DNA of 58,342 nt from Nodosilinea sp. PGN35 (GTDB lineage Bacteria; Cyanobacteriota; Cyanobacteriia; Phormidesmidales; Phormidesmidaceae): contig NZ_JAQKQJ010000001.1 in NCBI RefSeq assembly GCF_029109325.1, positions 1-58,342 of the forward strand, given 5' to 3'. Below the pieces are notes generated by a model, which was not told where the DNA came from, did no database searches, and saw nothing but the letters and a program-made list of their open reading frames with translations. The translations under genes were made by a program, and so were the position numbers. Shown piece after piece: positions 1 to 58,342 of this stretch; within the stretch, counting starts at the first letter, position 1; every line of letters starts with the position of its first letter.

Positions 1-43
1 ACTGGTCTCGGGTTAAGTTGCTGGGGTAGTCTTTACTCATCGT

Positions 44-97
44 CTCACTCCGGTGTTGCTGACATCCATCTGCAACCTATACGGAGTGAGCTTTTTT
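44..97 (+). terminator. Rho-independent terminator of a gene upstream of the window
   Basis: The 9-bp arm CTCACTCCG (44-52) pairs perfectly with CGGAGTGAG (82-90), followed by C and six T (91-97). A smaller GTTGC/GCAAC hairpin sits in the loop. The T-run follows on the + strand, so it would end a + strand transcript entering from the left. It lies just beyond the 3' end of the convergent minus-strand kinase-like gene. Confidence 0.7.
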
Positions 98-114
98 ACT
101 CAAGCCCTAACTTT

Positions 115-825
115 TCAAACACCCTCTAAGGTCTCGGCGGCATCTAAAAACTCCAGGGTGGCCCCGAGGTGGGGAGCCAGGCGGGCGGCCAGCTGGCAGC
201 GAAATTCAGGCGACAGGGCGGCGATGCTGGGCGCAGGGGCCGCACCAGGATTAGCGCCCAGATGGAGGTCGATGGTCTCAGAGGTGGCCGCTTCCGCTAC
301 GGTCAGGCTAATTTGGGGGCTACCTTTGGCCAGGGCCGCTTCGATCAGCATCACCAGGGTTTGCTCCAGCCAGGCGGAGTCGGTCTGTACCGCCAAAGTC
401 GCCTCCACCGGCCCCAGAAAAAAGCGGCAGTGGCGATTGACGCACTGCATTTCAATCAGGCGCTGGACGCGGGTGAGCAGTGGCTCTAGCAGGGTGGGCT
501 GGGGCTGGGGGTGCAGGGCACCGATGTCGAGCTTTGAGAGGGCGATCAGCAGGTCAAGGTTTTTGAGCACCGTCTGTATGGCCTGGTTGGCCTGGGCGAT
601 AAACTCCCGCTCTTCGGCGGGGTTTTCGCAGAGATCCTCGAGAATTAGCTGGTGCAGGCTGATGATTTGGTTGATGGGCGATCGGAGTTCGTGGGAGGCG
701 GTACCCAAGAAGGCGGCCTGCTGCTGGGCCTGGTGCCGCAGGCGGTCGTAGGCCAGCTGCAGCGCTGCCAGATCGGTGAAGTCTTGGCCTTGGAGATAGT
801 CCATTGCGGTAGGTGATTGCGCCAC
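115..825 (-). CDS. HisKA-domain protein with degenerate ATPase half
   Basis: This 236-residue protein resembles the transmitter part of a sensor histidine kinase. Residues 31-105 form a HisKA-like dimerisation helix pair with the H-box around His45 (SHELRSPINQI). The C-terminal half sits where a HATPase_c domain should be, but the N-box asparagine and the glycine-rich G1/G2 boxes are not visible. It also lacks any sensor, PAS or membrane segment. The GTG start at 825 is chosen; an ATG at 804 would drop seven residues. Autophosphorylation is doubtful. It may be a phosphotransfer or scaffold protein, or a decaying kinase. The HisKA assignment is good; the function is inference. Confidence 0.7.
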   Translation of the reverse strand: MAQSPTAMDYLQGQDFTDLAALQLAYDRLRHQAQQQAAFLGTASHELRSPINQIISLHQLILEDLCENPAEEREFIAQANQAIQTVLKNLDLLIALSKLDIGALHPQPQPTLLEPLLTRVQRLIEMQCVNRHCRFFLGPVEATLAVQTDSAWLEQTLVMLIEAALAKGSPQISLTVAEAATSETIDLHLGANPGAAPAPSIAALSPEFRCQLAARLAPHLGATLEFLDAAETLEGV

Positions 826-873
826 TGCTAGCCTAACCCCGAGCGCCCCGTGGGGATAGCGTTTAAACCCAGG

Positions 874-1515
874 TCAGCTGGGGGAACTGAGCGGAAAGGT
901 CACCGCGCCCGATCGCAGCACCTCCCAGCCCCCTGCCCGCCAGCGCACCACGGTGGAGGGCAGCCCAGAACCCTGGGGCTGGTCTGCGGGGGGAACTGCT
1001 GCCCGCAGGCCAGCATAGACCTCGGCGTGGGATGCCTGATCTAGGGTAAACACCTGGGGAAAGCTGGCCTCGATCGCCGCCATGGTCTCTAGGGGCGGCT
1101 CCCCCGAACGGTTGGCGCTGGTGGTGGCCAGCGGCCCCGTGCGCCCCAGCAGGTGCCGCGCCAGGTCATGGTTGGGAATTCTCAATCCCACGGTGCCGGT
1201 ATTTTGCGGGTTGATGGCGGCGGGCAGGCGATCGCTGGCGGGCAGCACCAGGGTTAGCGCGCCGGGCCAGTGCCGGGAGGCGACGGCCTCCCACTGGGCC
1301 CGCTCATCGTCAGTTCCGTCGATATAGGGGCGCAGCTCGTCCAGGCTGGCCCCCATGAGAATCAGCGGCTTGTCGGGGGAGCGGGTTTTGGCGGTGTAGA
1401 TGCGATCGCCCGCCTCAGGCCGCGCCGCCAGGGCCGGTACCGTATCGGTCGGGAAGCTGACTAGCTCTCCCGCCGCGACTGCCGCGACCAGTTCTAGGAG
1501 AGAGACCTGGGGCAT
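874..1515 (-). CDS. Sua5/YciO/YrdC-family threonylcarbamoyl-AMP synthase
   Basis: The family makes L-threonylcarbamoyladenylate from threonine, bicarbonate and ATP, the first step of t6A37 tRNA modification in the cytoplasm. The 213-residue protein has the YrdC fold signature: SFPTDTVPALAARP near residue 20, the nucleotide-binding Lys/Arg pair in AKTRSPDKPL (K43, R45), and a later TSANRSGEPP segment. Its length fits the short TsaC form, without the Sua5 C-terminal domain. The ATG at 1515 starts on the family N-terminus. It is followed on the same strand, 48 bp away, by the kinase-like gene. Whether it is the genome's only t6A synthase cannot be told from here. Confidence 0.88.
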   Translation of the reverse strand: MPQVSLLELVAAVAAGELVSFPTDTVPALAARPEAGDRIYTAKTRSPDKPLILMGASLDELRPYIDGTDDERAQWEAVASRHWPGALTLVLPASDRLPAAINPQNTGTVGLRIPNHDLARHLLGRTGPLATTSANRSGEPPLETMAAIEASFPQVFTLDQASHAEVYAGLRAAVPPADQPQGSGLPSTVVRWRAGGWEVLRSGAVTFPLSSPS

Positions 1516-1636
1516 AGGCTGCGGGGTTACGTGATCCGAATGTGGTACTGGATGATCTCATGTTTACCTGGGGCTGTAAACCCGTACTTTAGGCAGGTAA
1601 CTCCCCCCTGCGCGGCCCGCACCCCGCGACATCACA

Positions 1637-2074
1637 ATGGGAACTGTTGCCCCCAGGATTGCCCCCATGCACCCCATTCACGACGCTGAATCCAGCCCTG
1701 TGCCCGACGCCCAGGCCCTCAACGCCCAGGGCTGCGCCCTCTGCGAGCAGCACCAGTTTGCCCAGGGGCTAGCGGCCCTCGATCGGGCGATCGCCCTGGA
1801 CAACACCTACTGTACCGCCTGGAATAACCGCGCCAACGCCCTCTGCGGCCTCAACCGCCAGGCCGAGGCCCTGGCCGCCTACGACCGGGCCGTGGCCCTT
1901 AACCCCCAGTACCACCAGGCCTGGTTTAATCGGGGTAAGCTGCTGGCCGAAATCGGGGCCTACGGCAACGCCATGGCGTCCTACGACCGCGCGATCGCCC
2001 TCGCCGCCGACCCCGTCTACATCCACGCCAGGGAAGACATCTGGGTAAAAAAACAGCTGATTGCCACCGCTTAG
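1637..2074 (+). CDS. Small TPR-repeat protein
   Basis: This 145-residue protein contains about three tetratricopeptide repeats between residues 28 and 130, with the usual A-x-x-x-Y/L-D-R-A-I/V-A-L pattern (LDRAIALDNTY, YDRAVALNPQY, YDRAIALAADP). No signal peptide or membrane segment is seen, so a cytoplasmic protein-interaction role is likely. The start is uncertain: ATG 1637 is used, but ATG 1667 (MHPIHDAES) would also fit. It ends 44 bp before the ExbD gene on the same strand, so the two may be co-transcribed. Specific partners cannot be predicted. Confidence 0.75.
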   Translation: MGTVAPRIAPMHPIHDAESSPVPDAQALNAQGCALCEQHQFAQGLAALDRAIALDNTYCTAWNNRANALCGLNRQAEALAAYDRAVALNPQYHQAWFNRGKLLAEIGAYGNAMASYDRAIALAADPVYIHAREDIWVKKQLIATA

Positions 2075-2118
2075 CCAGGGCGATATTCTGTACCTATGGG
2101 CCTGTACTAAAGGGTTTT

Positions 2119-2538
2119 ATGCGTTCTCGCCGTCGCCAGGTCAACTCTCAAATTCCCGAGGTCAACCTCGTCCCCATGATGGACGTGCTGATGACGGTGC
2201 TGACCTTTTTCATCATCATTTCGATGAGCCTCACCGGGCAGCAGATTCTCAACCTGCGCCTTCCCCAGTCGGTCGCCGGGGAAGACGGCCTTGAAAACCA
2301 GGTCGTAGCCATCGACACCCTGGTGGTGGGGCTCAACCGCGACGGCCAGCTGGTGCTCGACAACGAGGTGACCACCTTTCCCCAGGTGTCGCAGCGGGTG
2401 CGCGCCTACTTCGCCCAAAACCCCGACGGCAAACTGGTGGTAAAGGCCGATCGCGACCTCACCTACAGCGAAGTTGCCGGTCTGCTGACCGACCTGCGGG
2501 CGATCGGCGGCAACCGGGTCTCCCTGGCGGTGGAGTAA
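2119..2538 (+). CDS. ExbD/TolR-family biopolymer transport protein
   Basis: ExbD works with the ExbB channel and TonB to couple the proton gradient to outer-membrane transport. The 139-residue protein has the standard plan: a short basic cytoplasmic N-terminus (RSRRRQ), one membrane helix (about 17-40) carrying the conserved proton-path aspartate Asp22 in LVPMMDVLMTVL, and a periplasmic C-terminal domain (KADRDLTYSEVAGLLTDLRAIG). The length is typical. No exbB or tonB lies beside it here, although exbD is usually next to exbB, so a partner must be encoded elsewhere. It faces the di-heme oxidoreductase gene convergently with a 9-bp gap. Confidence 0.88.
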   Translation: MRSRRRQVNSQIPEVNLVPMMDVLMTVLTFFIIISMSLTGQQILNLRLPQSVAGEDGLENQVVAIDTLVVGLNRDGQLVLDNEVTTFPQVSQRVRAYFAQNPDGKLVVKADRDLTYSEVAGLLTDLRAIGGNRVSLAVE

Positions 2539-2547
2539 AGCGCCCCG

Positions 2548-3960
2548 CTAGAGCGATCGCAGGAAACGAATCAGCGCGGCCCGATCGGTGGCCGCCATCG
2601 CCCGAAAGCTTTCTCTGGCCTGCTCGGCCTCGCCGCCGTGCCACAGCACCGCCTCCTCGAGGGTGCGGGCGCGACCGTCGTGCAAAAAGCCTGAGAAGGG
2701 CAAGACTGTCTGGGCCAGCCCTACGCCCCACAGCGGCGGCGTGCGCCACTCGCTGCCGGAGGCGTCAAAGTCGGGCCGACCATCCGCCAGAGCTGGCCCC
2801 AGGTCGTGGAGCAGCAGGTCGGTGTAGGGGTGAATAGTCTGGTGGGCCAGGGCCGGAATGGGGTGGGGGCCGGTGCGGAGTTCGGAGACGTGGCAGGCGG
2901 CACAGTTGGCTGCCGCAAACAGCCGCTCGCCCCGCTGCACCTGGGGATCATCCATCAGGGTGCGGGCGGGCACCGCCAGGGTCTGCACGTAGGCCGCTGC
3001 GGCCTCCAGGGTGGCCATAGAGATATCGGTTTCGCCATCGGCGGCGGGAAATAGAGGGTTGGTGACCCCCATGTCATTGACGTAGGCCGAGGCCGACTGC
3101 TGCAGCAGGGTGGGGGTATTGGCTTTCCAGCCAAAGCGCCCCACCCTGGGGCGCTGCTCCACCACATTCCACACCCGGTTGGGGCGACCGGAAATGCCGT
3201 CGCCGTCGCTGTCGCCAGGGTCGGCCCGCTGCAAAACGGCGGCCTCGGGCACCGCCTCCAGCAGGCCCGCCCCAAACACCGGCTGTGCGATCCGGTTTGA
3301 GATTAAGAGGTCTGGGGGCAGGGGCGTGCCGTCGAGGTGCAGCAGGGTGATTTGGGGCGATCGCAGCCGGTACTCCGCACCGTCCCCGTAGGTGCCCGTC
3401 TGCTCCTGCCAGGCGATCTGCACCACGCCCTCAGGGGCGTGACCGTATACCCCCTGCTCTTGCAGCTGGGTGCCGATGCCCGGCACCCCAAAGGTATTTG
3501 CCCCCGGAGCCTCGACCTCCAGGGCAAAGGAGCCATCGCTGCCGTGGCCGATCCCCGGCTCCCTCTGGCTGACCCGCACGGCTCGCTGCCCCTTCTCGGG
3601 CAGCCCCCGCCCGTTTTTGAGGTGGCACCCGGCGCAGGCGGTGCCGTTAAACAGGGGGCCGAGGCCAGGGTTGACCCGAGCCGGGGCGGTGACAAAGGCG
3701 GCCTCAAAGGCCAGGTCGCCCGCCGCGTGGCGCTGAGCCCAGTAGGGGTCAAGGTTGGGGGCGGGCTGTTCGTAGGCGCGGGAGGTGCGGCTGTAGATGG
3801 TGGTGTCGCCCCCCGCCTGGGGGCGAGGGGTTTGGGCCGCAGCGGGCGATCGCAGCAGCGCCGCCAGGGTCACCCCCAACCCCAGGGCCACCAGCGCCAG
3901 CAGAGCGTAACGGCTCCAGCCCCTCAGGAGCCTTGCGATCCAGGGCATTGGCTGGGGCAT
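2548..3960 (-). CDS. Di-heme oxidoreductase family c-type cytochrome (DUF1111)
   Basis: This is a probable periplasmic di-heme cytochrome c. An N-terminal hydrophobic segment (about 15-42) acts as signal or anchor. Two CxxCH heme-attachment motifs follow: CAGCH near residue 110 and CAACH near residue 354, spaced as in the di-heme oxidoreductase (DUF1111) family. A DSDGDGISGRPN stretch looks like a calcium-binding loop. The length (470 residues) is normal. It starts at an ATG that shares one base with the stop codon of the upstream imelysin gene (TGATG), so translation is probably coupled. Family members often accompany imelysin-like proteins and are linked to iron or metal acquisition; the redox substrate is unknown. 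Confidence 0.87.
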   Translation of the reverse strand: MPQPMPWIARLLRGWSRYALLALVALGLGVTLAALLRSPAAAQTPRPQAGGDTTIYSRTSRAYEQPAPNLDPYWAQRHAAGDLAFEAAFVTAPARVNPGLGPLFNGTACAGCHLKNGRGLPEKGQRAVRVSQREPGIGHGSDGSFALEVEAPGANTFGVPGIGTQLQEQGVYGHAPEGVVQIAWQEQTGTYGDGAEYRLRSPQITLLHLDGTPLPPDLLISNRIAQPVFGAGLLEAVPEAAVLQRADPGDSDGDGISGRPNRVWNVVEQRPRVGRFGWKANTPTLLQQSASAYVNDMGVTNPLFPAADGETDISMATLEAAAAYVQTLAVPARTLMDDPQVQRGERLFAAANCAACHVSELRTGPHPIPALAHQTIHPYTDLLLHDLGPALADGRPDFDASGSEWRTPPLWGVGLAQTVLPFSGFLHDGRARTLEEAVLWHGGEAEQARESFRAMAATDRAALIRFLRSL

Positions 3961-5255
3961 CACTGCTGCACCAGGGGCAGCACCCGCTGCTCAAAGGTGT
4001 CAAACAGGGCGGCAATGCTGGCCACAGCATTTTCGATCTGGGGCTGGGCGGTGGGGTCGCACAGCGTCTGCTCAATTGGGCCAGGAATAGCGGCCACCGC
4101 CGTCTGGGCGGTCTGCATCTGTGCCTGAATTTGGGCATCCAGGGCTGGATCCACTGAGGCTATGAACTCCCGCAGCCCTTTGCCCTCGCTGTTGCCCGCT
4201 GGAAACAGTCCCAGGTAGGCATTTTGGGCGCTCAGCAGGTTGTCCTGAAAGTCCTGGAGAGAGCTTTGGGCAAAGCGGGCCTCCAGCAAAAACGGGTTTT
4301 GGGTGGCCAGAGCCTCGCCAATTTTGACGTTGCCCAGCTCGTCTAAAATCCCCAGAATGCCCTGCACGATCTCTTCTCCAGCCGCCTGGACGGTGAGGTA
4401 GGTGCTGCTGGTTTCCCCAGCCCCGACAAACTCGTCCCGATAGGCGGAAAATCCGTCGATGCCCTCAGTCCAGCTGGCCAGCAGGGCATTGGCGGTCTCG
4501 TCAAACACCGGCCCAATCGCCGCCAGGTACTCCAGCTCGCGTTGGGTGAAGGCCTCTAGGGGTTTGTCGGCGTCGGTGCCAAAGAGCAGAAATGCGATCG
4601 CATGGAATCCCTTCTGGCTGGTTTGCAGACTGGCCACGTACTCTGGGGTGAGGGCGTTTTCGCTTTCGAGCACCGCCTGCACGTCGGTCTCATTGAGGGG
4701 CCAGTCGTCTAGCTCGGCGTCTAAACCCAGGGATGCCGCCGGGCCAAAGGCAAAGGCTTCGCTCTGCTCCCAGGGCTGGCGGGCCGCTAGCCAGGCCTGC
4801 CGGGCCTCGGTCAGGGTCTCCTCGGTGGGTACAGCCACAAAGACGGCAATGGCCTCCGCCAGCGCTCCCGAGCGATCGGTTAGCTGCCGGTAGTTGGGCA
4901 CCACCAGGGCATCGACAAAGTCGGTGATGATCTGGCGATCGCGGAACTGATCCTCAGGGGCCAGCGCCACGGGTGCAGCGGGTGCAGCCGCTGGGGCGGG
5001 CAGCGCCGCTCCCCCCTCGCCCCCCTCGCCGCCTTCACCGCCCTCGCCGCCCTCAGCGCCACCGCCTTCGCCACCGCCGTCCACGGCGATCGGTCGACAA
5101 AGGGAACCCTGGCTAACCAGTGTGGCGTCGGCCTGCTCGCCCCCTGCCGCCCCATTCACCCCAGGCATAACGCCTGCATCGACGGCGGTCTGGGCTCCGA
5201 CCACCATTACCCCCGCCGCCAAAAACAGATCCACGGCCTTGTGTCGAGCGTTCAT
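3960..5255 (-). CDS. Imelysin-family (M75-like) periplasmic protein
   Basis: The imelysin domain occupies about residues 100-431. It is recognised by the opening IITDFVDALVVPNYRQLTD, the ARQPWEQSEAFAFGPAAS segment and the GFHAIAFLLFG motif near residue 215. Imelysins are periplasmic or surface proteins tied to iron uptake. A hydrophobic N-terminus (about 8-24) suggests export. Residues 60-82 are almost pure Gly/Glu and 83-98 Ala/Pro, a flexible linker encoded by short GC-rich repeats. The family motif GxHxxE is altered: the glutamate is alanine. It is the first gene of a two-gene operon with the di-heme oxidoreductase and lies behind a strong-looking promoter at 5291-5319. Confidence 0.85.
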   Translation of the reverse strand: MNARHKAVDLFLAAGVMVVGAQTAVDAGVMPGVNGAAGGEQADATLVSQGSLCRPIAVDGGGEGGGAEGGEGGEGGEGGEGGAALPAPAAAPAAPVALAPEDQFRDRQIITDFVDALVVPNYRQLTDRSGALAEAIAVFVAVPTEETLTEARQAWLAARQPWEQSEAFAFGPAASLGLDAELDDWPLNETDVQAVLESENALTPEYVASLQTSQKGFHAIAFLLFGTDADKPLEAFTQRELEYLAAIGPVFDETANALLASWTEGIDGFSAYRDEFVGAGETSSTYLTVQAAGEEIVQGILGILDELGNVKIGEALATQNPFLLEARFAQSSLQDFQDNLLSAQNAYLGLFPAGNSEGKGLREFIASVDPALDAQIQAQMQTAQTAVAAIPGPIEQTLCDPTAQPQIENAVASIAALFDTFEQRVLPLVQQ

Positions 5256-5290
5256 GGAAAACCTAGATCACGATGAAAGGATAGCTCTAG

Positions 5291-5319
5291 ACTGTATTTC
5301 AAATGCGAATTGTTGTCAA
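5291..5319 (-). promoter_or_regulatory. Sigma70-type promoter of the imelysin/di-heme operon
   Basis: On the minus strand TTGACA (5319-5314) is followed after exactly 17 bp by TACAGT (5296-5291), about 35 bp before the imelysin ATG. The -35 box is a perfect consensus and the -10 is 4 of 6. The spacer is AT-rich and could overlap an iron-regulator site, but no convincing Fur palindrome could be read by eye. Confidence 0.65.
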
Positions 5320-5601
5320 ATAGCCAGGGTTCTAAAAGCTGAGCCGCCGGGTTTTCCCAGGGCAAAGCGATCTGACCGAGAGATTCCCAGGGCTGTTGAT
5401 TTACCCAAGATCGAGTCAGAACGGGCCAGAGCCCCATCCCACAAAGGTTTGACCTCAAAGGCCTTAAGGGCCTACAGAAAAATCTTGTGGGATAGCTCTC
5501 TCGGCTGTCCACTCTTGGGGAGGGCAGCGCCTGACAACCCCCGGGTGCTTTGCCAGGCCAACGGTTCGCCAGGCTCGGCATTGGGCTATCAGTAATTCAG
5601 G

Positions 5602-5747
5602 CTAGGACTTGACCAAGCTGATTCTGACAGGGGCCAGCGGCTCTGGGTGCAGGGTGCAAGGTAATACGGTCTACGGTTCGCCTTGAACCTGAAACCGTGA
5701 ACCGTATACCCCCCTGACCCGTCAACGTTAGCTTGGCAGTCTACTAG
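5602..5747. repeat. CTAG-bounded inverted-repeat element, subfamily A1, copy 1
   Basis: This 146-bp element begins and ends with CTAG. The ends are imperfect inverted repeats: left CTAGGACTTGACCAAGCT against the reverse complement of the right end, CTAGTAGACTGCCAAGCT. The centre also folds (ACGGTTC...GAACCGT). It is nearly identical to 40951-41095 and related to 34717-34860 and 41092-41226. It has no coding capacity and looks like a non-autonomous miniature element. Confidence 0.85.
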
Positions 5748-5829
5748 TGCAGCGTCAGCAGCAATGCACCGCGAGGGAACCATGCCAAGTACAGCCCTAC
5801 CCTAAATTTCAGCTTTGACACGGCGCTAG
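5744..5829. repeat. Possible second CTAG-bounded mini-element abutting copy A1
   Basis: It shares the CTAG border at 5744-5747 with the preceding element and ends at CTAG 5826-5829. The left end CTAGTGCAGCGTCAGC resembles the reverse complement of the right end, CTAGCGCCGTGTCA. The same left end (13 of about 15 bases) follows the CTAG at 34857. This suggests nested or tandem insertion into a CTAG target, on evidence from only one complete copy. Confidence 0.4.
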
Positions 5830-5911
5830 CAAATCGGCAGCAGGGGCAGCAAACACCGACAGCTCTGTTGACAATCGTTCCTGCTGGAGAAAAGCGCCTC
5901 CGCCGGAGGCT

Positions 5912-6577
5912 CTACTCGGCCCACTGGCGCAGCAGGTTGGCCGTCGTCTTGGTGAGCAGGTCAAACTCCGGGGTCTTGCCGGTCTGGGCAAACAGGGTGC
6001 GCTTCACGGCTTCGAGGTCAAAGAGAATCTCCCGGCGGGCCGCATCGCGCACCAGGCTCTGCACCCAGCCCACGGCCACCAGGCGATCGCCCCGCACCAC
6101 CGTCTCCACCCGGTGCAGCGTCGTCGATGGGTAGACCAGGGCGCTCCCCGCCGCCAGTTTGTAGGGCTGCTCACTGTCGGCTCCCTCAATCACCAGTTCG
6201 CCGCCGTCGTATTCCTCTGGGCCGCTCAAAAACACCGTAAACGACAGATCCGAGCGGTAGACGTTGGCCCCGCCCATCAGGGCGTTGTCCGTATGTCGTC
6301 CGTAGCCCATGCCCACCCCGTAGCGGCTAAACAGCAAAGAGTGAATGGCCCTGGGGCAGGCCACCGCCTGGAACAGCGCGCTGCGGGCCAGGGCCGTTTG
6401 CAGAGTTGTCTTCAAGGGCTCGATGGCCGCCTGCGGAACAGCCTGCTCATTCTGCTTCACCAGCCTGGCGTGCCAGCCCGCCGTCGCCTGGCCCGACCCA
6501 AACTCGGCCTGGGCCAGGCCAGCCCTCAGGCCATTCACCTCTTCAGGCGTCAACAGGTCGGCAATGCAGACAATCAT
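5912..6577 (-). CDS. PiuC-type (PKHD) Fe(II)/2-oxoglutarate hydroxylase
   Basis: This 221-residue protein matches the PKHD-type hydroxylase family (PiuC/YbiX) from end to end. The iron ligands are visible as His95 and Asp97 in GRHTDNALMGG and His155 in STTLHRVETVV, with the 2-oxoglutarate-binding Arg165 (RGDRLVAVGWVQS). The start at 6577 (MIVCIADLLTPEEV) is chosen because it gives the family N-terminus; the frame stays open for 40 codons upstream without family similarity. Members are often iron-regulated and near TonB receptors, but no receptor is next to it here. The substrate is unknown. It is transcribed divergently from the polysaccharide cluster. Confidence 0.88.
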   Translation of the reverse strand: MIVCIADLLTPEEVNGLRAGLAQAEFGSGQATAGWHARLVKQNEQAVPQAAIEPLKTTLQTALARSALFQAVACPRAIHSLLFSRYGVGMGYGRHTDNALMGGANVYRSDLSFTVFLSGPEEYDGGELVIEGADSEQPYKLAAGSALVYPSTTLHRVETVVRGDRLVAVGWVQSLVRDAARREILFDLEAVKRTLFAQTGKTPEFDLLTKTTANLLRQWAE

Positions 6578-6949
6578 GCAGGCTACAGGGCAGGCGATCG
6601 GGCTTACGGCGCTAGGGCCAGGTCTTCGATTGTAGCGATACCGCTGCCCCTGTTTTTGTCTGCCTGGGGGCATGGCTTGGGGGGCGATCGCCAGCACAAT
6701 CGTCTCCCAAGCAGGCCGCCCCGCCCGTCCAGAACTCAGTTATTTAAGTAATAAGTAAGTCGAATAGTTAAGTCGAAAACCTCGGCAAAAAGTCCGGTTA
6801 TGGCCAGCAGCAGGGCTACTTCGGCTGTGGGCATAACAGCGCTCAACAATAGCCGTGGGTCTGTAAAGTCCCGTTACAACTGCCTCAAGCTGCACCTTTT
6901 AGGAGATCCCCGGGCAAAATAGTCATAGCATCCCCTCAAAGCCCCCACT
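6578..6949. other. Divergent intergenic region before the polysaccharide cluster
   Basis: No gene is supported in these 372 bp. The part next to the hydroxylase keeps an open frame on the minus strand but lacks family similarity. Around 6741-6780 there are AT-rich near-direct repeats (TTAAGTCGAA-like, twice). Promoters for both flanking genes are expected here, but none matches consensus well enough to call. Confidence 0.4.
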
Positions 6950-8311
6950 ATGACCTCTACGACCCTGTCCCCCCAAGGGAATTCAGTTCCTTTACCGTCG
7001 TGTTTTTTGCAGCTTAAAGAGCGAATTACCAATTTCACGGCTCAGATCGGTGTAGTTGGGCTCGGCTATGTAGGGCTGCCCTTCGCGGTTGAAAAAGCCA
7101 AGGTGGGCTTTCAAGTTATCGGCATTGAGCAAAATCCCAAGCGGGCCGATCGCGTCAACCGGGCTGACAATTACATTGCCGATGTGGATGATGCCGAGCT
7201 GAAGACGCTGGTGGAAGCGGGCAAAATACAGGCATTTACTGGCTTCGATCGCATCATTGACGCCGACGTGATAGTGATTTGCGTGCCCACACCTCTAACT
7301 AAAAACCTCACCCCCGATCTTTCCTACGTTGAAGGTGTGACTACCGCCATTGCCCACCACCTGCGACCCGGCCAGCTAATTTCCCTAGAATCCACCACCT
7401 ATCCGGGCACCACTGACGATTTAATGCGGCCAATTTTGGAGCACCACAGCGGTCTGAAGCAGGGGCGTGACTTCTTCCTCGCCCACTCGCCCGAGCGGGT
7501 AGACCCTGGCAACCAGCGCTACACCACCAAAAACACCAACAAGGTGGTGGGGGCCTCAGATCCGCTCTCGCTAGAGATTGCCACCCTGTTCTACCAGCAG
7601 ACCATCGACCACGTGGTGCCGGTGAGCAGCGCCAAGGCCGCCGAGCTGGTGAAGATTTTTGAGAACACCTTTCGGGCGGTGAACATTGCCCTGGTGAACG
7701 AGCTGGCGCTGCTGTGCGATCGCATCGACATCGACGTCTGGGAAGTGCTCGACGCCGCCAACACCAAGCCCTTTGGCATCATGCCCTTCTACCCCGGCCC
7801 CGGCGTCGGCGGCCACTGCATTCCCATCGACCCCCACTACCTGGAGTGGAAGGCCAAGGAGGTCAACTTCAGCACCCGCTTCATCGCCCTGGCGGGGGAG
7901 ATCAACCGCCGCATGCCCTCCTTTGTGCGCAGCAAGGCGTTTCGAGTGCTGAACCGGCTGGGCATTGCCCCCTCGCGATCGCAGATCTTGATCCTTGGTG
8001 TCACCTACAAAAAAGACCTGGCCGACTGGCGCGAGTCCCCCGCCCTGGCGGTGATGGAGTCGCTGCTGGGGGAAGGGGCGAACCTGCGCTACCACGACCC
8101 CTACGTGCCCGCCATCCAGGTGGGGGGCCAGCGGCTGGAGAGCGTAGACCTCACTCCCGAGGCCCTGTCCAGCGCCGACCTGGTGATCGTCACCACCAAC
8201 CACAGCGGTATCGACTTTGAGCAGGTGTTGCACCACGCCCGAGCCATCCTCGACACCCGAGGGGCCACTCGCCACCTGAGCGACCCCGACCACAAGGTGA
8301 CGCTGCTATGA
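6950..8311 (+). CDS. wbpA: UDP-N-acetylglucosamine 6-dehydrogenase (WbpA type)
   Basis: This is a nucleotide-sugar dehydrogenase of the UDP-glucose/GDP-mannose family (453 residues). It has an N-terminal Rossmann motif IGVVGLGYVGLPFA near residue 33, the catalytic cysteine Cys290 in GPGVGGHCIPIDPHY, and a C-terminal UDP-binding domain (VTYKKDLADWRESPA). The sequence is closer to WbpA/WecC-type enzymes, which oxidise UDP-GlcNAc to UDP-GlcNAcA with two NAD+, than to UDP-glucose dehydrogenases. It is the first gene of the cluster and overlaps the next gene by four bases (ATGA). The following WbpB and WbpD genes support the UDP-GlcNAcA assignment. Confidence 0.88.
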   Translation: MTSTTLSPQGNSVPLPSCFLQLKERITNFTAQIGVVGLGYVGLPFAVEKAKVGFQVIGIEQNPKRADRVNRADNYIADVDDAELKTLVEAGKIQAFTGFDRIIDADVIVICVPTPLTKNLTPDLSYVEGVTTAIAHHLRPGQLISLESTTYPGTTDDLMRPILEHHSGLKQGRDFFLAHSPERVDPGNQRYTTKNTNKVVGASDPLSLEIATLFYQQTIDHVVPVSSAKAAELVKIFENTFRAVNIALVNELALLCDRIDIDVWEVLDAANTKPFGIMPFYPGPGVGGHCIPIDPHYLEWKAKEVNFSTRFIALAGEINRRMPSFVRSKAFRVLNRLGIAPSRSQILILGVTYKKDLADWRESPALAVMESLLGEGANLRYHDPYVPAIQVGGQRLESVDLTPEALSSADLVIVTTNHSGIDFEQVLHHARAILDTRGATRHLSDPDHKVTLL

Positions 8312-9270
8312 CCCCAGCCCTACCGATGAGCGACGTGATTGTAGTCGGCAGCGGCCACTGGGGCCAAAACCTGGTGCGCAATTTTGAAGAGCTGGGCCAC
8401 CTGGCCGGGGTGGTAGAGGTAGACCCGACCCTGCGCCAGCGCCTGCACACCAACCACCCCAAGGCCACGGTCTACGACAGCTTTGACGCCGCCCTGGCCA
8501 GTACTGCCTCTGCCCTGGTGCTGGCTACCCCCGCCCCCACCCACTTCGAGCTGGCCCTGGCCGCCCTGAAGGCGGGCAAGGACGTGTTTGTGGAAAAGCC
8601 CATGACCCTGCGGGCCAGCGAGGCGCGCCAGCTGGCGGAGTATGCCGACGCCCACGATCGCATCTTGATGGTGGGCCACCTGCTGCTGTACCAGCCCGCC
8701 ATCGCCTGGATGCGCCACTACCTGCGATCGCAGCAGGCGGGGCCGGTGCGCCACGTGGCCACCCAGCGGCTGAACCTGGGCAAGGTACGCACCACCGAAA
8801 ATGTCTGGTGGTCTCTGGCCCCCCACGACCTCTCCATCGTCCTGGATTTGCTGGGCAACCCGGTTCTGGCCTCGGTGCAGGCCACAGGTCACGCCCGATT
8901 GCAGCCGGGCATCGCCGACGAGGTACAGGTAGATCTCACCTTCACCAGCGGCCAGACGGCGCACCTGCACTGTTCCTGGCAGTGGCCGCTGAAGCAGCGG
9001 AGCACGGTGGTCGTGGGCGATCGCCAGATGCTGGTCTACGACGAAATTGCCCAGACGGTGACGGTGCACCACAAGCACATCGACGCCGATCTGGCCGCCG
9101 TAGACCAGGGCACCCAGACCATCGACATTGCCCACGACCAGCCCCTGCGGCTGGAGTGTGAGCACTTTTTGGCCTGCGTGGCCAACCGCCAGCGCCCGCT
9201 GTCGGACGGGTGGAACGGGGTGGCGGTGGTAGACATTCTCGAACGGGTGGAGGCGGCGATCCATGGCTGA
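8308..9270 (+). CDS. wbpB: Gfo/Idh/MocA oxidoreductase, WbpB type
   Basis: This 320-residue protein has an N-terminal NAD-binding fold ([19 protein letters not shown]) and the family EKP motif ([15 protein letters not shown] near residue 95), followed by the alpha/beta substrate domain. In the Wbp pathway, WbpB oxidises C3 of UDP-GlcNAcA, giving the 3-keto sugar for transamination. Context decides this call: it lies between wbpA (4-base overlap) and wbpD (8-base overlap). The coupled starts imply matched expression. The alternative is another sugar dehydrogenase of the same broad family. Confidence 0.83.
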
Positions 9271-9850
9271 GGCGGCTGAGGTTTTTGTCCACCCCACGGC
9301 GATCGTCGATGCCGGAGCCACCCTGGGCGCGGGCACCAAGATCTGGCACTTTAGCCACGTCATGGCCGGGGCCACCCTGGGCCAAAACTGCTCCCTGGGG
9401 CAAAATGTCTACGTGGCCAACCGGGTCACCATCGGCGACGGCTGCAAGATTCAGAACAATGTCTCCCTCTACGAGGGGGTGATTTTGGAGGACTACGTGT
9501 TCTGCGGCCCCAGTATGGTGTTTACCAATGTGAAGACGCCCCGCTGCGAGTTTCCGCGCAACACCGCCGCCGACTACCTGACCACGCGGGTGAAGCGGGG
9601 GGCCAGCATCGGGGCAAATGCCACGATTGTCTGCGGGGTGACGCTGCACGAGTGCGCTTTTGTGGCGGCGGGGGCGGTGGTGACAAAAGATGTACCCGCC
9701 TACGCCATGGTGGCGGGGGTGCCCGCCAAACTCATCGGCTGGATGAGCGCCTACGGCGATGTGCTGGAGTTCGACGCCGAGGGTTTTGCCGTAGACTCCA
9801 CCGGCATAAAATACCAGCGAATTGATGCAAAAACGGTGAAAATGAGCTGA
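9263..9850 (+). CDS. wbpD: WbpD-type UDP-amino-sugar N-acetyltransferase
   Basis: The protein (195 residues) is a left-handed beta-helix acetyltransferase. Hexapeptide repeats run from about residue 12 to 150 ([47 protein letters not shown]). WbpD acetylates the 3-amino group of UDP-GlcNAc(3NH2)A using acetyl-CoA, making the diacetylated aminouronate. The [14 protein letters not shown] segment is typical of this subfamily. It overlaps wbpB by eight bases, and the next gene starts one base after its stop. No aminotransferase lies between wbpB and wbpD; the DegT protein at 10829-11980 is the candidate for that missing step. Confidence 0.87.
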
Positions 9851-9851
9851 T

Positions 9852-10829
9852 ATGGATTTGACAAATAAGAAGATTTTAGTGATTGGCGGTGCGGGATTTA
9901 TTGGCAGCCATGTGGTTGCAGAGCTACTAAAAACCCGCGTCGGCCAGGTAGTTATCTATGACAATTTTACCCGAGGGAAGCATAGCAACATAGAACCCTA
10001 TTTGAACGATGATCGCTGCCTTCTTTATCCCAATGGCGGTGACATTCGAGATATCGACGTGCTCAACGATGCCATGCAGGGGATCGATGGAGTCTGCCAT
10101 CTCGCCGCCATGTGGCTACTTCACTGCAAGGATTTTCCCCGAACTGCTTTCCATGTGAATGTTGAAGGTACCTTTAACGTCCTGGAAGCCTGTGTCAAAA
10201 ATAATGTTGAACGGCTGGTCTATTCCTCTTCAGCATCCGTGTATGGCGATGCTGTCGAGGTGCCGATGACAGAGGTACACCCATTCAACAACCGCAACTT
10301 CTATGGAGCGACTAAAATTGCCGGAGAGGCTATGTGCCGGGCGTTTTCTGACCGCTACGGATTGAGCTATGTGGGGCTGCGCTACATGAATGTGTACGGC
10401 CCTCACCAAGATCAAACGGCTGCCTACACTGGCGTGATCCCAATTATGCTGAATAAAATTGATGCCCACGAAGCACCTACTATTAATGGGGATGGCAGCC
10501 AAGCCTATGACTTTGTTTCTGTGCAGGATGTGGCTCGCTGCAATGTCTTAGCTCTTAAAGCTGAGGTCACGGATGAATTTTATAATGTAGGTACTGGGGT
10601 TCAAACGAGTATCCGCGATTTGTGTAACCTGATTTTGGAGTTGAAGCAATCCGATTTAGAGGTTACCTACCGACCCTACAGCAAAGACGATGCGAGACGC
10701 CTGGTGCAAAATCGCATTGGCTGCCCAAAGAAAGCAACGCATGATTTAGGATTCACCTATCAAGACTCCCTCCGAGAGGGATTGCAAAGCCTAATCCACT
10801 GGCGTGATACCCATAGGGGGCAATACTGA
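9852..10829 (+). CDS. NAD-dependent epimerase/dehydratase (extended SDR)
   Basis: This is an extended short-chain dehydrogenase of 325 residues, probably acting on a nucleotide sugar in the cytoplasm. The NAD-binding GGAGFIGSHV is near residue 13. The active-site Ser lies in YSSSASVYG, and the YxxxK pair is Tyr151/Lys155 (FYGATKIAGEAM). The overall pattern resembles UDP-glucose/UDP-GlcNAc 4-epimerases, so it may convert a gluco- to a galacto-configured precursor. Its stop overlaps the start of the aminotransferase gene (TGATG). Exact substrate and product cannot be read from sequence. Confidence 0.83.
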   Translation: MDLTNKKILVIGGAGFIGSHVVAELLKTRVGQVVIYDNFTRGKHSNIEPYLNDDRCLLYPNGGDIRDIDVLNDAMQGIDGVCHLAAMWLLHCKDFPRTAFHVNVEGTFNVLEACVKNNVERLVYSSSASVYGDAVEVPMTEVHPFNNRNFYGATKIAGEAMCRAFSDRYGLSYVGLRYMNVYGPHQDQTAAYTGVIPIMLNKIDAHEAPTINGDGSQAYDFVSVQDVARCNVLALKAEVTDEFYNVGTGVQTSIRDLCNLILELKQSDLEVTYRPYSKDDARRLVQNRIGCPKKATHDLGFTYQDSLREGLQSLIHWRDTHRGQY

Positions 10830-11980
10830 TGGATCAGCTCAATCGGCGGAATATTGCTATCTCGCTACCGAGCACTGGTGAAGAGGAATGGCAGGCGGTT
10901 CGAGAGCCAATAATGACGGGGTGGCTGACCCAAGGACCTAAGGTAGCTGCCTTTGAGCAGAGATTTGCTACGCGCCACCAGGTCAAACACGCCATTGCCA
11001 CTACCAGCTGCACGACTGCACTCCACCTCATTCTGATTGCACTGGGCGTTGGTCCAGGGGATGAGGTAATCGTTCCAGCCTTCACCTGGGTATCGACAGC
11101 CAATGTGGTGATGTACTGTGGAGCGACACCCATTTTTGTAGATGTTGATCGCACTACGTTCAATCTTGATGTTCATCAGGTTAAGGCTAAAATTTCCGAT
11201 CGCACCAAGGCCATTATTCCGGTGCATCTGTTTGGGCTCTGTGCCGATATTGATGCCCTCGCCGCGGTGGCCCCCAACATTCCCTTGATTGAAGATGCGG
11301 CCTGCGCTGTCGGCAGCACCTACCAGGGGCGATCGGCAGGTTCTCTGGGCCTAGCGGGAGCGTTTTCCTTCCACCCGCGCAAGTCGATCACTACGGGCGA
11401 AGGCGGCATGATTACCACCAACGATGATCGGCTGGCCGAAACCATGCGCCAGTTGCGAAACCACGGTGCCAGCATCTCCGAAGAACAGCGCCATCTTGGC
11501 CCCAAGCCCTACCTGCTGCCAGATTTCAACCTGCTGGGCTTTAACTACCGCATGACCGATTTACAGGGGGCTGTTGGGCTAGTGCAGTTGAGCAAGCTCG
11601 ATGGCTTCTTGGCGGAGCGTCGCCAGTGGGCCGAGTTTTATCACCAATCCCTGGGAGCGATCGAGTGGTTGCGTACACCAGCAGCACCCGCCGACTATGG
11701 GCCGGGTTGGCAAGCCTATGTCTGCTATGTGGATGAGAGCAAATCCCCCATGCCCCGCAATACCATGATGGAAGCTTTGCAAGAGAAGGGGATTAGCACT
11801 CGCCCTGGTACCCACGCTGTACACCTGCTGGGGGCCTACAAAGATCGCTTTGGGCTGAGGGCCGATGACTTCCCTGCGGCTCGGGACTGTGACCGATATT
11901 CGTTGGCGATTCCGTTGCACAACCAGATGACAGCGGCAGACTACGACTATGTGGTGAAAAACATTGTGAGCCTGGCCTAG
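10829..11980 (+). CDS. DegT/DnrJ/EryC1/StrS sugar aminotransferase
   Basis: This PLP-dependent aminotransferase of 383 residues belongs to the nucleotide-sugar family. The PLP-binding Lys185 is in FHPRKSITTGEGG, the conserved aspartate region is IEDAACAVGS, and the N-terminal signature is PAFTWVSTANVV. It is the only sugar aminotransferase in the cluster, so it is the best candidate for the WbpE step (3-keto to 3-amino) between WbpB and WbpD. It could instead make a 4-amino sugar with the adjacent SDR, as in perosamine-like pathways. It is translationally coupled to the SDR upstream and followed two bases later by the AsnB gene. Confidence 0.85.
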   Translation: MDQLNRRNIAISLPSTGEEEWQAVREPIMTGWLTQGPKVAAFEQRFATRHQVKHAIATTSCTTALHLILIALGVGPGDEVIVPAFTWVSTANVVMYCGATPIFVDVDRTTFNLDVHQVKAKISDRTKAIIPVHLFGLCADIDALAAVAPNIPLIEDAACAVGSTYQGRSAGSLGLAGAFSFHPRKSITTGEGGMITTNDDRLAETMRQLRNHGASISEEQRHLGPKPYLLPDFNLLGFNYRMTDLQGAVGLVQLSKLDGFLAERRQWAEFYHQSLGAIEWLRTPAAPADYGPGWQAYVCYVDESKSPMPRNTMMEALQEKGISTRPGTHAVHLLGAYKDRFGLRADDFPAARDCDRYSLAIPLHNQMTAADYDYVVKNIVSLA

Positions 11981-11982
11981 CG

Positions 11983-13890
11983 ATGTGTGGTGTAGCCGGT
12001 GTGATCAATCTCCAGGGGGAGCCTGTGCTATCGAGCCTGGTGCAGGCGATGACCGATGCGATCGCCCATCGCGGCCCCGATGGCGAAGGCCAGTGGCTGG
12101 AGGGCAATGTGGGCCTCGGCCATCGACGCTTGGCCATCATCGACCTGTCATCGGCGGGGCAACAGCCCATGATCAGCGCCGACTATCGCTACGTGCTGAG
12201 CTACAACGGCGAGGTCTACAACTTTCGGCAGCTGCGATCAGAGCTAGAGCAGGCAGGCTACTGGTTTCGTTCCCATACAGATACGGAGGTGGTGCTGTAT
12301 GCCCTGATTGAATGGGGGGAGCAGGCGTTTGATCGGTTCAATGGCATGTTTGCCCTGGCTTTGTGGGATCGCAAACAAAAAACGCTGCTGCTAGGGCGCG
12401 ATCGCTACGGCATCAAACCCATTTACTACGCCACCTTTGGAGCCACATTTCTCTTCGGGTCTGAGCAAAAAGCTATCCTGACTCACCCTGCCGCTGAACG
12501 ACAACTCGATACAGCAGCGCTGCTGGAATATTTCACCTTCCAGAATATTTTTACCGACCGCACTCTGCTCAAAAACGTCAGGCTTTTACCGGCTGGGCAC
12601 TATGGAATACTTAACCTCAATGAAGGGGTCGCCGCATCCCTGCGCCTCACCCGATATTGGGATTACCGATTTCGCGAACCCGAAGGAAAAGTAGATGCCC
12701 AGGCCTACCGCGAAGAGCTAGACCGACTGCTGCAACAGGCGGTAAACCGGCAGCTGGTTGCCGATGTGGAAATGGGTACCTACCTCTCCGGAGGGATGGA
12801 CTCGGGTACCCTGACAGCGCTGGCGGCCAGACAAATGCCCTACATCAAAACCTTTACCTGTGGGTTTGATCTGAGTTCCGCTTCGGGAATAGAGCTAGGC
12901 TTTGACGAACGGGTCAAGGCTGAGGCTATGTCAGCCCGGTTCAAAACTGAGCATTACGAAATGGTGCTGAAGGCGGGGGATATGGAGCGCTGCCTGCCCA
13001 AACTGGCTTGGCACCTAGAGGAACCCAGGGTTGGCCAGAGCTACCCCAACTACTATGTAGCGCAGTTGGCCAGTAAGTTTGTCAAGGTGGTGCTGTCAGG
13101 CAGTGGTGGGGATGAACTGTTTGGTGGCTATCCGTGGCGGTACTACAGGGCGGCGGTCAACCAAGATTTTGAGCACTACATTGACCAGTACTACCTGTAC
13201 TGGCAACGGCTGGTCAATAACTCAGAATTGAAACGGATGTTTGCGCCCGTATGGCCTGAAGTAGAACATGTGTGGACGAGGGATATTTTTCGCGATGTGT
13301 TTGCCACTCACGACAATGCCCTTGATCGCCCAGAGGATTACATCAATCATTCGCTCTATCTAGAAGCCAAGACATTTTTGCACGGGCTGTTTGTAGTAGA
13401 AGACAAGCTGAGCATGGCCCACGGGCTAGAGAGCCGGGTGCCCTTTATGGACAATGACCTGGTGGACTTTGCCATGCAGTGCCCGGTGGGACTAAAGCTT
13501 AATAACCTAGCAGAAGCGGTGCGAATCAATGAAAATGAGCCGGGGGGGAAGCGCGCTAAGTATTTCCAAAAAACCAGCGACGGCAAGCAAATCTTACGGG
13601 ATGTAATGAGCCGTTATGTGCCCCAGGAAATCACCCAGGCAGCCAAACAAGGTTTTTCTTCTCCCGACGCCAGTTGGTTTAAAGGCGAAAGCATCAATTT
13701 TGTAAAGCGTCGGTTGCTGAATAGCCACGCCTGCATCTATGAGGTACTTGACCGCCAAGCTGTCGTACCGCTGGTGGAGCAGCACCTACAGGGAGAGCTA
13801 AACCGGCGGTTGCTAATCTGGTCATTGCTAAATGTAGATACTTGGATGAAGTCGCTTCAGGAGAAAGACAGTGAACTCACCTACATCTAA
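11983..13890 (+). CDS. AsnB-type glutamine-dependent amidotransferase, copy 1
   Basis: The protein (635 residues) is a class II glutamine amidotransferase fused to an asparagine-synthetase ATP-pyrophosphatase domain. The nucleophile is Cys2 (MCGVAGVI), and the PP-loop is LSGGMDSGT near residue 269. In polysaccharide clusters such enzymes (for example WbpS in Pseudomonas O-antigens) amidate uronic acids rather than aspartate. Here the WbpA-type pathway supplies uronic acids, so uronamide formation is the favoured role. It overlaps the methyltransferase gene by 20 bases. A second, divergent AsnB-type gene lies at 20896-22797. Plain asparagine synthesis is the alternative. Confidence 0.85.
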   Translation: MCGVAGVINLQGEPVLSSLVQAMTDAIAHRGPDGEGQWLEGNVGLGHRRLAIIDLSSAGQQPMISADYRYVLSYNGEVYNFRQLRSELEQAGYWFRSHTDTEVVLYALIEWGEQAFDRFNGMFALALWDRKQKTLLLGRDRYGIKPIYYATFGATFLFGSEQKAILTHPAAERQLDTAALLEYFTFQNIFTDRTLLKNVRLLPAGHYGILNLNEGVAASLRLTRYWDYRFREPEGKVDAQAYREELDRLLQQAVNRQLVADVEMGTYLSGGMDSGTLTALAARQMPYIKTFTCGFDLSSASGIELGFDERVKAEAMSARFKTEHYEMVLKAGDMERCLPKLAWHLEEPRVGQSYPNYYVAQLASKFVKVVLSGSGGDELFGGYPWRYYRAAVNQDFEHYIDQYYLYWQRLVNNSELKRMFAPVWPEVEHVWTRDIFRDVFATHDNALDRPEDYINHSLYLEAKTFLHGLFVVEDKLSMAHGLESRVPFMDNDLVDFAMQCPVGLKLNNLAEAVRINENEPGGKRAKYFQKTSDGKQILRDVMSRYVPQEITQAAKQGFSSPDASWFKGESINFVKRRLLNSHACIYEVLDRQAVVPLVEQHLQGELNRRLLIWSLLNVDTWMKSLQEKDSELTYI

Positions 13891-14773
13891 TGCCCAGAAA
13901 CAAACAGAAGAGACATTTGAATTTAAATGGAAAAAGCGGGCGACCTATGAATCGCCCGCTGTTCAACAAGAATGGCAACGTTGGCTATTTGAAAAATATT
14001 TTGACAGCAATGTTGATGGCCTCGACGACATTCTAAATACTAATGGAGGTAGAAAGTCAATCCTGGATGCAGGCTGTGGGAGTGGTGGCAGCGCACTACT
14101 TTTATTTGGAGAACACCTAAAGAATCATGATTACTTGGGTGTTGATATTTCAGATGCCGTATCTGTTGCCAAGGAGCGTTTTGCAGAAAGAGGCATACCT
14201 GCCCTTTTTGCAAAATCCGACCTCAATAGCATTCCTTCGCAATACGGAAATTTTGATATTATTTTCTCTGAGGGAGTCCTCCACCATACAGATAGCGTGA
14301 AAAGAGCAATTTTCGAGCTTTCACAAAGACTCAAACAGGATGGTAAATTTCTCTTTTATGTGTACAGAAAAAAGGCTCCGGTTCGGGAGTACACTGATGA
14401 CCTGATTCGCGATTCCATATCTTCCCTTACGAATGAAGCTGCGTGGAAAGCACTGGAATCATTAACCAAGCTTGGAAAAACACTTGGCGATTTAAACATC
14501 GAAATTGAAATCGAGGATGATATTCCATACCTAGAGATCGAAAAAGGCAAATATAATTTACAGCGCTTGTTTTATTACAAGATTTGCAAGACATTTTATC
14601 GTCCAGACTATAGTCTGGATGAGATGAATCACATTAACTTCGACTGGTTCAGACCAAGAAACTGTTTTCGACATACGCCAGAAGAGATAACTGAGTTTTG
14701 CACTAGTTCAGGCTTGACTATCGATCGGTTGTATGTGGAAGACTCGGGGATAACTGTTATCGCAACGAAGTAA
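13871..14773 (+). CDS. Class I SAM-dependent methyltransferase
   Basis: This 300-residue protein has the SAM-binding motif I SILDAGCGSGGSAL near residue 57 and the later motifs DYLGVDISDAV and FDIIFSEGVLHHT. It starts at a GTG within the end of asnB, preceded by an AGGAG ribosome site. It probably methylates a sugar or a lipid-linked intermediate; the substrate is unknown. Base composition is clearly AT-richer than the flanking wbp genes, as it is for the next few genes, suggesting that the middle of the cluster was acquired separately. Neighbours on the 3' side are decayed or recombined genes. Confidence 0.85.
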   Translation: MNSPTSNAQKQTEETFEFKWKKRATYESPAVQQEWQRWLFEKYFDSNVDGLDDILNTNGGRKSILDAGCGSGGSALLLFGEHLKNHDYLGVDISDAVSVAKERFAERGIPALFAKSDLNSIPSQYGNFDIIFSEGVLHHTDSVKRAIFELSQRLKQDGKFLFYVYRKKAPVREYTDDLIRDSISSLTNEAAWKALESLTKLGKTLGDLNIEIEIEDDIPYLEIEKGKYNLQRLFYYKICKTFYRPDYSLDEMNHINFDWFRPRNCFRHTPEEITEFCTSSGLTIDRLYVEDSGITVIATK

Positions 14774-14774
14774 G

Positions 14775-15040
14775 ATGGATCTCTTATTTGTTGGTGCTAG
14801 CCGCTTCGGTTTGCGCTGTCTTGAACAAGCGACACAAGTACCTAGTATATGGATTAGCAGTATCGCTGGATCCGAGCGCAGGTTTGTCCTTATCCTGGTG
14901 CCTTTTACGATATGGTGCACCGCTCCTTGCCCAACAAGGGAAATTAAATTAAATCCAGGCACTGTTAACCGTCGCCGCGATGGCAGTTATGACGTACTCT
15001 GCGACAGTAGTACTATTGAACTGAGAGAGGCTATTTATGC
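14775..15040 (+). pseudogene. Remnant of a formyltransferase-family gene
   Basis: The start MDLLFVGASRFGLRCLEQ resembles the N-terminus of methionyl-tRNA/sugar formyltransferase-like proteins. After about 32 residues the reading frame leaves that pattern. A different frame reads GAFYDMVHRSLPNKG, and then NPGTVN...DGSYDVLCD returns in the original frame, resembling a C-terminal part of such enzymes. An intact protein would be well over 200 residues, so most of the middle is gone and frames are mixed. It starts one base after the methyltransferase stop, in operon position. A 92-residue frame remains open, but a functional enzyme is unlikely. Confidence 0.5.
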
Positions 15041-15627
15041 AGGAATTACCTAAAAATCTGCCCAACCCTCCCAACTATTCGGGGGGGGAAACAGAGATTA
15101 AGCGATCGCAGAGATTGCTTGAGGAACTTCAAACCATGCTGAGCACGCTGTCAGTAGCAGTACGCCAGCGGTGGCAGCGCACCCTACCTATGGCTGATTA
15201 CATAGTTGATCGCTGGCAGAAAGCCCGTGAACTGGAATTTGGAGAAGGCTCCAGCATCTACGATAGTGCCCTGGTGCTGGGTGACGTGCAGGTAGGGTGT
15301 AATACCTGGATTGGCCCATTTACTGTGCTGGATGGATCCGGCAGTTTGGTAATTGGTGACTTTTGCTCCATCAGTGCAGGTGTACAAATCTACACTCATG
15401 ACACGGTGTGCTGGGCAACCAGCGGTGGCAATTTCGAGCCAGAACGTGCTCCAGTGCATATCGGTAATCGGTGCTACATTGGCCCGAACGCCATCATCAG
15501 CAAAGGAGTCACCATTGGCGATGGTTGTGTGATTGGTGCCAACAGTTTAGTGAACAGAGATGTACCGGCGGGCATGAAAGCCTGGGGAACGCCCGCGCAA
15601 ATAATCAGCAAGGTAGTTACAGAATGA
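15037..15627 (+). CDS. Left-handed beta-helix acyltransferase
   Basis: This 196-residue protein has a helical, lysine-rich N-terminal 65 residues. Hexapeptide-repeat acyltransferase sequence follows (VLGDVQVGCNTWIGPFTVLDG, LVIGDFCSISAGVQIYTHDT, VHIGNRCYIGPNAIISKGVTIG) and ends with the typical DVPAGMKAWGTPAQ. It likely transfers an acetyl or other acyl group onto a sugar of the repeat unit. It is intact although both neighbours are decayed: a formyltransferase remnant upstream and a truncated deacetylase-like frame downstream that overlaps its stop (ATGA). The acceptor is unknown. Confidence 0.85.
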   Translation: MQELPKNLPNPPNYSGGETEIKRSQRLLEELQTMLSTLSVAVRQRWQRTLPMADYIVDRWQKARELEFGEGSSIYDSALVLGDVQVGCNTWIGPFTVLDGSGSLVIGDFCSISAGVQIYTHDTVCWATSGGNFEPERAPVHIGNRCYIGPNAIISKGVTIGDGCVIGANSLVNRDVPAGMKAWGTPAQIISKVVTE

Positions 15628-15899
15628 GCGAACGTTTTGGCACTATTTCATCCATTGATGTCGGGCTAGAACAATCGTGGCGCGATCGCTTCTTCCTCAC
15701 CCTCAATATTGACTGGGCACGTGACGATATGCTGACCAACTCCATAAAGCTTGTAACTGACGCCGCAGTTTTTGCCACCTGTTCTGTAACTCATAAAACT
15801 TCGCTGCTTGAATATGTGCAGGCTCAAACTTTGCCTGTACAAGTTGCAGAAATTGTTCAGGGATATATAAGTTTTGCTTGTGGAAGCGGCAAGCCATGA
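15624..15899 (+). pseudogene. Truncated polysaccharide-deacetylase-like gene
   Basis: The 91-residue frame begins at an ATG overlapping the acyltransferase stop. Its RDRFFLTLNIDWARDDML...FATCSVTHKTSLLE resembles the N-terminus of NodB/WbmS-like deacetylases (pattern FLTLDIDWA...ATWFVTH). After about 55 residues the similarity ends and a short unrelated tail follows. Complete enzymes are several times longer and carry the remaining catalytic motifs, so this is probably an inactive 5' fragment left by a deletion. Recognition is by remembered family pattern only. Confidence 0.45.
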
Positions 15900-15997
15900 A
15901 TTAAACAAATAGAGAGAACTGGTGTCAAGAGAAAACCATCTAGATGGCTTGGAAAAAGTCAATAACTCAAAAACCTTGCTAGATTATTGAGTATTCC

Positions 15998-17311
15998 ATG
16001 AAAAACGCTATGAATTGTTTTAGAGCGATAAAAAAAATAATTTTAGCAATTATTTTTTTCGCATTAATCCCATTTTATTTATTGTTTGCAACCACTTTTG
16101 CACTTGTTGCAAGATTCAAGAGTAATAAACAGAGCCTACATCTTGTATGGGGTAGTACACCAATAATTAGCTATAGCTATTGGTCGAAGGCTATGCAAGC
16201 GGCAGGCTATGTTTCTAAAACTTTTACAAATGGCTTTTATTCAAAAATTAATAAAAGAGGAGATTGGGATAGAATTTCGACGGAAGAGTATAGCTTTTCT
16301 CCGAGCTTTGCAAAATCTTTTCTTGCCTTTTTAGATGCTTTGCTATGTTACGACATCTTCTTTATTTCGTTTGACGGCTTTTTTATTGGCAACACACCCC
16401 TGTGGTGGATACAGGCACCCCTTCTAAAGCTAGCGGGCAAAAAAGTAGTGGTTATGCCCTATGGTAGCGATGCATATATATATCGCCGCATCAAATCTAC
16501 AGGACTACTGCACGGGCTACTGATGTCTTATCCGGATGCTGCCCGCGATCAACGCAGAATATCTAAACAGGTAGACTACTGGTGCAGGCACGCCGATGCT
16601 GTCATTACTGGGCTCATGGGTCCAGATGGGTTTGGTCGTTGGGATGTGTTGATGCCTTCTCAACTTTATATAGATCTAGACCTGTGGCAAGCTTCAGAGC
16701 GCGTCAATAATGCCAATGGGAAAAACGGTTTAGTGACAATTGTTCACGCCCCTAATCACAGAGGATTTAAAGGTACAGAATTTATTATTGATGCCGTTGA
16801 TAGATTGAAGCAGGAAGGTTTGTCAGTCGAGCTGTTTCTAATAGAAGGGATGCAAAATTCTGAAGTTCGTAAGCAACTTCAGAACCATACAGATATTCTC
16901 GTTGAGCAAATCATTGCCACGGGTCATGGCTTGAATGGGCTCGAGGGTTTAGCTGCGGGGATACCTGTAATTTCTAATCTTGAAGACGAGGCTTACACTC
17001 TTCCTTTTCGTCGCTGGACGTATTTTGGTGAGTGTCCTATTGTCTCGGCAACTCCAGAAAATCTGGTTGATGTACTCCGCAAATTGATAACTCGCCCGGA
17101 ACTACGGGCACAATTAGGCAAGGCAGGGCGTGAGTATGTAGAAAAATATCATGGTCTAGATTCAGCCCAATATCTTTTCACTAATGTCATTGACTACGTC
17201 TATGGCCGTAAAGAATCTTTGATAAATCTCTATCATCCACTACTAGGCGAATATCCTAAGCGAAAGCCTCCTGTCCTGCATCCTCTCATCAATAACCGAA
17301 TTGTAGATTAA
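15998..17311 (+). CDS. Membrane-anchored glycosyltransferase (GT1/GT4-like)
   Basis: This 437-residue protein begins with a hydrophobic helix (about 13-37: KIILAIIFFALIPFYLLFA), then a GT-B-like body. The second Rossmann half contains IVHAPNHRGFKGTEFIIDAV and the acidic GHGLNGLEGLAAGIPVIS typical of retaining GT4-type nucleotide-sugar sites. It is strongly AT-rich compared with flanking genes. Its stop overlaps the flippase start by one base. An N-terminal anchor would hold it at the inner membrane where lipid-linked repeat units are built. Donor and acceptor sugars are unknown. Confidence 0.75.
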   Translation: MKNAMNCFRAIKKIILAIIFFALIPFYLLFATTFALVARFKSNKQSLHLVWGSTPIISYSYWSKAMQAAGYVSKTFTNGFYSKINKRGDWDRISTEEYSFSPSFAKSFLAFLDALLCYDIFFISFDGFFIGNTPLWWIQAPLLKLAGKKVVVMPYGSDAYIYRRIKSTGLLHGLLMSYPDAARDQRRISKQVDYWCRHADAVITGLMGPDGFGRWDVLMPSQLYIDLDLWQASERVNNANGKNGLVTIVHAPNHRGFKGTEFIIDAVDRLKQEGLSVELFLIEGMQNSEVRKQLQNHTDILVEQIIATGHGLNGLEGLAAGIPVISNLEDEAYTLPFRRWTYFGECPIVSATPENLVDVLRKLITRPELRAQLGKAGREYVEKYHGLDSAQYLFTNVIDYVYGRKESLINLYHPLLGEYPKRKPPVLHPLINNRIVD

Positions 17312-18750
17312 TGATATTTCGTCAGCTTGCAAAAGATACAGCTATCTATGGTGGGGCAGATTTTGCAGGCAAAATCGTCAGCTTTATTTCCTTCCCCATT
17401 ATTGCTGCGGTGCTCTCTCCCCTCGCCTTTGGTGCCCTAGAGCTTATCGGCACCAGCACCACTCTCTTGGGTCTGTTCATGAACTGCGGCCTCAACAACG
17501 CAGTCCATCGCTACTACTGGGATCAAGACACCTCCGAAAGCCAGCGCCCCACCCTGATTTCATCTGGATTGACGGCCCAGATCGTCTTTGGCCTAGCCAC
17601 CCTGGGTCTCGGACTTTCGCTCCTGCCCTGGGCTCTACATCAGGTTCATCAGACAAGCCTGCCCCTCAGCTGGGTAGGGCTAGTGGCGGCCCTGCTGTTC
17701 ATGGTGGCGTCCCAGTGGCTTCAGTTCAACCTTGATGTGCTGCGGCTGCATTTTGCAGCTGTGCAGTTCCTCATCGTCACCTTCCTCAGCCGTATCTGTA
17801 GCGTTTTGTTGGCCCTGCTGGTGGTGGTGCAATGGCGCGGCGGCGTGGACGGGCTGCTGATGGCCCAGGCTCTAGTCGCCTTTGCGGTACTGCCCCTGGC
17901 TCTGTGGATGGTGCGTAGAGACATTACCCCCGCCATTGACCTGGCTTGGATGCGCGAGTTAGTTCGCTTTGGCTATCCGTTCATTTTCGCCAGCCTGGGC
18001 TACTGGCTCTTCGGCTCTATGGATCGCTGGATGCTGGCCTCCATGAGTTCCGTCACCGAGACCGGCATCTACTCCGTGGCCTTTCGCTTTGCCTCCATGG
18101 TGTTGTTTATCTCCACCGCCTTTGGTCAGGCATGGAGCCCCATCGCTATCAAAATTCGCACCGATCACCCCGAAAAATACCGCACCATCTATGCTCAAAC
18201 TCTGCTGCTGCTGCTGGCGATCATGCTGTTGATCGGCGGTGGTCTATCGCTCTTTGCCGGAGAAATTATTGTCCTGTTGATGCCTTCCGACTACGTCTAC
18301 AGCGCTCTGCCGCTGGCCATTCTCTGCTTTGGGGTTGTGCTTCAGTCCACCCAGCAGATTACCGCCATCGGCATTGCCCTGGAAAAAAAGACTGCCCTCT
18401 TTGCCAACCTCACCTGGCTCACTGCGGGCATCAACCTCGCCCTCAACTGGGTTTTGATTCCGCAGTATGGGGCCGCTGGCGCGGCCTGGGCCACCGCCGT
18501 ATCTTATTTCACCCTCACCGGCAGCTACCTGCTGTTTACCCAGCAGCTGCACCCCCTGCCCATTCAGTGGGGCCGACTGACGATGCTTTTAGCCGTGGGT
18601 GTGGCAATGGCGGCAGTATCGCTCTATTTTTTGGCCAGCGCCCTCATCTGGACAACCATGATTTTCAAACTGCTGCTGCTGCTAGCGAGTGCTGTACTGC
18701 TGTGGATGCTGCTCCCCACCAAAACCCTTAGCTATGGAGGGATGCCGTAA
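17311..18750 (+). CDS. Wzx-like polysaccharide flippase
   Basis: This polytopic membrane protein of 479 residues has about 12-14 predicted hydrophobic helices, for example near 82-110, 118-137, 155-175, 327-346 and 430-470. It has the N-terminal pattern of polysaccharide-biosynthesis/MATE-type exporters (FAGKIVSFISFPIIAAVLSPLAFG). Such proteins flip undecaprenyl-linked repeat units to the periplasmic face. It overlaps the upstream glycosyltransferase by one base. No obvious Wzy polymerase or Wzz chain-length regulator is present in the window, so these must lie elsewhere or the route differs. Confidence 0.85.
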   Translation: MIFRQLAKDTAIYGGADFAGKIVSFISFPIIAAVLSPLAFGALELIGTSTTLLGLFMNCGLNNAVHRYYWDQDTSESQRPTLISSGLTAQIVFGLATLGLGLSLLPWALHQVHQTSLPLSWVGLVAALLFMVASQWLQFNLDVLRLHFAAVQFLIVTFLSRICSVLLALLVVVQWRGGVDGLLMAQALVAFAVLPLALWMVRRDITPAIDLAWMRELVRFGYPFIFASLGYWLFGSMDRWMLASMSSVTETGIYSVAFRFASMVLFISTAFGQAWSPIAIKIRTDHPEKYRTIYAQTLLLLLAIMLLIGGGLSLFAGEIIVLLMPSDYVYSALPLAILCFGVVLQSTQQITAIGIALEKKTALFANLTWLTAGINLALNWVLIPQYGAAGAAWATAVSYFTLTGSYLLFTQQLHPLPIQWGRLTMLLAVGVAMAAVSLYFLASALIWTTMIFKLLLLLASAVLLWMLLPTKTLSYGGMP

Positions 18751-18751
18751 C

Positions 18752-19627
18752 ATGCCATCCTCGCTCTTGCTGACCGGCACCACCGGGCTGCTAGGTCGCC
18801 ACCTGGTTCAGCACTTAACGGCTGCCGGGGCAGAAATTCATGGGATAGTGCGATCGCAGCCCCCCTTTTCAACTCCCCAAGTCACTTACCACACCGTCGA
18901 TTTGGGAACCGAGTGGTCCCAGGACGCCTTACCCAAACAGGTGGATACTGTCATTCACCTAGCCCAGTCCGACCATTTCAGAAATTTTCCTGAAAAAGCA
19001 CCAGATATCTTTCAGGTCAACATCGCCTCCACTGCCCGCCTGCTGGACTATGCCCGAAAATCAGGAGTAAAAACCTTTATATACGCCTCTTCCGGCGGTG
19101 TCTACAGCAACAGCCACCGCCCCCTCCACGAAAACTCTCCCATCATTCCCCTTGGCCAGCTCAGCTACTACCTGGGCAGCAAGCTCTGTGGCGAAGTGCT
19201 CGTCCAGAGCTATGCCGCCTACTTTCAGGTGATTGTCCTGCGTTTCTTCTTCATGTACGGCCCCGGCCAAAAGCGCTCCATGCTCATTCCCAGACTGATG
19301 GACAGCGTCAAGCAGGGCCGCCCGATCATGCTAGAAGGCCCAGAGGGGCTGCACCTCAACCCCGTGCATGTCGAAGATGCCGCCGCCGCCACCGCCGCCG
19401 CCCTAGCCACCTCCGAGAGCGCAACCTTCAACATTGCAGGCCCAGACATTCTCTCCCTAAGGCAAATTACCGAGGCCATAGGGGAATTTCTCAAAACGCC
19501 CCCCTGCTTTGACATTGTCGATCGAGAACCCCACGACCTCATCGGAGACAATACCGCCATGAAGACGGCTCTAGTAGCTCCCACACGGCACTTGTCCGAT
19601 TCCCTGGCTGATGTTGGGAAATCCTGA
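18752..19627 (+). CDS. NAD(P)-dependent SDR (epimerase/reductase)
   Basis: This is an extended SDR of 291 residues, with the cofactor motif LLTGTTGLLGRHLV at the N-terminus and the catalytic YxxxK in QLSYYLGSKLCGE near residue 135. The start at 18752 is chosen because the cofactor motif should sit within the first 20 residues; an upstream ATG at 18689 would lie inside the flippase gene. It probably reduces or epimerises a nucleotide sugar. Substrate is unknown. It follows the flippase stop by one base. Confidence 0.8.
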   Translation: MPSSLLLTGTTGLLGRHLVQHLTAAGAEIHGIVRSQPPFSTPQVTYHTVDLGTEWSQDALPKQVDTVIHLAQSDHFRNFPEKAPDIFQVNIASTARLLDYARKSGVKTFIYASSGGVYSNSHRPLHENSPIIPLGQLSYYLGSKLCGEVLVQSYAAYFQVIVLRFFFMYGPGQKRSMLIPRLMDSVKQGRPIMLEGPEGLHLNPVHVEDAAAATAAALATSESATFNIAGPDILSLRQITEAIGEFLKTPPCFDIVDREPHDLIGDNTAMKTALVAPTRHLSDSLADVGKS

Positions 19628-19762
19628 CGCTACCTAATTACCTTGGCTGCTCCGCCCGCCGCGATCGCCTATGCCCTCCATACCCTGTCTTCGACCACGA
19701 CTGTCCATCCCTGGACATCCCTCAGGCATGGGTTGGCCCTCAACCTCTGGAGTACACCCGGC

Positions 19763-20896
19763 ATGAAAGTGCTTCACTTACCCACTACCGTAGGTGGCAA
19801 CCCCCAAGGGCTGAGCCATCATCTGCAAGCCCTTGGAGTCGAGAGCGAAACCTGGATTCTCACCCAAAATACCTTTGGCTACCCGGCAGACAAGGTGATT
19901 TTACTGCCAACAGATTCTAGACTACAGCGATGGTTAAAAAAGCTGACGGCGCTGCGCTACGTCCTGCAAGACTACGATATTGTTCACTTCAACTTTGGCC
20001 AAACTCTATTTAGCCCCGCCCCCCCGTCGCCCCAGACGAAAGACTCATGGTTAAGGAGAATTCGAGCAGTTTTTGCCAGGGCAGCTCAGTGGCTAGAGCT
20101 CAGCATTCTTAGATTTCGCCAGGTGCCATTGTTTGTCCACTATCAAGGAGACGACGCCCGGCAGGGGGATTTCTGCCGCAATCATTTCGATATCACCATT
20201 GCCAAGCGAGTCGATGAATCCTATTACAACAGTTTTTCAGATGACCATAAGCGTCTACAGATCAAACGGCTGAGTCATTTTTGCAGCAAAATTTACGCGC
20301 TCAATCCAGATCTGTTGTACGTGCTGCCACCCCAGGCGGAGTTCATTCCCTACTCCCACATCTCTTTGCAGGACTGGACTCCGGTCTATAATCAACTTGA
20401 GAACAGGCCCCTGAGAATAGGCCACGCGCCCAGCCATCGTCAGGCGAAGGGCACAGATTTACTACTCGATGCGCTCAATCATTTAAGCAGCCAGGGCTAT
20501 GACTTTGAGCTTGTGTTGGTTGAAAATAAGCCCCATGCAGAAGCTATGCGCTGCTATCAGGACATTGATGTGCTAGTCGATCAGCTGTTTGCAGGCTGGT
20601 ATGGTGGCCTGGCAGTGGAGGCTATGGCCCTTGGCAAACCCGTGCTGGTCTACATTCGTGAAAGTGACTTGCACTTTATACCAACGGCGATGCGGCGAGA
20701 CCTGCCTTTCATTCAGGTTGATCCTACCAGTCTGGAAGTGGGTTTAAAGAAGGTGTTAGAAATGCCCAGACAGATGCTCTATGAACTGGCTCAAAAAAGC
20801 CGTGCTTTTGTGGAAAAGTGGCACGATCCGATCGCCATTGCCCAGCGAATAAAAACAGACTACGAACAGGCTCTAATCCAGCGCGGTAAGCTCTAA
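19763..20896 (+). CDS. Glycosyltransferase, GT4-like
   Basis: The 377-residue protein starts MKVLHLPTTVGGNPQGLSHHL, typical of GT-B donor-binding proteins. The C-terminal half carries RIGHAPSHRQAKGTDLLLDAL and an acidic segment WYGGLAVEAMALGKPVLVYI matching the GT4 E-x7-E region. The ATG at 19763 is chosen on family grounds; 120 bases upstream stay open without similarity. The spacer of about 135 bp to the SDR is unusually wide for this tight operon. The stop codon shares a base with the next gene's ATG. Specificity is unknown. Confidence 0.78.
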   Translation: MKVLHLPTTVGGNPQGLSHHLQALGVESETWILTQNTFGYPADKVILLPTDSRLQRWLKKLTALRYVLQDYDIVHFNFGQTLFSPAPPSPQTKDSWLRRIRAVFARAAQWLELSILRFRQVPLFVHYQGDDARQGDFCRNHFDITIAKRVDESYYNSFSDDHKRLQIKRLSHFCSKIYALNPDLLYVLPPQAEFIPYSHISLQDWTPVYNQLENRPLRIGHAPSHRQAKGTDLLLDALNHLSSQGYDFELVLVENKPHAEAMRCYQDIDVLVDQLFAGWYGGLAVEAMALGKPVLVYIRESDLHFIPTAMRRDLPFIQVDPTSLEVGLKKVLEMPRQMLYELAQKSRAFVEKWHDPIAIAQRIKTDYEQALIQRGKL

Positions 20897-22797
20897 TGTG
20901 CGGCATTCTTGGTATCTACACCCCTCAGGTTGCTCCAGAGATGCCAGCTTGTCTCAGGGCAGCCCTAGATGCCCTCAGCCATCGGGGGCCGGATGATCGT
21001 GGCCAGACCGTAGATGCTATGGCCAACGGCACCCTTGGCCTCGGCCACACTCGCTTAGCCATTATTGACCTTTCCCCTGGGGGCCACCAGCCCATGCACG
21101 GGGCGAGCCAGCGATTCACAGTTGTCTTCAACGGCGAAATCTACAACTATCGGGAGCTGCGCGACGAGCTCCAAGCCCTGGGCTACCGCTTTAGTACCGA
21201 CTCTGATACGGAGGTGCTGCTGACCTGTTGGGAGGCCTGGGGGGAGGACTGTCTGCCCCGTTTGCAGGGAATGTTTGCTTTTGCCATTGTGGATCGCGAT
21301 CGCCAGACCCTTACCTGCGTCCGCGATGCCTTTGGCATCAAACCCCTCTTTTACCGATGGGATGGGGCCAGGTTTGCCTTTGCCTCAGAGTTGCCCGCCC
21401 TCTTTAAGCTGCTGGGCGATCGCCCCCAAGCCAATCTTCAAAAAGCATACGAGTACCTGGTGTTTGGCTATTACGACGATCAGGACAGCAGCTTTTTTCA
21501 GCATGTCTCTGGCCTGCGGCCAGGGCACAGCCTGACAATTGCCCTGGGGACAGAACGCTCTACCCTAAAGCGCTGGTGGTGGCCCAGTATCGCCGAGCGC
21601 AACGATTTGCCCTACGAGAAAGCAGCCCAACACCTGCGGGAAGTCTTTCTGAAAAACATTCGCCTGCACCTGCGGAGCGATGTACCCCTGGGGTTTGCCC
21701 TCTCCGGCGGCGTCGATTCTTCGGCGGTGGTGTGTGCCGCTCGATACCTGTACCCCGACCTACCGATCCACACCTTTAGCTTTATCGCCCCCGGCACATC
21801 GGTCAGTGAAGAACCCTGGGTCGATTTGGTCAACGGGGCCGTCAACGCCACGGCCCACAAAATTGTGATTGATCCAGAGGAGCTAGCCCTCGACCTCGAC
21901 GACATGGTGCTTTCCCAGGGCGAACCCTTCGGCAGCACCAGCATCTATGCCCAGTACCGAGTATTTCGCGCCGCCAGGGAGCAAGGGGTCACCGTGATGC
22001 TGGATGGCCAGGGGGCAGACGAACTCCTGGCCGGATACCATGGGTATCCGGCAGCGCGCTTGCGCAGCCTGGTGGAGCACGGATCGACCGCCGAACTGGT
22101 TGCTTTTATGCATCGTTGGTCTGGCTGGCCTGGGCGATCCCATCGTCAGGCCGCTGTTGCGTTGGGATCTGTGCTTTTGCCCAGCCCGCTGCGCCGCTGG
22201 GCGCGGGGTTGGCTGGGCCGAGACTTCCACCCCCCTTGGCTCAGGCTAGAGGTTTTGGCAGATCGGGGGGGGGCACTGCAAGCGCCGTCCTTCGATCGCA
22301 CCGCCGAAGGCAAGGGCCGCCGATTGGCAGAGCAACTGCGGTCGGCGCTCACAGGTCAAGGGCTACAGCCCCTGCTACGCCATGGCGATCGCAACTCCAT
22401 GCGCTGGTCAATCGAAAGTCGAGTTCCTTTTCTGACGACGGATCTAGCCGAGCTTACGCTGGCGCTGCCGGAGGACTATCTCCTCTCTAGCCAAGGCGAA
22501 ACCAAGCGTATTTTTAAGACGGCAATGCGCGGAATCGTGCCCGACGACATTCTGGACAGACGCGACAAGATTGGGTTTCAAACCCCTGAACGGCAGTGGC
22601 TGAATGTGCTGAGGCCTCAAATTGCAGACTGGATGGCGATCGCTCCATCGATTCCTTTGCTCAACGCCGATCTATGCCAACAGGAGATCAACGCCATTTT
22701 AGACGGAGACGAGGAGCTGAATTGGCAGGCGTGGCGTTTGATCAACTACTGTCGTTGGGCACAGGTTTTCAATGTTCAGTTTGACCGCTGTATTTAA
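20896..22797 (+). CDS. AsnB-type glutamine-dependent amidotransferase, copy 2
   Basis: This second asparagine-synthetase-like enzyme (633 residues) begins MCGILGIYTP, with the catalytic Cys2 of the glutaminase domain. RLAIIDLSPGGHQPM and FNGEIYNYRELR follow, and the PP-loop LSGGVDSSAV is near residue 270. It is clearly divergent from copy 1 at 11983-13890. Two AsnB-like proteins in one polysaccharide cluster with a uronate pathway suggest that two different uronic acids, or two positions, are amidated. It overlaps the preceding glycosyltransferase by one base. General asparagine synthetase is the alternative. Confidence 0.85.
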   Translation: MCGILGIYTPQVAPEMPACLRAALDALSHRGPDDRGQTVDAMANGTLGLGHTRLAIIDLSPGGHQPMHGASQRFTVVFNGEIYNYRELRDELQALGYRFSTDSDTEVLLTCWEAWGEDCLPRLQGMFAFAIVDRDRQTLTCVRDAFGIKPLFYRWDGARFAFASELPALFKLLGDRPQANLQKAYEYLVFGYYDDQDSSFFQHVSGLRPGHSLTIALGTERSTLKRWWWPSIAERNDLPYEKAAQHLREVFLKNIRLHLRSDVPLGFALSGGVDSSAVVCAARYLYPDLPIHTFSFIAPGTSVSEEPWVDLVNGAVNATAHKIVIDPEELALDLDDMVLSQGEPFGSTSIYAQYRVFRAAREQGVTVMLDGQGADELLAGYHGYPAARLRSLVEHGSTAELVAFMHRWSGWPGRSHRQAAVALGSVLLPSPLRRWARGWLGRDFHPPWLRLEVLADRGGALQAPSFDRTAEGKGRRLAEQLRSALTGQGLQPLLRHGDRNSMRWSIESRVPFLTTDLAELTLALPEDYLLSSQGETKRIFKTAMRGIVPDDILDRRDKIGFQTPERQWLNVLRPQIADWMAIAPSIPLLNADLCQQEINAILDGDEELNWQAWRLINYCRWAQVFNVQFDRCI

Positions 22798-22832
22798 GTC
22801 TTATTAGATGTTCCGGGGTAGAGTTGTCAACC

Positions 22833-24020
22833 ATGAAAATACATTGCCTGGTAATGGCTCTGGCCGATCCAAGCGCCAACCCCCGACCTCGTCGGGCTTT
22901 CGAGCTGTTAAGTGCCATGGGATATTCTGTAGATATTGCTAGCTTTGCTATGTCAGAGGATCTGAACCCTCAGACCCACTTTGAGATCCCGCAGGGGTCT
23001 ACAGGGTGCCTACAGCAATTCACCAAGCGATGTTTGGCCCTCGTCGGTCTGGCGATTATTTATTTGCCCCTACCGATTAAATACTTGGAATTCACCTTTT
23101 TGCACCGTTTTAACTTGGTGAACCTAGACCTAGCGCTAGCGATCGCCAGCTACGATCTGATAGTAGTTGAAAATATAGAGCTTCTCCCGTTAGCTCTAAG
23201 ACGGAGGAAAAACGCTAAGGTAATTTTTGATGCTCGCGAGTACTATCCCTTAGAGTTCGGCAACGATCTCAAGTTTAAGCTGATCAACGCACCGCTGATG
23301 AGATTTTTGTGCGATCGCTATTTAAAGGCTTGCGATCAGATCATTACCGTATCGCTTGGACTATCTCAGAAGTATACCCGTGAGTTTGGGGTACATCCAG
23401 TGCTAATCATGAGCACACCTAGGGCTATAGATCTTGCCCCATCCCCGGTTTTAGAGCAGAGCATTAGACTGGTACACCATGGCGCAGCTAACCCGGATCG
23501 CTGTCTCGAAAATATGATTGATACCATGGAACAGCTGGACGACCGTTTTTCCCTTGACCTCTACCTGACTGGCAATTCTAAGTATATCAATCACCTCAAA
23601 CGACTAGCTAGTCAAAACCCTCGTATTACTTTCTGTGAGCCAGTAAAATTCAAGGATATTGTTACGATGTTGAATGCTTACGACATCGGACTCTACTTGT
23701 TGGAACCCACTAACTTTAACACCACGCATTCTCTGCCCAACAAGTTTTTCGAGTTCATTCAAGCCCGACTGATGTTAGCAATCGGCCCTTCCCCAGCCAT
23801 GGCCAATCTAGTTGCCCATTATGGTTGCGGCATCGTAACCCGCGATTTTATGCCCACCTCCATGGCAAAATTGGTCAATGCGCTCACCGCAGCGGATGTA
23901 TCTAGCTATAAGCTAAGGAGTGATATAGCCGCTAAGCAGTTAAACTGGGAATGTGAAGGAGAAAAGCTCAAAGCATTGATACAATCCTTGACAGAACGAA
24001 ATACTGTGGTGGAATCATAA
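22833..24020 (+). CDS. Glycosyltransferase, GT4-like
   Basis: This 395-residue GT-B protein begins MKIHCLVMALADPSANPRPRRAFE-like, as in group-1 transferases. It contains VIFDAREYYPLEF, HHGAANPDRCLENMIDTM and a C-terminal SLPNKFFEFIQARLMLAIGP segment in the donor-binding domain. The start at ATG 22833 is preferred over TTG 22824. It is somewhat AT-richer than the AsnB gene before it. A 35-bp gap separates it from that gene, and the 2-epimerase start follows 69 bp after its stop. Sugar specificity is unknown. Confidence 0.78.
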   Translation: MKIHCLVMALADPSANPRPRRAFELLSAMGYSVDIASFAMSEDLNPQTHFEIPQGSTGCLQQFTKRCLALVGLAIIYLPLPIKYLEFTFLHRFNLVNLDLALAIASYDLIVVENIELLPLALRRRKNAKVIFDAREYYPLEFGNDLKFKLINAPLMRFLCDRYLKACDQIITVSLGLSQKYTREFGVHPVLIMSTPRAIDLAPSPVLEQSIRLVHHGAANPDRCLENMIDTMEQLDDRFSLDLYLTGNSKYINHLKRLASQNPRITFCEPVKFKDIVTMLNAYDIGLYLLEPTNFNTTHSLPNKFFEFIQARLMLAIGPSPAMANLVAHYGCGIVTRDFMPTSMAKLVNALTAADVSSYKLRSDIAAKQLNWECEGEKLKALIQSLTERNTVVES

Positions 24021-24089
24021 AGCTTATTTGCCTTGAATCGTGCCCGTTGGCCTGGCATCTATTTATCAAAAATGGTTGGACAGTTCCCT

Positions 24090-25199
24090 ATGTTAAAGTT
24101 TTTGACCGTGGTGGGGGCTAGGCCACAATTTGTTAAAGCCTCGACCGTATCCAGGGCTGTAGCACAGCTGCCCGCTATCAAGGAAATTATTCTCCATACC
24201 GGACAACACTACGATGAAAAAATGTCCGATATTTTCTTTGCCCAGTTGGACATTCCCAGCCCTGACTACAACCTGGGCATAGGTTCAGGCCTCCACGGCC
24301 AACAAACAGGCCAAATGCTGGAAGCAGTCGAAACAGTTTTGCTCCGGGAAGAGCCAGATGTTGTTTTGGTTTACGGCGACACCAACTCCACCCTGGCTGG
24401 GGCCCTGGCGGCGGCCAAGCTACACATCCCCATCGCCCACGTAGAGGCGGGGCTGCGCTCCTTCAATCGGCGCATGCCCGAAGAAATCAACCGCGTCTTG
24501 ACTGACCATGCCGCAGATTTGCTGTTTGCGCCCACCCAAGTGGCTGTCGAGCATCTGCTTAGCGAAGGCATTGCCCCAAACACTATTCACCACTGTGGTG
24601 ATGTTATGTACGACGCCTCGCTGTATTTTGCGGCCAAAGCCAACCGTGAGAGCACCATTCTGCCTGAGTTATCGCTGGAATCACAGCAGTACTGTTTGGC
24701 CACAGTTCACAGGGCCGAGAATACCGACGATCCCGAACGCCTGACCGCCATTGTTGAAGTCTTAACCCAACTGGGTCAGGACATTCCTGTCGTACTACCT
24801 CTGCATCCCCGAACTCGCAAAGCCTTAGATGCCCTAAACCTGCTGGCAACCGTGCAGAGGTCACTGCGACTGATCGATCCAGTCGGTTATCTGGATATGA
24901 TCGCCCTGGAACAGTCAGCCCGGTTAATTTTGACCGATTCAGGCGGGGTGCAAAAGGAAGCTTTTTTCTTTCGGGTGCCCTGCGTGGTGCTGCGGGACGA
25001 GACCGAATGGACGGAGTTAGTGAATCTGGGCTGCAACCGCCTAGTGCCGCCCGATCGCAGCGAGGTGATGCTGGCCGCCATTGCTGAGCACTTAGAGCGC
25101 GATCGCTTCCCTAACACCCTGCCCGACCTATATGGCGATGGCCATGCGGCCCAGCGGATCGCGACTACTCTATCCCAGTGTTCGCTATGCGAATCCTGA
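24090..25199 (+). CDS. Non-hydrolysing UDP-GlcNAc 2-epimerase (WecB/WbpI family)
   Basis: This 369-residue protein has all the family landmarks: TVVGARPQFVKAS at the N-terminus, ILHTGQHYDEKMSDIFF, HVEAGLRSFNRRMPEEINR, and TDSGGVQKEAFF near residue 287. Family enzymes invert C2 of UDP-GlcNAc (WecB) or of UDP-GlcNAc(3NAc)A (WbpI). With wbpA, wbpB and wbpD in the same cluster, the WbpI role is favoured, giving a UDP-ManNAc(3NAc)A-type donor. The start at 24090 is set by the family N-terminus. It overlaps the next glycosyltransferase gene by 13 bases. Confidence 0.88.
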   Translation: MLKFLTVVGARPQFVKASTVSRAVAQLPAIKEIILHTGQHYDEKMSDIFFAQLDIPSPDYNLGIGSGLHGQQTGQMLEAVETVLLREEPDVVLVYGDTNSTLAGALAAAKLHIPIAHVEAGLRSFNRRMPEEINRVLTDHAADLLFAPTQVAVEHLLSEGIAPNTIHHCGDVMYDASLYFAAKANRESTILPELSLESQQYCLATVHRAENTDDPERLTAIVEVLTQLGQDIPVVLPLHPRTRKALDALNLLATVQRSLRLIDPVGYLDMIALEQSARLILTDSGGVQKEAFFFRVPCVVLRDETEWTELVNLGCNRLVPPDRSEVMLAAIAEHLERDRFPNTLPDLYGDGHAAQRIATTLSQCSLCES

Positions 25200-26464
25200 T
25201 CGTTGCCTTCTACTACCCTCCTGAGGACAGTTGGGCCCAGGTGGCCTCTCTGCGTCCTCACTCCTGGGCCAAGTACTGGTCACAGATGGGCCACAGGGTC
25301 TACGTGCTCACCACCCACAGGCCGGAGAGCAACCCCGAGAGTACGAATCCAGCAATTATTGGGGTGCGCTACTGGCCCGCTCGACCAACCCAGCCAGTTC
25401 TAGCGAAAGACCCAGGCGATCGCCCCCAGCCAGCTCCCAGCCTCAAGGGCAAGATGCTGGCCCAACTGCGAGACACCCGCCAACGCCTGGGGCTGGGCAG
25501 CTTTCTGCAGAGCAGCGACGGCTGGCTAGCCCCGGCCTGTCGAGAGGCGCTACGGCTTCACCGGGCTGTCGATCTGGATATGGTGATCAGCACCTATGGC
25601 CCCCCGGCCAACCACAGCATTGCCGCCCGCCTCAAGCAACAAACCGGGCTCTTCTGGGTGGCCGACTACCGCGATCTGTGGCACGGCAACCCCTATGTCC
25701 CCATCAATGCCGCCCTGGGACGGCTAGAAGACTGGCGCGAACGCCGCTGTGTGGCTCAGGCCGACCTGGTGACAACGGTTTCCGAGGGGCTGGCCACCAC
25801 CCTCAGCGCCCGGTTGAACAAACCTGTCGTCACCGTTGAGAATGGATTTGATCTCGATGACCTGAGCGATATACAGCTCCACCTTTGGGGCGATCGCAAA
25901 CGTCGCCTGCTCTACACAGGCACCCTCTACCCCGGCAAACAAACCCCAGAACCGCTGTTTGCGGCTCTGGCTCAGTTGCGCGCCGACAATGCAGCCATCG
26001 CAGAGAGCCTTGAGGTGTTGTTCTATGGCTGGAACCTGGTTTCCCTGACAGCGCACATCAAAACCTACCAACTCGAAAGCCTGGTGAAAGTGTGCGACCC
26101 GCGACCCCGCCGCGAGATCCTGGCCCTGCAGCGCAGCGTCGATGCGCTAATTTTTCTCGACTGGCAAGACCCGGCGGTGGACGGCATCCTCACCGGCAAG
26201 CTCTACGAATACATGTTTGCGGGCCGCCCCATCCTGGGCATCGGGGCCACCCCCACCACCGCCGCCGGGCGCATGCTGATCGAGCTGGGCATCGGCCAAA
26301 CCCTGGGCAACGACCCCGCCGCGATCGCCGCCGCCATTGCCCCCCTGCTCTCCGGCCAGCCCCTCCCCTACAGTCCCCGCACCGACCAGATGCAGCGCTA
26401 CACCCGCCAGGCCCTGGCCCAGCGGCTGCTCAGGGAGGCGATCGCCGCGATGCATTCTGGGTGA
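25187..26464 (+). CDS. Glycosyltransferase family 4 protein
   Basis: The 425-residue protein starts MRILIVAFYYPPEDSWAQVA, typical of WbuB-like GT4 enzymes that transfer N-acetylated aminosugars. It has FWVADYRDLWHGNPY, VTVENGFDLDDL in the hinge and GKLYEYMFAGRPILGIG in the donor-binding domain. The start at 25187, inside the end of the epimerase gene, gives the expected N-terminus. The downstream 170 bases are G-rich then C-rich low-complexity repeat. Adding the aminouronate made by the linked wecB/wbpI product is plausible but unproven. Confidence 0.83.
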   Translation: MRILIVAFYYPPEDSWAQVASLRPHSWAKYWSQMGHRVYVLTTHRPESNPESTNPAIIGVRYWPARPTQPVLAKDPGDRPQPAPSLKGKMLAQLRDTRQRLGLGSFLQSSDGWLAPACREALRLHRAVDLDMVISTYGPPANHSIAARLKQQTGLFWVADYRDLWHGNPYVPINAALGRLEDWRERRCVAQADLVTTVSEGLATTLSARLNKPVVTVENGFDLDDLSDIQLHLWGDRKRRLLYTGTLYPGKQTPEPLFAALAQLRADNAAIAESLEVLFYGWNLVSLTAHIKTYQLESLVKVCDPRPRREILALQRSVDALIFLDWQDPAVDGILTGKLYEYMFAGRPILGIGATPTTAAGRMLIELGIGQTLGNDPAAIAAAIAPLLSGQPLPYSPRTDQMQRYTRQALAQRLLREAIAAMHSG

Positions 26465-26634
26465 AGGGGTAGGGGGTGGGGAGTAGGGGGTGGGGAGTAG
26501 GGGGTGGGAGGGTAGATGGGTGTAGATGGGTCAAGAGAAGACATCGCCTAAAATTACCCACCCCTCACCCCTCACCCCCTCACCCCTCACCCCCTCACCC
26601 CCTCACCCCCTCACCCCCTCACCCCCCCACCCCT
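26462..26634. repeat. G-rich/C-rich low-complexity inverted repeat
   Basis: The left arm (about 26465-26512) is repeats of GGGGGTGGGGAGTA. The right arm (about 26562-26634) is repeats of CACCCCCT or CACCCCT. The arms are complementary and could form a long hairpin or G-quadruplex-prone structure around a short AT-richer core. The element separates the GT4 gene from the GT2 start. A very similar arrangement sits inside the mutS2 gene at 46129-46287. Confidence 0.8.
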
Positions 26635-27540
26635 ATGCTCTCCGTCGTCATCACCTGCTACCGCGAGGGCGATCTGCTGCTGGAGGCAGTGGAAAGCGCC
26701 CGCCAGCAGACCCAGCCGCCTCTGGAAATTGTGATCGTCAACGATGCTTCGCCCTGCGATCGCACCAACCAGGTCTGCCGTCAGCTGGAGCAAGATCCCG
26801 ACATTCGCCTGGTGTGGCAGGCCGTCAATGGCGGCCCCTCCGTCGCCCGCAACGCCGGGTTTGCCGCCGCCCAGGGCGAGATTCTGGTGCCCCTCGATGC
26901 CGATGACCTGCTGCCCTCCGACGCTCTGGGGCACATTCAGCAGGCCTTTGCGGAGCATTCTGAGGCAGGATTTGTCTACGGCAGCTACCTGTGCCAGCGC
27001 CACCCCGGCGATACCCGCGTGGTCAAAGCAGCACCGATTTCGCTGCACTCCCTGCTGCGGGCCAGGCGGTTTTCCCTCAGCACCAACTGGACGCTGATTG
27101 GCACCGCCCCGCTGCGCAAGTCGCTGTGGGAGGCGGTGGGCCACAGCGACCCCGAGCTAGGGGCCGAAGACCTGCACGATTTAGAATTTTGGGTGCGGGC
27201 CATGGCGCTGCCCTGCGGCTACTACGGCACGCCAGCGGTGATTTACATCTGGCGTAAGTACCTGGGCAGCAACAGTCGCAACGTCAGCCCGATGTCGTGG
27301 TACCGGGTGGCCCAAAAGCATTTTGAAGTCTATCGCCAGAACGGGTTGGAGTACCGAGCGCACGAACTGCTGCTGCTGGGCAGCAAATGGAGCAACCAGG
27401 CAGAAGAAATTCGTCGTCACCGCCGCGCCCTGCTGACCTGCATTACTCGCGGCAATTTTCAGCTTTCGTCGTTGGTTGCCCTGGCCATACCCGCTGGTTT
27501 ATTCCAGCCCATGGCGCGACTGGCGAAGCGATTTCGCTGA
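26635..27540 (+). CDS. Glycosyltransferase family 2 protein
   Basis: This 301-residue GT-A protein has the GT2 opening LSVVITCYREGDLLLEAVESA, the nucleotide-binding VIVNDASPCDRTNQV and the metal-binding DxD region VPLDADDLLPSDA. The start at ATG 26635 is chosen because the frame upstream encodes only proline/histidine low-complexity sequence from the C-rich repeat. The repeat therefore ends within a few bases of the start codon and overlaps the expected ribosome-binding site, which may affect expression. It is the last gene of the polysaccharide cluster. Specificity is unknown. Confidence 0.85.
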   Translation: MLSVVITCYREGDLLLEAVESARQQTQPPLEIVIVNDASPCDRTNQVCRQLEQDPDIRLVWQAVNGGPSVARNAGFAAAQGEILVPLDADDLLPSDALGHIQQAFAEHSEAGFVYGSYLCQRHPGDTRVVKAAPISLHSLLRARRFSLSTNWTLIGTAPLRKSLWEAVGHSDPELGAEDLHDLEFWVRAMALPCGYYGTPAVIYIWRKYLGSNSRNVSPMSWYRVAQKHFEVYRQNGLEYRAHELLLLGSKWSNQAEEIRRHRRALLTCITRGNFQLSSLVALAIPAGLFQPMARLAKRFR

Positions 27541-27785
27541 GCAGTGGAGCAAATTCATGGTTCCTATTCTTGGTTCAAGCCTCCCACTTACAGGGGAATA
27601 GTATGCTGTCTCCGAACCATGCCCTCGCACAAAAGCGGAATATACGCACAACTGCCTCGTCAATAATTCGGTAATTTTACAGTAGAAATAATTAGCTTCA
27701 TCCAAGCTTCACGTAGCATTTGGAACCTTAACAGCATCCGTAGGGGTCTATTAAAGTGACTCGTTTGCCTATGGATTACACCACA

Positions 27786-28220
27786 ATGAAACAGCGACAT
27801 GGAGCGTTTAGTCTATTAGGAGCAGCGGCTATTAGCACGCTGGCGCTACCTGTTTTTGCCAACACTGCCACTCAGCAAACTGGCACACAGTCGGCAACTA
27901 TTAATGGCAGCAATAACCAAGTGATTCAGGTTATTAATCAGGTCAACATTAGCCATCCTGGCCTGGGTCGGGGGCTGGGTAATAACGATCGCCGCACCAC
28001 GGTACAGGGCACTGTGCAGGACAGCTACCAGGGTGCCACTATCGACGGCAATGGCAATAGCGTCTACCAGGAAACCAATCAGATCAATCAGCAGCAGTCG
28101 CCAAACCGTCCGGCACCGGGCCGAGGCAATAGCGCTCGCCACGATGACGACGACAAGCGGGGCCCCGGTCGGGGCCACAATCAGCGCCGGGGGCATGGCC
28201 GCGATCGCGACGACGATTAA
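27786..28220 (+). CDS. Secreted Gly/Asn/Gln repeat protein, paralogue 1
   Basis: I do not recognise a named family. The 144-residue protein has a signal peptide (MKQRHGAFSLLGAAAISTLA..., cleavage after VFA-N near residue 26). Two related repeats follow: INGSNNQVIQVINQVN (about 38-53) and IDGNGNSVYQETNQIN (about 80-95), both fitting GxxNxxxQxxxQ[VI]N. The C-terminal 45 residues are rich in Arg, Asp, Gly and His (GRGNSARHDDDDKRGPGRGH). The repeat rhythm recalls curlin-type beta-strand repeats, but the spacing differs. It is a paralogue of the protein at 28760-29125. A surface or matrix fibre component is a guess. Confidence 0.7.
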   Translation: MKQRHGAFSLLGAAAISTLALPVFANTATQQTGTQSATINGSNNQVIQVINQVNISHPGLGRGLGNNDRRTTVQGTVQDSYQGATIDGNGNSVYQETNQINQQQSPNRPAPGRGNSARHDDDDKRGPGRGHNQRRGHGRDRDDD

Positions 28221-28263
28221 TATCAAATTCGCTTTGGGAAACCCCGATTCAAAACAGAGATCC

Positions 28264-28294
28264 CGTAGGGACATTGCAGTGTAATGCCCCTACG
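28264..28294. repeat. CGTAGGG...CCCTACG hairpin
   Basis: CGTAGGGACATTGCA pairs with TGTAATGCCCCTACG with few mismatches, 44 bp past the stop of the first repeat-protein gene. The core is similar to the palindrome at 50853-50898 (GGGGCAT...ATGCCCC). It could act as a transcript 3' end; no T-run follows. Confidence 0.6.
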
Positions 28295-28410
28295 AGCTTC
28301 TTAATTCAGCCGTCCCAGGGGTTGCGCTGCGCCAAACCAGCTTGAATAGACTGCAAATAGTTAAGCCGATCTACCCGCTGCTGTTTGCTTTTAAGATCTA
28401 AGCTTAAACG

Positions 28411-28502
28411 TAATTAGGTTAAAGCATTCAGCAACCCTAGGAAGGTTCAAACGTTTGAACCTTCCTAGGGGAATTCTCCTGGCCAAGCTGGCTACAACTA
28501 TA
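28411..28502. repeat. AACGTT-type inverted-repeat element, copy 1
   Basis: This is a dispersed element with a perfect 36-bp palindrome at its centre (28435-28470, each arm CCCTAGGAAGGTTCAAAC). It is flanked by GGTTAAAGCATTCAGCAA on the left and GGCCAAGCTGGCTACAACTA on the right. The flanks match copies at 33191, 38153, 49265 and 54284. The left terminal arm is shortened here. Confidence 0.75.
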
Positions 28503-28530
28503 CGCTCAATTTACTCCTGGAATTATCTTT

Positions 28531-28567
28531 AATTCCCGAAGGTTTTTGCGCCTTTGGGAATTTTTGT
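28531..28567 (+). terminator. Terminator-like hairpin upstream of second repeat-protein gene
   Basis: AATTCCCGAAGG (28531-28542) pairs with CCTTTGGGAATT (28551-28562), with one mismatch near the middle, and a T-run follows. It lies about 310 bp past the first repeat-protein gene and could end its transcript. It would separate transcription of the two paralogues. Confidence 0.5.
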
Positions 28568-28759
28568 TGCTCCAGAAAATCACAAAAATTTATTTTTTAT
28601 TTTCCGGAACCTTTGCGTAATTCTACGGGTCATAGGGGTTATGAATCGACAAAATTGAAGGCTGCTTAAGAGGCATAAAAGCTGCTTTTAGAATGGCTTT
28701 TCAAGTAGTCGAATTCATGAGTTCACTCATTTGCACACTTAATTGTTGAGGACGTTTCA

Positions 28760-29125
28760 ATGCTGAAGCACATCTCTACTCTGGGTCTACTGGGTTTTGC
28801 TGCTCTGGGCTTTGTCGCCATGCCCGCCAGCGCTGACACCGCCGTAGTACAGCAGGGCACCCAAGATATCTATATTCAAGGGAGCGGCAATGCTACGGTG
28901 CAGCGTAGCCAGCAGGTCAACCGCGTTGAAACCCGTGGCCCCGCTGGCCGCCGGGTAGAAAGCACGGGCGTTGTGCAAGACATCTATCAGACCGGCACCG
29001 TGTTGGGTGACGACAACGCTGCTTACCAAGAGAGCAACCAGGTCAACATCATTCGCGAAAGCCGTCCCGAAGGCCGAGGCCGGGCTTCCCAGGGCCGGGG
29101 CGCTCGCATCGACATCCGCAAGTAA
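28760..29125 (+). CDS. Secreted Gly/Asn/Gln repeat protein, paralogue 2
   Basis: This 121-residue protein has a signal peptide ending near SADTA (residue 26). Two repeats match those of the protein at 27786-28220: IQGSGNATVQRSQQVN (about 39-54) and LGDDNAAYQESNQVN (about 82-96). Each is preceded by a QQGTQD- or VVQDIYQ-type strand. The tail is basic and Gly/Arg-rich. TGAGGA upstream forms a ribosome site. No database family was recognised by eye. The alternating polar pattern suggests a short beta-solenoid or amyloid-like strand stack outside the cell; this is inference. Confidence 0.7.
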   Translation: MLKHISTLGLLGFAALGFVAMPASADTAVVQQGTQDIYIQGSGNATVQRSQQVNRVETRGPAGRRVESTGVVQDIYQTGTVLGDDNAAYQESNQVNIIRESRPEGRGRASQGRGARIDIRK

Positions 29126-29207
29126 TTGCCTGGGCCGCCGTTTTGCCTAGCGCTGGGCGGGGCGGCGGCCCCACCCTCAACCCACTTGCCATTGCAAGGA
29201 GACAACC

Positions 29208-29549
29208 ATGATGATTTCAACTTTGAAGGTGGGCCTGGTGGGGGCGATCGCCCTCGCGACCCTCACCCCCGCCGCCCTCGCCAGTTCGGTGTCGATCACC
29301 ACCGACCGGGTGCAGCTCCAGGTGGGCAACAGCGGCCAGGTCTACATCCGTACCCTGGCCGACAACGATGGCCTGCTGCCGCGTCCGGCGGCGATCGCCC
29401 CCCAGGCCGACGGCATTTTGCCGCTGCCCAGGGCTAATTTTGCGCCGGGCTGCACTGCGCGATCGCACAGCTCCCACGCCACTCGGTCTACGCCGGGGGG
29501 CAACGTGGTCTACAGCGAAAACCGCAGCACCACGCGGGTGTGCCAGTAG
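29208..29549 (+). CDS. Small secreted protein, unknown family
   Basis: The 113-residue protein follows a strong AAGGAG ribosome site. A signal peptide (MMISTLKVGLVGAIALATLTPAALA in outline) is cleaved near residue 25. The mature part starts SSVSITTDRVQLQVGNSGQVYIRT, a beta-strand-like stretch with Gly/Asn, followed by proline-rich sequence. It has two cysteines, in FAPGCTAR and at the second-last residue, which could form a disulfide. It lies 82 bp behind the second repeat protein and 41 bp before the next secreted protein, so the three may be one transcript. Function unknown. Confidence 0.65.
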   Translation: MMISTLKVGLVGAIALATLTPAALASSVSITTDRVQLQVGNSGQVYIRTLADNDGLLPRPAAIAPQADGILPLPRANFAPGCTARSHSSHATRSTPGGNVVYSENRSTTRVCQ

Positions 29550-29590
29550 AGTCTGGCTCTGTTTCAACTCATCTATACCGTGCCGTAACT

Positions 29591-29962
29591 ATGATTAAAC
29601 CTCAGTACCTTCTGGGGCTCCTCTGTGCTGGGGCCCTAGGGTCGTTCGCCCCAGAGGCCTCGGCCCAGTGTGTGGTCGCCGATGTATCCATTCAGGCGGC
29701 AATTCGCGGCGGCAGCAGACCCGCCGAGCAGGTTAACGACGTGGCCATCGATGCCGAAGGCCCCTGCGTCGGCAACACCAGCGTCAGCACCAACCGCCAA
29801 ATTCAGGTGGGCGGTACTGGCGAGGTGCGCCAGACTCGCCAAAGCCGCCACCAGCTGCGCGGCTCCGGACAGACCGCCGGTTCAGCCTCGGGGCCAACCG
29901 TGGCTGTGCCGGTCAATGTTCAAGTCGATGTGTACAACCCCGCCGAGCGTCTGCGGCGGTAG
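29591..29962 (+). CDS. Small secreted protein, unknown family
   Basis: The ATG at 29591 (MIKPQYLLGLLCAGALG) gives a good signal peptide cleaved near ASA-Q (residue 25); frames upstream lack one. The 123-residue protein has two cysteines in the mature part (QCVVADV and EGPCVGN) and a Gln/Gly/Arg stretch (NRQIQVGGTGEVRQTRQ) that faintly echoes the repeats of the two upstream paralogues. It ends with a beta-like PVNVQVDVYNPAERLRR. It is probably exported with its neighbours; role unknown. Confidence 0.62.
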   Translation: MIKPQYLLGLLCAGALGSFAPEASAQCVVADVSIQAAIRGGSRPAEQVNDVAIDAEGPCVGNTSVSTNRQIQVGGTGEVRQTRQSRHQLRGSGQTAGSASGPTVAVPVNVQVDVYNPAERLRR

Positions 29963-30263
29963 TTCTAGCCGTTGCCCGAACGGTAGGACAGGCTTGGGGC
30001 GATCGCTGTAGGCCAGGGCGCTGCCTCAGTTGCTGCTACCGGTAGTGGCTCATATCCTCAGCGCAGCGGCCATCGCTATATTTCCCAGGAAGGGAACCTG
30101 CTAGCCCGAGACGGTGTCTATCTAGCCTGACTTGGTCAGAGGGTATTAACACCGATTCTTAACGGCGATATCGCTTGTTTCTGGCCGTGCTAACCTTGCC
30201 GGAACGCTGCTGTTACGGCTGGCCCTGGTGCGGCCTTCCCCTATTCCTGGAGATGTCATTGTT
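29963..30263. other. Spacer before the last secreted protein
   Basis: These 301 bp contain no supported gene. The sequence is GC-rich with no clear terminator or repeat, and presumably carries a separate promoter for the gene at 30264. Confidence 0.3.
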
Positions 30264-30752
30264 ATGAACCATTCGTCGGCCCTTGGGGTTGCTCTGTTGA
30301 TTTTGGTGGCGGTTACTGCGGCGGTGGGGCCTTCCTCGGCCAACGGTAACCAGTCGTTTGGGGTCTCCTACCAGGCTCTAAGCGCCATCTTGTCTAAGGC
30401 AAACGCCAAGGATGTTATGGATTCTTACCAACGCCAGACCAATACCATCAGCCTCGATCGCGCCAATCTAGACGAACCCCACCTGCTTTCCGTCAGCGTG
30501 CCGGGGGGCGCATCGCTTCAGGGCTACATAGAAATCGATGGCCACACCCGCGTGCCCCTGGGCACCAGTTCAGAGTTTGTCGATGTCAGCCCCTACCTGA
30601 GCGAGTCAATTACCCGCGTCACCATTGTGGGCAGCTATTCCCCCGCCTCGGCTTCGGTGGCGATCGCCTTCAACGGCCCCAATACGGTGGTGCAGCAGCA
30701 GACCGGCGGCACCGGACGCATCAACTACCAGCTCAATTTGCTGGTGCAGTAG
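30264..30752 (+). CDS. Small secreted protein, unknown family
   Basis: This 162-residue protein starts MNHSSALGVALLILVAVTA, a signal peptide likely cleaved near SSANG (residue 25). The mature part is predicted rich in beta-strands (HLLSVSVPGGASLQGYIEIDG, RVTIVGSYSPASASVAIAFNG) and ends NTVVQQQTGGTGRINYQLNL, whose Gln/Gly/Asn pattern resembles the repeats in the upstream paralogues. No cysteines. It is the last of five + strand secreted-protein genes and faces ComEC convergently with a 12-bp gap. Function is not recognised. Confidence 0.62.
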   Translation: MNHSSALGVALLILVAVTAAVGPSSANGNQSFGVSYQALSAILSKANAKDVMDSYQRQTNTISLDRANLDEPHLLSVSVPGGASLQGYIEIDGHTRVPLGTSSEFVDVSPYLSESITRVTIVGSYSPASASVAIAFNGPNTVVQQQTGGTGRINYQLNLLVQ

Positions 30753-30764
30753 GGTTGAGCAGGG

Positions 30765-33092
30765 CTATTCTAGGGCGGCGATGGAGGGCTGACGCGCCGC
30801 CAGATAGGCCCGGTAGCCCCGTCTTGGGTTCCAGGTGATGGCCCCATCGCGCTCGGTGCAGAAAACCTGAACGCCGCGATCGCGCAGCCGCTGCTCAGTA
30901 GTCTCATCAATGCTGGCGGCGGAGGCGATCGCCACCCGCGCCCTCACAGCATCGATCGCCTCCTCCGCCAGCGCCTCCCCGTGCCACCACAGCACCTCGC
31001 TCTGCAACCCTGGGTGCGCGGCCACCCAGGGCACTTGCTGCTCAGGGGATAGCCTGGGCAATAGCAACCAGGGGTGCCGATTCAGCAGATTTAACCGCAG
31101 ACCGCGAGCCCCATCCTGCAAATACTGCACCCGCTGACGGTTCACTGGCTGCACCTGGCCCGCCGTGAGCGGGTGAAACTGTTTGACCGCTGGGGCCGCC
31201 GCCAGGGCATCCCTGGCTCCGTAGAAATTGCGAATGGGAGTTTTTTCGGCAATGGTGAGCCAGTTGTCGCGATCGCTGTCGTCGCCGTGAATGGCGCTGG
31301 CGAGCTGGTTGATGCCCGCCTGGCGCAGAAAGGGCACCACAGTGTAGAAGGCGGTTTTGTCGGTGCCGCTGTTGACCATCAGGGGCGATCGCCCGTCCTG
31401 CACTACCATCACCGCATCGCGGCCCGCCGCCAGTACCGTCACCTGGGAGAGGGTCGCCCCCCGGTACAGCAGTGGCCCCAGGGCCAGGCCAACCGTGAGC
31501 AGCGCTACTAGACCCCGCCGCCGCTGCGATCGCCAGACGGTTGGGCCCCAGCCCCAAAGCCCGTAGAGCCCGTAGAGCCCCACCATCTGCCACAGGGCAA
31601 TGTGCCCGGTTGCCAGGGCGCTGCCGGGTAGGCCCACCTCCCACCGCACCAGGGCAATTAGCAGGTGGGTGGGCAGCCACAGCAGCCAGGCCAAGCTGCT
31701 GCCCAGCCAGGGCCATACCGCCGCCGCCAGGCCGCTCACCATGCCCCCCAGGCTAATCACCATCACCAGAGGCGTGGTTACCATATTGAGCAAAATGCTG
31801 TAGGTGGTGAGGGTATTGAAGTAAAAAAGGCTCAGGGGAATTGTCCACAGGTAGGCCGCCAGGGGCACCGCCGCCACCGCCGCCAGGGTCGTCGGCAGCC
31901 ACTCTAGCCGCTCTGCGATCGGCTTTACCGCCACCATTAAGCCAAAGGTTGCCATCACGCTGAGGCGAAAGCCGATGTCGTCAATCCAGGTCGGGTTGAC
32001 CAGCAGCAGCAGGGTGACCGCCAGCAGCAGACAGCCCAGGGGTTTGACGCTGCGCTCTAGGGCCATCCCGGCCAGCACCCCCGCCCCCATCAGGGCGGCC
32101 CGCATGACGCTGGGCTGCCCGCCGGTAATCAGCACGTAGACCACCAGGGCGACGCTCCCGGCGATCACCTTGGCCTGCACCGGGTTTGGCAGACGGGCGG
32201 CGATCGCCCCCTGGCCCATCACCGCCAGCACTACCCCCAGCACCAGCGACACGTGAAAGCCGCTGGCCGCCAGGGTGTGGGCCATACCCGCCTGAATAAA
32301 CGCGTCTTGAATGTCGTAGGGCACATTGACCGCCTTGCGCCCCAGGGCCATAGCGCTGACCAGCGGCCCCTCGGGAATGCCAAGACCTGCTGCATGGGCG
32401 CGGGCAATGCGTACCCGCACGCGCCACAGCGCCCACCGAGGGGGCAACTGGCCTTTTTCAGCTGTCACGCTCTGACCCGCAAACCCGGCAAAGCAGCCCT
32501 GGCTGGCCAGGTACTGGCGAAAGTTAAAGGCGTTGGGGTTTTTGGGTAGGGCCGGTGCGTAGAGCTTGCCCTGCACCTGCACCCGCTGCCCCGGGAACAT
32601 CCCCTCAACTTGCTCGGCAGGCACGGTGACGTAGAGCTTGCCCTGTACCCTACCGGGTGCACCCAGAGGATTGGCATCGGCGTCCAGGCGGCGTACCTGG
32701 TGGGCATTTAGCCAAAACTGTCCTCGGCCACTGCGGGTCAGGCGGGGCATTTCTTCCACCTGGCCCCAGACGATCTGTTCTGCCCCAGCCGCTTCGCCCT
32801 GGGCCAGTAGCGAACTGATATCGAGGGCAGCGGGAACCGGGTAGCGCAGACCGTAGTTGAGGGCAGCCACCAGGGCGATCGCCCCTGCACCCAGCCACAG
32901 AGCCGCCGTTGGCCCCCGCCGCCAGCGGCTGGAAAGCACCAGGGCGGCTAACCCAGCGGCGGCGATCGCCCCCATACCGGCAACAGCCACCCCAACCCAG
33001 AGACTCAGCCCCAGATGACGCACCCAAAGACTGACCCAAAACAGCCCAGCGCAGTACGCGCCAGCCCCCAGCGACCCCGCAATTCCGCCCAT
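30765..33092 (-). CDS. comEC: ComEC/Rec2-family DNA-uptake channel
   Basis: ComEC forms the inner-membrane channel that takes up single-stranded DNA in natural transformation. This 775-residue protein has N-terminal membrane helices, an OB-like soluble region (VQGKLYVTVPAEQVEGMFPGQ), and the polytopic competence domain (about 240-530) with the typical AHTLAASGFHVSLV signature. A C-terminal metallo-beta-lactamase-like domain runs from about 545. In that domain the metal-binding HxHxDH is not present; the matching position reads AIHGDDSDRDNW. The nuclease activity is therefore probably lost, while the channel looks intact. Confidence 0.88.
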   Translation of the reverse strand: MGGIAGSLGAGAYCAGLFWVSLWVRHLGLSLWVGVAVAGMGAIAAAGLAALVLSSRWRRGPTAALWLGAGAIALVAALNYGLRYPVPAALDISSLLAQGEAAGAEQIVWGQVEEMPRLTRSGRGQFWLNAHQVRRLDADANPLGAPGRVQGKLYVTVPAEQVEGMFPGQRVQVQGKLYAPALPKNPNAFNFRQYLASQGCFAGFAGQSVTAEKGQLPPRWALWRVRVRIARAHAAGLGIPEGPLVSAMALGRKAVNVPYDIQDAFIQAGMAHTLAASGFHVSLVLGVVLAVMGQGAIAARLPNPVQAKVIAGSVALVVYVLITGGQPSVMRAALMGAGVLAGMALERSVKPLGCLLLAVTLLLLVNPTWIDDIGFRLSVMATFGLMVAVKPIAERLEWLPTTLAAVAAVPLAAYLWTIPLSLFYFNTLTTYSILLNMVTTPLVMVISLGGMVSGLAAAVWPWLGSSLAWLLWLPTHLLIALVRWEVGLPGSALATGHIALWQMVGLYGLYGLWGWGPTVWRSQRRRGLVALLTVGLALGPLLYRGATLSQVTVLAAGRDAVMVVQDGRSPLMVNSGTDKTAFYTVVPFLRQAGINQLASAIHGDDSDRDNWLTIAEKTPIRNFYGARDALAAAPAVKQFHPLTAGQVQPVNRQRVQYLQDGARGLRLNLLNRHPWLLLPRLSPEQQVPWVAAHPGLQSEVLWWHGEALAEEAIDAVRARVAIASAASIDETTEQRLRDRGVQVFCTERDGAITWNPRRGYRAYLAARQPSIAALE

Positions 33093-33190
33093 AGTAGTTT
33101 CTCTGCACCCTGCACCCGGTTGTTACCCTTAGAAAGCCCGAACCCTGCGCCAGATTCCCATTGAGGGAGCATTGAGGGATTTATGCAGGT

Positions 33191-33265
33191 TATGCCTGTG
33201 GCCAGCCTGGTTAAGACATGGCCCCTCTAACGTGCCAACGTTTAACGTTTCAACGTTTTTAGTTG
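33191..33265. repeat. AACGTT-type inverted-repeat element, partial copy 2
   Basis: The left arm TATGCCTGTGGCCAGCCTGG and TTAAGACATGG are present, followed by the AACGTTTAACGTTTCAACGT core. The right arm is missing or degenerate. It lies upstream of the SPOR-domain gene. Confidence 0.6.
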
Positions 33266-33322
33266 CCAACTTTTGAGAAATCAGTAGTATTAATCAGTGC
33301 TACATCCAGGGAGATGAGAACC

Positions 33323-34720
33323 ATGACGCAATTGCCCTCTGGTCTATCCACCAGGCCCGAGAGTTTTGCCCCCGCCAGTGAGTCGAACCTTCGCCTACAG
33401 CGGGCGGTAGAAAGTCTCAACCTCAATCTGGATAACGAGCTGCAGCGCTATCGGCAGGGGCGTTTGGGGCAGAGTACCCCGACTCCGGCTCGCCTACAGC
33501 TGCGGCCCAACCGCAAACCCATCGATTTAATTACCGTCAAGGCCACCCCGGCGGCGACGGCGGCGGCAGTGCCCCCACCCCCGCCTCCCAACCCCCGGCT
33601 GCAGGAGATTCTGGGGCAGGCGGCGGTGCCCAACGCTCAGTCCTTTTCGTCCCAGACTGCGGTTCACCAGGTGCGCCTCAGCCACGGCGGTACCCTGACC
33701 ACCTATCGCCCCACCCCAGACGACTATTTAGAGAGCACCGAAGCGCTGCTGGGCAGCCTGCCCACCGCTGGTCACCGCCGGGCCGAGCCGGAGTATGCCC
33801 CCTCCCTAATGCAGCAGCTCACCACCCCCCTGGGGGTCGGGGCGCTGCTGCTGCTGCTGGTAGGCAGCGCTGGCTTCGGCTACCTGGTCACTTCCCCCGA
33901 GGCCGTGCAGCACCTGAGCGACAACCCCATTACCCGCCGCTTAAAAGGTGAGCCCTCTGTTGCCGAGTCCAACAGCGAAACCACCGCAGCTCTGGAGGGC
34001 CCAAACGGTCAGGCCGAGGCAGGCTTTAAGCCCCTGGGGCCTGACCTGTCAGAAAAAGAGTTTGCCTCCCTTGATTTGAACAACATCAGCACCCTGCCCT
34101 CAACCAATTCGACCTCGCGCCAGGCGCTGCCCGGAGCAACGCAACCCGCTATGGTAGGTGCTCAGCCGCTGCCCGCTGGCGACCAGCGTCCCGGAGAGCC
34201 CACCGCCTCTACTCCTCGCCCTGGCGTGCTCACCCCAGCAGGCGGCAGCGGTGCGGTAGTGCGCGCCGAAATTGTCACCGCTCCGGGAGCCGCCGTCAGC
34301 CCCAGGGCCAGTGCCCCGGCCCCCGCGGCCCAGTCGGCCCCCGCGCCTGCCCCGGCCCAGGCTGCTCCCACCCCAAGGGTCGCGCCTCCTGCCGCCAATG
34401 CCCAGCCGCCCCAACCCCTGGCCCTAGATCGCGCCCCGGCAGCTGCCCCCGCCTCGCCGCCGCCCGCCGCGATCGCCCCCCCGGCCCCCATTACCCAAGT
34501 GCCTCCCCAGGCGTCGGCCCCCAGCTACTACGTGGTGACCGACTACAATGGCGCTCAGTCCCTAGAGTCGGCCCGCAGTGCCGTGGGTGATGCCTACGTG
34601 CGCAATTTCTCCAGCGGCACCCGTATTCAGATGGGCGCATTTTCCCAGCAGTCGTCAGCCCAAAACCTGGTGAACCAGCTCCAGGGGCAGGGAATCCCGG
34701 CGCAGGTGATCTCGCCCTAG
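33323..34720 (+). CDS. SPOR-domain membrane protein with Pro/Ala-rich linker
   Basis: This 465-residue protein has a cytoplasmic N-terminal region, one membrane helix (VGALLLLLVGSAGFGYLV, about 175-193), a long Ala/Pro-rich periplasmic linker and a C-terminal SPOR-like module (GTRIQMGAFSQQSSAQNLVNQLQGQGIPAQVIS). SPOR domains bind denuded peptidoglycan glycans, so a cell-wall or division-site role is likely. ATG 33323 is chosen for its spacing to AGGGAG. The stop codon TAG lies in the CTAG border of the repeat element at 34717, so the C-terminus ends exactly where the element begins. Confidence 0.8.
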   Translation: MTQLPSGLSTRPESFAPASESNLRLQRAVESLNLNLDNELQRYRQGRLGQSTPTPARLQLRPNRKPIDLITVKATPAATAAAVPPPPPPNPRLQEILGQAAVPNAQSFSSQTAVHQVRLSHGGTLTTYRPTPDDYLESTEALLGSLPTAGHRRAEPEYAPSLMQQLTTPLGVGALLLLLVGSAGFGYLVTSPEAVQHLSDNPITRRLKGEPSVAESNSETTAALEGPNGQAEAGFKPLGPDLSEKEFASLDLNNISTLPSTNSTSRQALPGATQPAMVGAQPLPAGDQRPGEPTASTPRPGVLTPAGGSGAVVRAEIVTAPGAAVSPRASAPAPAAQSAPAPAPAQAAPTPRVAPPAANAQPPQPLALDRAPAAAPASPPPAAIAPPAPITQVPPQASAPSYYVVTDYNGAQSLESARSAVGDAYVRNFSSGTRIQMGAFSQQSSAQNLVNQLQGQGIPAQVISP

Positions 34721-34860
34721 TAGTCAGTCAATCAATGATTGACGGGTTAACGGGGTTGACGGTCTACGGTACACGGTACACGGCTTGCTTTAAACCGCTT
34801 ACCGTGTACCGTGAACCCTAAGTCACACCTCCTGTCATTATTTTTTTGACTGAGCACTAG
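34717..34860. repeat. CTAG-bounded inverted-repeat element, subfamily A2, copy 1
   Basis: This 144-bp element has CTAG at both ends and imperfect terminal inverted repeats (CTAGTAGTCAGTCAA against the reverse complement CTAGTGCTCAGTCAA). A folded centre contains ACGGTCTACGG and CCGTGTACCGTGAACC. It is the same subfamily as 41092-41226, which lies in the opposite orientation. The first CTAG contains the stop codon of the SPOR gene, and the sequence continues TAG, giving two stops in a row. A T7 run lies near the far end. Confidence 0.85.
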
Positions 34861-34884
34861 TGAAGCGTCAGCGCGAGAAGTAAC

Positions 34885-34976
34885 GAGATAAGTTTTGAAT
34901 TTTGAAGTTTGAGTTTTGAATGCTTCCTGGGCCACAAAAATTCAAAACTCAAAACTGAGCACTCAAAACTTATCTC
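34885..34976. repeat. TTTTGAA-type hairpin repeat
   Basis: GAGATAAGTTTTGA at the left pairs with TCAAAACTTATCTC at the right. The interior is made of TTTTGAA and TTCAAAA repeats on the two arms. The spacer 34861-35035 has no gene, and this hairpin ends about 60 bp before the PspA start, so it may form part of its leader. Confidence 0.75.
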
Positions 34977-35035
34977 CCCCACCCCCCCCTGCTCGCCTGT
35001 TATGCTGAAACTGATACCACTGTGGGAGCTACTCG

Positions 35036-35719
35036 ATGGGGCTGTTTGATCGGGCATGGCGGGCTGTGCGGGCTAACCTAAATAGCGCCGTCAACCAGGC
35101 TGAAGATCCTGAAAAAGTGCTAGAGCAGGCCATGGTGGACATGCAGTCCAACCTGATTCAGCTGCGGCAGGCAGTGGCCCAGGCGATCGCCACCCAGAAG
35201 CGCACCGAGCGCCAGAGTGCCCAGGCCAAGTCCACCGCCCAGGAGTGGTACAACCGCGCCGAGCTCGCCATTCAAAAGGGTGAAGAAGAGCTGGCCCGCC
35301 AGGCCCTCACCCGTCGTCAAACCTACCTCCAGTCGGCCCAGGCCATGGATGCCCAGCTGGGTCAGCAGCGCGACGTGGTGACGGGGCTGAAAGACAACAT
35401 GCGACGGCTAGAGGCTAAAATTGCCGACGCCCGCACCAAAAAAGACCTCTACATCGCCCGGGCTCGCTCCGCCGAAGCCTCCCAGCGCATTCAAGAAATG
35501 CTGGGCCAGACCGGTACCGGCGGCTCCATTGCCGCCTTTGAGCGCATGGAGGAGCGTGTGATGGAGCTAGAGGCAAAATCTGAAGCCCTCGAAGATCTCA
35601 GCGGCGATCCCCTAGAGCGCCAGTTTGCCGCCCTAGAAGGGGGGGCAGCAACGGTAGACAGCGAGCTGGCGGCGCTGAAGAACCGTCTGGCGGGCCAGGG
35701 CGAAGTCCAAAATAGCTGA
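35036..35719 (+). CDS. PspA/IM30-family membrane-stress protein
   Basis: This 227-residue protein is an almost entirely alpha-helical coiled coil of the PspA/IM30 (ESCRT-III-like) family. It begins MGLFDRAWRAVRANLNSAVN, with the amphipathic membrane-binding helix, and the conserved DPEKVLEQAMVDMQ follows. It lacks the extra C-terminal tail seen in the longer VIPP1 proteins, so it is more likely the PspA-type paralogue than the thylakoid VIPP1. It acts as oligomers on the cytoplasmic face of membranes. It stands alone on its strand between repeat-rich spacers. Confidence 0.87.
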   Translation: MGLFDRAWRAVRANLNSAVNQAEDPEKVLEQAMVDMQSNLIQLRQAVAQAIATQKRTERQSAQAKSTAQEWYNRAELAIQKGEEELARQALTRRQTYLQSAQAMDAQLGQQRDVVTGLKDNMRRLEAKIADARTKKDLYIARARSAEASQRIQEMLGQTGTGGSIAAFERMEERVMELEAKSEALEDLSGDPLERQFAALEGGAATVDSELAALKNRLAGQGEVQNS

Positions 35720-35801
35720 GCTAGAACCTGGCCGCCGTCGCGGGGTACGGCGGTTCTGTCAGGATTTCGCCCGTCAGGGTTGGGCGGCAGGAGCTGGCCC
35801 T

Positions 35802-35931
35802 TAGGGCGTGTCATCAATTGTGGCCAAAAGACCTGCATATCAAGCCTTGCCACGCCCGACCTAACAGACAGGCTAGGGGCTGCAACCCTTGATTTTTGAG
35901 GATTCAGCAGCTAATTGATGACAGCCCCTAG
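35802..35931. repeat. Inverted-repeat mini-element with TGTCATCAATT ends
   Basis: The left end TAGGGCGTGTCATCAATTG (from 35802) is an inverted repeat of the right end, whose reverse complement is TAGGGGCTGTCATCAATTA (from 35930). The borders read TTAG and CTAG, so an insertion target of the YTAR type is possible. The interior has no coding capacity. The right CTAG supplies the stop codon of the minus-strand gene at 35928-36173. Confidence 0.7.
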
Positions 35932-36173
35932 CGTTGGGCAAACTTTTTTAGCCCAATCATCAGCAGTGCGCCACCGCCGGCAAATGCGCCGCTGGCCATA
36001 CCGTGGGCCACCCGCACCCTCGGCGATTCGCTGAGGCAGTACCTAGAGAGGGCCTGGGGCTGGTTACAGGTCTGGGTTTTAACCCGCGCCGCGCCGCCGC
36101 CCAGGAGAACCCCTGCCCCTATCGCCAGGGTTGCTCCCCACACTATGCAGTTTTTTTCGTGCTGAATAAACAT
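35928..36173 (-). CDS. Small hypothetical membrane protein
   Basis: This is a predicted 81-residue protein with two hydrophobic segments: CIVWGATLAIGAGVLLGGGA (about 9-28) and HGMASGAFAGGGALLMIGL (about 56-74). Two cysteines lie between them (TCNQ and RYCLSES). It is not recognised as a named family. ATG 36173 is used; TTG 36188 would add five residues. Its stop codon TAG is the border of the inverted-repeat element at 35802-35931, so the original C-terminus may have been different. It is transcribed divergently from the TPR gene. Confidence 0.5.
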   Translation of the reverse strand: MFIQHEKNCIVWGATLAIGAGVLLGGGAARVKTQTCNQPQALSRYCLSESPRVRVAHGMASGAFAGGGALLMIGLKKFAQR

Positions 36174-36363
36174 TTCGGTAGTTGACAAACGGTGGATTTA
36201 GGATGCCCACTTGCATCGATATCCATAACGTGCGGTCTGCTATGGCCCCCTCAAATTTTTCCAGGGGCGGTTAGCCAACCCCGCGGGGACGAAGTCTGTC
36301 CAGACGGTTGAAAAATCTAGCGCTTGTCTATATTGTTAGGGGCATTCTATAGGGCCAGGGGCC

Positions 36364-37299
36364 ATGCAGCCAGCTATGACAGGGGTCAATCGCGCACGTT
36401 CTCGATGTTTGCCGCGCCGCCTGGTCGCTGTGGCGATCGCCCTGCCCCTGCTGACCGCCCCTGGATTGCCAAGGTCGGGCTACGCCCAAGAAACTCCGGC
36501 CCCGACGGCCTCATCCCATGGGGACGCCGAGAGCGCCCTAAACCAGGGGCTCGCCCTGATTCAGCAGGGGCAAATCGATGCGGCCCTGGCCCAGTTTCAG
36601 CAGGCGGTAGCCCTCGACCCCACCCTGGCCGCTGCCCACTACAATATGGGTCTGGCCCTGCGCCAAAGGGGAGAGCTGCAAGCGGCGGCCTCGGCCTTTT
36701 GGGCGGCAATCCGGGCCGATCCACAGTTCGCCCTGGCCTACGCCAACCTGGGCGGCGCTCTGATCGAAGGCAACAATCTTGACCAGGCGGAACAGTATCT
36801 CCAGCGGGCGATCGCCCTGCAGCCAGATTTGGGCAACGCCCACTACAACCTGGGGCTGGTCTATCAGGTGCAGCGTCGGTTTCCCGAAGCGCTGGCTGCC
36901 TTCGAGCAGGCGGGGCGATACATCCCCGCCGCTCCCGAGTCATTTTTGCAGCGGGGGATTATCTACCTGCAAACGGAGCGCAATACCGAAGCCGAAGCCG
37001 TCCTGCAGCAGGCTCTGGCTATTAGCCCCCGCTACGCCCAGGCCCACTACAACCTGGGAATTGCCCGCTTTAACCAGGGACAGACGGAAGCCGCCCTCAA
37101 CTCCTTTCGCACCGCCACCCAGATCAACGGCGGCTACGCCGACGCCTACTACAGCGCCGGCCTGGCCTTTGTGCAGCTGGGGCGCTTTGAGGAAGCCCGC
37201 ACGGTGCTGGAGTACGCCAAAAACCTCTACATCACCATGGGCAACCCCACCTGGGCCGCCAAGGCCCAGAGTCACCTGGGGCAGCTACCCGAGAGCTGA
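36364..37299 (+). CDS. Periplasmic TPR-repeat protein
   Basis: This 311-residue protein has an N-terminal signal peptide (hydrophobic stretch LVAVAIALPLLTAPGL, cleavage near YAQ-E at about residue 41). About seven consecutive TPR units follow, each with the G/A-L-x-x-x-G-x-x-x-x-A pattern (LNQGLALIQQGQIDAALAQFQ, LGNAHYNLGLVYQVQRRFPEA, YAQAHYNLGIARFNQGQTEA). ATG 36376 is an alternative start. It likely works as a scaffold in the periplasm or outer envelope. No partner is visible nearby. Confidence 0.82.
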   Translation: MQPAMTGVNRARSRCLPRRLVAVAIALPLLTAPGLPRSGYAQETPAPTASSHGDAESALNQGLALIQQGQIDAALAQFQQAVALDPTLAAAHYNMGLALRQRGELQAAASAFWAAIRADPQFALAYANLGGALIEGNNLDQAEQYLQRAIALQPDLGNAHYNLGLVYQVQRRFPEALAAFEQAGRYIPAAPESFLQRGIIYLQTERNTEAEAVLQQALAISPRYAQAHYNLGIARFNQGQTEAALNSFRTATQINGGYADAYYSAGLAFVQLGRFEEARTVLEYAKNLYITMGNPTWAAKAQSHLGQLPES

Positions 37300-37429
37300 G
37301 GGATGCGGCCAAACCTGTCCCGCCCCAATTCTGAAGCCAACCCAGAATTGGCAAAACGCCGCGTCTGTCAAACCTGGATAGATTTGGCCGCTGCTGCCTG
37401 AAATCGGAGCACCCCAACTGAGCTAATTG

Positions 37430-38152
37430 ATGATTCAAGCAACCCTGAAAAAACTGGCCAGACTTTGGATGCGGGAGGTACATCCTCGCTTGATGTCCTT
37501 CATCACAGCTGCCGGAGTGCTCTGGCTTGGGGTTTGTCTGCTCCTGCTGTTTGGCTTAGCCAACCTGGCCGAAGAAGTGCTGGAACAGGAAGCCTTTGCC
37601 TTTGATGAAACGATCCTGCTGTGGATAAATCGGTTTGCCAATCCGGTGCTGGATCAGATCATGCTGGCCACCACCCGCCTGGGGGATCCTGAGGTCGTGG
37701 TTCCCCTAACCTGTATTGGCGTGGTCTGGTTGTGGTGGCGCTGGCGCTGGCGCATAGCCGCGATCTTCGCCATTACCTGTATCGGTGGGGCGGTGCTAAG
37801 CACGGGGTTTAAGCTGTTTTTTGAAAAAGCGCGTCCCGCCCTGTGGCCACAGCTGATTACCGAAACCTCCTACAGCTTTCCCAGCGGTCACGCGCTGGGG
37901 TCAATGGTGCTTTACGGGTTTTCTGCCTACCTGCTGGCGCAAGGGTTTCAGCCGCAGAAACGGTTGATCTACGGTGTTGCCGTTGTGCTGATTGGCGCTA
38001 TTGGCTTCAGTCGGATCTATCTGGGCGTTCACTGGCCCACAGATGTGGTGGCAGGGTACAGCATCGGTTTCCTGTGGCTCAGCCTGTGTGTTGGCCTGCT
38101 GCAACTTGAGACCAGACGCTCGACCAAGTCAACCAACTCTAGCGGCGACTGA
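37430..38152 (+). CDS. PAP2-family membrane phosphatase
   Basis: This integral membrane phosphatase has 240 residues and about five or six helices. The three PAP2 motifs are all present: KLFFEKARPALWP (KxxxxxxRP), YSFPSGHALGS (PSGH) and FSRIYLGVHWPTDVVAGY (SRxxxxxHxxxD). Family members remove phosphate from phosphatidate, prenyl pyrophosphates or related lipids. A role in recycling undecaprenyl pyrophosphate for cell-wall or O-antigen synthesis is possible. ATG 37430 replaces an upstream TTG. An inverted-repeat element begins immediately after its stop codon. Confidence 0.87.
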   Translation: MIQATLKKLARLWMREVHPRLMSFITAAGVLWLGVCLLLLFGLANLAEEVLEQEAFAFDETILLWINRFANPVLDQIMLATTRLGDPEVVVPLTCIGVVWLWWRWRWRIAAIFAITCIGGAVLSTGFKLFFEKARPALWPQLITETSYSFPSGHALGSMVLYGFSAYLLAQGFQPQKRLIYGVAVVLIGAIGFSRIYLGVHWPTDVVAGYSIGFLWLSLCVGLLQLETRRSTKSTNSSGD

Positions 38153-38257
38153 TATAGCTGTAGCCGGTTCGGTTGAGGCATTTTCTAGATGAACGTTCAA
38201 ACGTTTGAACGTCTTGGAGGTTTTTGAGTGTCTTAACCGGCGTGACCATGGCTATAT
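38153..38257. repeat. AACGTT-type inverted-repeat element, copy 3
   Basis: It begins TATAGCTGTAGCCGGTTCGG directly after the PAP2 stop codon and ends GACCATGGCTATA, an imperfect inverted repeat. The centre contains the palindrome GTTCAAACGTTTGAAC. It ends about 15 bp from the 3' end of the convergent fusion gene. Confidence 0.75.
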
Positions 38258-38271
38258 TGCCAATAGTCAGC

Positions 38272-39744
38272 CTAGCGAAACTTGAGCTTGCGGCAGGCGT
38301 AGAGGCACATCTTGAGCAAGATCAGCCCTTCTTTGACGTGGGCAATGTTTGAGCTGCCGTAGGTGCGGGGCTGGTAGCGAATGGGCACCTCCACAATGTG
38401 GAGGTTGAGTTTGGCGGCTCCAAACAGCAGGTCAAAGTCGCCAAAGGGGTCGAAGTCGCCAAAGTAGCTGCGTCCGGCGGCAATGCGCCGGTAGTCGCGC
38501 CGCCACAGCACCTTGGTGCCGCAGAGGGTGTCTTTGAGCGGCTGCTCGAGCAAAAACGAAAACAGCAGGGCAAAGATTTTGTTGGCCACCGTATTGAGCC
38601 AGGGCATGGCCGACAGAGAGCGGGGATAGACCAGCCGCGACCCGTTGGCAAATTCACCCTGCCCCGAGGCCAGCACCTCGACAAAGTGGGGCAAATCTTC
38701 GGGAGGTACGGTTAGATCAGCGTCGAGAATGAGCAGAATGTCGCCGCTGGCCTGGTCAAACCCCAGCCGCACCGCATCGGCCTTGCCGCGCCCCGTCTGC
38801 TGAAACGCCTTGAGGGTAAACGGCCCTCGGTAGGCCTGCACCGTATCTTGAATGGCCGTCCAGGTGTGGTCGCGAGAATGCCCTTCGACAAAGATGATTT
38901 CGGTGTGGGCACCGAGCTGGGGCAGCCGGGCGACGGCGGCGGCAATGTTGCCGGCTTCGTTGCGGGCTGGGATAACGACCGAGCAGGTGGGCGGTGCTGG
39001 GGTAGGAGTCGGCTGGGGCCGCGCCACCAGGAAGGTGGTCAGACAGAGGTGTTTGACCAGGGGCAGGGGCGCTAGGTAGCGGTTTACCAGGCCCGCTATG
39101 CCCGGCACGTATTTTGGCCAGAGAAATCGGCTGCCCCACTGGAGCGGGCGGTAGCCCGTGATCGTGAGCAGATTGGCCACGTCATTGGTGCTGAGCCAGT
39201 TTTGGGGAGGCTGGGGGCGACGCTGCCCTATCCGCTCCGCTAGATTTAGCAGCGGTTCCCACAGATGGTTGTGGAAGGTGAGGATGAGGCGGGTGTGGGG
39301 TTGGCACAGGGGCTGCAACCGCTGGAGCACGGCCTGAATATCCCCCAGGTAGCCCAGTACCCCCGACAGCAAAATATAGTCAAACTGACGATGCTCTGGG
39401 GCTAGCTGTAGGGGCTCGAGGGCTTCGGCGTCGAGGGTGTAGAAGGCGAGATCGGGGTACCTTTGGCGGGCGATCGCCGTTACCGCCGGGGCAAAGTCAA
39501 TGCCTACTCCCAGGGCCGGGGCTGTCGCCCGGAGTAGGTCGCCGGTACCGCAACCGATCTCTAGCACCCGGCTGCCGGGTGGAATAATAAATTGATGAAG
39601 CCGAGCCAGATCGTCGTAGTAGTAGCGGTTGCGACGACTCCAGCGATCTAGCTCGGGGGCAATGTAGTCAAAATAGGCCCGGATATCTTGCTTGAAGTCT
39701 TGCTTGGGGGCCTCAAGCAAATCGGTGGAATGGGCTTGAATCAC
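38272..39744 (-). CDS. Methyltransferase-glycosyltransferase (GT2) fusion protein
   Basis: This two-domain protein has 490 residues. Residues about 20-235 are a class I SAM methyltransferase (SRVLEIGCGTGDLL, FDYILLSGVLGYLGD). Residues about 255-470 are a GT2 of the dolichyl-phosphate-mannose-synthase type (CSVVIPARNEAGNI, FVEGHSRDHTW, LILDADLTVPPEDL, TLCGTKVLWRRDY). Such GT2 enzymes usually make polyprenyl-phosphate sugars or modify lipid-linked glycans. It uses a GTG start only 12 bp after the psaI stop, on the same strand, and may be co-transcribed with psaI. Substrates of both domains are unknown. Confidence 0.85.
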   Translation of the reverse strand: MIQAHSTDLLEAPKQDFKQDIRAYFDYIAPELDRWSRRNRYYYDDLARLHQFIIPPGSRVLEIGCGTGDLLRATAPALGVGIDFAPAVTAIARQRYPDLAFYTLDAEALEPLQLAPEHRQFDYILLSGVLGYLGDIQAVLQRLQPLCQPHTRLILTFHNHLWEPLLNLAERIGQRRPQPPQNWLSTNDVANLLTITGYRPLQWGSRFLWPKYVPGIAGLVNRYLAPLPLVKHLCLTTFLVARPQPTPTPAPPTCSVVIPARNEAGNIAAAVARLPQLGAHTEIIFVEGHSRDHTWTAIQDTVQAYRGPFTLKAFQQTGRGKADAVRLGFDQASGDILLILDADLTVPPEDLPHFVEVLASGQGEFANGSRLVYPRSLSAMPWLNTVANKIFALLFSFLLEQPLKDTLCGTKVLWRRDYRRIAAGRSYFGDFDPFGDFDLLFGAAKLNLHIVEVPIRYQPRTYGSSNIAHVKEGLILLKMCLYACRKLKFR

Positions 39745-39756
39745 AAACGGTTAGGA

Positions 39757-39882
39757 CTACTTCTTTAGGGGCTCAGCGGCGTCATCCCGCTCAATGTAAA
39801 GGAATAAAAAGGCCATAGCAACGGCGGGAAAAACAATCCCCACCAAAGGAACCAGAATAGAGGGTAAAAAGGCAGCTGGCAT
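39757..39882 (-). CDS. psaI: Photosystem I reaction centre subunit VIII
   Basis: This 41-residue single-helix membrane protein begins [20 protein letters not shown] and ends [17 protein letters not shown]. The pattern AAFLPxxxVPxVGxxxPxxxMxxLFLYIE is that of PsaI, the small PSI subunit beside PsaL that supports trimer formation. The charged tail after YIE is a few residues longer than usual. A GAGGTAG element precedes the ATG. It sits between a Cys-rich hypothetical gene upstream (62 bp) and the methyltransferase-glycosyltransferase gene downstream (12 bp), all on the minus strand. No psaL is present, although the two genes are often neighbours in cyanobacteria. Confidence 0.88.
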
Positions 39883-39944
39883 AGGGTTTCTACCTCAATA
39901 GCAACATCACAGCGTTGAGCATAAGACTACTGCGAATTGGCGAT

Positions 39945-40340
39945 CTATATGTCTATTTTGTTACAAACTTTCTCACTCGCTGGGCTTGCTGCCTCCTGGG
40001 GCAGGCGGCTGTGCCACCAGGCCTGGGTTTCGCGGTCGAGCGTGGCGGTGTAGAGGGTGGTGACAAACGACTGGGCACCGTAGCCCTGACCGACAATTTC
40101 AACGCAGTAGGAGGGCGATCTGCGGGTGGCCATATCCGGCACCAGCCGCTTGCCGATGCGCCGCCAGCTGGGCTCTTTGCCCCGCCACTGAATGCGACAG
40201 CAGGGCCAGGGCAGCTGGTCGCGATCGAACAGACGGCAGCAGGGGCCGACCACACGGTAGGTGAGGTGGGCCCCCGGACTCTGAAAGACGTGGCCCGTAG
40301 ACCAGGGATGCTCGGAGGAGGGCGGCAGGGACGGTATCAT
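39945..40340 (-). CDS. Cysteine-containing hypothetical protein
   Basis: This 131-residue protein is not recognised. It has paired cysteines (VVGPCCRLFDRD and LPWPCCRIQW) in its N-terminal third, a basic segment WRGKEPSWRRIGKRLVPD, and a further Cys in SPSYCVEIVG. No signal peptide or membrane helix is seen. The start at ATG 40340 is chosen because the longer open frame would overlap the divergent DUF2470 gene. It is followed on the same strand by psaI. The spaced CC pairs could bind metal, but this is only a suggestion. Confidence 0.6.
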   Translation of the reverse strand: MIPSLPPSSEHPWSTGHVFQSPGAHLTYRVVGPCCRLFDRDQLPWPCCRIQWRGKEPSWRRIGKRLVPDMATRRSPSYCVEIVGQGYGAQSFVTTLYTATLDRETQAWWHSRLPQEAASPASEKVCNKIDI

Positions 40341-40388
40341 AACAGCATGTAACAACGGGCCGATTTGAAGTAGTCTACGGGATTTTCT

Positions 40389-40670
40389 ATGGCTGAGCCA
40401 ATTACTCCAGCGGTGAGCGATCGCATCTGCAAGCACATGAACGACGACCACGCCGAAGCGGTGCTGCTCTACGCCACCGCCTACGGCGACCAGCCCACCG
40501 CCACCGCCGCCGTGATGGAGTCGGTTGACCCCAACGGCATGACCCTGGCGGTGACCGTAGACGGTGCCCCCACCACCGTGCGAGTGCCCTTCGACCATAC
40601 CCTGGAGGGGGCCGAAGATGCCCACCACACCCTGGTCGCCATGCTCAAACAGGCCAAGGCCCGCGCCTAA
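40389..40670 (+). CDS. DUF2470-domain protein
   Basis: This 93-residue stand-alone DUF2470 domain starts SDRICKHMNDDHAEAVLLYA, the family hallmark, and ends HHTLVAMLKQAKARA. The same domain forms the C-terminal part of HugZ-like heme-utilisation proteins and occurs alone in cyanobacteria and plastids, where roles in tetrapyrrole handling have been proposed. It is followed 14 bp later by a small ferredoxin on the same strand, suggesting a two-gene operon with a redox or heme-linked function. Confidence 0.85.
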   Translation: MAEPITPAVSDRICKHMNDDHAEAVLLYATAYGDQPTATAAVMESVDPNGMTLAVTVDGAPTTVRVPFDHTLEGAEDAHHTLVAMLKQAKARA

Positions 40671-40684
40671 CCGGTACCGTTGCC

Positions 40685-40927
40685 ATGAGCGTCTCGATTC
40701 ATTTTTTGCCCGATGGCGTCACGGTGGAGGCCGAGGTGGGGGAACCTCTGCTGGCGGTGGCCGATCGCGCCGGGGTGAGCATTCCCACCGGCTGCCTCAT
40801 GGGGTCGTGCCACGCCTGCGAAGTAGAGCTAGAGGGGCAGGAAGAGCCCATCTGTGCCTGTATTTCGGCGGTACCGCCGGGCCGCCCGGCGCTGGTCATC
40901 AACCTCTACGTCGATCCAACTTGGTAG
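40685..40927 (+). CDS. Short plant-type [2Fe-2S] ferredoxin
   Basis: This 80-residue protein has the ferredoxin cluster loop CLMGSCHACEVEL (Cys37, Cys42, Cys45) and a fourth ligand among Cys57/Cys59 (EEPICACIS). The spacing C-x4-C-x2-C is that of [2Fe-2S] plant-type ferredoxins. It is shorter than photosynthetic PetF (about 97 residues) and lacks its acidic regions, so it more likely serves a dedicated enzyme. It lies directly behind the DUF2470 gene. A CTAG-bounded repeat begins 23 bp after its stop. Confidence 0.87.
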   Translation: MSVSIHFLPDGVTVEAEVGEPLLAVADRAGVSIPTGCLMGSCHACEVELEGQEEPICACISAVPPGRPALVINLYVDPTW

Positions 40928-40950
40928 GCGCGCGGTTCACCGCCGTGCCG

Positions 40951-41095
40951 CTAGTACTTGACCAAGCTGATTTTGACAGGGGCCAGCCGTTCTGGGTGCA
41001 GGGTACAAGGTATACGGTCTACGGCTCGCCTTGAACCTAAAACCGTGAACCGTATACCCCACTGACCCGTCATCTTTAGCTTGGCAGTCTACTAG
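40951..41095. repeat. CTAG-bounded inverted-repeat element, subfamily A1, copy 2
   Basis: This 145-bp element is nearly identical to 5602-5747, starting CTAGTACTTGACCAAGCTGA and ending GCTTGGCAGTCTACTAG. It shares its right CTAG with the left CTAG of the A2 element that follows, so two elements are joined head to tail at one target site. Confidence 0.88.
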
Positions 41096-41226
41096 TATTT
41101 AGTCAAAAAAATAATGACGGGCGGTGTGACTTAGGGTTCACGGTTCACGGTAAGCGGTTTAAGGCGAGCCGTGTACCGTTTACCGTAGACCGTCAACCCG
41201 TCACATTTAACTTGACTGACTACTAG
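41092..41226. repeat. CTAG-bounded inverted-repeat element, subfamily A2, copy 2
   Basis: This 135-bp element is the reverse-orientation relative of 34717-34860. Read on the minus strand it begins CTAGTAGTCAGTCAA and contains ACGGTCTACGGTAAACGG and a T7 run. Its CTAG at 41223-41226 carries the TAG stop of the minus-strand glycosyltransferase, followed in frame by a second TAG. Confidence 0.87.
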
Positions 41227-42497
41227 GCTCTAAATCCTTTGCTCAACCCTGGCAGCAGCCGGTGCGGACGAGCCAGGGCGTTGAGGGTGAGGCGGCGAGG
41301 ATCCCCTGGATCGGGTCTCAGCCCCTCGCCAGGGGCGATCAAGTCTTGCAGATAGTTCCAGGCTTGCTGCTGGGCCGCCTCCCAACTCAGGTGACGACGG
41401 TAGTGTTGCCAGGCTGAGCGGGCTAGAGCCTGGTAACGCGGGTAGTCGGCCATGGCGGCGGCAAGGTACTGGGCGTAGTCGCTAGCGGCGGCCCCTACCG
41501 GGAAGGCTCTGCCATTGACATCGGCCCGCAGTACGGTGGGAATGCCTCCCACGGCGGCGGCTACGCAGGGCAGCCCTGCGGCATTGGCCTCACTGATGGC
41601 GACCCCAAAGGTATCGGCCTGAGTGGGAAAGATCAAAAAGTGGGCGGAGCTGAGCAGATGGGCAAACTGGGCCTCGCCCGCCGGGGTGGCGCGATCGATA
41701 AACCCGAAGGCGCGCACAAAATTGGGGCGATCGCCCACCTCCTTAGGCTCGCAGCCGACTACCCAGAGTTCGGTCTCCAGGCCCCACTGGTTTAGGGTTT
41801 GGGCCACCTCCAGCGCCAGCGGCCCACCCTTGCGCTGCCAATCTACTCCAAGGAATAGCAGCCGACAGGGGCCAGGGGGCCGCTGGGCAATCAGGGCCTC
41901 TACCTCAGACTGGGTGAGGTCTTGGGCACGGCTAGCTCCGCGGGGAATAATGCAAATTTTCTCGGCGGGCAGGCCGTAGAGATCGACCGCCGACTGGGCC
42001 GCCCACTGGGAGGTGAGAATGACGCGATCGCACCGCTCCAGGGCCGCCCTCTCGACGGCGTGCAGCTGCCGCCTTGTTTCAGCGCAGAGATTGCTCAGGT
42101 AGGGATAAAAATCCACCAGGCTGCCCAGCAGGGCATCGGTCCACAGCACCGTGGGCAGCGCCGTACGCACCCGCGCCAGGGGAATGGCATTTTCGGGGCA
42201 GAGCAGCAGCGCCGCCTGGGACTGAGCCAGCTGGGCCTCAATCTGGCGGGCGTAGTGGGGCGCAACCCAGGGTTCCACAGGGCTGTAGTAGCTCTGCCCC
42301 AGGCGGCGGTAACACAACCACTTGAGCCGGGTAATGGGCACCTTGCGCCGCTCTAGCGGGCCGAGAAACTCCAGCTCAGCCCCTGCCTTTTGCAACAGTT
42401 CGGCGATCTTTTGCCCAGCCCCGTAGAGGCCCAGGTGGCGGCGGGGCCAGGAGGCGCGATCGCGCACATCGTAGGTGGTGGCGTAGGCAATTTTCAT
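41223..42497 (-). CDS. Glycosyltransferase family 4 protein
   Basis: This 424-residue GT-B protein begins MKIAYATTYDVRDRASWPRR. It has the hinge CIIPRGASRAQDLT, the donor-domain strand RLLFLGVDWQRKGGPLALEV and the acidic GT4 segment FGVAISEANAAGLPCVAAAV (E-x7-like). It is probably a retaining hexosyltransferase of surface-glycan or glycolipid synthesis. It stands outside the main polysaccharide cluster. Its stop codon is formed by the CTAG border of the adjacent repeat element, so the extreme C-terminus (KGFRA) may have been set by that insertion. Confidence 0.85.
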   Translation of the reverse strand: MKIAYATTYDVRDRASWPRRHLGLYGAGQKIAELLQKAGAELEFLGPLERRKVPITRLKWLCYRRLGQSYYSPVEPWVAPHYARQIEAQLAQSQAALLLCPENAIPLARVRTALPTVLWTDALLGSLVDFYPYLSNLCAETRRQLHAVERAALERCDRVILTSQWAAQSAVDLYGLPAEKICIIPRGASRAQDLTQSEVEALIAQRPPGPCRLLFLGVDWQRKGGPLALEVAQTLNQWGLETELWVVGCEPKEVGDRPNFVRAFGFIDRATPAGEAQFAHLLSSAHFLIFPTQADTFGVAISEANAAGLPCVAAAVGGIPTVLRADVNGRAFPVGAAASDYAQYLAAAMADYPRYQALARSAWQHYRRHLSWEAAQQQAWNYLQDLIAPGEGLRPDPGDPRRLTLNALARPHRLLPGLSKGFRA

Positions 42498-42647
42498 ATG
42501 AACCAGGGTTGAGCGATGGCTAGCCCAACCCCTCAGCGACTGCCCCTAAGGTGCCCAATTGTTCCAGCCCAGCAACGTGAACAGCCCAGACGGGTGCCGC
42601 GCCAGCGGCATGGACGATTGGCGCGGCAGCGACCCGATGGCGGTTGC

Positions 42648-44558
42648 CTACTCCAGGGGCAGAGGATCCGCCAGCCGCACCTGGTCGCGGCCTTCGTGTT
42701 TGGCCTTGTAAAGGGCGGCATCGGCCTGCTTGATCAGGCTGGCCACACTGCCGCCGCTAGCCGGCAGCGCGCTGGCTACCCCCAAACTCATGGTGACGAC
42801 CTTGGCCACAGCCGAATCCTGGTGGGGAATGCGGTGGGCCCGCACCAGCAGGCGAATATCTTCGGCGACGGTTTCGGCCCCTTTGATGTCGGTGTTGGGC
42901 AGCACAATGACAAACTCTTCACCCCCATAGCGGGCCACCAGATCGCCGGGGCGCTTGGCGGCGCGGGAGAGGGTGCGGGCTACCCGCCGCAGGCAGTCAT
43001 CCCCAGCCTGGTGGCCATAGCGATCGTTAAACCCTTTGAAATAGTCAATGTCGGCCATGATCAACGCTACTGAGCCATTTTCTCGGCTCATGCGCCGCCA
43101 TTCTTGATCTAAATACTGCTCTAGCCGCCGTCGATTGGCCACCTGGGTCAATCCATCGAGGTAGGCCATGCGCCTGAGCCGCTGGTTGGCTAGGGTGATC
43201 TCCCGGTGCATCTTGGCCTGCTGAATGGCGATGCCCACCTGGGTAGCCAGGTTTTGCAGCAGGCGCACGTCGGCCATCCGCCAGTCTCGCGGCGATCGGC
43301 ACTGGTGGGCAATCAGTAGCCCCCAGAGGGTTTCATCCTGAAGCAGCGGCACCACAATCTCCGCCTGAATTTGAAAATACTCCAGAAACCCCAGCTGAGG
43401 AGCCGACAGATTTTGAGTGTAGACGTTTTCCACCGCCAGCCCGCGCCCGGCTCGATAGTGTGCCAGAAATTTTTCTCCCACTGACCAGGGGTCGCGCATT
43501 GTCCAGCCCAGCATGGGCGGATAGGCAGAGGCGCACGATTCTTGAATTACCTGCCCGCTCATGTCGGCCCCGCACTGAATCACAATGACGCGATCGGCCT
43601 CGATAAACTCGCGCACCGAAGCCACAGTTTGCTCCAGAATGCTGTCCAGGTCGAGCAGGCGACGAATGCGCTGGGCAATTTCGGCCACCAGACGCTCTCG
43701 CTGGGACTGGTGTTTAATCTCAGCCTCGACGCGTTTTTGCTCAGAAATATCCAGGGTAACTCCGGCCAGTCGCGGGGTCTGTTGGCCATCGTCAAACAGC
43801 TGCCCTCGAGCCGACAGCCAGCGCAGCTGACCATCGCTGCTGAGGATGCGAAACTCAACTGCGTAGCGTTGCCTTAGGCGAATGGCCTGCTGAATCGCCT
43901 GGTGTACCGTGGCCTGATCGTCTTGGTGCAGGTGGGTGAACAGGGTATCGTAGCTGCCGTCAAACTCGCCGGAGGCCAGCCCCATCAGCCGTTCTTGCTC
44001 CTCAGAAATTACGATGGTGCCCTGGGCAAGATCCCAGTCCCAGGTGCCCATCTGCGCCCCTTTGAGGGCCAGGGCCAGGCGCTCCTGCTGCTGCTGAAAT
44101 AGGGCTACAGAGTAGTGGCAGGCTGTGAGGCCAGGGGGGGCGGGGGCGGCGGTATCAGCCGGGACAGGCAGCGTGTAGAACCCGTCGGGGGCGAGGAGCC
44201 CGAGCCAGTGGTGAGCCGCATCGACGACGGACAGGTAGAGCTGGTTGGGGTAGAGGGCGCTCAGGGCCAGAGGCCAGGCCAGGGATGGACCCAGGGGTTG
44301 CAGGTGGTTGAGGGGCGTCATCCACCGCTCAACGCGAACCTGGGACAGGTCAGCCAGCTCGGCTGTGGCCTGGGCGACGTTGGTGTAGCAAAACACTCCG
44401 GCTAAAACTCCGTCGCCATAGACCAGGGCGTAGGTTTTAGCCGCCAGGGCCATGGCTTCGACCACCCCCTGCACCGTGTCGTCTGTGTTGACTTTCAGCG
44501 GCGATGGATCGATGGTTGCTGTTGGGGCAGTGGCCTTAACCAGGTCGTTTTCAGGCAC
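42648..44558 (-). CDS. Diguanylate cyclase with CBS-like, PAS and GAF domains
   Basis: This 636-residue signalling protein has a CBS-pair-like N-terminus (about 20-130: VNTDDTVQGVVEAMALAAKT, VERWMTPLNHLQPLG) and a PAS/PAC domain (about 155-275). A GAF domain follows (about 285-435, containing the IEADRVIVIQCG strand), then a GGDEF domain (about 470-630). The active-site loop is GGEEF at 545-549, and an intact RxxD inhibitory site (RPGD 536-539) lies five residues before it, so product-inhibited c-di-GMP synthesis is expected. It starts with GTG. No membrane segment is seen, so it is probably cytoplasmic and senses through PAS, GAF or CBS ligands. Confidence 0.87.
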   Translation of the reverse strand: MPENDLVKATAPTATIDPSPLKVNTDDTVQGVVEAMALAAKTYALVYGDGVLAGVFCYTNVAQATAELADLSQVRVERWMTPLNHLQPLGPSLAWPLALSALYPNQLYLSVVDAAHHWLGLLAPDGFYTLPVPADTAAPAPPGLTACHYSVALFQQQQERLALALKGAQMGTWDWDLAQGTIVISEEQERLMGLASGEFDGSYDTLFTHLHQDDQATVHQAIQQAIRLRQRYAVEFRILSSDGQLRWLSARGQLFDDGQQTPRLAGVTLDISEQKRVEAEIKHQSQRERLVAEIAQRIRRLLDLDSILEQTVASVREFIEADRVIVIQCGADMSGQVIQESCASAYPPMLGWTMRDPWSVGEKFLAHYRAGRGLAVENVYTQNLSAPQLGFLEYFQIQAEIVVPLLQDETLWGLLIAHQCRSPRDWRMADVRLLQNLATQVGIAIQQAKMHREITLANQRLRRMAYLDGLTQVANRRRLEQYLDQEWRRMSRENGSVALIMADIDYFKGFNDRYGHQAGDDCLRRVARTLSRAAKRPGDLVARYGGEEFVIVLPNTDIKGAETVAEDIRLLVRAHRIPHQDSAVAKVVTMSLGVASALPASGGSVASLIKQADAALYKAKHEGRDQVRLADPLPLE

Positions 44559-44895
44559 AGATTCGGAGCGATAGCTAGGGAGGAATGAATCGTTGGGGCG
44601 ATCGCCTCAGTCGATGGCTCTGTAGACCGATGGATGCGATCGCGGGTGGCTAGTGCATCGACTATCAGCTGTGGATGGCGTAACAGTATGGTACTGGCAG
44701 CCGGTTGGATAAAATCTAGCATTCCCGATAGGGCAGACCGGTGGTCATTTATTGAGGGGGCTTAACAACCGCCGGGGCTCAGGGAGCAGGCCGGGGCTCA
44801 GGAGGCCGGGCGGTTGGCGCTGCGGGAGTTATCTATACTAAAGAGGTTCCCGAGCAACGTACTGAGCGAGCGTAATTCCCCTGTCTGAGCTGCCG
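44559..44895. other. Divergent spacer between GGDEF and mutS2 genes
   Basis: No gene is supported in these 337 bp. It has HIP1 sites and GC-rich stretches with the direct repeat GGGGCTCAGG (around 44775 and 44794). Promoters for both divergent genes should lie here but none is clear. Confidence 0.35.
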
Positions 44896-47424
44896 TTGAT
44901 CTACCACGAAACCCTGGACTTGCTGGAGTGGCCCCGGCTGTGCCAGCACCTGTCTACCTTTGCCGCCACCAAGCGAGGCACTCTGGCAGCCCAGGCCCTG
45001 CACCCCCCAGAGAGCCAGGGGGCCAGCGTCAGTCTGCTCACCCAAACCCAGGAGGCCGACTGGCTAGAGCAGCACAACAGCGGCCTCAACTTTGGCGGCA
45101 TTCGCGATATTGGGTCGGCGGTGGAGCGGGCCCATCGCCAGGGCCTGCTCAGCGGCGAGGAGCTGCTGGCCATCGCCACCACCCTCAATGGCGCGCGCCA
45201 GCTGCGGCGCACCATTGACGCCCAGGCACCGGAAGATATACCGGTGTTGCAGGCTTTGGTGGCCGACCTGAGCACCCACCCGGAGCTAGAACAGCAGATT
45301 TACCACTGTGTTGACGATCGCGGCGATATTACCGACCGGGCCAGCCCCAAGCTCGGGGAGGTGCGCGATCGCCTCAAATCGACCCGCCAAGACATTCAGC
45401 AGCGGCTCCAGCGGATTTTGCAGCGCCAGGCCGGGGCCATGCAAGAGCCGTTGATTACCCAGCGGGGCGATCGCTTTGTGCTGCCGGTCAAAGCGCCCCA
45501 AAAAGACGCTGTACCCGGCATTGTGCACGATGCCTCGGCCAGCGGTGCCACCCTCTACATTGAGCCCCAGGCCGTAGTCGAGCTGGGCAACCGCCTGCGC
45601 CAGCTACAGCGCCAGGAAAAAACCGAGGAAGAGATCATCCTGCGGCAGCTCAGCGACGCCGTGGCCGCAGTCTACGACGACCTCACCCACCTGCTGGCGG
45701 TGGTCACCGAGCTAGATTTGGCCCACGCCCGCGCCCGCTACTCGCTGTGGCTGGGGGCCAACCCGCCCCGCTTCACTGAGCCCCATGAGCAAACCACCAT
45801 GCGCCAGCTGCGCCACCCGTTACTGGTGTGGCAGCAGCGCCACGAACAGGGGCCTGAGGTGGTGCCGATCAACCTGCTGATTCGCCCCGAGCTGCGGGTG
45901 GTGGCGATTACCGGCCCCAATACCGGCGGCAAGACCGTCACCCTCAAAACCCTGGGTCTGGCGGCGCTGATGGCCCGCGCGGGCCTCTACGTACCGGCCC
46001 GTGAACCCGTTGAGATTCCCTGGTTTGGGCAGGTGCTAGCCGACATCGGCGATGAGCAGTCGATTGAGCAAAGTCTCTCGACGTTTTCGGGTCATATTCG
46101 CCGGATTGGGCGGATTTTAGCGGCGCTGGGTAGCGGGGGAGATGGGGAAGGTGAGGAAGATAGAGACGGTGGGGAAGGTGAAGAACTCACTGACTTCGTC
46201 TCTCCATCGCCCCCATCCTCCCTCACGTCCCCATCCTCCCTACCCCCTACCCCTCACCCCCCTACCCCCCTACCCCCTCACTCCTCCAACGCCCTCGTCC
46301 TGCTCGACGAAGTGGGCGCGGGCACCGACCCAACGGAGGGAACGGCGCTGGCCATTGCCCTGCTCAAGCACCTGGCCGAGCGGGCGCGGCTGACGATGGC
46401 GACGACCCACTACGGCGAGCTAAAGGCGCTGAAGTACCAGGATGGGCGGTTTGAGAATGCCTCGGTGGAGTTTGATGAGGCGACGCTGTCGCCGACCTAC
46501 CGGCTGCTGTGGGGTATTCCGGGGCGCTCGAATGCGCTGGCGATCGCCCGTCGCCTGGGGCTTAATGCGGCGGTAATTGACGAAGCGGCAGCCCTGATGG
46601 CGACGGGGTCGCAGGATGACGTCAACCAGGTGATTGCCGGGCTGGAGGCCCAGCGCCGCCAGCAGGAGGCGCGATCGCAGGAGGCTGCCGAACTGCTGGC
46701 CGCCACCGAAAAGCTCCACCGCGAGGTGCAGCACAAGGCGGATATGCTGCGCGATCGCGAGCAGGAACTCAAGCTCCAGCAGCAGGCGGCGGTGCAGCAG
46801 GCGATCGCCGAGGCGAAGCGCGACATTGCCAAGGTGATTCGCCGCTTGCAGCAGGGTGACGCTACAGCTCAGGACGCTCAGAGGGCTACGGAGGCGGTGG
46901 ATGCGATCGCCCAGTCCCGGCTACCGGCGGCAGCGCCAACTCCCACAAAACCGGGCTACCGCCCGGCGGTGGGCGATCGCGTCCGCATTCCCAGCCTGGG
47001 GCAAACCGCCGAGGTGCTCACCGCCCCCGACGACGACCACCGCATTACCGTGCGCTTTGGGCTGATGAAAACCACCGTCAGCCTGGCCGATATCGAGTCG
47101 CTGCGGGGCGAAAAGGCCGAGGTGCCGGTCAAAACCAAACCCATCGACACCGTGCCCGCCGCCCAGGCCGCGCCCCCCGCCCCCGCCATTCGCACCAGCC
47201 GCAACACCATCGACCTGCGCGGCATGCGGGTGGCCGAGGCCGAGTCAGTGCTGGAGGAGGCGATTGCCAAGGGCAGCGGTGCCCTGTGGATCATCCACGG
47301 CCACGGCACCGGCAAGCTCAAGGCCGGGGTGCACGAGTACCTCAAGCGCCACCCGCAGATTCAGCGGTTTGAGCCTGCGGCCCAGGCCGACGGCGGCGCT
47401 GGGGTAACGGTGGCCTACTTGTAA
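44896..47424 (+). CDS. mutS2: MutS2 family ATPase/endonuclease with in-frame insertion
   Basis: MutS2 limits recombination and rescues collided ribosomes in various bacteria. This 842-residue protein has the core and lever domains (DVP-type clamp region VLPVKAPQKDAVPGIVHD), Walker A GPNTGGKT at 340-347, a signature region DEQSIEQSLSTFSGH near 395, and Walker B ALVLLDEVGAGTDPTEG near 466. A coiled coil follows, then a C-terminal Smr nuclease domain (IDLRGMRVAEAE, WIIHGHGTGKL). About 50 extra residues (412-464), Gly/Glu-rich then Ser/Pro-rich, lie between signature and Walker B. The start is TTG 44896, chosen on family alignment; a stop lies 11 codons upstream. Confidence 0.9.
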   Translation: MIYHETLDLLEWPRLCQHLSTFAATKRGTLAAQALHPPESQGASVSLLTQTQEADWLEQHNSGLNFGGIRDIGSAVERAHRQGLLSGEELLAIATTLNGARQLRRTIDAQAPEDIPVLQALVADLSTHPELEQQIYHCVDDRGDITDRASPKLGEVRDRLKSTRQDIQQRLQRILQRQAGAMQEPLITQRGDRFVLPVKAPQKDAVPGIVHDASASGATLYIEPQAVVELGNRLRQLQRQEKTEEEIILRQLSDAVAAVYDDLTHLLAVVTELDLAHARARYSLWLGANPPRFTEPHEQTTMRQLRHPLLVWQQRHEQGPEVVPINLLIRPELRVVAITGPNTGGKTVTLKTLGLAALMARAGLYVPAREPVEIPWFGQVLADIGDEQSIEQSLSTFSGHIRRIGRILAALGSGGDGEGEEDRDGGEGEELTDFVSPSPPSSLTSPSSLPPTPHPPTPLPPHSSNALVLLDEVGAGTDPTEGTALAIALLKHLAERARLTMATTHYGELKALKYQDGRFENASVEFDEATLSPTYRLLWGIPGRSNALAIARRLGLNAAVIDEAAALMATGSQDDVNQVIAGLEAQRRQQEARSQEAAELLAATEKLHREVQHKADMLRDREQELKLQQQAAVQQAIAEAKRDIAKVIRRLQQGDATAQDAQRATEAVDAIAQSRLPAAAPTPTKPGYRPAVGDRVRIPSLGQTAEVLTAPDDDHRITVRFGLMKTTVSLADIESLRGEKAEVPVKTKPIDTVPAAQAAPPAPAIRTSRNTIDLRGMRVAEAESVLEEAIAKGSGALWIIHGHGTGKLKAGVHEYLKRHPQIQRFEPAAQADGGAGVTVAYL
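46129..46287. repeat. G-rich/C-rich low-complexity repeat inside mutS2
   Basis: The left arm is GGGGGAGATGGGGAAGGTGA-like and the right arm is repeats of CCCCCTACCCCTCAC, with a mixed core. It resembles the intergenic element at 26462-26634. It keeps the mutS2 frame open, adding about 50 residues. Confidence 0.8.
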
Positions 47425-47569
47425 AAGGTAGGCCATCAAAATTGCTTTCGATCCCGATACACAGAGTTCAAAAGGTAAAATTCAAAATGAAAAATCCTTT
47501 ACTCACGAGTGCTTTAAGCTCTTTACAATAGTCTTATTTCTGCCTTCCCGAACTGTGTCAGGATCATGA

Positions 47570-47941
47570 CTAAAAAATGTCGTAGCGGATTTTTTCAAGT
47601 TCACGCTTGAGAATGCCAATATCAGTAGAGCAAATTTGATAAACCTCCTCTGGGTCAATATCAAAATAATCGTGAGCCAGAATATTTCTAATACCTTTGA
47701 TATCCGACCAGTTGACGTCAGGATAGCGATCGAACCATTCATCACCGACGAGCCTGTGAATTCTTCTGATGTTTTCGCTAATAGCTATCAGCATCATGCC
47801 GATGGCGTCGAGGCGGTCGAGGCCATCATCGCTAGACAGAAAATCGTCGGGGTTTTGAATATTCGTAAAGCGGCGCTCAATTCTGCGAATCGCTTCTTCT
47901 ACTTCAAGCAGCAATTCTAAAAGCAGGGAGCGATCATACAT
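47570..47941 (-). CDS. hepT: HepT-like HEPN toxin
   Basis: This 123-residue all-helical HEPN protein has the RNase motif RNILAHDY (Arg85, His90, Tyr92), matching the Rx4-6H pattern of HepT toxins. In HepT/MntA systems the toxin cleaves tRNA or mRNA, and the paired nucleotidyltransferase AMPylates it on the tyrosine next to the motif. Its start overlaps the end of the upstream MntA-like gene by eight bases, the usual antitoxin-first order. The motif is intact, so it is probably active. Confidence 0.87.
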   Translation of the reverse strand: MYDRSLLLELLLEVEEAIRRIERRFTNIQNPDDFLSSDDGLDRLDAIGMMLIAISENIRRIHRLVGDEWFDRYPDVNWSDIKGIRNILAHDYFDIDPEEVYQICSTDIGILKRELEKIRYDIF

Positions 47942-48245
47942 AGATGACGTCTCGATCGATTCTAGCTTTGAGAAAAGGATTCATTGACTCTCTGTAGCGA
48001 ATAACATCGACCTCTCTGCCGAATATTTCCTCAAGTTCGGCTTTTAGTTGGGCTCGTTTCAGTATGTTTGGTTGCATGTGGACAACCACATCAATATCAC
48101 TGTTGTTTTGGGCTTCGTCCCTGGCTGTTGAACCAAAAATGCCGATTTTGCTGATTGAATACTGCTTGATTAGCTCAGACTTAATCGTCTGGAGCTGAAT
48201 CAGCACCTGCTCTCGATCGCCAGAGTTGATTGATTGTGTCGCCAT
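47934..48245 (-). CDS. mntA: MntA-like nucleotidyltransferase antitoxin
   Basis: This minimal nucleotidyltransferase (103 residues) has the catalytic signature IGIFGSTARDEAQNNSDIDV (Gly38-Ser39 and Asp50/Asp52). MntA transfers AMP to HepT and so neutralises it. The third acidic residue is likely the Asp in GREVDVIRY. The start at ATG 48245 is chosen over a longer frame upstream because the domain begins shortly after it. It overlaps hepT by eight bases and is divergent from the SIMPL gene. Confidence 0.87.
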   Translation of the reverse strand: MATQSINSGDREQVLIQLQTIKSELIKQYSISKIGIFGSTARDEAQNNSDIDVVVHMQPNILKRAQLKAELEEIFGREVDVIRYRESMNPFLKARIDRDVIYV

Positions 48246-48446
48246 AGAAGCGCTCTCCGGTGCTGGTGCCAGGCGTGGTGGTAGTGCAGCGGCGACCGTG
48301 GGGTCTGCCAACAAAATCATAACCTTTTGGTTAAAGATGCTCGGTGGCCTCGGCAGGCTGTATCGAAATTGGTAACAACGCCGCTGGGCTCAGATCGCCG
48401 TGGCACAGTGAATGGACAAACTTCCATAAAACGAGTGTGAGGCCCC

Positions 48447-49187
48447 ATGAAAATTAAGTCATTTACCCCCAGACGGATGGCGGCGGCGGCGGTGATGTCG
48501 GCGACCCTGGTGTCGGGGCTGAGTTTTGTGCCTGTGTTTACCCCCACCGCGATCGCCCAGGAGGCGGCTATGAGAACGCTAACCGTGACCGGCCAGGGCG
48601 AGGAGTCGGTGCAGACCACCAAGACCCAGATTGACCTGGGGGTCGATGTGCAGGGCACCGATGCCGAAGCGGTGCAGCGCGAAGTGGCCCAGCGCTCGGC
48701 GGCGGTGGTTGAGCTGCTGCGATCGCGCTCGGTTGAAAAGCTCGAAACCACGGGCATTCAGCTCAGCCCCCGCTACAACTACGAGAATGGCCGCAACGAT
48801 GTGATTGGCTACACCGGCAGCAATACCGTCAGCTTTCGGGTGCCCACCGAGAGCGCGGGCGTGCTGCTCGACGATGCGGTAAATGCCGGGGCCAACCAGA
48901 TTCGCAGCGTCAGCTTTGTGGCCGAAGACGCCGCCCTGGAAACCGCCCGTCAGCAGGCCCTGCGCGAGGCCGTCGAAGACGCCCAGTCCCAGGCGGGGGT
49001 GGTGCTGGGCAGTTTGAATCTGCGATCGCAGGAGATTGTCAGCATTCAAATCAACGGGGCCGCCCCGCCCATGCCCGTGCCCATGCCACGGCGGGCCGAG
49101 TACGCCATGCAGAGCGACGCTTCTACGCCAGTGGTAGGAGGCGAGCAGACCGTGCAGGCCCAGGTGACTCTACAGATTCGCTATTGA
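48447..49187 (+). CDS. SIMPL-domain (DUF541) periplasmic protein
   Basis: This 246-residue exported protein has a signal peptide cleaved near IAQ-EAA (residue 35). The SIMPL/DUF541 domain follows: LTVTGQGEESVQTTKTQIDL, AEAVQREVAQRSAAVVELLRS, and a C-terminal VQAQVTLQIRY. The domain is linked to oxidative-stress tolerance and outer-membrane functions in bacteria, though its biochemistry is unclear. It has its own ribosome site (GTGAGG) and is followed by an inverted-repeat element. No partner is next to it. Confidence 0.86.
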   Translation: MKIKSFTPRRMAAAAVMSATLVSGLSFVPVFTPTAIAQEAAMRTLTVTGQGEESVQTTKTQIDLGVDVQGTDAEAVQREVAQRSAAVVELLRSRSVEKLETTGIQLSPRYNYENGRNDVIGYTGSNTVSFRVPTESAGVLLDDAVNAGANQIRSVSFVAEDAALETARQQALREAVEDAQSQAGVVLGSLNLRSQEIVSIQINGAAPPMPVPMPRRAEYAMQSDASTPVVGGEQTVQAQVTLQIRY

Positions 49188-49264
49188 ACTCAGGTCATCG
49201 GTGACGGCGATGGCGGCGCTCCAGCACCATCGGGATCTGCCCAGCCAGGCAGCGTATCCTAGAG

Positions 49265-49391
49265 AGAGCGTGTCCTATAGCTGTGGCCAGTCTGGTTAAG
49301 TCATTGCCTCAAACGTTGAAACGTTTTGACGTTGGAATGTTTAAGGCAATGTCCTAATCTCGGTGGCTGTAGCTATGCTGAGACACGCTCT
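49265..49391. repeat. AACGTT-type inverted-repeat element, copy 4
   Basis: It is the most complete copy. The outer arms AGAGCGTGTC (49265-49274) and GACACGCTCT (49382-49391) are perfect inverted repeats. Inside them are TATAGCTGTGGCCAGTCTGG on the left and GGCTGTAGCTAT on the right, and the core contains CAAACGTTGAAACGTTTTGA. It sits between the SIMPL and MOSC genes and could form a long hairpin. Confidence 0.8.
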
Positions 49392-49411
49392 TTGTATCTG
49401 CTGATCGTCTG

Positions 49412-50083
49412 ATGACCACCATGCCCGAGCTTGTCTCAATTCAGGTGGGGTTGCCCCAAACCCTGGGCACCGCAACCGCCGCCGACCCGATGGATCAGCC
49501 CTGGACCACCGGCTTCTTTAAGCAGCCGATCGCGGGGGAGGTGTGGCTGGGCTGCACCAACCTGGCGGGGGATGGCCAGGCCGACCTGAAAAACCACGGC
49601 GGCGTAGACAAAGCCGTGCTGGCCTACAGCGCCGAGCACTACCCCGACTGGCGATCGCACCTGCACCACCTTGAGCTGCCCTACGGCGGCTTTGGCGAAA
49701 ATTTCACCGTGGCGGGGCAGACCGAGGCCGAGGTCTGCATCGGCGACACCTATGCGATCGGCGGTGCCCGAGTGCAGGTTTCCCAGCCCCGGCAGCCCTG
49801 CTGGAAGCTGGCTCGCCGCTGGCGCGTAGGGGATCTGGCCCTCCAGGTGAAGGCCAACGGTCGCAGCGGCTGGTATTTTCGGGTGCTGGAAGAGGGTACA
49901 GTCGAGCCGGGGCTGGCGATAGCGCTGTGCGATCGCCCCTATCCCGAGTGGACGGTGGCCCGCGCCAACCGCATCATGCACCACAACCTGGGCGATCGCG
50001 CGGCGGCGCTGGAGCTAGCCCGCTGCCCCCTGCTGTCGCGCAACTGGCAGGAAAAATTGCTCAAGCGGGGGGCGCGACCCTAG
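49412..50083 (+). CDS. MOSC-domain protein (YiiM-like)
   Basis: MOSC domains bind molybdenum cofactor or sulfur and act in detoxification of N-hydroxylated compounds. This 223-residue stand-alone MOSC protein shows LAGDGQADLKNHGGVDKAVLAY, YGGFGENFTVAG and the conserved cysteine in SQPRQPCWKLARRW (near residue 130), the presumed Moco/sulfur ligand. It resembles E. coli YiiM in layout, with a C-terminal helical tail. It overlaps the 3' end of a convergent small gene by 23 bases. Confidence 0.85.
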   Translation: MTTMPELVSIQVGLPQTLGTATAADPMDQPWTTGFFKQPIAGEVWLGCTNLAGDGQADLKNHGGVDKAVLAYSAEHYPDWRSHLHHLELPYGGFGENFTVAGQTEAEVCIGDTYAIGGARVQVSQPRQPCWKLARRWRVGDLALQVKANGRSGWYFRVLEEGTVEPGLAIALCDRPYPEWTVARANRIMHHNLGDRAAALELARCPLLSRNWQEKLLKRGARP

Positions 50084-50318
50084 CGGTCGCCTCCAGGGCG
50101 CAGACCCGAGCGGGCTGGCGAGACACAATCCGCAGCTCGTGGGGATAGCGCGGGCGGGGGTCGTTTACCAGCCAGATCGGCGGTACCATAGTGGCCTCGT
50201 AGCCCTCGATTTCGTAGAGTACACCGGGCCGATCGACCTGCTCGACCAGAGTACCGGGCAGGTACTCAAACAGCTCATCCCAGTCGATGGATGGCTCACT
50301 AGAGTCGGTGGGGTGCAT
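50061..50318 (-). CDS. Small acidic hypothetical protein
   Basis: This 85-residue protein is not recognised. It has an acidic N-terminus (DSSEPSIDWDELFEYLPGT) and a short beta-rich part (LVEQVDRPGVLYEIEGYEAT, PHELRIVSRQPARV). Its ATG shares one base with the stop of the upstream small gene (TGATG), so the pair is translationally coupled. The last 23 bases overlap the convergent MOSC gene. Confidence 0.6.
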   Translation of the reverse strand: MHPTDSSEPSIDWDELFEYLPGTLVEQVDRPGVLYEIEGYEATMVPPIWLVNDPRPRYPHELRIVSRQPARVCALEATARVAPPA

Positions 50319-50545
50319 CAAGCGTAAAAGTGGCTTTTGTGCAGCAGGGTTTCGCCGTGGTTGGGCACCCAGGCAACCCAGGTGTCAGGCGACTCCTGGC
50401 ACAGCAGCTTGGCCTCGGCGGCGGCGTACTCGCTGGGCAGTTCGGCCAGCTTGACCCAGGTGTCGCGGGTGTAGGTGATATGGCACACGGGCCGCCAGCT
50501 TGAAACCGGTTTGAGGTCAGCCTGGCTGCGGAGTTGTGGGGTCAT
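50318..50545 (-). CDS. Small hypothetical protein coupled to the next gene
   Basis: This 75-residue protein is unrecognised: MTPQLRSQADLKPVSSWRPV opens it and ETLLHKSHFYA closes it. A repeated W-V-x-W pattern (TWVAWVPNHG) and two cysteines are visible; no signal peptide. The start at ATG 50545 is chosen over a longer frame reaching 50611. Its stop overlaps the start of the following acidic small protein. The two may form a complex or share control. Confidence 0.55.
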   Translation of the reverse strand: MTPQLRSQADLKPVSSWRPVCHITYTRDTWVKLAELPSEYAAAEAKLLCQESPDTWVAWVPNHGETLLHKSHFYA

Positions 50546-50929
50546 GAAGATCGCCTCTAAGGGGTGGATGCCAACGAAAGCGCTCTCTTTAAGAAAAAAG
50601 AGAAGGCTCACTGGGCATTTCTGTATTCATTTTTACAAAATAACCGATAAAAAAGCTGCGATCGCGCTAGATAAATTCACAAACCCTGACCTGCTGGCGC
50701 ATTTTCTCAAACCCATCACAAATCTGCCCCCGTGCCGCTAGGGCACAGGAGCAGGTTGCAGGTCGTGGGCTAAGCCCCACAGGGCACGGCAGGAATCCCG
50801 GCCTTAGCCGCTATTGCAGCAGGGGATGTAGTCAGGACACGTTGACACGCATAGGCCTCTGGCAGGGGCATCGCATGCAATGCCCCTGCCAGAGGCCTGT
50901 CCTAACCCAGTGGGCTGCTGCAATAAAAT
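50546..50929. other. Spacer between small hypotheticals and manganese catalase
   Basis: No gene is supported in these 384 bp. The left part is AT-rich around 50580-50660. The right part holds the 46-bp palindrome at 50853-50898, just beyond the catalase stop. Confidence 0.4.
50853..50898. repeat. 46-bp near-perfect palindrome
   Basis: AGGCCTCTGGCAGGGGCAT is mirrored as ATGCCCCTGCCAGAGGCCT around a GCATGC-like centre with one mismatched pair. It lies about 30 bp past the catalase stop codon and could act as a transcript 3' end or a protein-binding site. No T-run follows. Confidence 0.75.
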
Positions 50930-51622
50930 CTACCTGCGATCGCTGAGCGGGTCAGCGATGTACTTAAAGTCAGGCTCAGAGTTCCAGGGACCGCGCTGAT
51001 CGTTCCCGTTGCCATCGCTGGAGAGATTGTAGTAAAGCTCCACCGTGTCGTCGGGCTGAATGTTGCCAAACATTGGGTCGGTCAGCTTGCCCATGGCGTC
51101 TAAGGCGTTCATGAACATCTTGGTGTGAGAAATTTCTCGGGTCAGCAGGTGGTGCAGGGTTTTTTTAGTGCCCTCGTCAGTGGCAAGTTTAATCAGCGAT
51201 TCGTAGGTCTGGCGGGCACCTGCCTCAGCCGCAATGTTGGCCCGCAGGTCTCTGACTACATCCCCACCTTCGTTAAGGTAGCTGGCGGTCCAGTTGTTGC
51301 CCTGGCTGTCGAGAAAATGAGGCCCCATGCCGCGCACGGCGAACAGGGTGCTGTTGTAGGCTTCGGTTTGGTCGGTGTTTTTGGTGTGAATCTCAATCAA
51401 TTTGCCCACCATTTCTAAGTGGCCAAACTCTTCGACTGCAATGTCTTGGAGCATGTCTTTGATGCCCGCATCTTCGACATGAAACGACTGCACCCAGTAC
51501 TGCAAGGCGGCGGAAAGCTCGCCAGTAGCCCCACCAAACTGCTCGAGCAGCAGCTGAGCAAATACGGGATTGGCTTTGCCAACTTGAACGGTGTGAACGG
51601 GATCTTTTTTGTGGAAAAACAT
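50930..51622 (-). CDS. Manganese catalase family protein
   Basis: This ferritin-like di-manganese catalase has 230 residues. It begins MFFHKKDPVHTVQVGKANP. The helices carry the metal-binding Glu/His pattern: EEFGHLEMVGKLIEIHT around residue 67-82, EAGARQTYESLIKLATDE and TREISHTKMFMNALDAM. The family splits hydrogen peroxide without heme. Its length is on the short side but covers the full four-helix bundle. The start at ATG 51622 is fixed by the family N-terminus; the frame is open for 45 further codons without similarity. Confidence 0.88.
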   Translation of the reverse strand: MFFHKKDPVHTVQVGKANPVFAQLLLEQFGGATGELSAALQYWVQSFHVEDAGIKDMLQDIAVEEFGHLEMVGKLIEIHTKNTDQTEAYNSTLFAVRGMGPHFLDSQGNNWTASYLNEGGDVVRDLRANIAAEAGARQTYESLIKLATDEGTKKTLHHLLTREISHTKMFMNALDAMGKLTDPMFGNIQPDDTVELYYNLSSDGNGNDQRGPWNSEPDFKYIADPLSDRR

Positions 51623-51932
51623 AGTTGCTGTTGGTAAATTTTTCTGGACTGCGGCGTTGAGTGAATGGCAAAGGTCGCGAAAACTGACGTCGAGTCCAGG
51701 GCCCCACCAGGATGGCCCCGCTGCACAGAAAACAAATTTAGCTAACCTGTTCAACACTGACAGCCAGCCGCTGCTGCCCCTATAGCTGTCGGTCGCTGAG
51801 GGCCAGCAGGTGCTAAGGGCTAGCAGGGGTTGGAACTGCGTTGGGCATTACATCAACTGCGCTTGATCACACCTTAGGGGCAAAATTTTCAACCTTCCTC
51901 TACATATGTGAGGATATAGGCAGAAACTCAAC
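51623..51932. other. Spacer upstream of the catalase gene
   Basis: These 310 bp have no supported gene. The near half remains open on the minus strand but lacks family similarity. The far half (51780-51932) shows no repeat or clear promoter. Confidence 0.35.
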
Positions 51933-54008
51933 TCAAACAAAATTTGTCGGGGCGATGTCGATGGCGTTTGCTGACAGCAGCTTGGCCATCACATCAAGGG
52001 AAGCACTGTTTATTACAAAGGTGTTGTCGGCCTCTGCCCCGGTACCCTGGGCCAAAATGACATCAAAGAAAGTGGCGTTGGTGAAGGTATCCATCGCCGG
52101 GTCAAAATCTAGGACGGTTGTTACCCCTGGGCCATCAAAAAGGGCGAAAATGTTCTGGCCGCCGCCCCCCGAAACGGTGTTATTGCCCGCGCTACCGTCG
52201 ATCAGGTCATTGCCCCCAGCCCCTAGCAGGGTATCGTTGCCGCTGCCGCCCAAAAGCTGATCGTCGCCGCCGGAACCTTCCAGAATGTTGGTGCCTGAGA
52301 ACCTGCGCGTGTCGCCGCTGATGTAGGTAATACCGGCAAAGTCTCCGTCGAAGATGTTGTTTTCAACAACAACGCCTGAAAAGGCTTCGGCGGGTTCTCG
52401 GTTGTCAAAGGCCACGGCGGCGGTGGCAATATCGCTAAAGCGGTTGTCGCTGATCTCAATATTGAACTGAGTGCCCTGCACGGAAGTGCCCTCGGCGGCG
52501 GCCAGGCGAATGCCGTAGAAAAAGTCTGAAAAGCGGTTGCCGACGATGTCTAATCCCGCCAAATCGCGATCGTCTAGGGTGACGATGCCGTCGTAGGCCC
52601 CAGAAAAGGTGTTGTCGGCAATGACCACGTTGGTGGTGGAGCTGGCTGAACCGTCATCGTCTAAGGAAAGCTGGAGGTTGTAGAGGGCGGCCTCGAAGAC
52701 CGCATCGGCGTCAGAAAAGTCGTTTACCCCCAGGTCGATGACGTTTCTAAGCACTTCTACATTCTGGGAGTTGTCGATCTGAATGCCCCGTCGCCCCAGG
52801 GCACTGGCGTCGTCGTGGCGACCCAGGTTGTCGGCAATAATCAGGCCATCAATGTTGTCAATGCGCATGATGGAGGCGTTGCTGCCGGTAATGCCCTCAA
52901 AGGCATTCTGGGTAATTGACCAGTTGGCCCCGCCCGTGGGGGCCCCGCCGCTGCCAAAGCCGTTGGTAATAAAGGTCTGGTTGTTGTCGGTTAAGCCCAC
53001 AAAATCGTTGAAGGCAATGCTGATATTGCTGAAGTTGACGCTGCCGTCGCTGCCGCCGCGAATGGCAGCGGTGTCGTTGGCGAACTCAAACCCCAGAATG
53101 GAGATATTGTTGTCCCCCAGGGTGAGCGCCCCCTGAATGATCGATTCTGGGCCACGGGTGTCATCGCTGCCCGCCAGGCCAAAGTTGGCTCCAATTAGGG
53201 TCAATTCTTTGTCGAGCAGCACGTCTTCGCTGTAAGTACCGGCGGCGGCGATTAAAATGTAGCCGTCGCTGGCCGCGTCAACTGCCGCCTGAAGATTGCT
53301 AAAACCGCCCACCAGGTTGTTGCTGGTGTCGAAGAGCTGGAGGGGCAAAGGCAGGGTGCTGCTGGAGTTTAACCCGGCCACCAGGGTGATGTCGGGGTCA
53401 GACTTACCCAGGGGAAAGGGGCCTGGCAACAGGCCAGCCAGCAGGTTAAACCCTCTGGTTTGGTTGAGGGTGACCACCCCCTGACCGTCGGCCCCTGCCA
53501 CCGTGTCGATGGGCAGCAAATTGACAATCTGAACGGCATCGATCGCCTCGCCGGGAGCCAGGCCAAAATCGCTGAGATCGAAGGCTGTGGCAAAGAGCCC
53601 GGTGCCGTCGTTGGGGCCTGAAATCGCCGTTTCGTCGTAGCTGTCAACTAGCTCGTAGCGAAAGGGGGTAAATTGCCCAGTTCCTGCACTGCGCACGGCA
53701 ACGGCATAGTCCTCGGGGGCTCGGGCAAACCCGTTTTCGAAGACAACAAAATCATCGCCTGCTCGATTCACCGGCCCCAGGCCCTCGGCCCAGGTGAGTT
53801 CGATGGTGGAGCGGTTAAACAGGTTGCCCAGGGCGATCGATTGCCCCACGCCGCCCCCCAGCAGGGAGCCAACGGTATTGTCTAAAAGCTCTGGAACTTG
53901 CAGCCCCGACCCAAAGAATTCGGTTTGGGCCGCTCCACTGACGATGGTGCCCTCCGTGACCAGATCGGCATCGTCAAACGTGAACCCAGCAATTGTAAAC
54001 GTAGCCAT
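51933..54008 (-). CDS. RTX surface protein with beta-helix region
   Basis: This large secreted-type protein has 691 residues and no signal peptide. Residues 1-215 are a beta-rich domain (TIAGFTFDDADLVTEGTI...DDFVVFENG). Residues about 240-560 resemble a right-handed parallel beta-helix (NISILGFEFANDTAAI, NVEVLRNVIDLGVND, NVVIADNTFSGAYDG). Residues about 575-620 hold RTX calcium-binding nonapeptides (GGSGNDTLLGAGGNDLIDG), followed by a C-terminal type I secretion-like region. It is probably exported by a TolC-type system and lies on the cell surface. The enzyme or ligand of the beta-helix is unknown. Confidence 0.8.
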   Translation of the reverse strand: MATFTIAGFTFDDADLVTEGTIVSGAAQTEFFGSGLQVPELLDNTVGSLLGGGVGQSIALGNLFNRSTIELTWAEGLGPVNRAGDDFVVFENGFARAPEDYAVAVRSAGTGQFTPFRYELVDSYDETAISGPNDGTGLFATAFDLSDFGLAPGEAIDAVQIVNLLPIDTVAGADGQGVVTLNQTRGFNLLAGLLPGPFPLGKSDPDITLVAGLNSSSTLPLPLQLFDTSNNLVGGFSNLQAAVDAASDGYILIAAAGTYSEDVLLDKELTLIGANFGLAGSDDTRGPESIIQGALTLGDNNISILGFEFANDTAAIRGGSDGSVNFSNISIAFNDFVGLTDNNQTFITNGFGSGGAPTGGANWSITQNAFEGITGSNASIMRIDNIDGLIIADNLGRHDDASALGRRGIQIDNSQNVEVLRNVIDLGVNDFSDADAVFEAALYNLQLSLDDDGSASSTTNVVIADNTFSGAYDGIVTLDDRDLAGLDIVGNRFSDFFYGIRLAAAEGTSVQGTQFNIEISDNRFSDIATAAVAFDNREPAEAFSGVVVENNIFDGDFAGITYISGDTRRFSGTNILEGSGGDDQLLGGSGNDTLLGAGGNDLIDGSAGNNTVSGGGGQNIFALFDGPGVTTVLDFDPAMDTFTNATFFDVILAQGTGAEADNTFVINSASLDVMAKLLSANAIDIAPTNFV

Positions 54009-54476
54009 AACACCAAGATCCTTTCTGCGAAGTGAGGCGACGATTTAGCAGGTCGATAGACGCTATGGGGGCAGCCTCGATTAAACCGCCGGAGGCGTCA
54101 TCCGGCGCAGGGAGGATATGGAGGTTTTCCCCAGAGAATAAATGGGCCTGGGCAGCCCGTTCCCCTGGGGAAATATTGGGGGCGATCGCCCGTTGATTTG
54201 ACCTTTGATAGGTGCCTGCCGGGCAGCAACGTCTAACCAACGACGATTAACGCTGGGGGCAAGAACGCCTAGCTTGTAGGCAGATAGCCATGGTCAATTG
54301 GGTTAGGGCATTCAGCAACCCCAGGAACGTTCAACGTTTGGACGTTTTTAGGGAAGTTGTCCCAACCAGACTGGCTACAGCTATGAGGTTTGCTCTGGCA
54401 TGGTGAACTGCTGCTTTGGCAGGGTTTGGCTGCCGTGGACGAACCCAGTGCAGTTTATATTTCAGGATTAAAGCCC
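54009..54476. other. Spacer between RTX and WGxxGxxG genes
   Basis: No gene is supported in these 468 bp. The right part contains an AACGTT-type element (54284-54384). Divergent promoters for both flanking genes are expected; none is clear by eye. Confidence 0.4.
54284..54384. repeat. AACGTT-type inverted-repeat element, copy 5
   Basis: It starts ATAGCCATGGTCAATTGGGT and ends CCAGACTGGCTACAGCTAT, with AGGAACGTTCAACGTTTGG in the centre. The segment GGGCATTCAGCAACCC matches copy 1 at 28411. It lies about 90 bp upstream of the WGxxGxxG gene. Confidence 0.75.
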
Positions 54477-54941
54477 ATGAAGACTAACGTTGTATCGAAA
54501 TCGATTGGAGCCGGGGCGCTAGCTTTGGGCCTGGCTATTTTACCCTCGGCACTGCCCGCCTCGGCTCAGGCCAGCCCTGACCCGGTAACGCCCACCACCC
54601 CTAGCCCGGCAAATCCGACTAGCCCTCAGCCCACCACTCCCGGCACGACGGCCCCTGACCCGGTGGCCCCCACGACAACCACCACTCCCGGTGCGACAGC
54701 CCCTGACCCGGTGGCCCCCACGACGACCACCACTCCCGGCGCGACGACTCCCGACCCGGTGGCCCCCACGACGACGACCACCACCACTGCCGACACCGAT
54801 GACAGTGGCGACTGGGGCTGGCTGGGCCTGTTGGGCCTGCTGGGCCTAGCCGGTCTAGCCGGACGTAGCTCTCGCTCTACAACCGGCTACCGCACGGGCG
54901 ATCGCGTTGTCACCCCCTCTACCTCCGACCCACGCCTCTAG
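54477..54941 (+). CDS. WGxxGxxG-tail secreted Thr/Pro-rich protein
   Basis: This 154-residue protein has a signal peptide (hydrophobic stretch about 9-25, cleavage near ASA-QAS). Its Thr/Pro/Ala-rich central region is built from three 16-residue repeats (TAPDPVAPTTTTTPGA type). The C-terminus has the WGxxGxxG membrane-sorting-like tail (DWGWLGLLGLLGLAGLAG followed by basic residues), a known cyanobacterial layout for exported proteins. The Thr/Pro repeats may be glycosylated or serve as a stalk. Its TAG stop lies within the first unit of a 15-bp tandem repeat. Confidence 0.83.
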   Translation: MKTNVVSKSIGAGALALGLAILPSALPASAQASPDPVTPTTPSPANPTSPQPTTPGTTAPDPVAPTTTTTPGATAPDPVAPTTTTTPGATTPDPVAPTTTTTTTADTDDSGDWGWLGLLGLLGLAGLAGRSSRSTTGYRTGDRVVTPSTSDPRL

Positions 54942-54990
54942 TGCCCACGCCTCTGGGGTTCACGCCTCTGGGGTTCACGCCTCTGGGGCT
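54930..54990. repeat. 15-bp tandem repeat at the gene 3' end
   Basis: CACGCCTCTGGGGTT occurs about four times in a row with small changes, the first unit as CACGCCTCTAGTGCC. That first unit supplies the stop codon TAG of the WGxxGxxG gene. The array runs toward the convergent VWD-protein gene. Confidence 0.75.
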
Positions 54991-55017
54991 ACAGCCAAAG
55001 GGATCGGCTAGCCTGAC

Positions 55018-57231
55018 CTAAAACGGCAGTCGGGGCAGCGGAAAGGGCAGCGGAATTTGGCGACGAATTTCGTCTTCGACCCGGTCTTGCACCTGGTCGA
55101 GCAGGGTGGTGGCGATCGCATTCACCGCCGCCTGGGCAAAGCCCGGCTGCCCGGTGGCGGCCACGTCAAATACGCAGCCCTCCATCATCCACTCGTTCAC
55201 TCCGGTCTCGCGGCACAGGCGGGTGGCCTCTTGAATTTGAGCCGGGGCTACGCCCAGCAGCGACGGAAACTGGCTCGGAAAATCTCGCCGGGTAAACGTC
55301 TCCGTCGATTGTCCTGGCGCATAGTCGAACAGCGATTCGCCCGACGAGATCCGCCAGCTGTCGCCAAACTGGCGGTAGAGCTGTTGAAAGAAGGCCGTCT
55401 GCACCTGGCTCAGCGGCACCGGTGCCGGAATTAGCCCCTGCACCAGCCGCGCCACCGGGGCATAGACATCCTGGGGCGGTATCACCGCGCCGCCGCGAAT
55501 CTGAAGGTCGTCGTCGGGGTTGCGGTTGACGTTGCCGAGCAAGCCCTGGTAAGCGCCGGAGCGGCGGGGCACCTCGGGGGAGAGGGTCAAAAAGGCGGCT
55601 CCGCCCATGGTGGTCTGGGAAACTTGCAGGGTTTCGCCCGTGGGCCAGGTGATCTGGTAGCGATTGCCCACCCGCAGCACGAGACCGCCACCCGGCAGCG
55701 TTGTGGGGCCTTCGGCCAGGGAGAAGGGTTGGCCGTCGAGCCACACCGGGGACTGGCCATCGGGGGCATCCTGGGCGTAGATGGCCAGCCGCTGGCCACC
55801 CACCCGCATCGCCACCGCCGTATTCATCGACAGGGGCCGACCGGGGATCTGCCCCTGCCGCGCCTGCACCTGAAAGTGGCCGTCGGGGGCCGCCGTCAGC
55901 CAAAATTCGCCAATGGTCTGGAAGCTGTAGCGGTAGCCGTCGTAGGTGATGATGTGGGGGTCGCCGTAGCTGGTGCCGCTGGCACGATCGCCGCCAGCAG
56001 CGCCACCGCCCCAGGGGGTACCAGGGCGGGTGGGCTCGGGCTCCGGCTCCGGTTCCTCCTCACAGGGGTTGTCGATCGGGTCAACGCCCAGCTCGGCGGT
56101 GCCAGGGTAGCCGGTCAGGGCAATGATCGCATTGGCCGAGGCCACCGAGGTTACCCCTGCCGGGCGGCGGCCATCGGGGCAGGTGCAGCTGTCGCCCAGG
56201 CAGTACCACTGGTTAAAGCTGCCGCTGATGCGGGTGGTGTCGCTGCTCCCCCAGCGAATCGCCCCGTGGCCGCCGTCGATCACCTGCACCGACACCACCT
56301 GGCCCTCGGGCAGGGTCAGGCTGTAGAGCCGCTGGGCGGTGCGGTCGAGCCGTCGCCCCTGGGGAATGGCCAGGGGCACAATGGTGCGGCGATCGCCCGT
56401 AATACCCGGCCCGCTGGTGTTCCACTGCCGCTGGCTGCCGTTGCGCTCGAGACCCATGGCCCAGGTCTGCAAAAACTCATTGCGGTTGCCCATCAGGCCC
56501 AGAAAGCGCTCGATCCAGTCGGCCTCGGCGGCGGGCGGCGGCAGCGGCGGCGTCAGGGCGCGATCGAGCAGGGTCCAGGTAGGCTCGCCGCTGTGGGTCA
56601 TGTGGGCAAACACCCCCTGGGCGTCGTAGCTGCGGGCTTCGACCGCTCTGTCGCCGAGCAGGTATTGCCGCCAGCGGCCCGCTCCCAGCTCCGAGCCGCC
56701 CGCGTAGGTTTCCCCGGCCCAGCTGGCGGAGCCCTCCAGCACCCAGAGCGGCAGGGGAAACAGCGCCCCGGCTTTTTCGCGCTGGTAGCAGTGGTAGACC
56801 TCGTGGGCAATGTTGCTGCGCTTGGCCGGTTCACTCAGCCCAGTCCAGGAGTCGGCCACCACGATCAGGCAGGTGGCCCAGTCGCCGGTAAACTCGCGCC
56901 CGGTGCGCCCCTCAAGAATGCGAATATCGACCCACAGACTGGGGTCGGCGGGGTCGCGCACGGCGGCACGGCTGGTGGCCAGGTTGTGCTCACCAGCGGC
57001 GTCGCTGCGAATGTACAGGCTCTGGTAGACGTCGTCGTTGGTGATGAAAATGGGATGGGTAAAGCGATGGCCGGTCTGGCTCTCGATGTAGCTCTTGGCC
57101 TCGGCTACCCGGCGATCGAGGTCGGCATCCGCCGGGGCTGGGCTGGAGAGGGTGCTCAGCACCAGGGCCAGGGTGAGACCCAACAGCACGCCCAGCCGCA
57201 GCCGGGTCAAACGGGGCAAAAACGAAGCCAT
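55018..57231 (-). CDS. Secreted HExxH peptidase-like protein with VWD domain
   Basis: This exported protein has 737 residues. The signal peptide is about 1-36 (RLGVLLGLTLALVLSTLSS). The N-terminal part contains a zinc-peptidase motif HEVYH (143-147), with WVLEGSASWAGE following so that Glu166 may be the third ligand, as in gluzincins. Residues about 420-560 form a von Willebrand type D-like domain (GDPHIITYDGYRYSFQTIGE, GLLGNVNRNPDDDLQIRGG). The region between has a short Cys pattern (CLGDSCTCPDG), and a Pro/Glu linker lies near 400. It may be a surface protease or adhesin. Substrate unknown. Confidence 0.75.
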   Translation of the reverse strand: MASFLPRLTRLRLGVLLGLTLALVLSTLSSPAPADADLDRRVAEAKSYIESQTGHRFTHPIFITNDDVYQSLYIRSDAAGEHNLATSRAAVRDPADPSLWVDIRILEGRTGREFTGDWATCLIVVADSWTGLSEPAKRSNIAHEVYHCYQREKAGALFPLPLWVLEGSASWAGETYAGGSELGAGRWRQYLLGDRAVEARSYDAQGVFAHMTHSGEPTWTLLDRALTPPLPPPAAEADWIERFLGLMGNRNEFLQTWAMGLERNGSQRQWNTSGPGITGDRRTIVPLAIPQGRRLDRTAQRLYSLTLPEGQVVSVQVIDGGHGAIRWGSSDTTRISGSFNQWYCLGDSCTCPDGRRPAGVTSVASANAIIALTGYPGTAELGVDPIDNPCEEEPEPEPEPTRPGTPWGGGAAGGDRASGTSYGDPHIITYDGYRYSFQTIGEFWLTAAPDGHFQVQARQGQIPGRPLSMNTAVAMRVGGQRLAIYAQDAPDGQSPVWLDGQPFSLAEGPTTLPGGGLVLRVGNRYQITWPTGETLQVSQTTMGGAAFLTLSPEVPRRSGAYQGLLGNVNRNPDDDLQIRGGAVIPPQDVYAPVARLVQGLIPAPVPLSQVQTAFFQQLYRQFGDSWRISSGESLFDYAPGQSTETFTRRDFPSQFPSLLGVAPAQIQEATRLCRETGVNEWMMEGCVFDVAATGQPGFAQAAVNAIATTLLDQVQDRVEDEIRRQIPLPFPLPRLPF

Positions 57232-57520
57232 TGACCTATCCTCGTCGCAATGAATGCACTTTCAGCGGCGGCTGGAGCAATTCCGGATGGGGTTTAGCAA
57301 ACTCAAGACTACCGAGTCACCCTTACCAATCCCGAAGCAGGTAGCTAAACCCTCGCCCTGCTTTAGGTTGCACCTCATGTGCAGCCACGCCATCCTTGGT
57401 GTGTTGCCACGACAGTTTAGTGCAGCGGCGCAATGGCGTCATGCATTGGCCTGCCAATCTTGAACCATCGCGCAACATTCCACTGTGAGGCAGCAGCTCG
57501 TTAGATTGCGGCGCGATCGC

Positions 57521-58183
57521 TCACAGCAGCACCAGTCCGGCCCTGGCTCCGGCGATCGCCGCCTCCGTTCGGCTCGACACATTCAGCTTTGCAAAGATAG
57601 CGCTGGTGTGATATTTAATCGTGTGCTCTGAGAGGTGCAGACGGCGGGCGATCGCCCTGTTGCTCAGCCCCTCCGCCAGCATGGTCAGCACCTCCACCTC
57701 CCGAGGGGTGAGGGCCTCGGGCTGGCCGGGGGGCGCGGCGGCCTGGAGCGCTCCGGTCACCGCGAGCAGAGGGTCTAGCAAGGTGGGATGAACGACCACC
57801 AGACCCGCCACCGCCGCATCCAGGGCCGCCACAATTTCAGCGCCGCTGGCCTGGCCCGGCAAGAGCCCCACCCGCCCCGTCTGCAACAGTTCGAGCAGCG
57901 CCACCTCGCTCCAGGCATCGACCAGGGCCACCACCGGCAGCGGCAAATCCTCCCCAAGCTCTAGGTCGGGCTGCCCACCCCCCGGCATTGGCCAGCTCAC
58001 CAGGGCGCAGTCGGCGGTGGGCCAATCCGCCGATGTTTGGCAGGTTGAGGGTAGAGCAGTGCTGCCGATCGCCTGCCAGCGATTCGCGCCGCGATCGGTA
58101 CCGGAAGCGCTGGCTTCAGCAATTAGCGCGCTCAACCCCGCCTGGGTAATGGCTGAGGGGCTCACGATCAGCACCCGCTTCAT
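57521..58183 (-). CDS. LuxR-type response-regulator-like protein
   Basis: This 220-residue protein has a C-terminal LuxR/NarL helix-turn-helix (TPREVEVLTMLAEGLSNRAI, RRLHLSEHTIKYHTSAIFAK) and an N-terminal receiver-like domain (MKRVLIVSPSAITQAGLSAL). At the usual phospho-aspartate strand it reads CALVSWPMPGG instead of an LLDxxMP-type sequence, so the receiver is probably not phosphorylated there. The start at ATG 58183 gives the receiver N-terminus; a longer frame reaches 58267. No sensor kinase lies next to it within the window. DNA binding is likely; targets are unknown. Confidence 0.82.
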   Translation of the reverse strand: MKRVLIVSPSAITQAGLSALIAEASASGTDRGANRWQAIGSTALPSTCQTSADWPTADCALVSWPMPGGGQPDLELGEDLPLPVVALVDAWSEVALLELLQTGRVGLLPGQASGAEIVAALDAAVAGLVVVHPTLLDPLLAVTGALQAAAPPGQPEALTPREVEVLTMLAEGLSNRAIARRLHLSEHTIKYHTSAIFAKLNVSSRTEAAIAGARAGLVLL

Positions 58184-58342
58184 GCCGCCTGCTCCTGGGG
58201 TGGACGACCCACCGTAACCGACATTCCGCAGGTTGACAGGAACTAATTTAGGAGGTAGTACCGGCAAGCCGGAAAACCCATAAGGCGAATGATTTTGCTG
58301 CGTTCTTCCGAGAGGTTGCTAACCTGCTGGACTGACCCTACA

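What the first reader, a model, noticed from the sequence alone, without database searches (positions are those of the whole stretch)
27786..30752. Run of five small secreted proteins, two built from GxxNxxxQxxxQ[VI]N repeats
Five consecutive + strand genes encode exported proteins of 113-162 residues. Two (27786 and 28760) are paralogues, each with two copies of a Gly/Asn/Gln repeat, for example GSGNATVQRSQQVN and GNGNSVYQETNQIN. The fourth and fifth carry weaker Gln/Gly/Asn stretches. The rhythm resembles curlin-type amyloid repeats, but the spacing between Asn and Gln differs. I recognise no named family. Their place next to a polysaccharide export cluster fits an extracellular matrix or fibre system.
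Basis: partly seen in the sequence, partly recalled or inferred. Interest (0 to 1): 0.75.

Follow-up and report, generated by a model that had tools for sequence, protein, structure and literature searches.

The report
Cyanobacterial curli-like fibre gene cassette
Five neighbouring genes that recur, in whole or in part, across many cyanobacteria encode small, predicted secreted proteins, two of them built from a repeated glutamine- and asparagine-rich pattern that likely stacks into extracellular fibres resembling, but distinct from, the curli amyloid of other bacteria.

Summary
Five + strand genes (P1-P5, 27786-30752) encode proteins of 113-162 residues with signal-peptide-like starts. P1 and P2 are paralogues, each with two 26-residue units: Q-x3-Q-x3-[IV]-x-G-x2-N-x3-Q-x3-Q-x-N. 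No curated family fits. It is a cassette, not a local oddity: the repeat proteins occur in 42 of 388 sampled cyanobacterial genomes (27 of 159 genera), mostly followed by P4, often with P3 and P5, in fixed order and with varying flanks. In 14 loci picked by the repeat protein, P4 stood beside it in 12 and P5 in 11. Predicted inward positions are almost never charged (3 of 294 in that set), outward ones often (101 of 546). This fits a strand-arc-strand (beta-arch) unit like curli's. Curli's Q+9 is absent from every unit examined; N-8 and Q-2 are absent from close units (0 of 152) but occur in some distant ones. CsgG is absent from all 18 carriers tested. Best reading: a cyanobacterial extracellular fibre or matrix system that works like curli or Fap but is neither. 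Fibre formation, secretion and amyloid nature are inferred; the P2 structure model was low-confidence. The polysaccharide neighbours are not conserved.

The parts
27786..28220 (+). P1: predicted exported 144-aa protein, two Gln/Asn units, acidic/Arg-Gly-rich tail
   Evidence: two repeat genes in 20 of 22 close loci, the other two (L048, L056) being cut by contig ends; dN/dS 0.105-0.172
27870..27947 (+). P1 unit 1 (residues 29-54)
28011..28088 (+). P1 unit 2 (residues 76-101)
28531..28562 (+). T-tailed hairpin in the P1-P2 gap, likely terminator; P1 and P2 would then be separate transcription units (inferred)
   Evidence: z -3.35; the consensus scan found 6 terminator-like sites in the region against 3.5 expected; a stem of similar sequence is the longest T-tailed hairpin in 6 of 16 related gaps
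28760..29125 (+). P2: predicted exported 121-aa paralogue of P1, two Gln/Asn units, basic Arg-Gly tail
28844..28921 (+). P2 unit 1 (residues 29-54)
28970..29047 (+). P2 unit 2 (residues 71-96)
29208..29549 (+). P3: predicted exported 113-aa protein with two conserved Cys
   Evidence: (C82 and C112 invariant in 9 sequences)
29591..29962 (+). P4: predicted exported 123-aa protein, the most constant partner, two conserved Cys
   Evidence: (C27 and C59 invariant in 15 sequences)
30264..30752 (+). P5: predicted exported 162-aa protein with a confident Ig-like beta-sandwich domain (about residues 58-161)
   Evidence: (95 of 162 residues with pLDDT >= 90)

Best explanation
The run is a conserved cyanobacterial cassette of small, predicted secreted proteins in which P1 and P2 carry 26-residue Gln/Asn repeat units that are predicted to fold as strand-arc-strand layers and would likely stack, within and between molecules, into an extracellular curli-like fibre. 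Shown: the gene order, the unit, its conservation, the alternation of uncharged and often charged positions, and the frequent company of P3-P5. Inferred: Sec export to the periplasm, then release by an outer-membrane route that is not CsgG. Inferred: outside, the units polymerise with Gln at -10/-6 of one strand facing Gln at +11/+7 of the other across a G-x-x-N arc; P1 and P2 are two subunits of one fibre (as CsgA and CsgB are), their charged Arg/Gly or Asp-rich tails lying on the surface. P3 and P4 (each with a conserved Cys pair, probably a disulfide) and P5 (beta-sandwich) would be accessory parts: cap, anchor, adhesin or periplasmic chaperone. Other lineages add P6 (repeat-like stretch plus a predicted coiled coil) or a four-unit protein with a PEP-CTERM-like tail, which would anchor or seed the fibre.
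For: Unit significance. Over 153 distinct close units, inward positions not used for selection are charged in 4 of 1,071 cells against 356 of 1,989 outward; over 43 distant units 3 of 301 against 124 of 559, the inward set being the lowest of all 77,520 column choices; over 42 distinct units from loci fetched afterwards 3 of 294 against 101 of 546. Q-10 and Q+11 in 152 of 152 close units chosen on G0, N+3, Q-6, Q+7 only. Repeat proteins in 42 of 388 genomes. Order R3<R4<R5<R6 holds in 21 of 21, 9 of 9 and 12 of 12 loci holding at least two of them. P4 beside the repeat protein in 12 of 14 and P5 in 11 of 14 loci picked by the repeat profile. Flanks differ. The P2 model, though weak, places strands at 27-40, 45-56, 68-82 and 87-98, i.e. 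strand-turn-strand twice with GxxN in the turn. Repeat number varies from one to four units and paralogues multiply in tandem. Yardstick: CsgA and FapC rely on Asn/Gln ladders in beta-arches (PMC10192328, PMC12822426; passages).
Against: AlphaFold2 gave P2 only pLDDT 51 and pTM 0.27, with no solved-structure match, although the curli paper reports CsgA models of pLDDT 88-94. Two units per window protein is few for a solenoid. No secretion gene was recognised in the cassette. In the test set 3 of 28 repeat proteins hold no unit by the criterion used, and the 14 loci leave out the weakest hits. P5 occurs without a recognised repeat protein in L078, L079, L080, L084, L115 and L116, and two of these are same-genus genomes that lack P1-P4, so the system is dispensable. 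No expression, localisation, fibre or dye data exist. Signal peptides were judged by eye.
Confidence: 0.52

Rival explanations
1. A non-fibrous beta-structured complex of the cell surface or periplasm: P1-P5 form a discrete assembly (for example in the outer layers, sheath or junctions of the filament), the units pairing once instead of polymerising.
For: Only two units per window protein, low-confidence P2 model, several conserved accessory partners, conserved Cys pairs in P3 and P4.
Against: Unit number varies from one to four and repeat proteins multiply in tandem, which suits a polymer better than a fixed complex; uncharged inward face with repeated Gln.
Confidence: 0.24
2. A very divergent member of the curli system proper (CsgA/CsgB homologues).
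For: Same G-x-x-N arc and same inward phase as curli. Distant cassette proteins in L081 and L083 carry the minimal curli motif QxGxxN three or four times. Q-2 stands in 14 of 43 distant and 21 of 49 later units, N-8 in 8 and 5; N-8, Q-2 and N+3 together in 6 and 3.
Against: Q+9 in 0 of 152, 0 of 43 and 0 of 49 units; the full Q.G..N.....Q in 0 of 20 and 0 of 28 proteins. In the window's own family N-8 and Q-2 are 0 of 152. PF07012 in 0 of 57 genomes and in none of 24 diverse members at E<=1. CsgG in 0 of 18 carriers.
Confidence: 0.09
3. Secreted adhesins or polysaccharide-binding matrix proteins that decorate exopolysaccharide rather than form fibres.
For: Charged Arg/Gly and Asp-rich tails; P5 beta-sandwich; polysaccharide genes upstream in the window and some close relatives.
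Against: Polysaccharide linkage absent in distant cassettes; no carbohydrate-binding family hit.
Confidence: 0.11
4. Secreted effectors or bacteriocin-like small proteins with another role.
For: Small, exported-looking, patchy within the genus.
Against: No defence, phage or other curated family hits; no C39-transporter domain in the 20 neighbouring ORFs scanned.
Confidence: 0.04

Closest known systems
Curli (CsgA/CsgB, exported by CsgG)
   Same: Short imperfect Gln/Asn/Gly repeats, predicted strand-arc-strand unit, X-G-X-X arc followed by N (+3), uncharged inward face; two related subunits side by side (PMC10192328, PMC3521004; passages). Some distant cassette units also have N-8 and Q-2.
   Different: Unit 26 residues with Gln every fourth residue (-10, -6, +7, +11) instead of N-x-psi-x-psi-x-Q twice; Q+9 absent throughout; units separated by 16-21 residue linkers in P2 and P1; no PF07012, no CsgG in the 18 carriers tested; different neighbours.
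Fap (FapB/FapC)
   Same: Imperfect Asn/Gln repeats joined by linkers; conserved synteny (PMC12822426; passages).
   Different: Fap keeps three repeats with a Greek-key fold; here two as a rule, simple arches predicted. Fap accessory genes were not searched for.
EbfG1-4 of Synechococcus elongatus
   Same: Four-gene operon of secreted cyanobacterial proteins, EbfG1-3 forming amyloid (PMC9981879; passages).
   Different: EbfG carry a double-glycine motif and use the C39 peptidase transporter PteB; here Sec-like leaders, and no C39 domain among 20 neighbouring ORFs. Sequences were not compared directly.
Beta-solenoid repeat families (YdcK repeat, pectate-lyase-like adhesive domain)
   Same: Sub-threshold hits of members to such models.
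   Different: All weak (best E 0.005); no family membership.

Membership tests
Curli CsgA/CsgB | Minimal repeat X6QXGX2NX10 | tested here: not met
   QxGx2N absent in 97 of 101 close members and in P1-P5. It does occur in 7 of 20 distant and 11 of 28 later repeat proteins
Curli CsgA/CsgB | Inward ladder N-8, Q-2, N+3, Q+9 around the arc Gly (QX10Q kernel) | tested here: not met
   Close units: N-8 0, Q-2 0, Q+9 0 of 152; N+3 was a selection position. Distant and later units: N-8 8 of 43 and 5 of 49, Q-2 14 and 21, Q+9 0 and 0, the full ladder never
Curli CsgA/CsgB | Curlin repeat profile PF07012 | tested here: not met
   No hit for P1/P2 at E<=10, 0 of 57 genomes with E. coli as working control, not among the 17 families listed for 24 diverse members at E<=1
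Curli system | CsgG secretion pore in the genome | tested here: not met
   PF03783: none in the window's genome; 8 of 57 genomes have it, none of the 18 P2 carriers. Carriers found later outside these 57 were not tested
Curli system | CsgE, CsgF | not tested
   Not searched
Fap system | Three imperfect repeats in the major subunit | tested here: not met
   Two units in P1 and P2; distant and later repeat proteins have none to four, two being commonest
Fap system | FapA, FapD, FapE, FapF genes | not tested
   Not searched
EbfG operon | Double-glycine leader and C39 peptidase transporter | tested here: inconclusive
   No C39 domain among the 20 neighbouring ORFs scanned; leaders read by eye as Sec type; EbfG sequences not fetched
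Functional amyloid in general | Cross-beta fibres made outside the cell | not testable with these tools
   Needs dye binding, microscopy and diffraction

The most novel reading that the evidence does not exclude
Cyanobacteria have their own widespread amyloid-fibre system, separate from curli and Fap: a cassette of Gln/Asn-repeat subunits with a mirror-symmetric Gln ladder, recurrent accessory proteins P3-P6, and export without CsgG, using the same beta-arch principle with a different kernel.
Probability: 0.45. Interest if true: 0.8.

Novelty: new variant of a known kind. Interest (0 to 1): 0.66.

Why it matters
Many filamentous cyanobacteria build mats and biofilms, yet in the passages and listings seen here the only cyanobacterial functional amyloid I met is the EbfG operon of Synechococcus elongatus. 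A cassette that recurs in 27 of 159 sampled genera, with a repeat kernel that obeys the beta-arch rule but with another ladder from curli, would supply candidate structural proteins of many mats, an independent test of what an amyloid kernel needs, and a new exporter to look for.

Tried and rejected

Papers: searches were the searches behind 'not described'. Passages were seen from PMC3521004, PMC9981879, PMC10192328 and PMC12822426; every other paper only as a search listing.

In one search at most 11 candidates per genome were scored, so 42 of 388 may be low. Of the places hit I fetched most, not all: left out were G245, G241 and G197, a second place each in G079, G374 and G355:C1 (all weak). 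L036 and L037 lie on one contig; L134 is the contig of L062. L048, L056 and L125 are cut by contig ends, L045 begins and L044 ends inside the cassette; all stay in the counts. The widened P4 profile (A8) did not complete. One search failed by a script error and was run again.

Full report
What is there. The window comes from a Nodosilinea-like cyanobacterium: the closest named relatives of P2 and P4 are Nodosilinea, Leptolyngbya, Phormidium and Tildeniella records. Five genes lie in line on the + strand, each with a Sec-like leader read by eye. P1 and P2 are 37-43% identical paralogues. Each carries two copies of a 26-residue unit, x-V-Q-x3-Q-x3-[IV]-x-G-x2-N-x3-Q-x3-Q-x-N, scoring above every shuffle. 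The units are separated by 21 residues in P1 and 16 in P2. P3 and P4 each have two conserved Cys. P5 has a confident Ig-like beta-sandwich domain. The five genes look to be under purifying selection (dN/dS 0.025-0.351).

Not a known family. Pfam, NCBIfam, PHROGs and PADLOC gave nothing above a cut-off. The P1/P2 profile found 98 proteins among 5.8 billion, none with a precomputed Pfam domain; their source names are missing or 'hypothetical', apart from three that no domain supports ('Filamentous hemagglutinin', an acetyl-CoA carboxylase component, FlgF). No related chain was found in the Protein Data Bank by sequence.

A cassette, not a local run. Among 22 close loci (L036 and L037 from one contig), 20 have P1-P2-P3-P4 in order on one strand; the other two, L048 and L056, are cut by contig ends. 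P5 follows in 18 of the 20, not in L042 or L046; in L043 it lies in two ORFs and in L044 it runs off the contig. A profile of P5, the far end of the cassette, hit 15 of 242 genomes of the class. Beside several of those hits, in genomes not searched before, stood P1/P2-like proteins. The P1/P2 profile then hit 17 of 242 genomes and a widened one 42 of 388 genomes, 27 of 159 genera, in nine families. As a test outside the training set, 14 loci from 12 genomes were fetched because of that hit and scanned with profiles built before: P4 in 12, P5 in 11, P3 in 7, P6 in 3. One of the 14 (L134) is the contig of the already seen L062, and the weakest hits were not fetched. Over all three sets the order R3-R4-R5-R6 holds in 21 of 21, 9 of 9 and 12 of 12 loci that hold at least two of these partners, on one strand in all but L086, where P6 is on the other strand.

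Exceptions. Of the 21 distant loci 14 have a recognised repeat protein. L078, L079, L084, L115 and L116 have P5 without one; L084 has unrecognised Gln/Asn-rich small proteins beside P5. L080 has a leaderless P4 ORF and P5 behind an unrelated ORF, and no repeat protein was found in that genome. L111 has a repeat protein alone and L113 P6 alone. Same-genus genomes G008 and G011 keep P5 but lack P1-P4. P2 was found in 18 of 57 genomes, so it is patchy even within the genus. Flanking genes differ between lineages; the adjoining glycosyltransferase was found in 6 of 18 related loci and ComEC in 10 of 18, so the link to the polysaccharide cluster is local.

The unit as a beta-arch. Counted from the invariant Gly of the window's family, Gln sits at -10, -6, +7 and +11 and Asn at +3 (and mostly +13). 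Positions -10/+11, -6/+7 and -2/+3 are mirror images about the arc. Even positions before the Gly and odd positions after it are nearly free of charge: 4 of 1,071 cells in 153 close units, 3 of 301 in 43 distant units, 3 of 294 in 42 distinct units fetched later; the other positions carry charge in 356 of 1,989, 124 of 559 and 101 of 546 (positions used to pick units left out). In the distant set the inward columns are the least charged of all 77,520 ways to choose them. The sequences are related, so these cells are not independent, and 3 of the 28 later repeat proteins gave no unit by the criterion. The pattern is what a strand-arc-strand unit with a buried face would give. AlphaFold2 places strands on both sides of each GxxN, but at pLDDT 51, so this is support in outline only.

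Comparison with curli. The curli unit is N-x-psi-x-psi-x-Q, X-G-X-X, N-x-psi-x-psi-x-Q (PMC10192328, passages). On the same ruler that is N-8, Q-2, N+3, Q+9. In the window's family N-8, Q-2 and Q+9 occur in 0 of 152 units, Q-10 and Q+11 in all, I/V-2 in 151. Farther away it is less clear-cut: Q-2 stands in 14 of 43 distant and 21 of 49 later units, N-8 in 8 and 5, both together in 6 and 3, so that some distant proteins contain the minimal curli motif; but Q+9 is 0 of 43 and 0 of 49, while Q-10, Q-6, Q+7 and Q+11 remain in most. So the arc and the inward phase are shared and the ladder differs, with intermediates. The curlin profile finds nothing in 57 genomes, and CsgG is missing from the window's genome and from all 18 P2 carriers, while 8 of 57 have it. 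With these numbers zero overlap has a 4% chance, so the point is absence, not avoidance. Carriers outside these 57 were not tested for CsgG.

Extra parts elsewhere. P6 in other lineages has a short Gln/Asn stretch, in L108 with one nearly complete unit, then amphipathic strands and a long coiled-coil-like stretch (judged by eye). In L123 the cassette ends with a 368-residue protein with four units and a VPEP-plus-hydrophobic tail that resembles a PEP-CTERM sorting signal but scores below the curated cut-offs (17.7 against 20.7 and 13 against 16 bits). Both would suit anchors or seeds at the cell surface, which is inference.

Mechanism. The most likely reading is an extracellular fibre or matrix system: P1 and P2 exported, kept from assembling in the periplasm by partners, released by an unknown pore, and stacked outside. 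Chance of a polymer outside the cell: about one in two. Next most likely is a discrete surface complex. Membership of curli fails the tested features in the window's family. The recurrence of the cassette and the charge pattern are firm; secretion, polymerisation and amyloid nature are not shown.

Known context. Passages of four papers were seen. Amyloid formation in a cyanobacterium was described there for EbfG1-3 (PMC9981879), which use a double-glycine motif and a C39 transporter. Surveys of curli and Fap (PMC3521004, PMC12822426) name other phyla in the passages seen; the word cyanobacteria does not occur in PMC12822426 and only in a sample name in PMC3521004. Eight literature searches listed no paper whose title or abstract start describes this cassette; the library lacks most subscription journals.

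Noticed in passing
window 28435-28470: A perfect 36-base palindrome in the P1-P2 gap; it is a dispersed element, found at four places in the window's genome at up to 2 mismatches. No pair of CCTAGG was found in 16 related gaps.
   Followed up: yes
window 26476-26630: The ORF of the upstream glycosyltransferase begins with about 50 low-complexity Pro/Ser/His residues; relatives align only from residue 45-55 on, so the true start is probably downstream.
   Followed up: partly
L078 (G011) and L079 (G008): Two same-genus genomes have P5 between the same glycosyltransferase and ComEC-like genes, but P1-P4 are cleanly absent.
   Followed up: partly
L036 and L037 (one contig, G016:C376): The whole cassette appears twice in inverted orientation on one contig with the same lengths and scores: a real inverted duplication or an assembly artefact.
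   Followed up: no
L131 8867-10815: Four further tandem paralogues of 115-118 residues upstream of a cassette repeat protein, with a G-x-G-N-x-T-G-Q rhythm; the repeat subunits seem to multiply locally.
   Followed up: no
L125 8854-9885: Three near-identical repeat-protein genes in tandem at a contig end.
   Followed up: no
L123 11010-12116: 368-residue protein with four units and a sub-threshold PEP-CTERM-like tail at the end of the cassette.
   Followed up: partly
L043, L047, L062 (P1 homologues): P1 homologues end in runs of 13 to 19 Asp, suggesting a cation- or polymer-binding tail.
   Followed up: no
L084 7899-9023: Gln/Asn-rich small exported-looking proteins beside a P5 homologue that the profiles do not recognise; perhaps still more divergent repeat subunits.
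   Followed up: no
L081 12376 and L083 11434 onward: A divergently transcribed ORF resembling a Ser/Thr protein kinase (by eye) flanks two distant cassettes.
   Followed up: no
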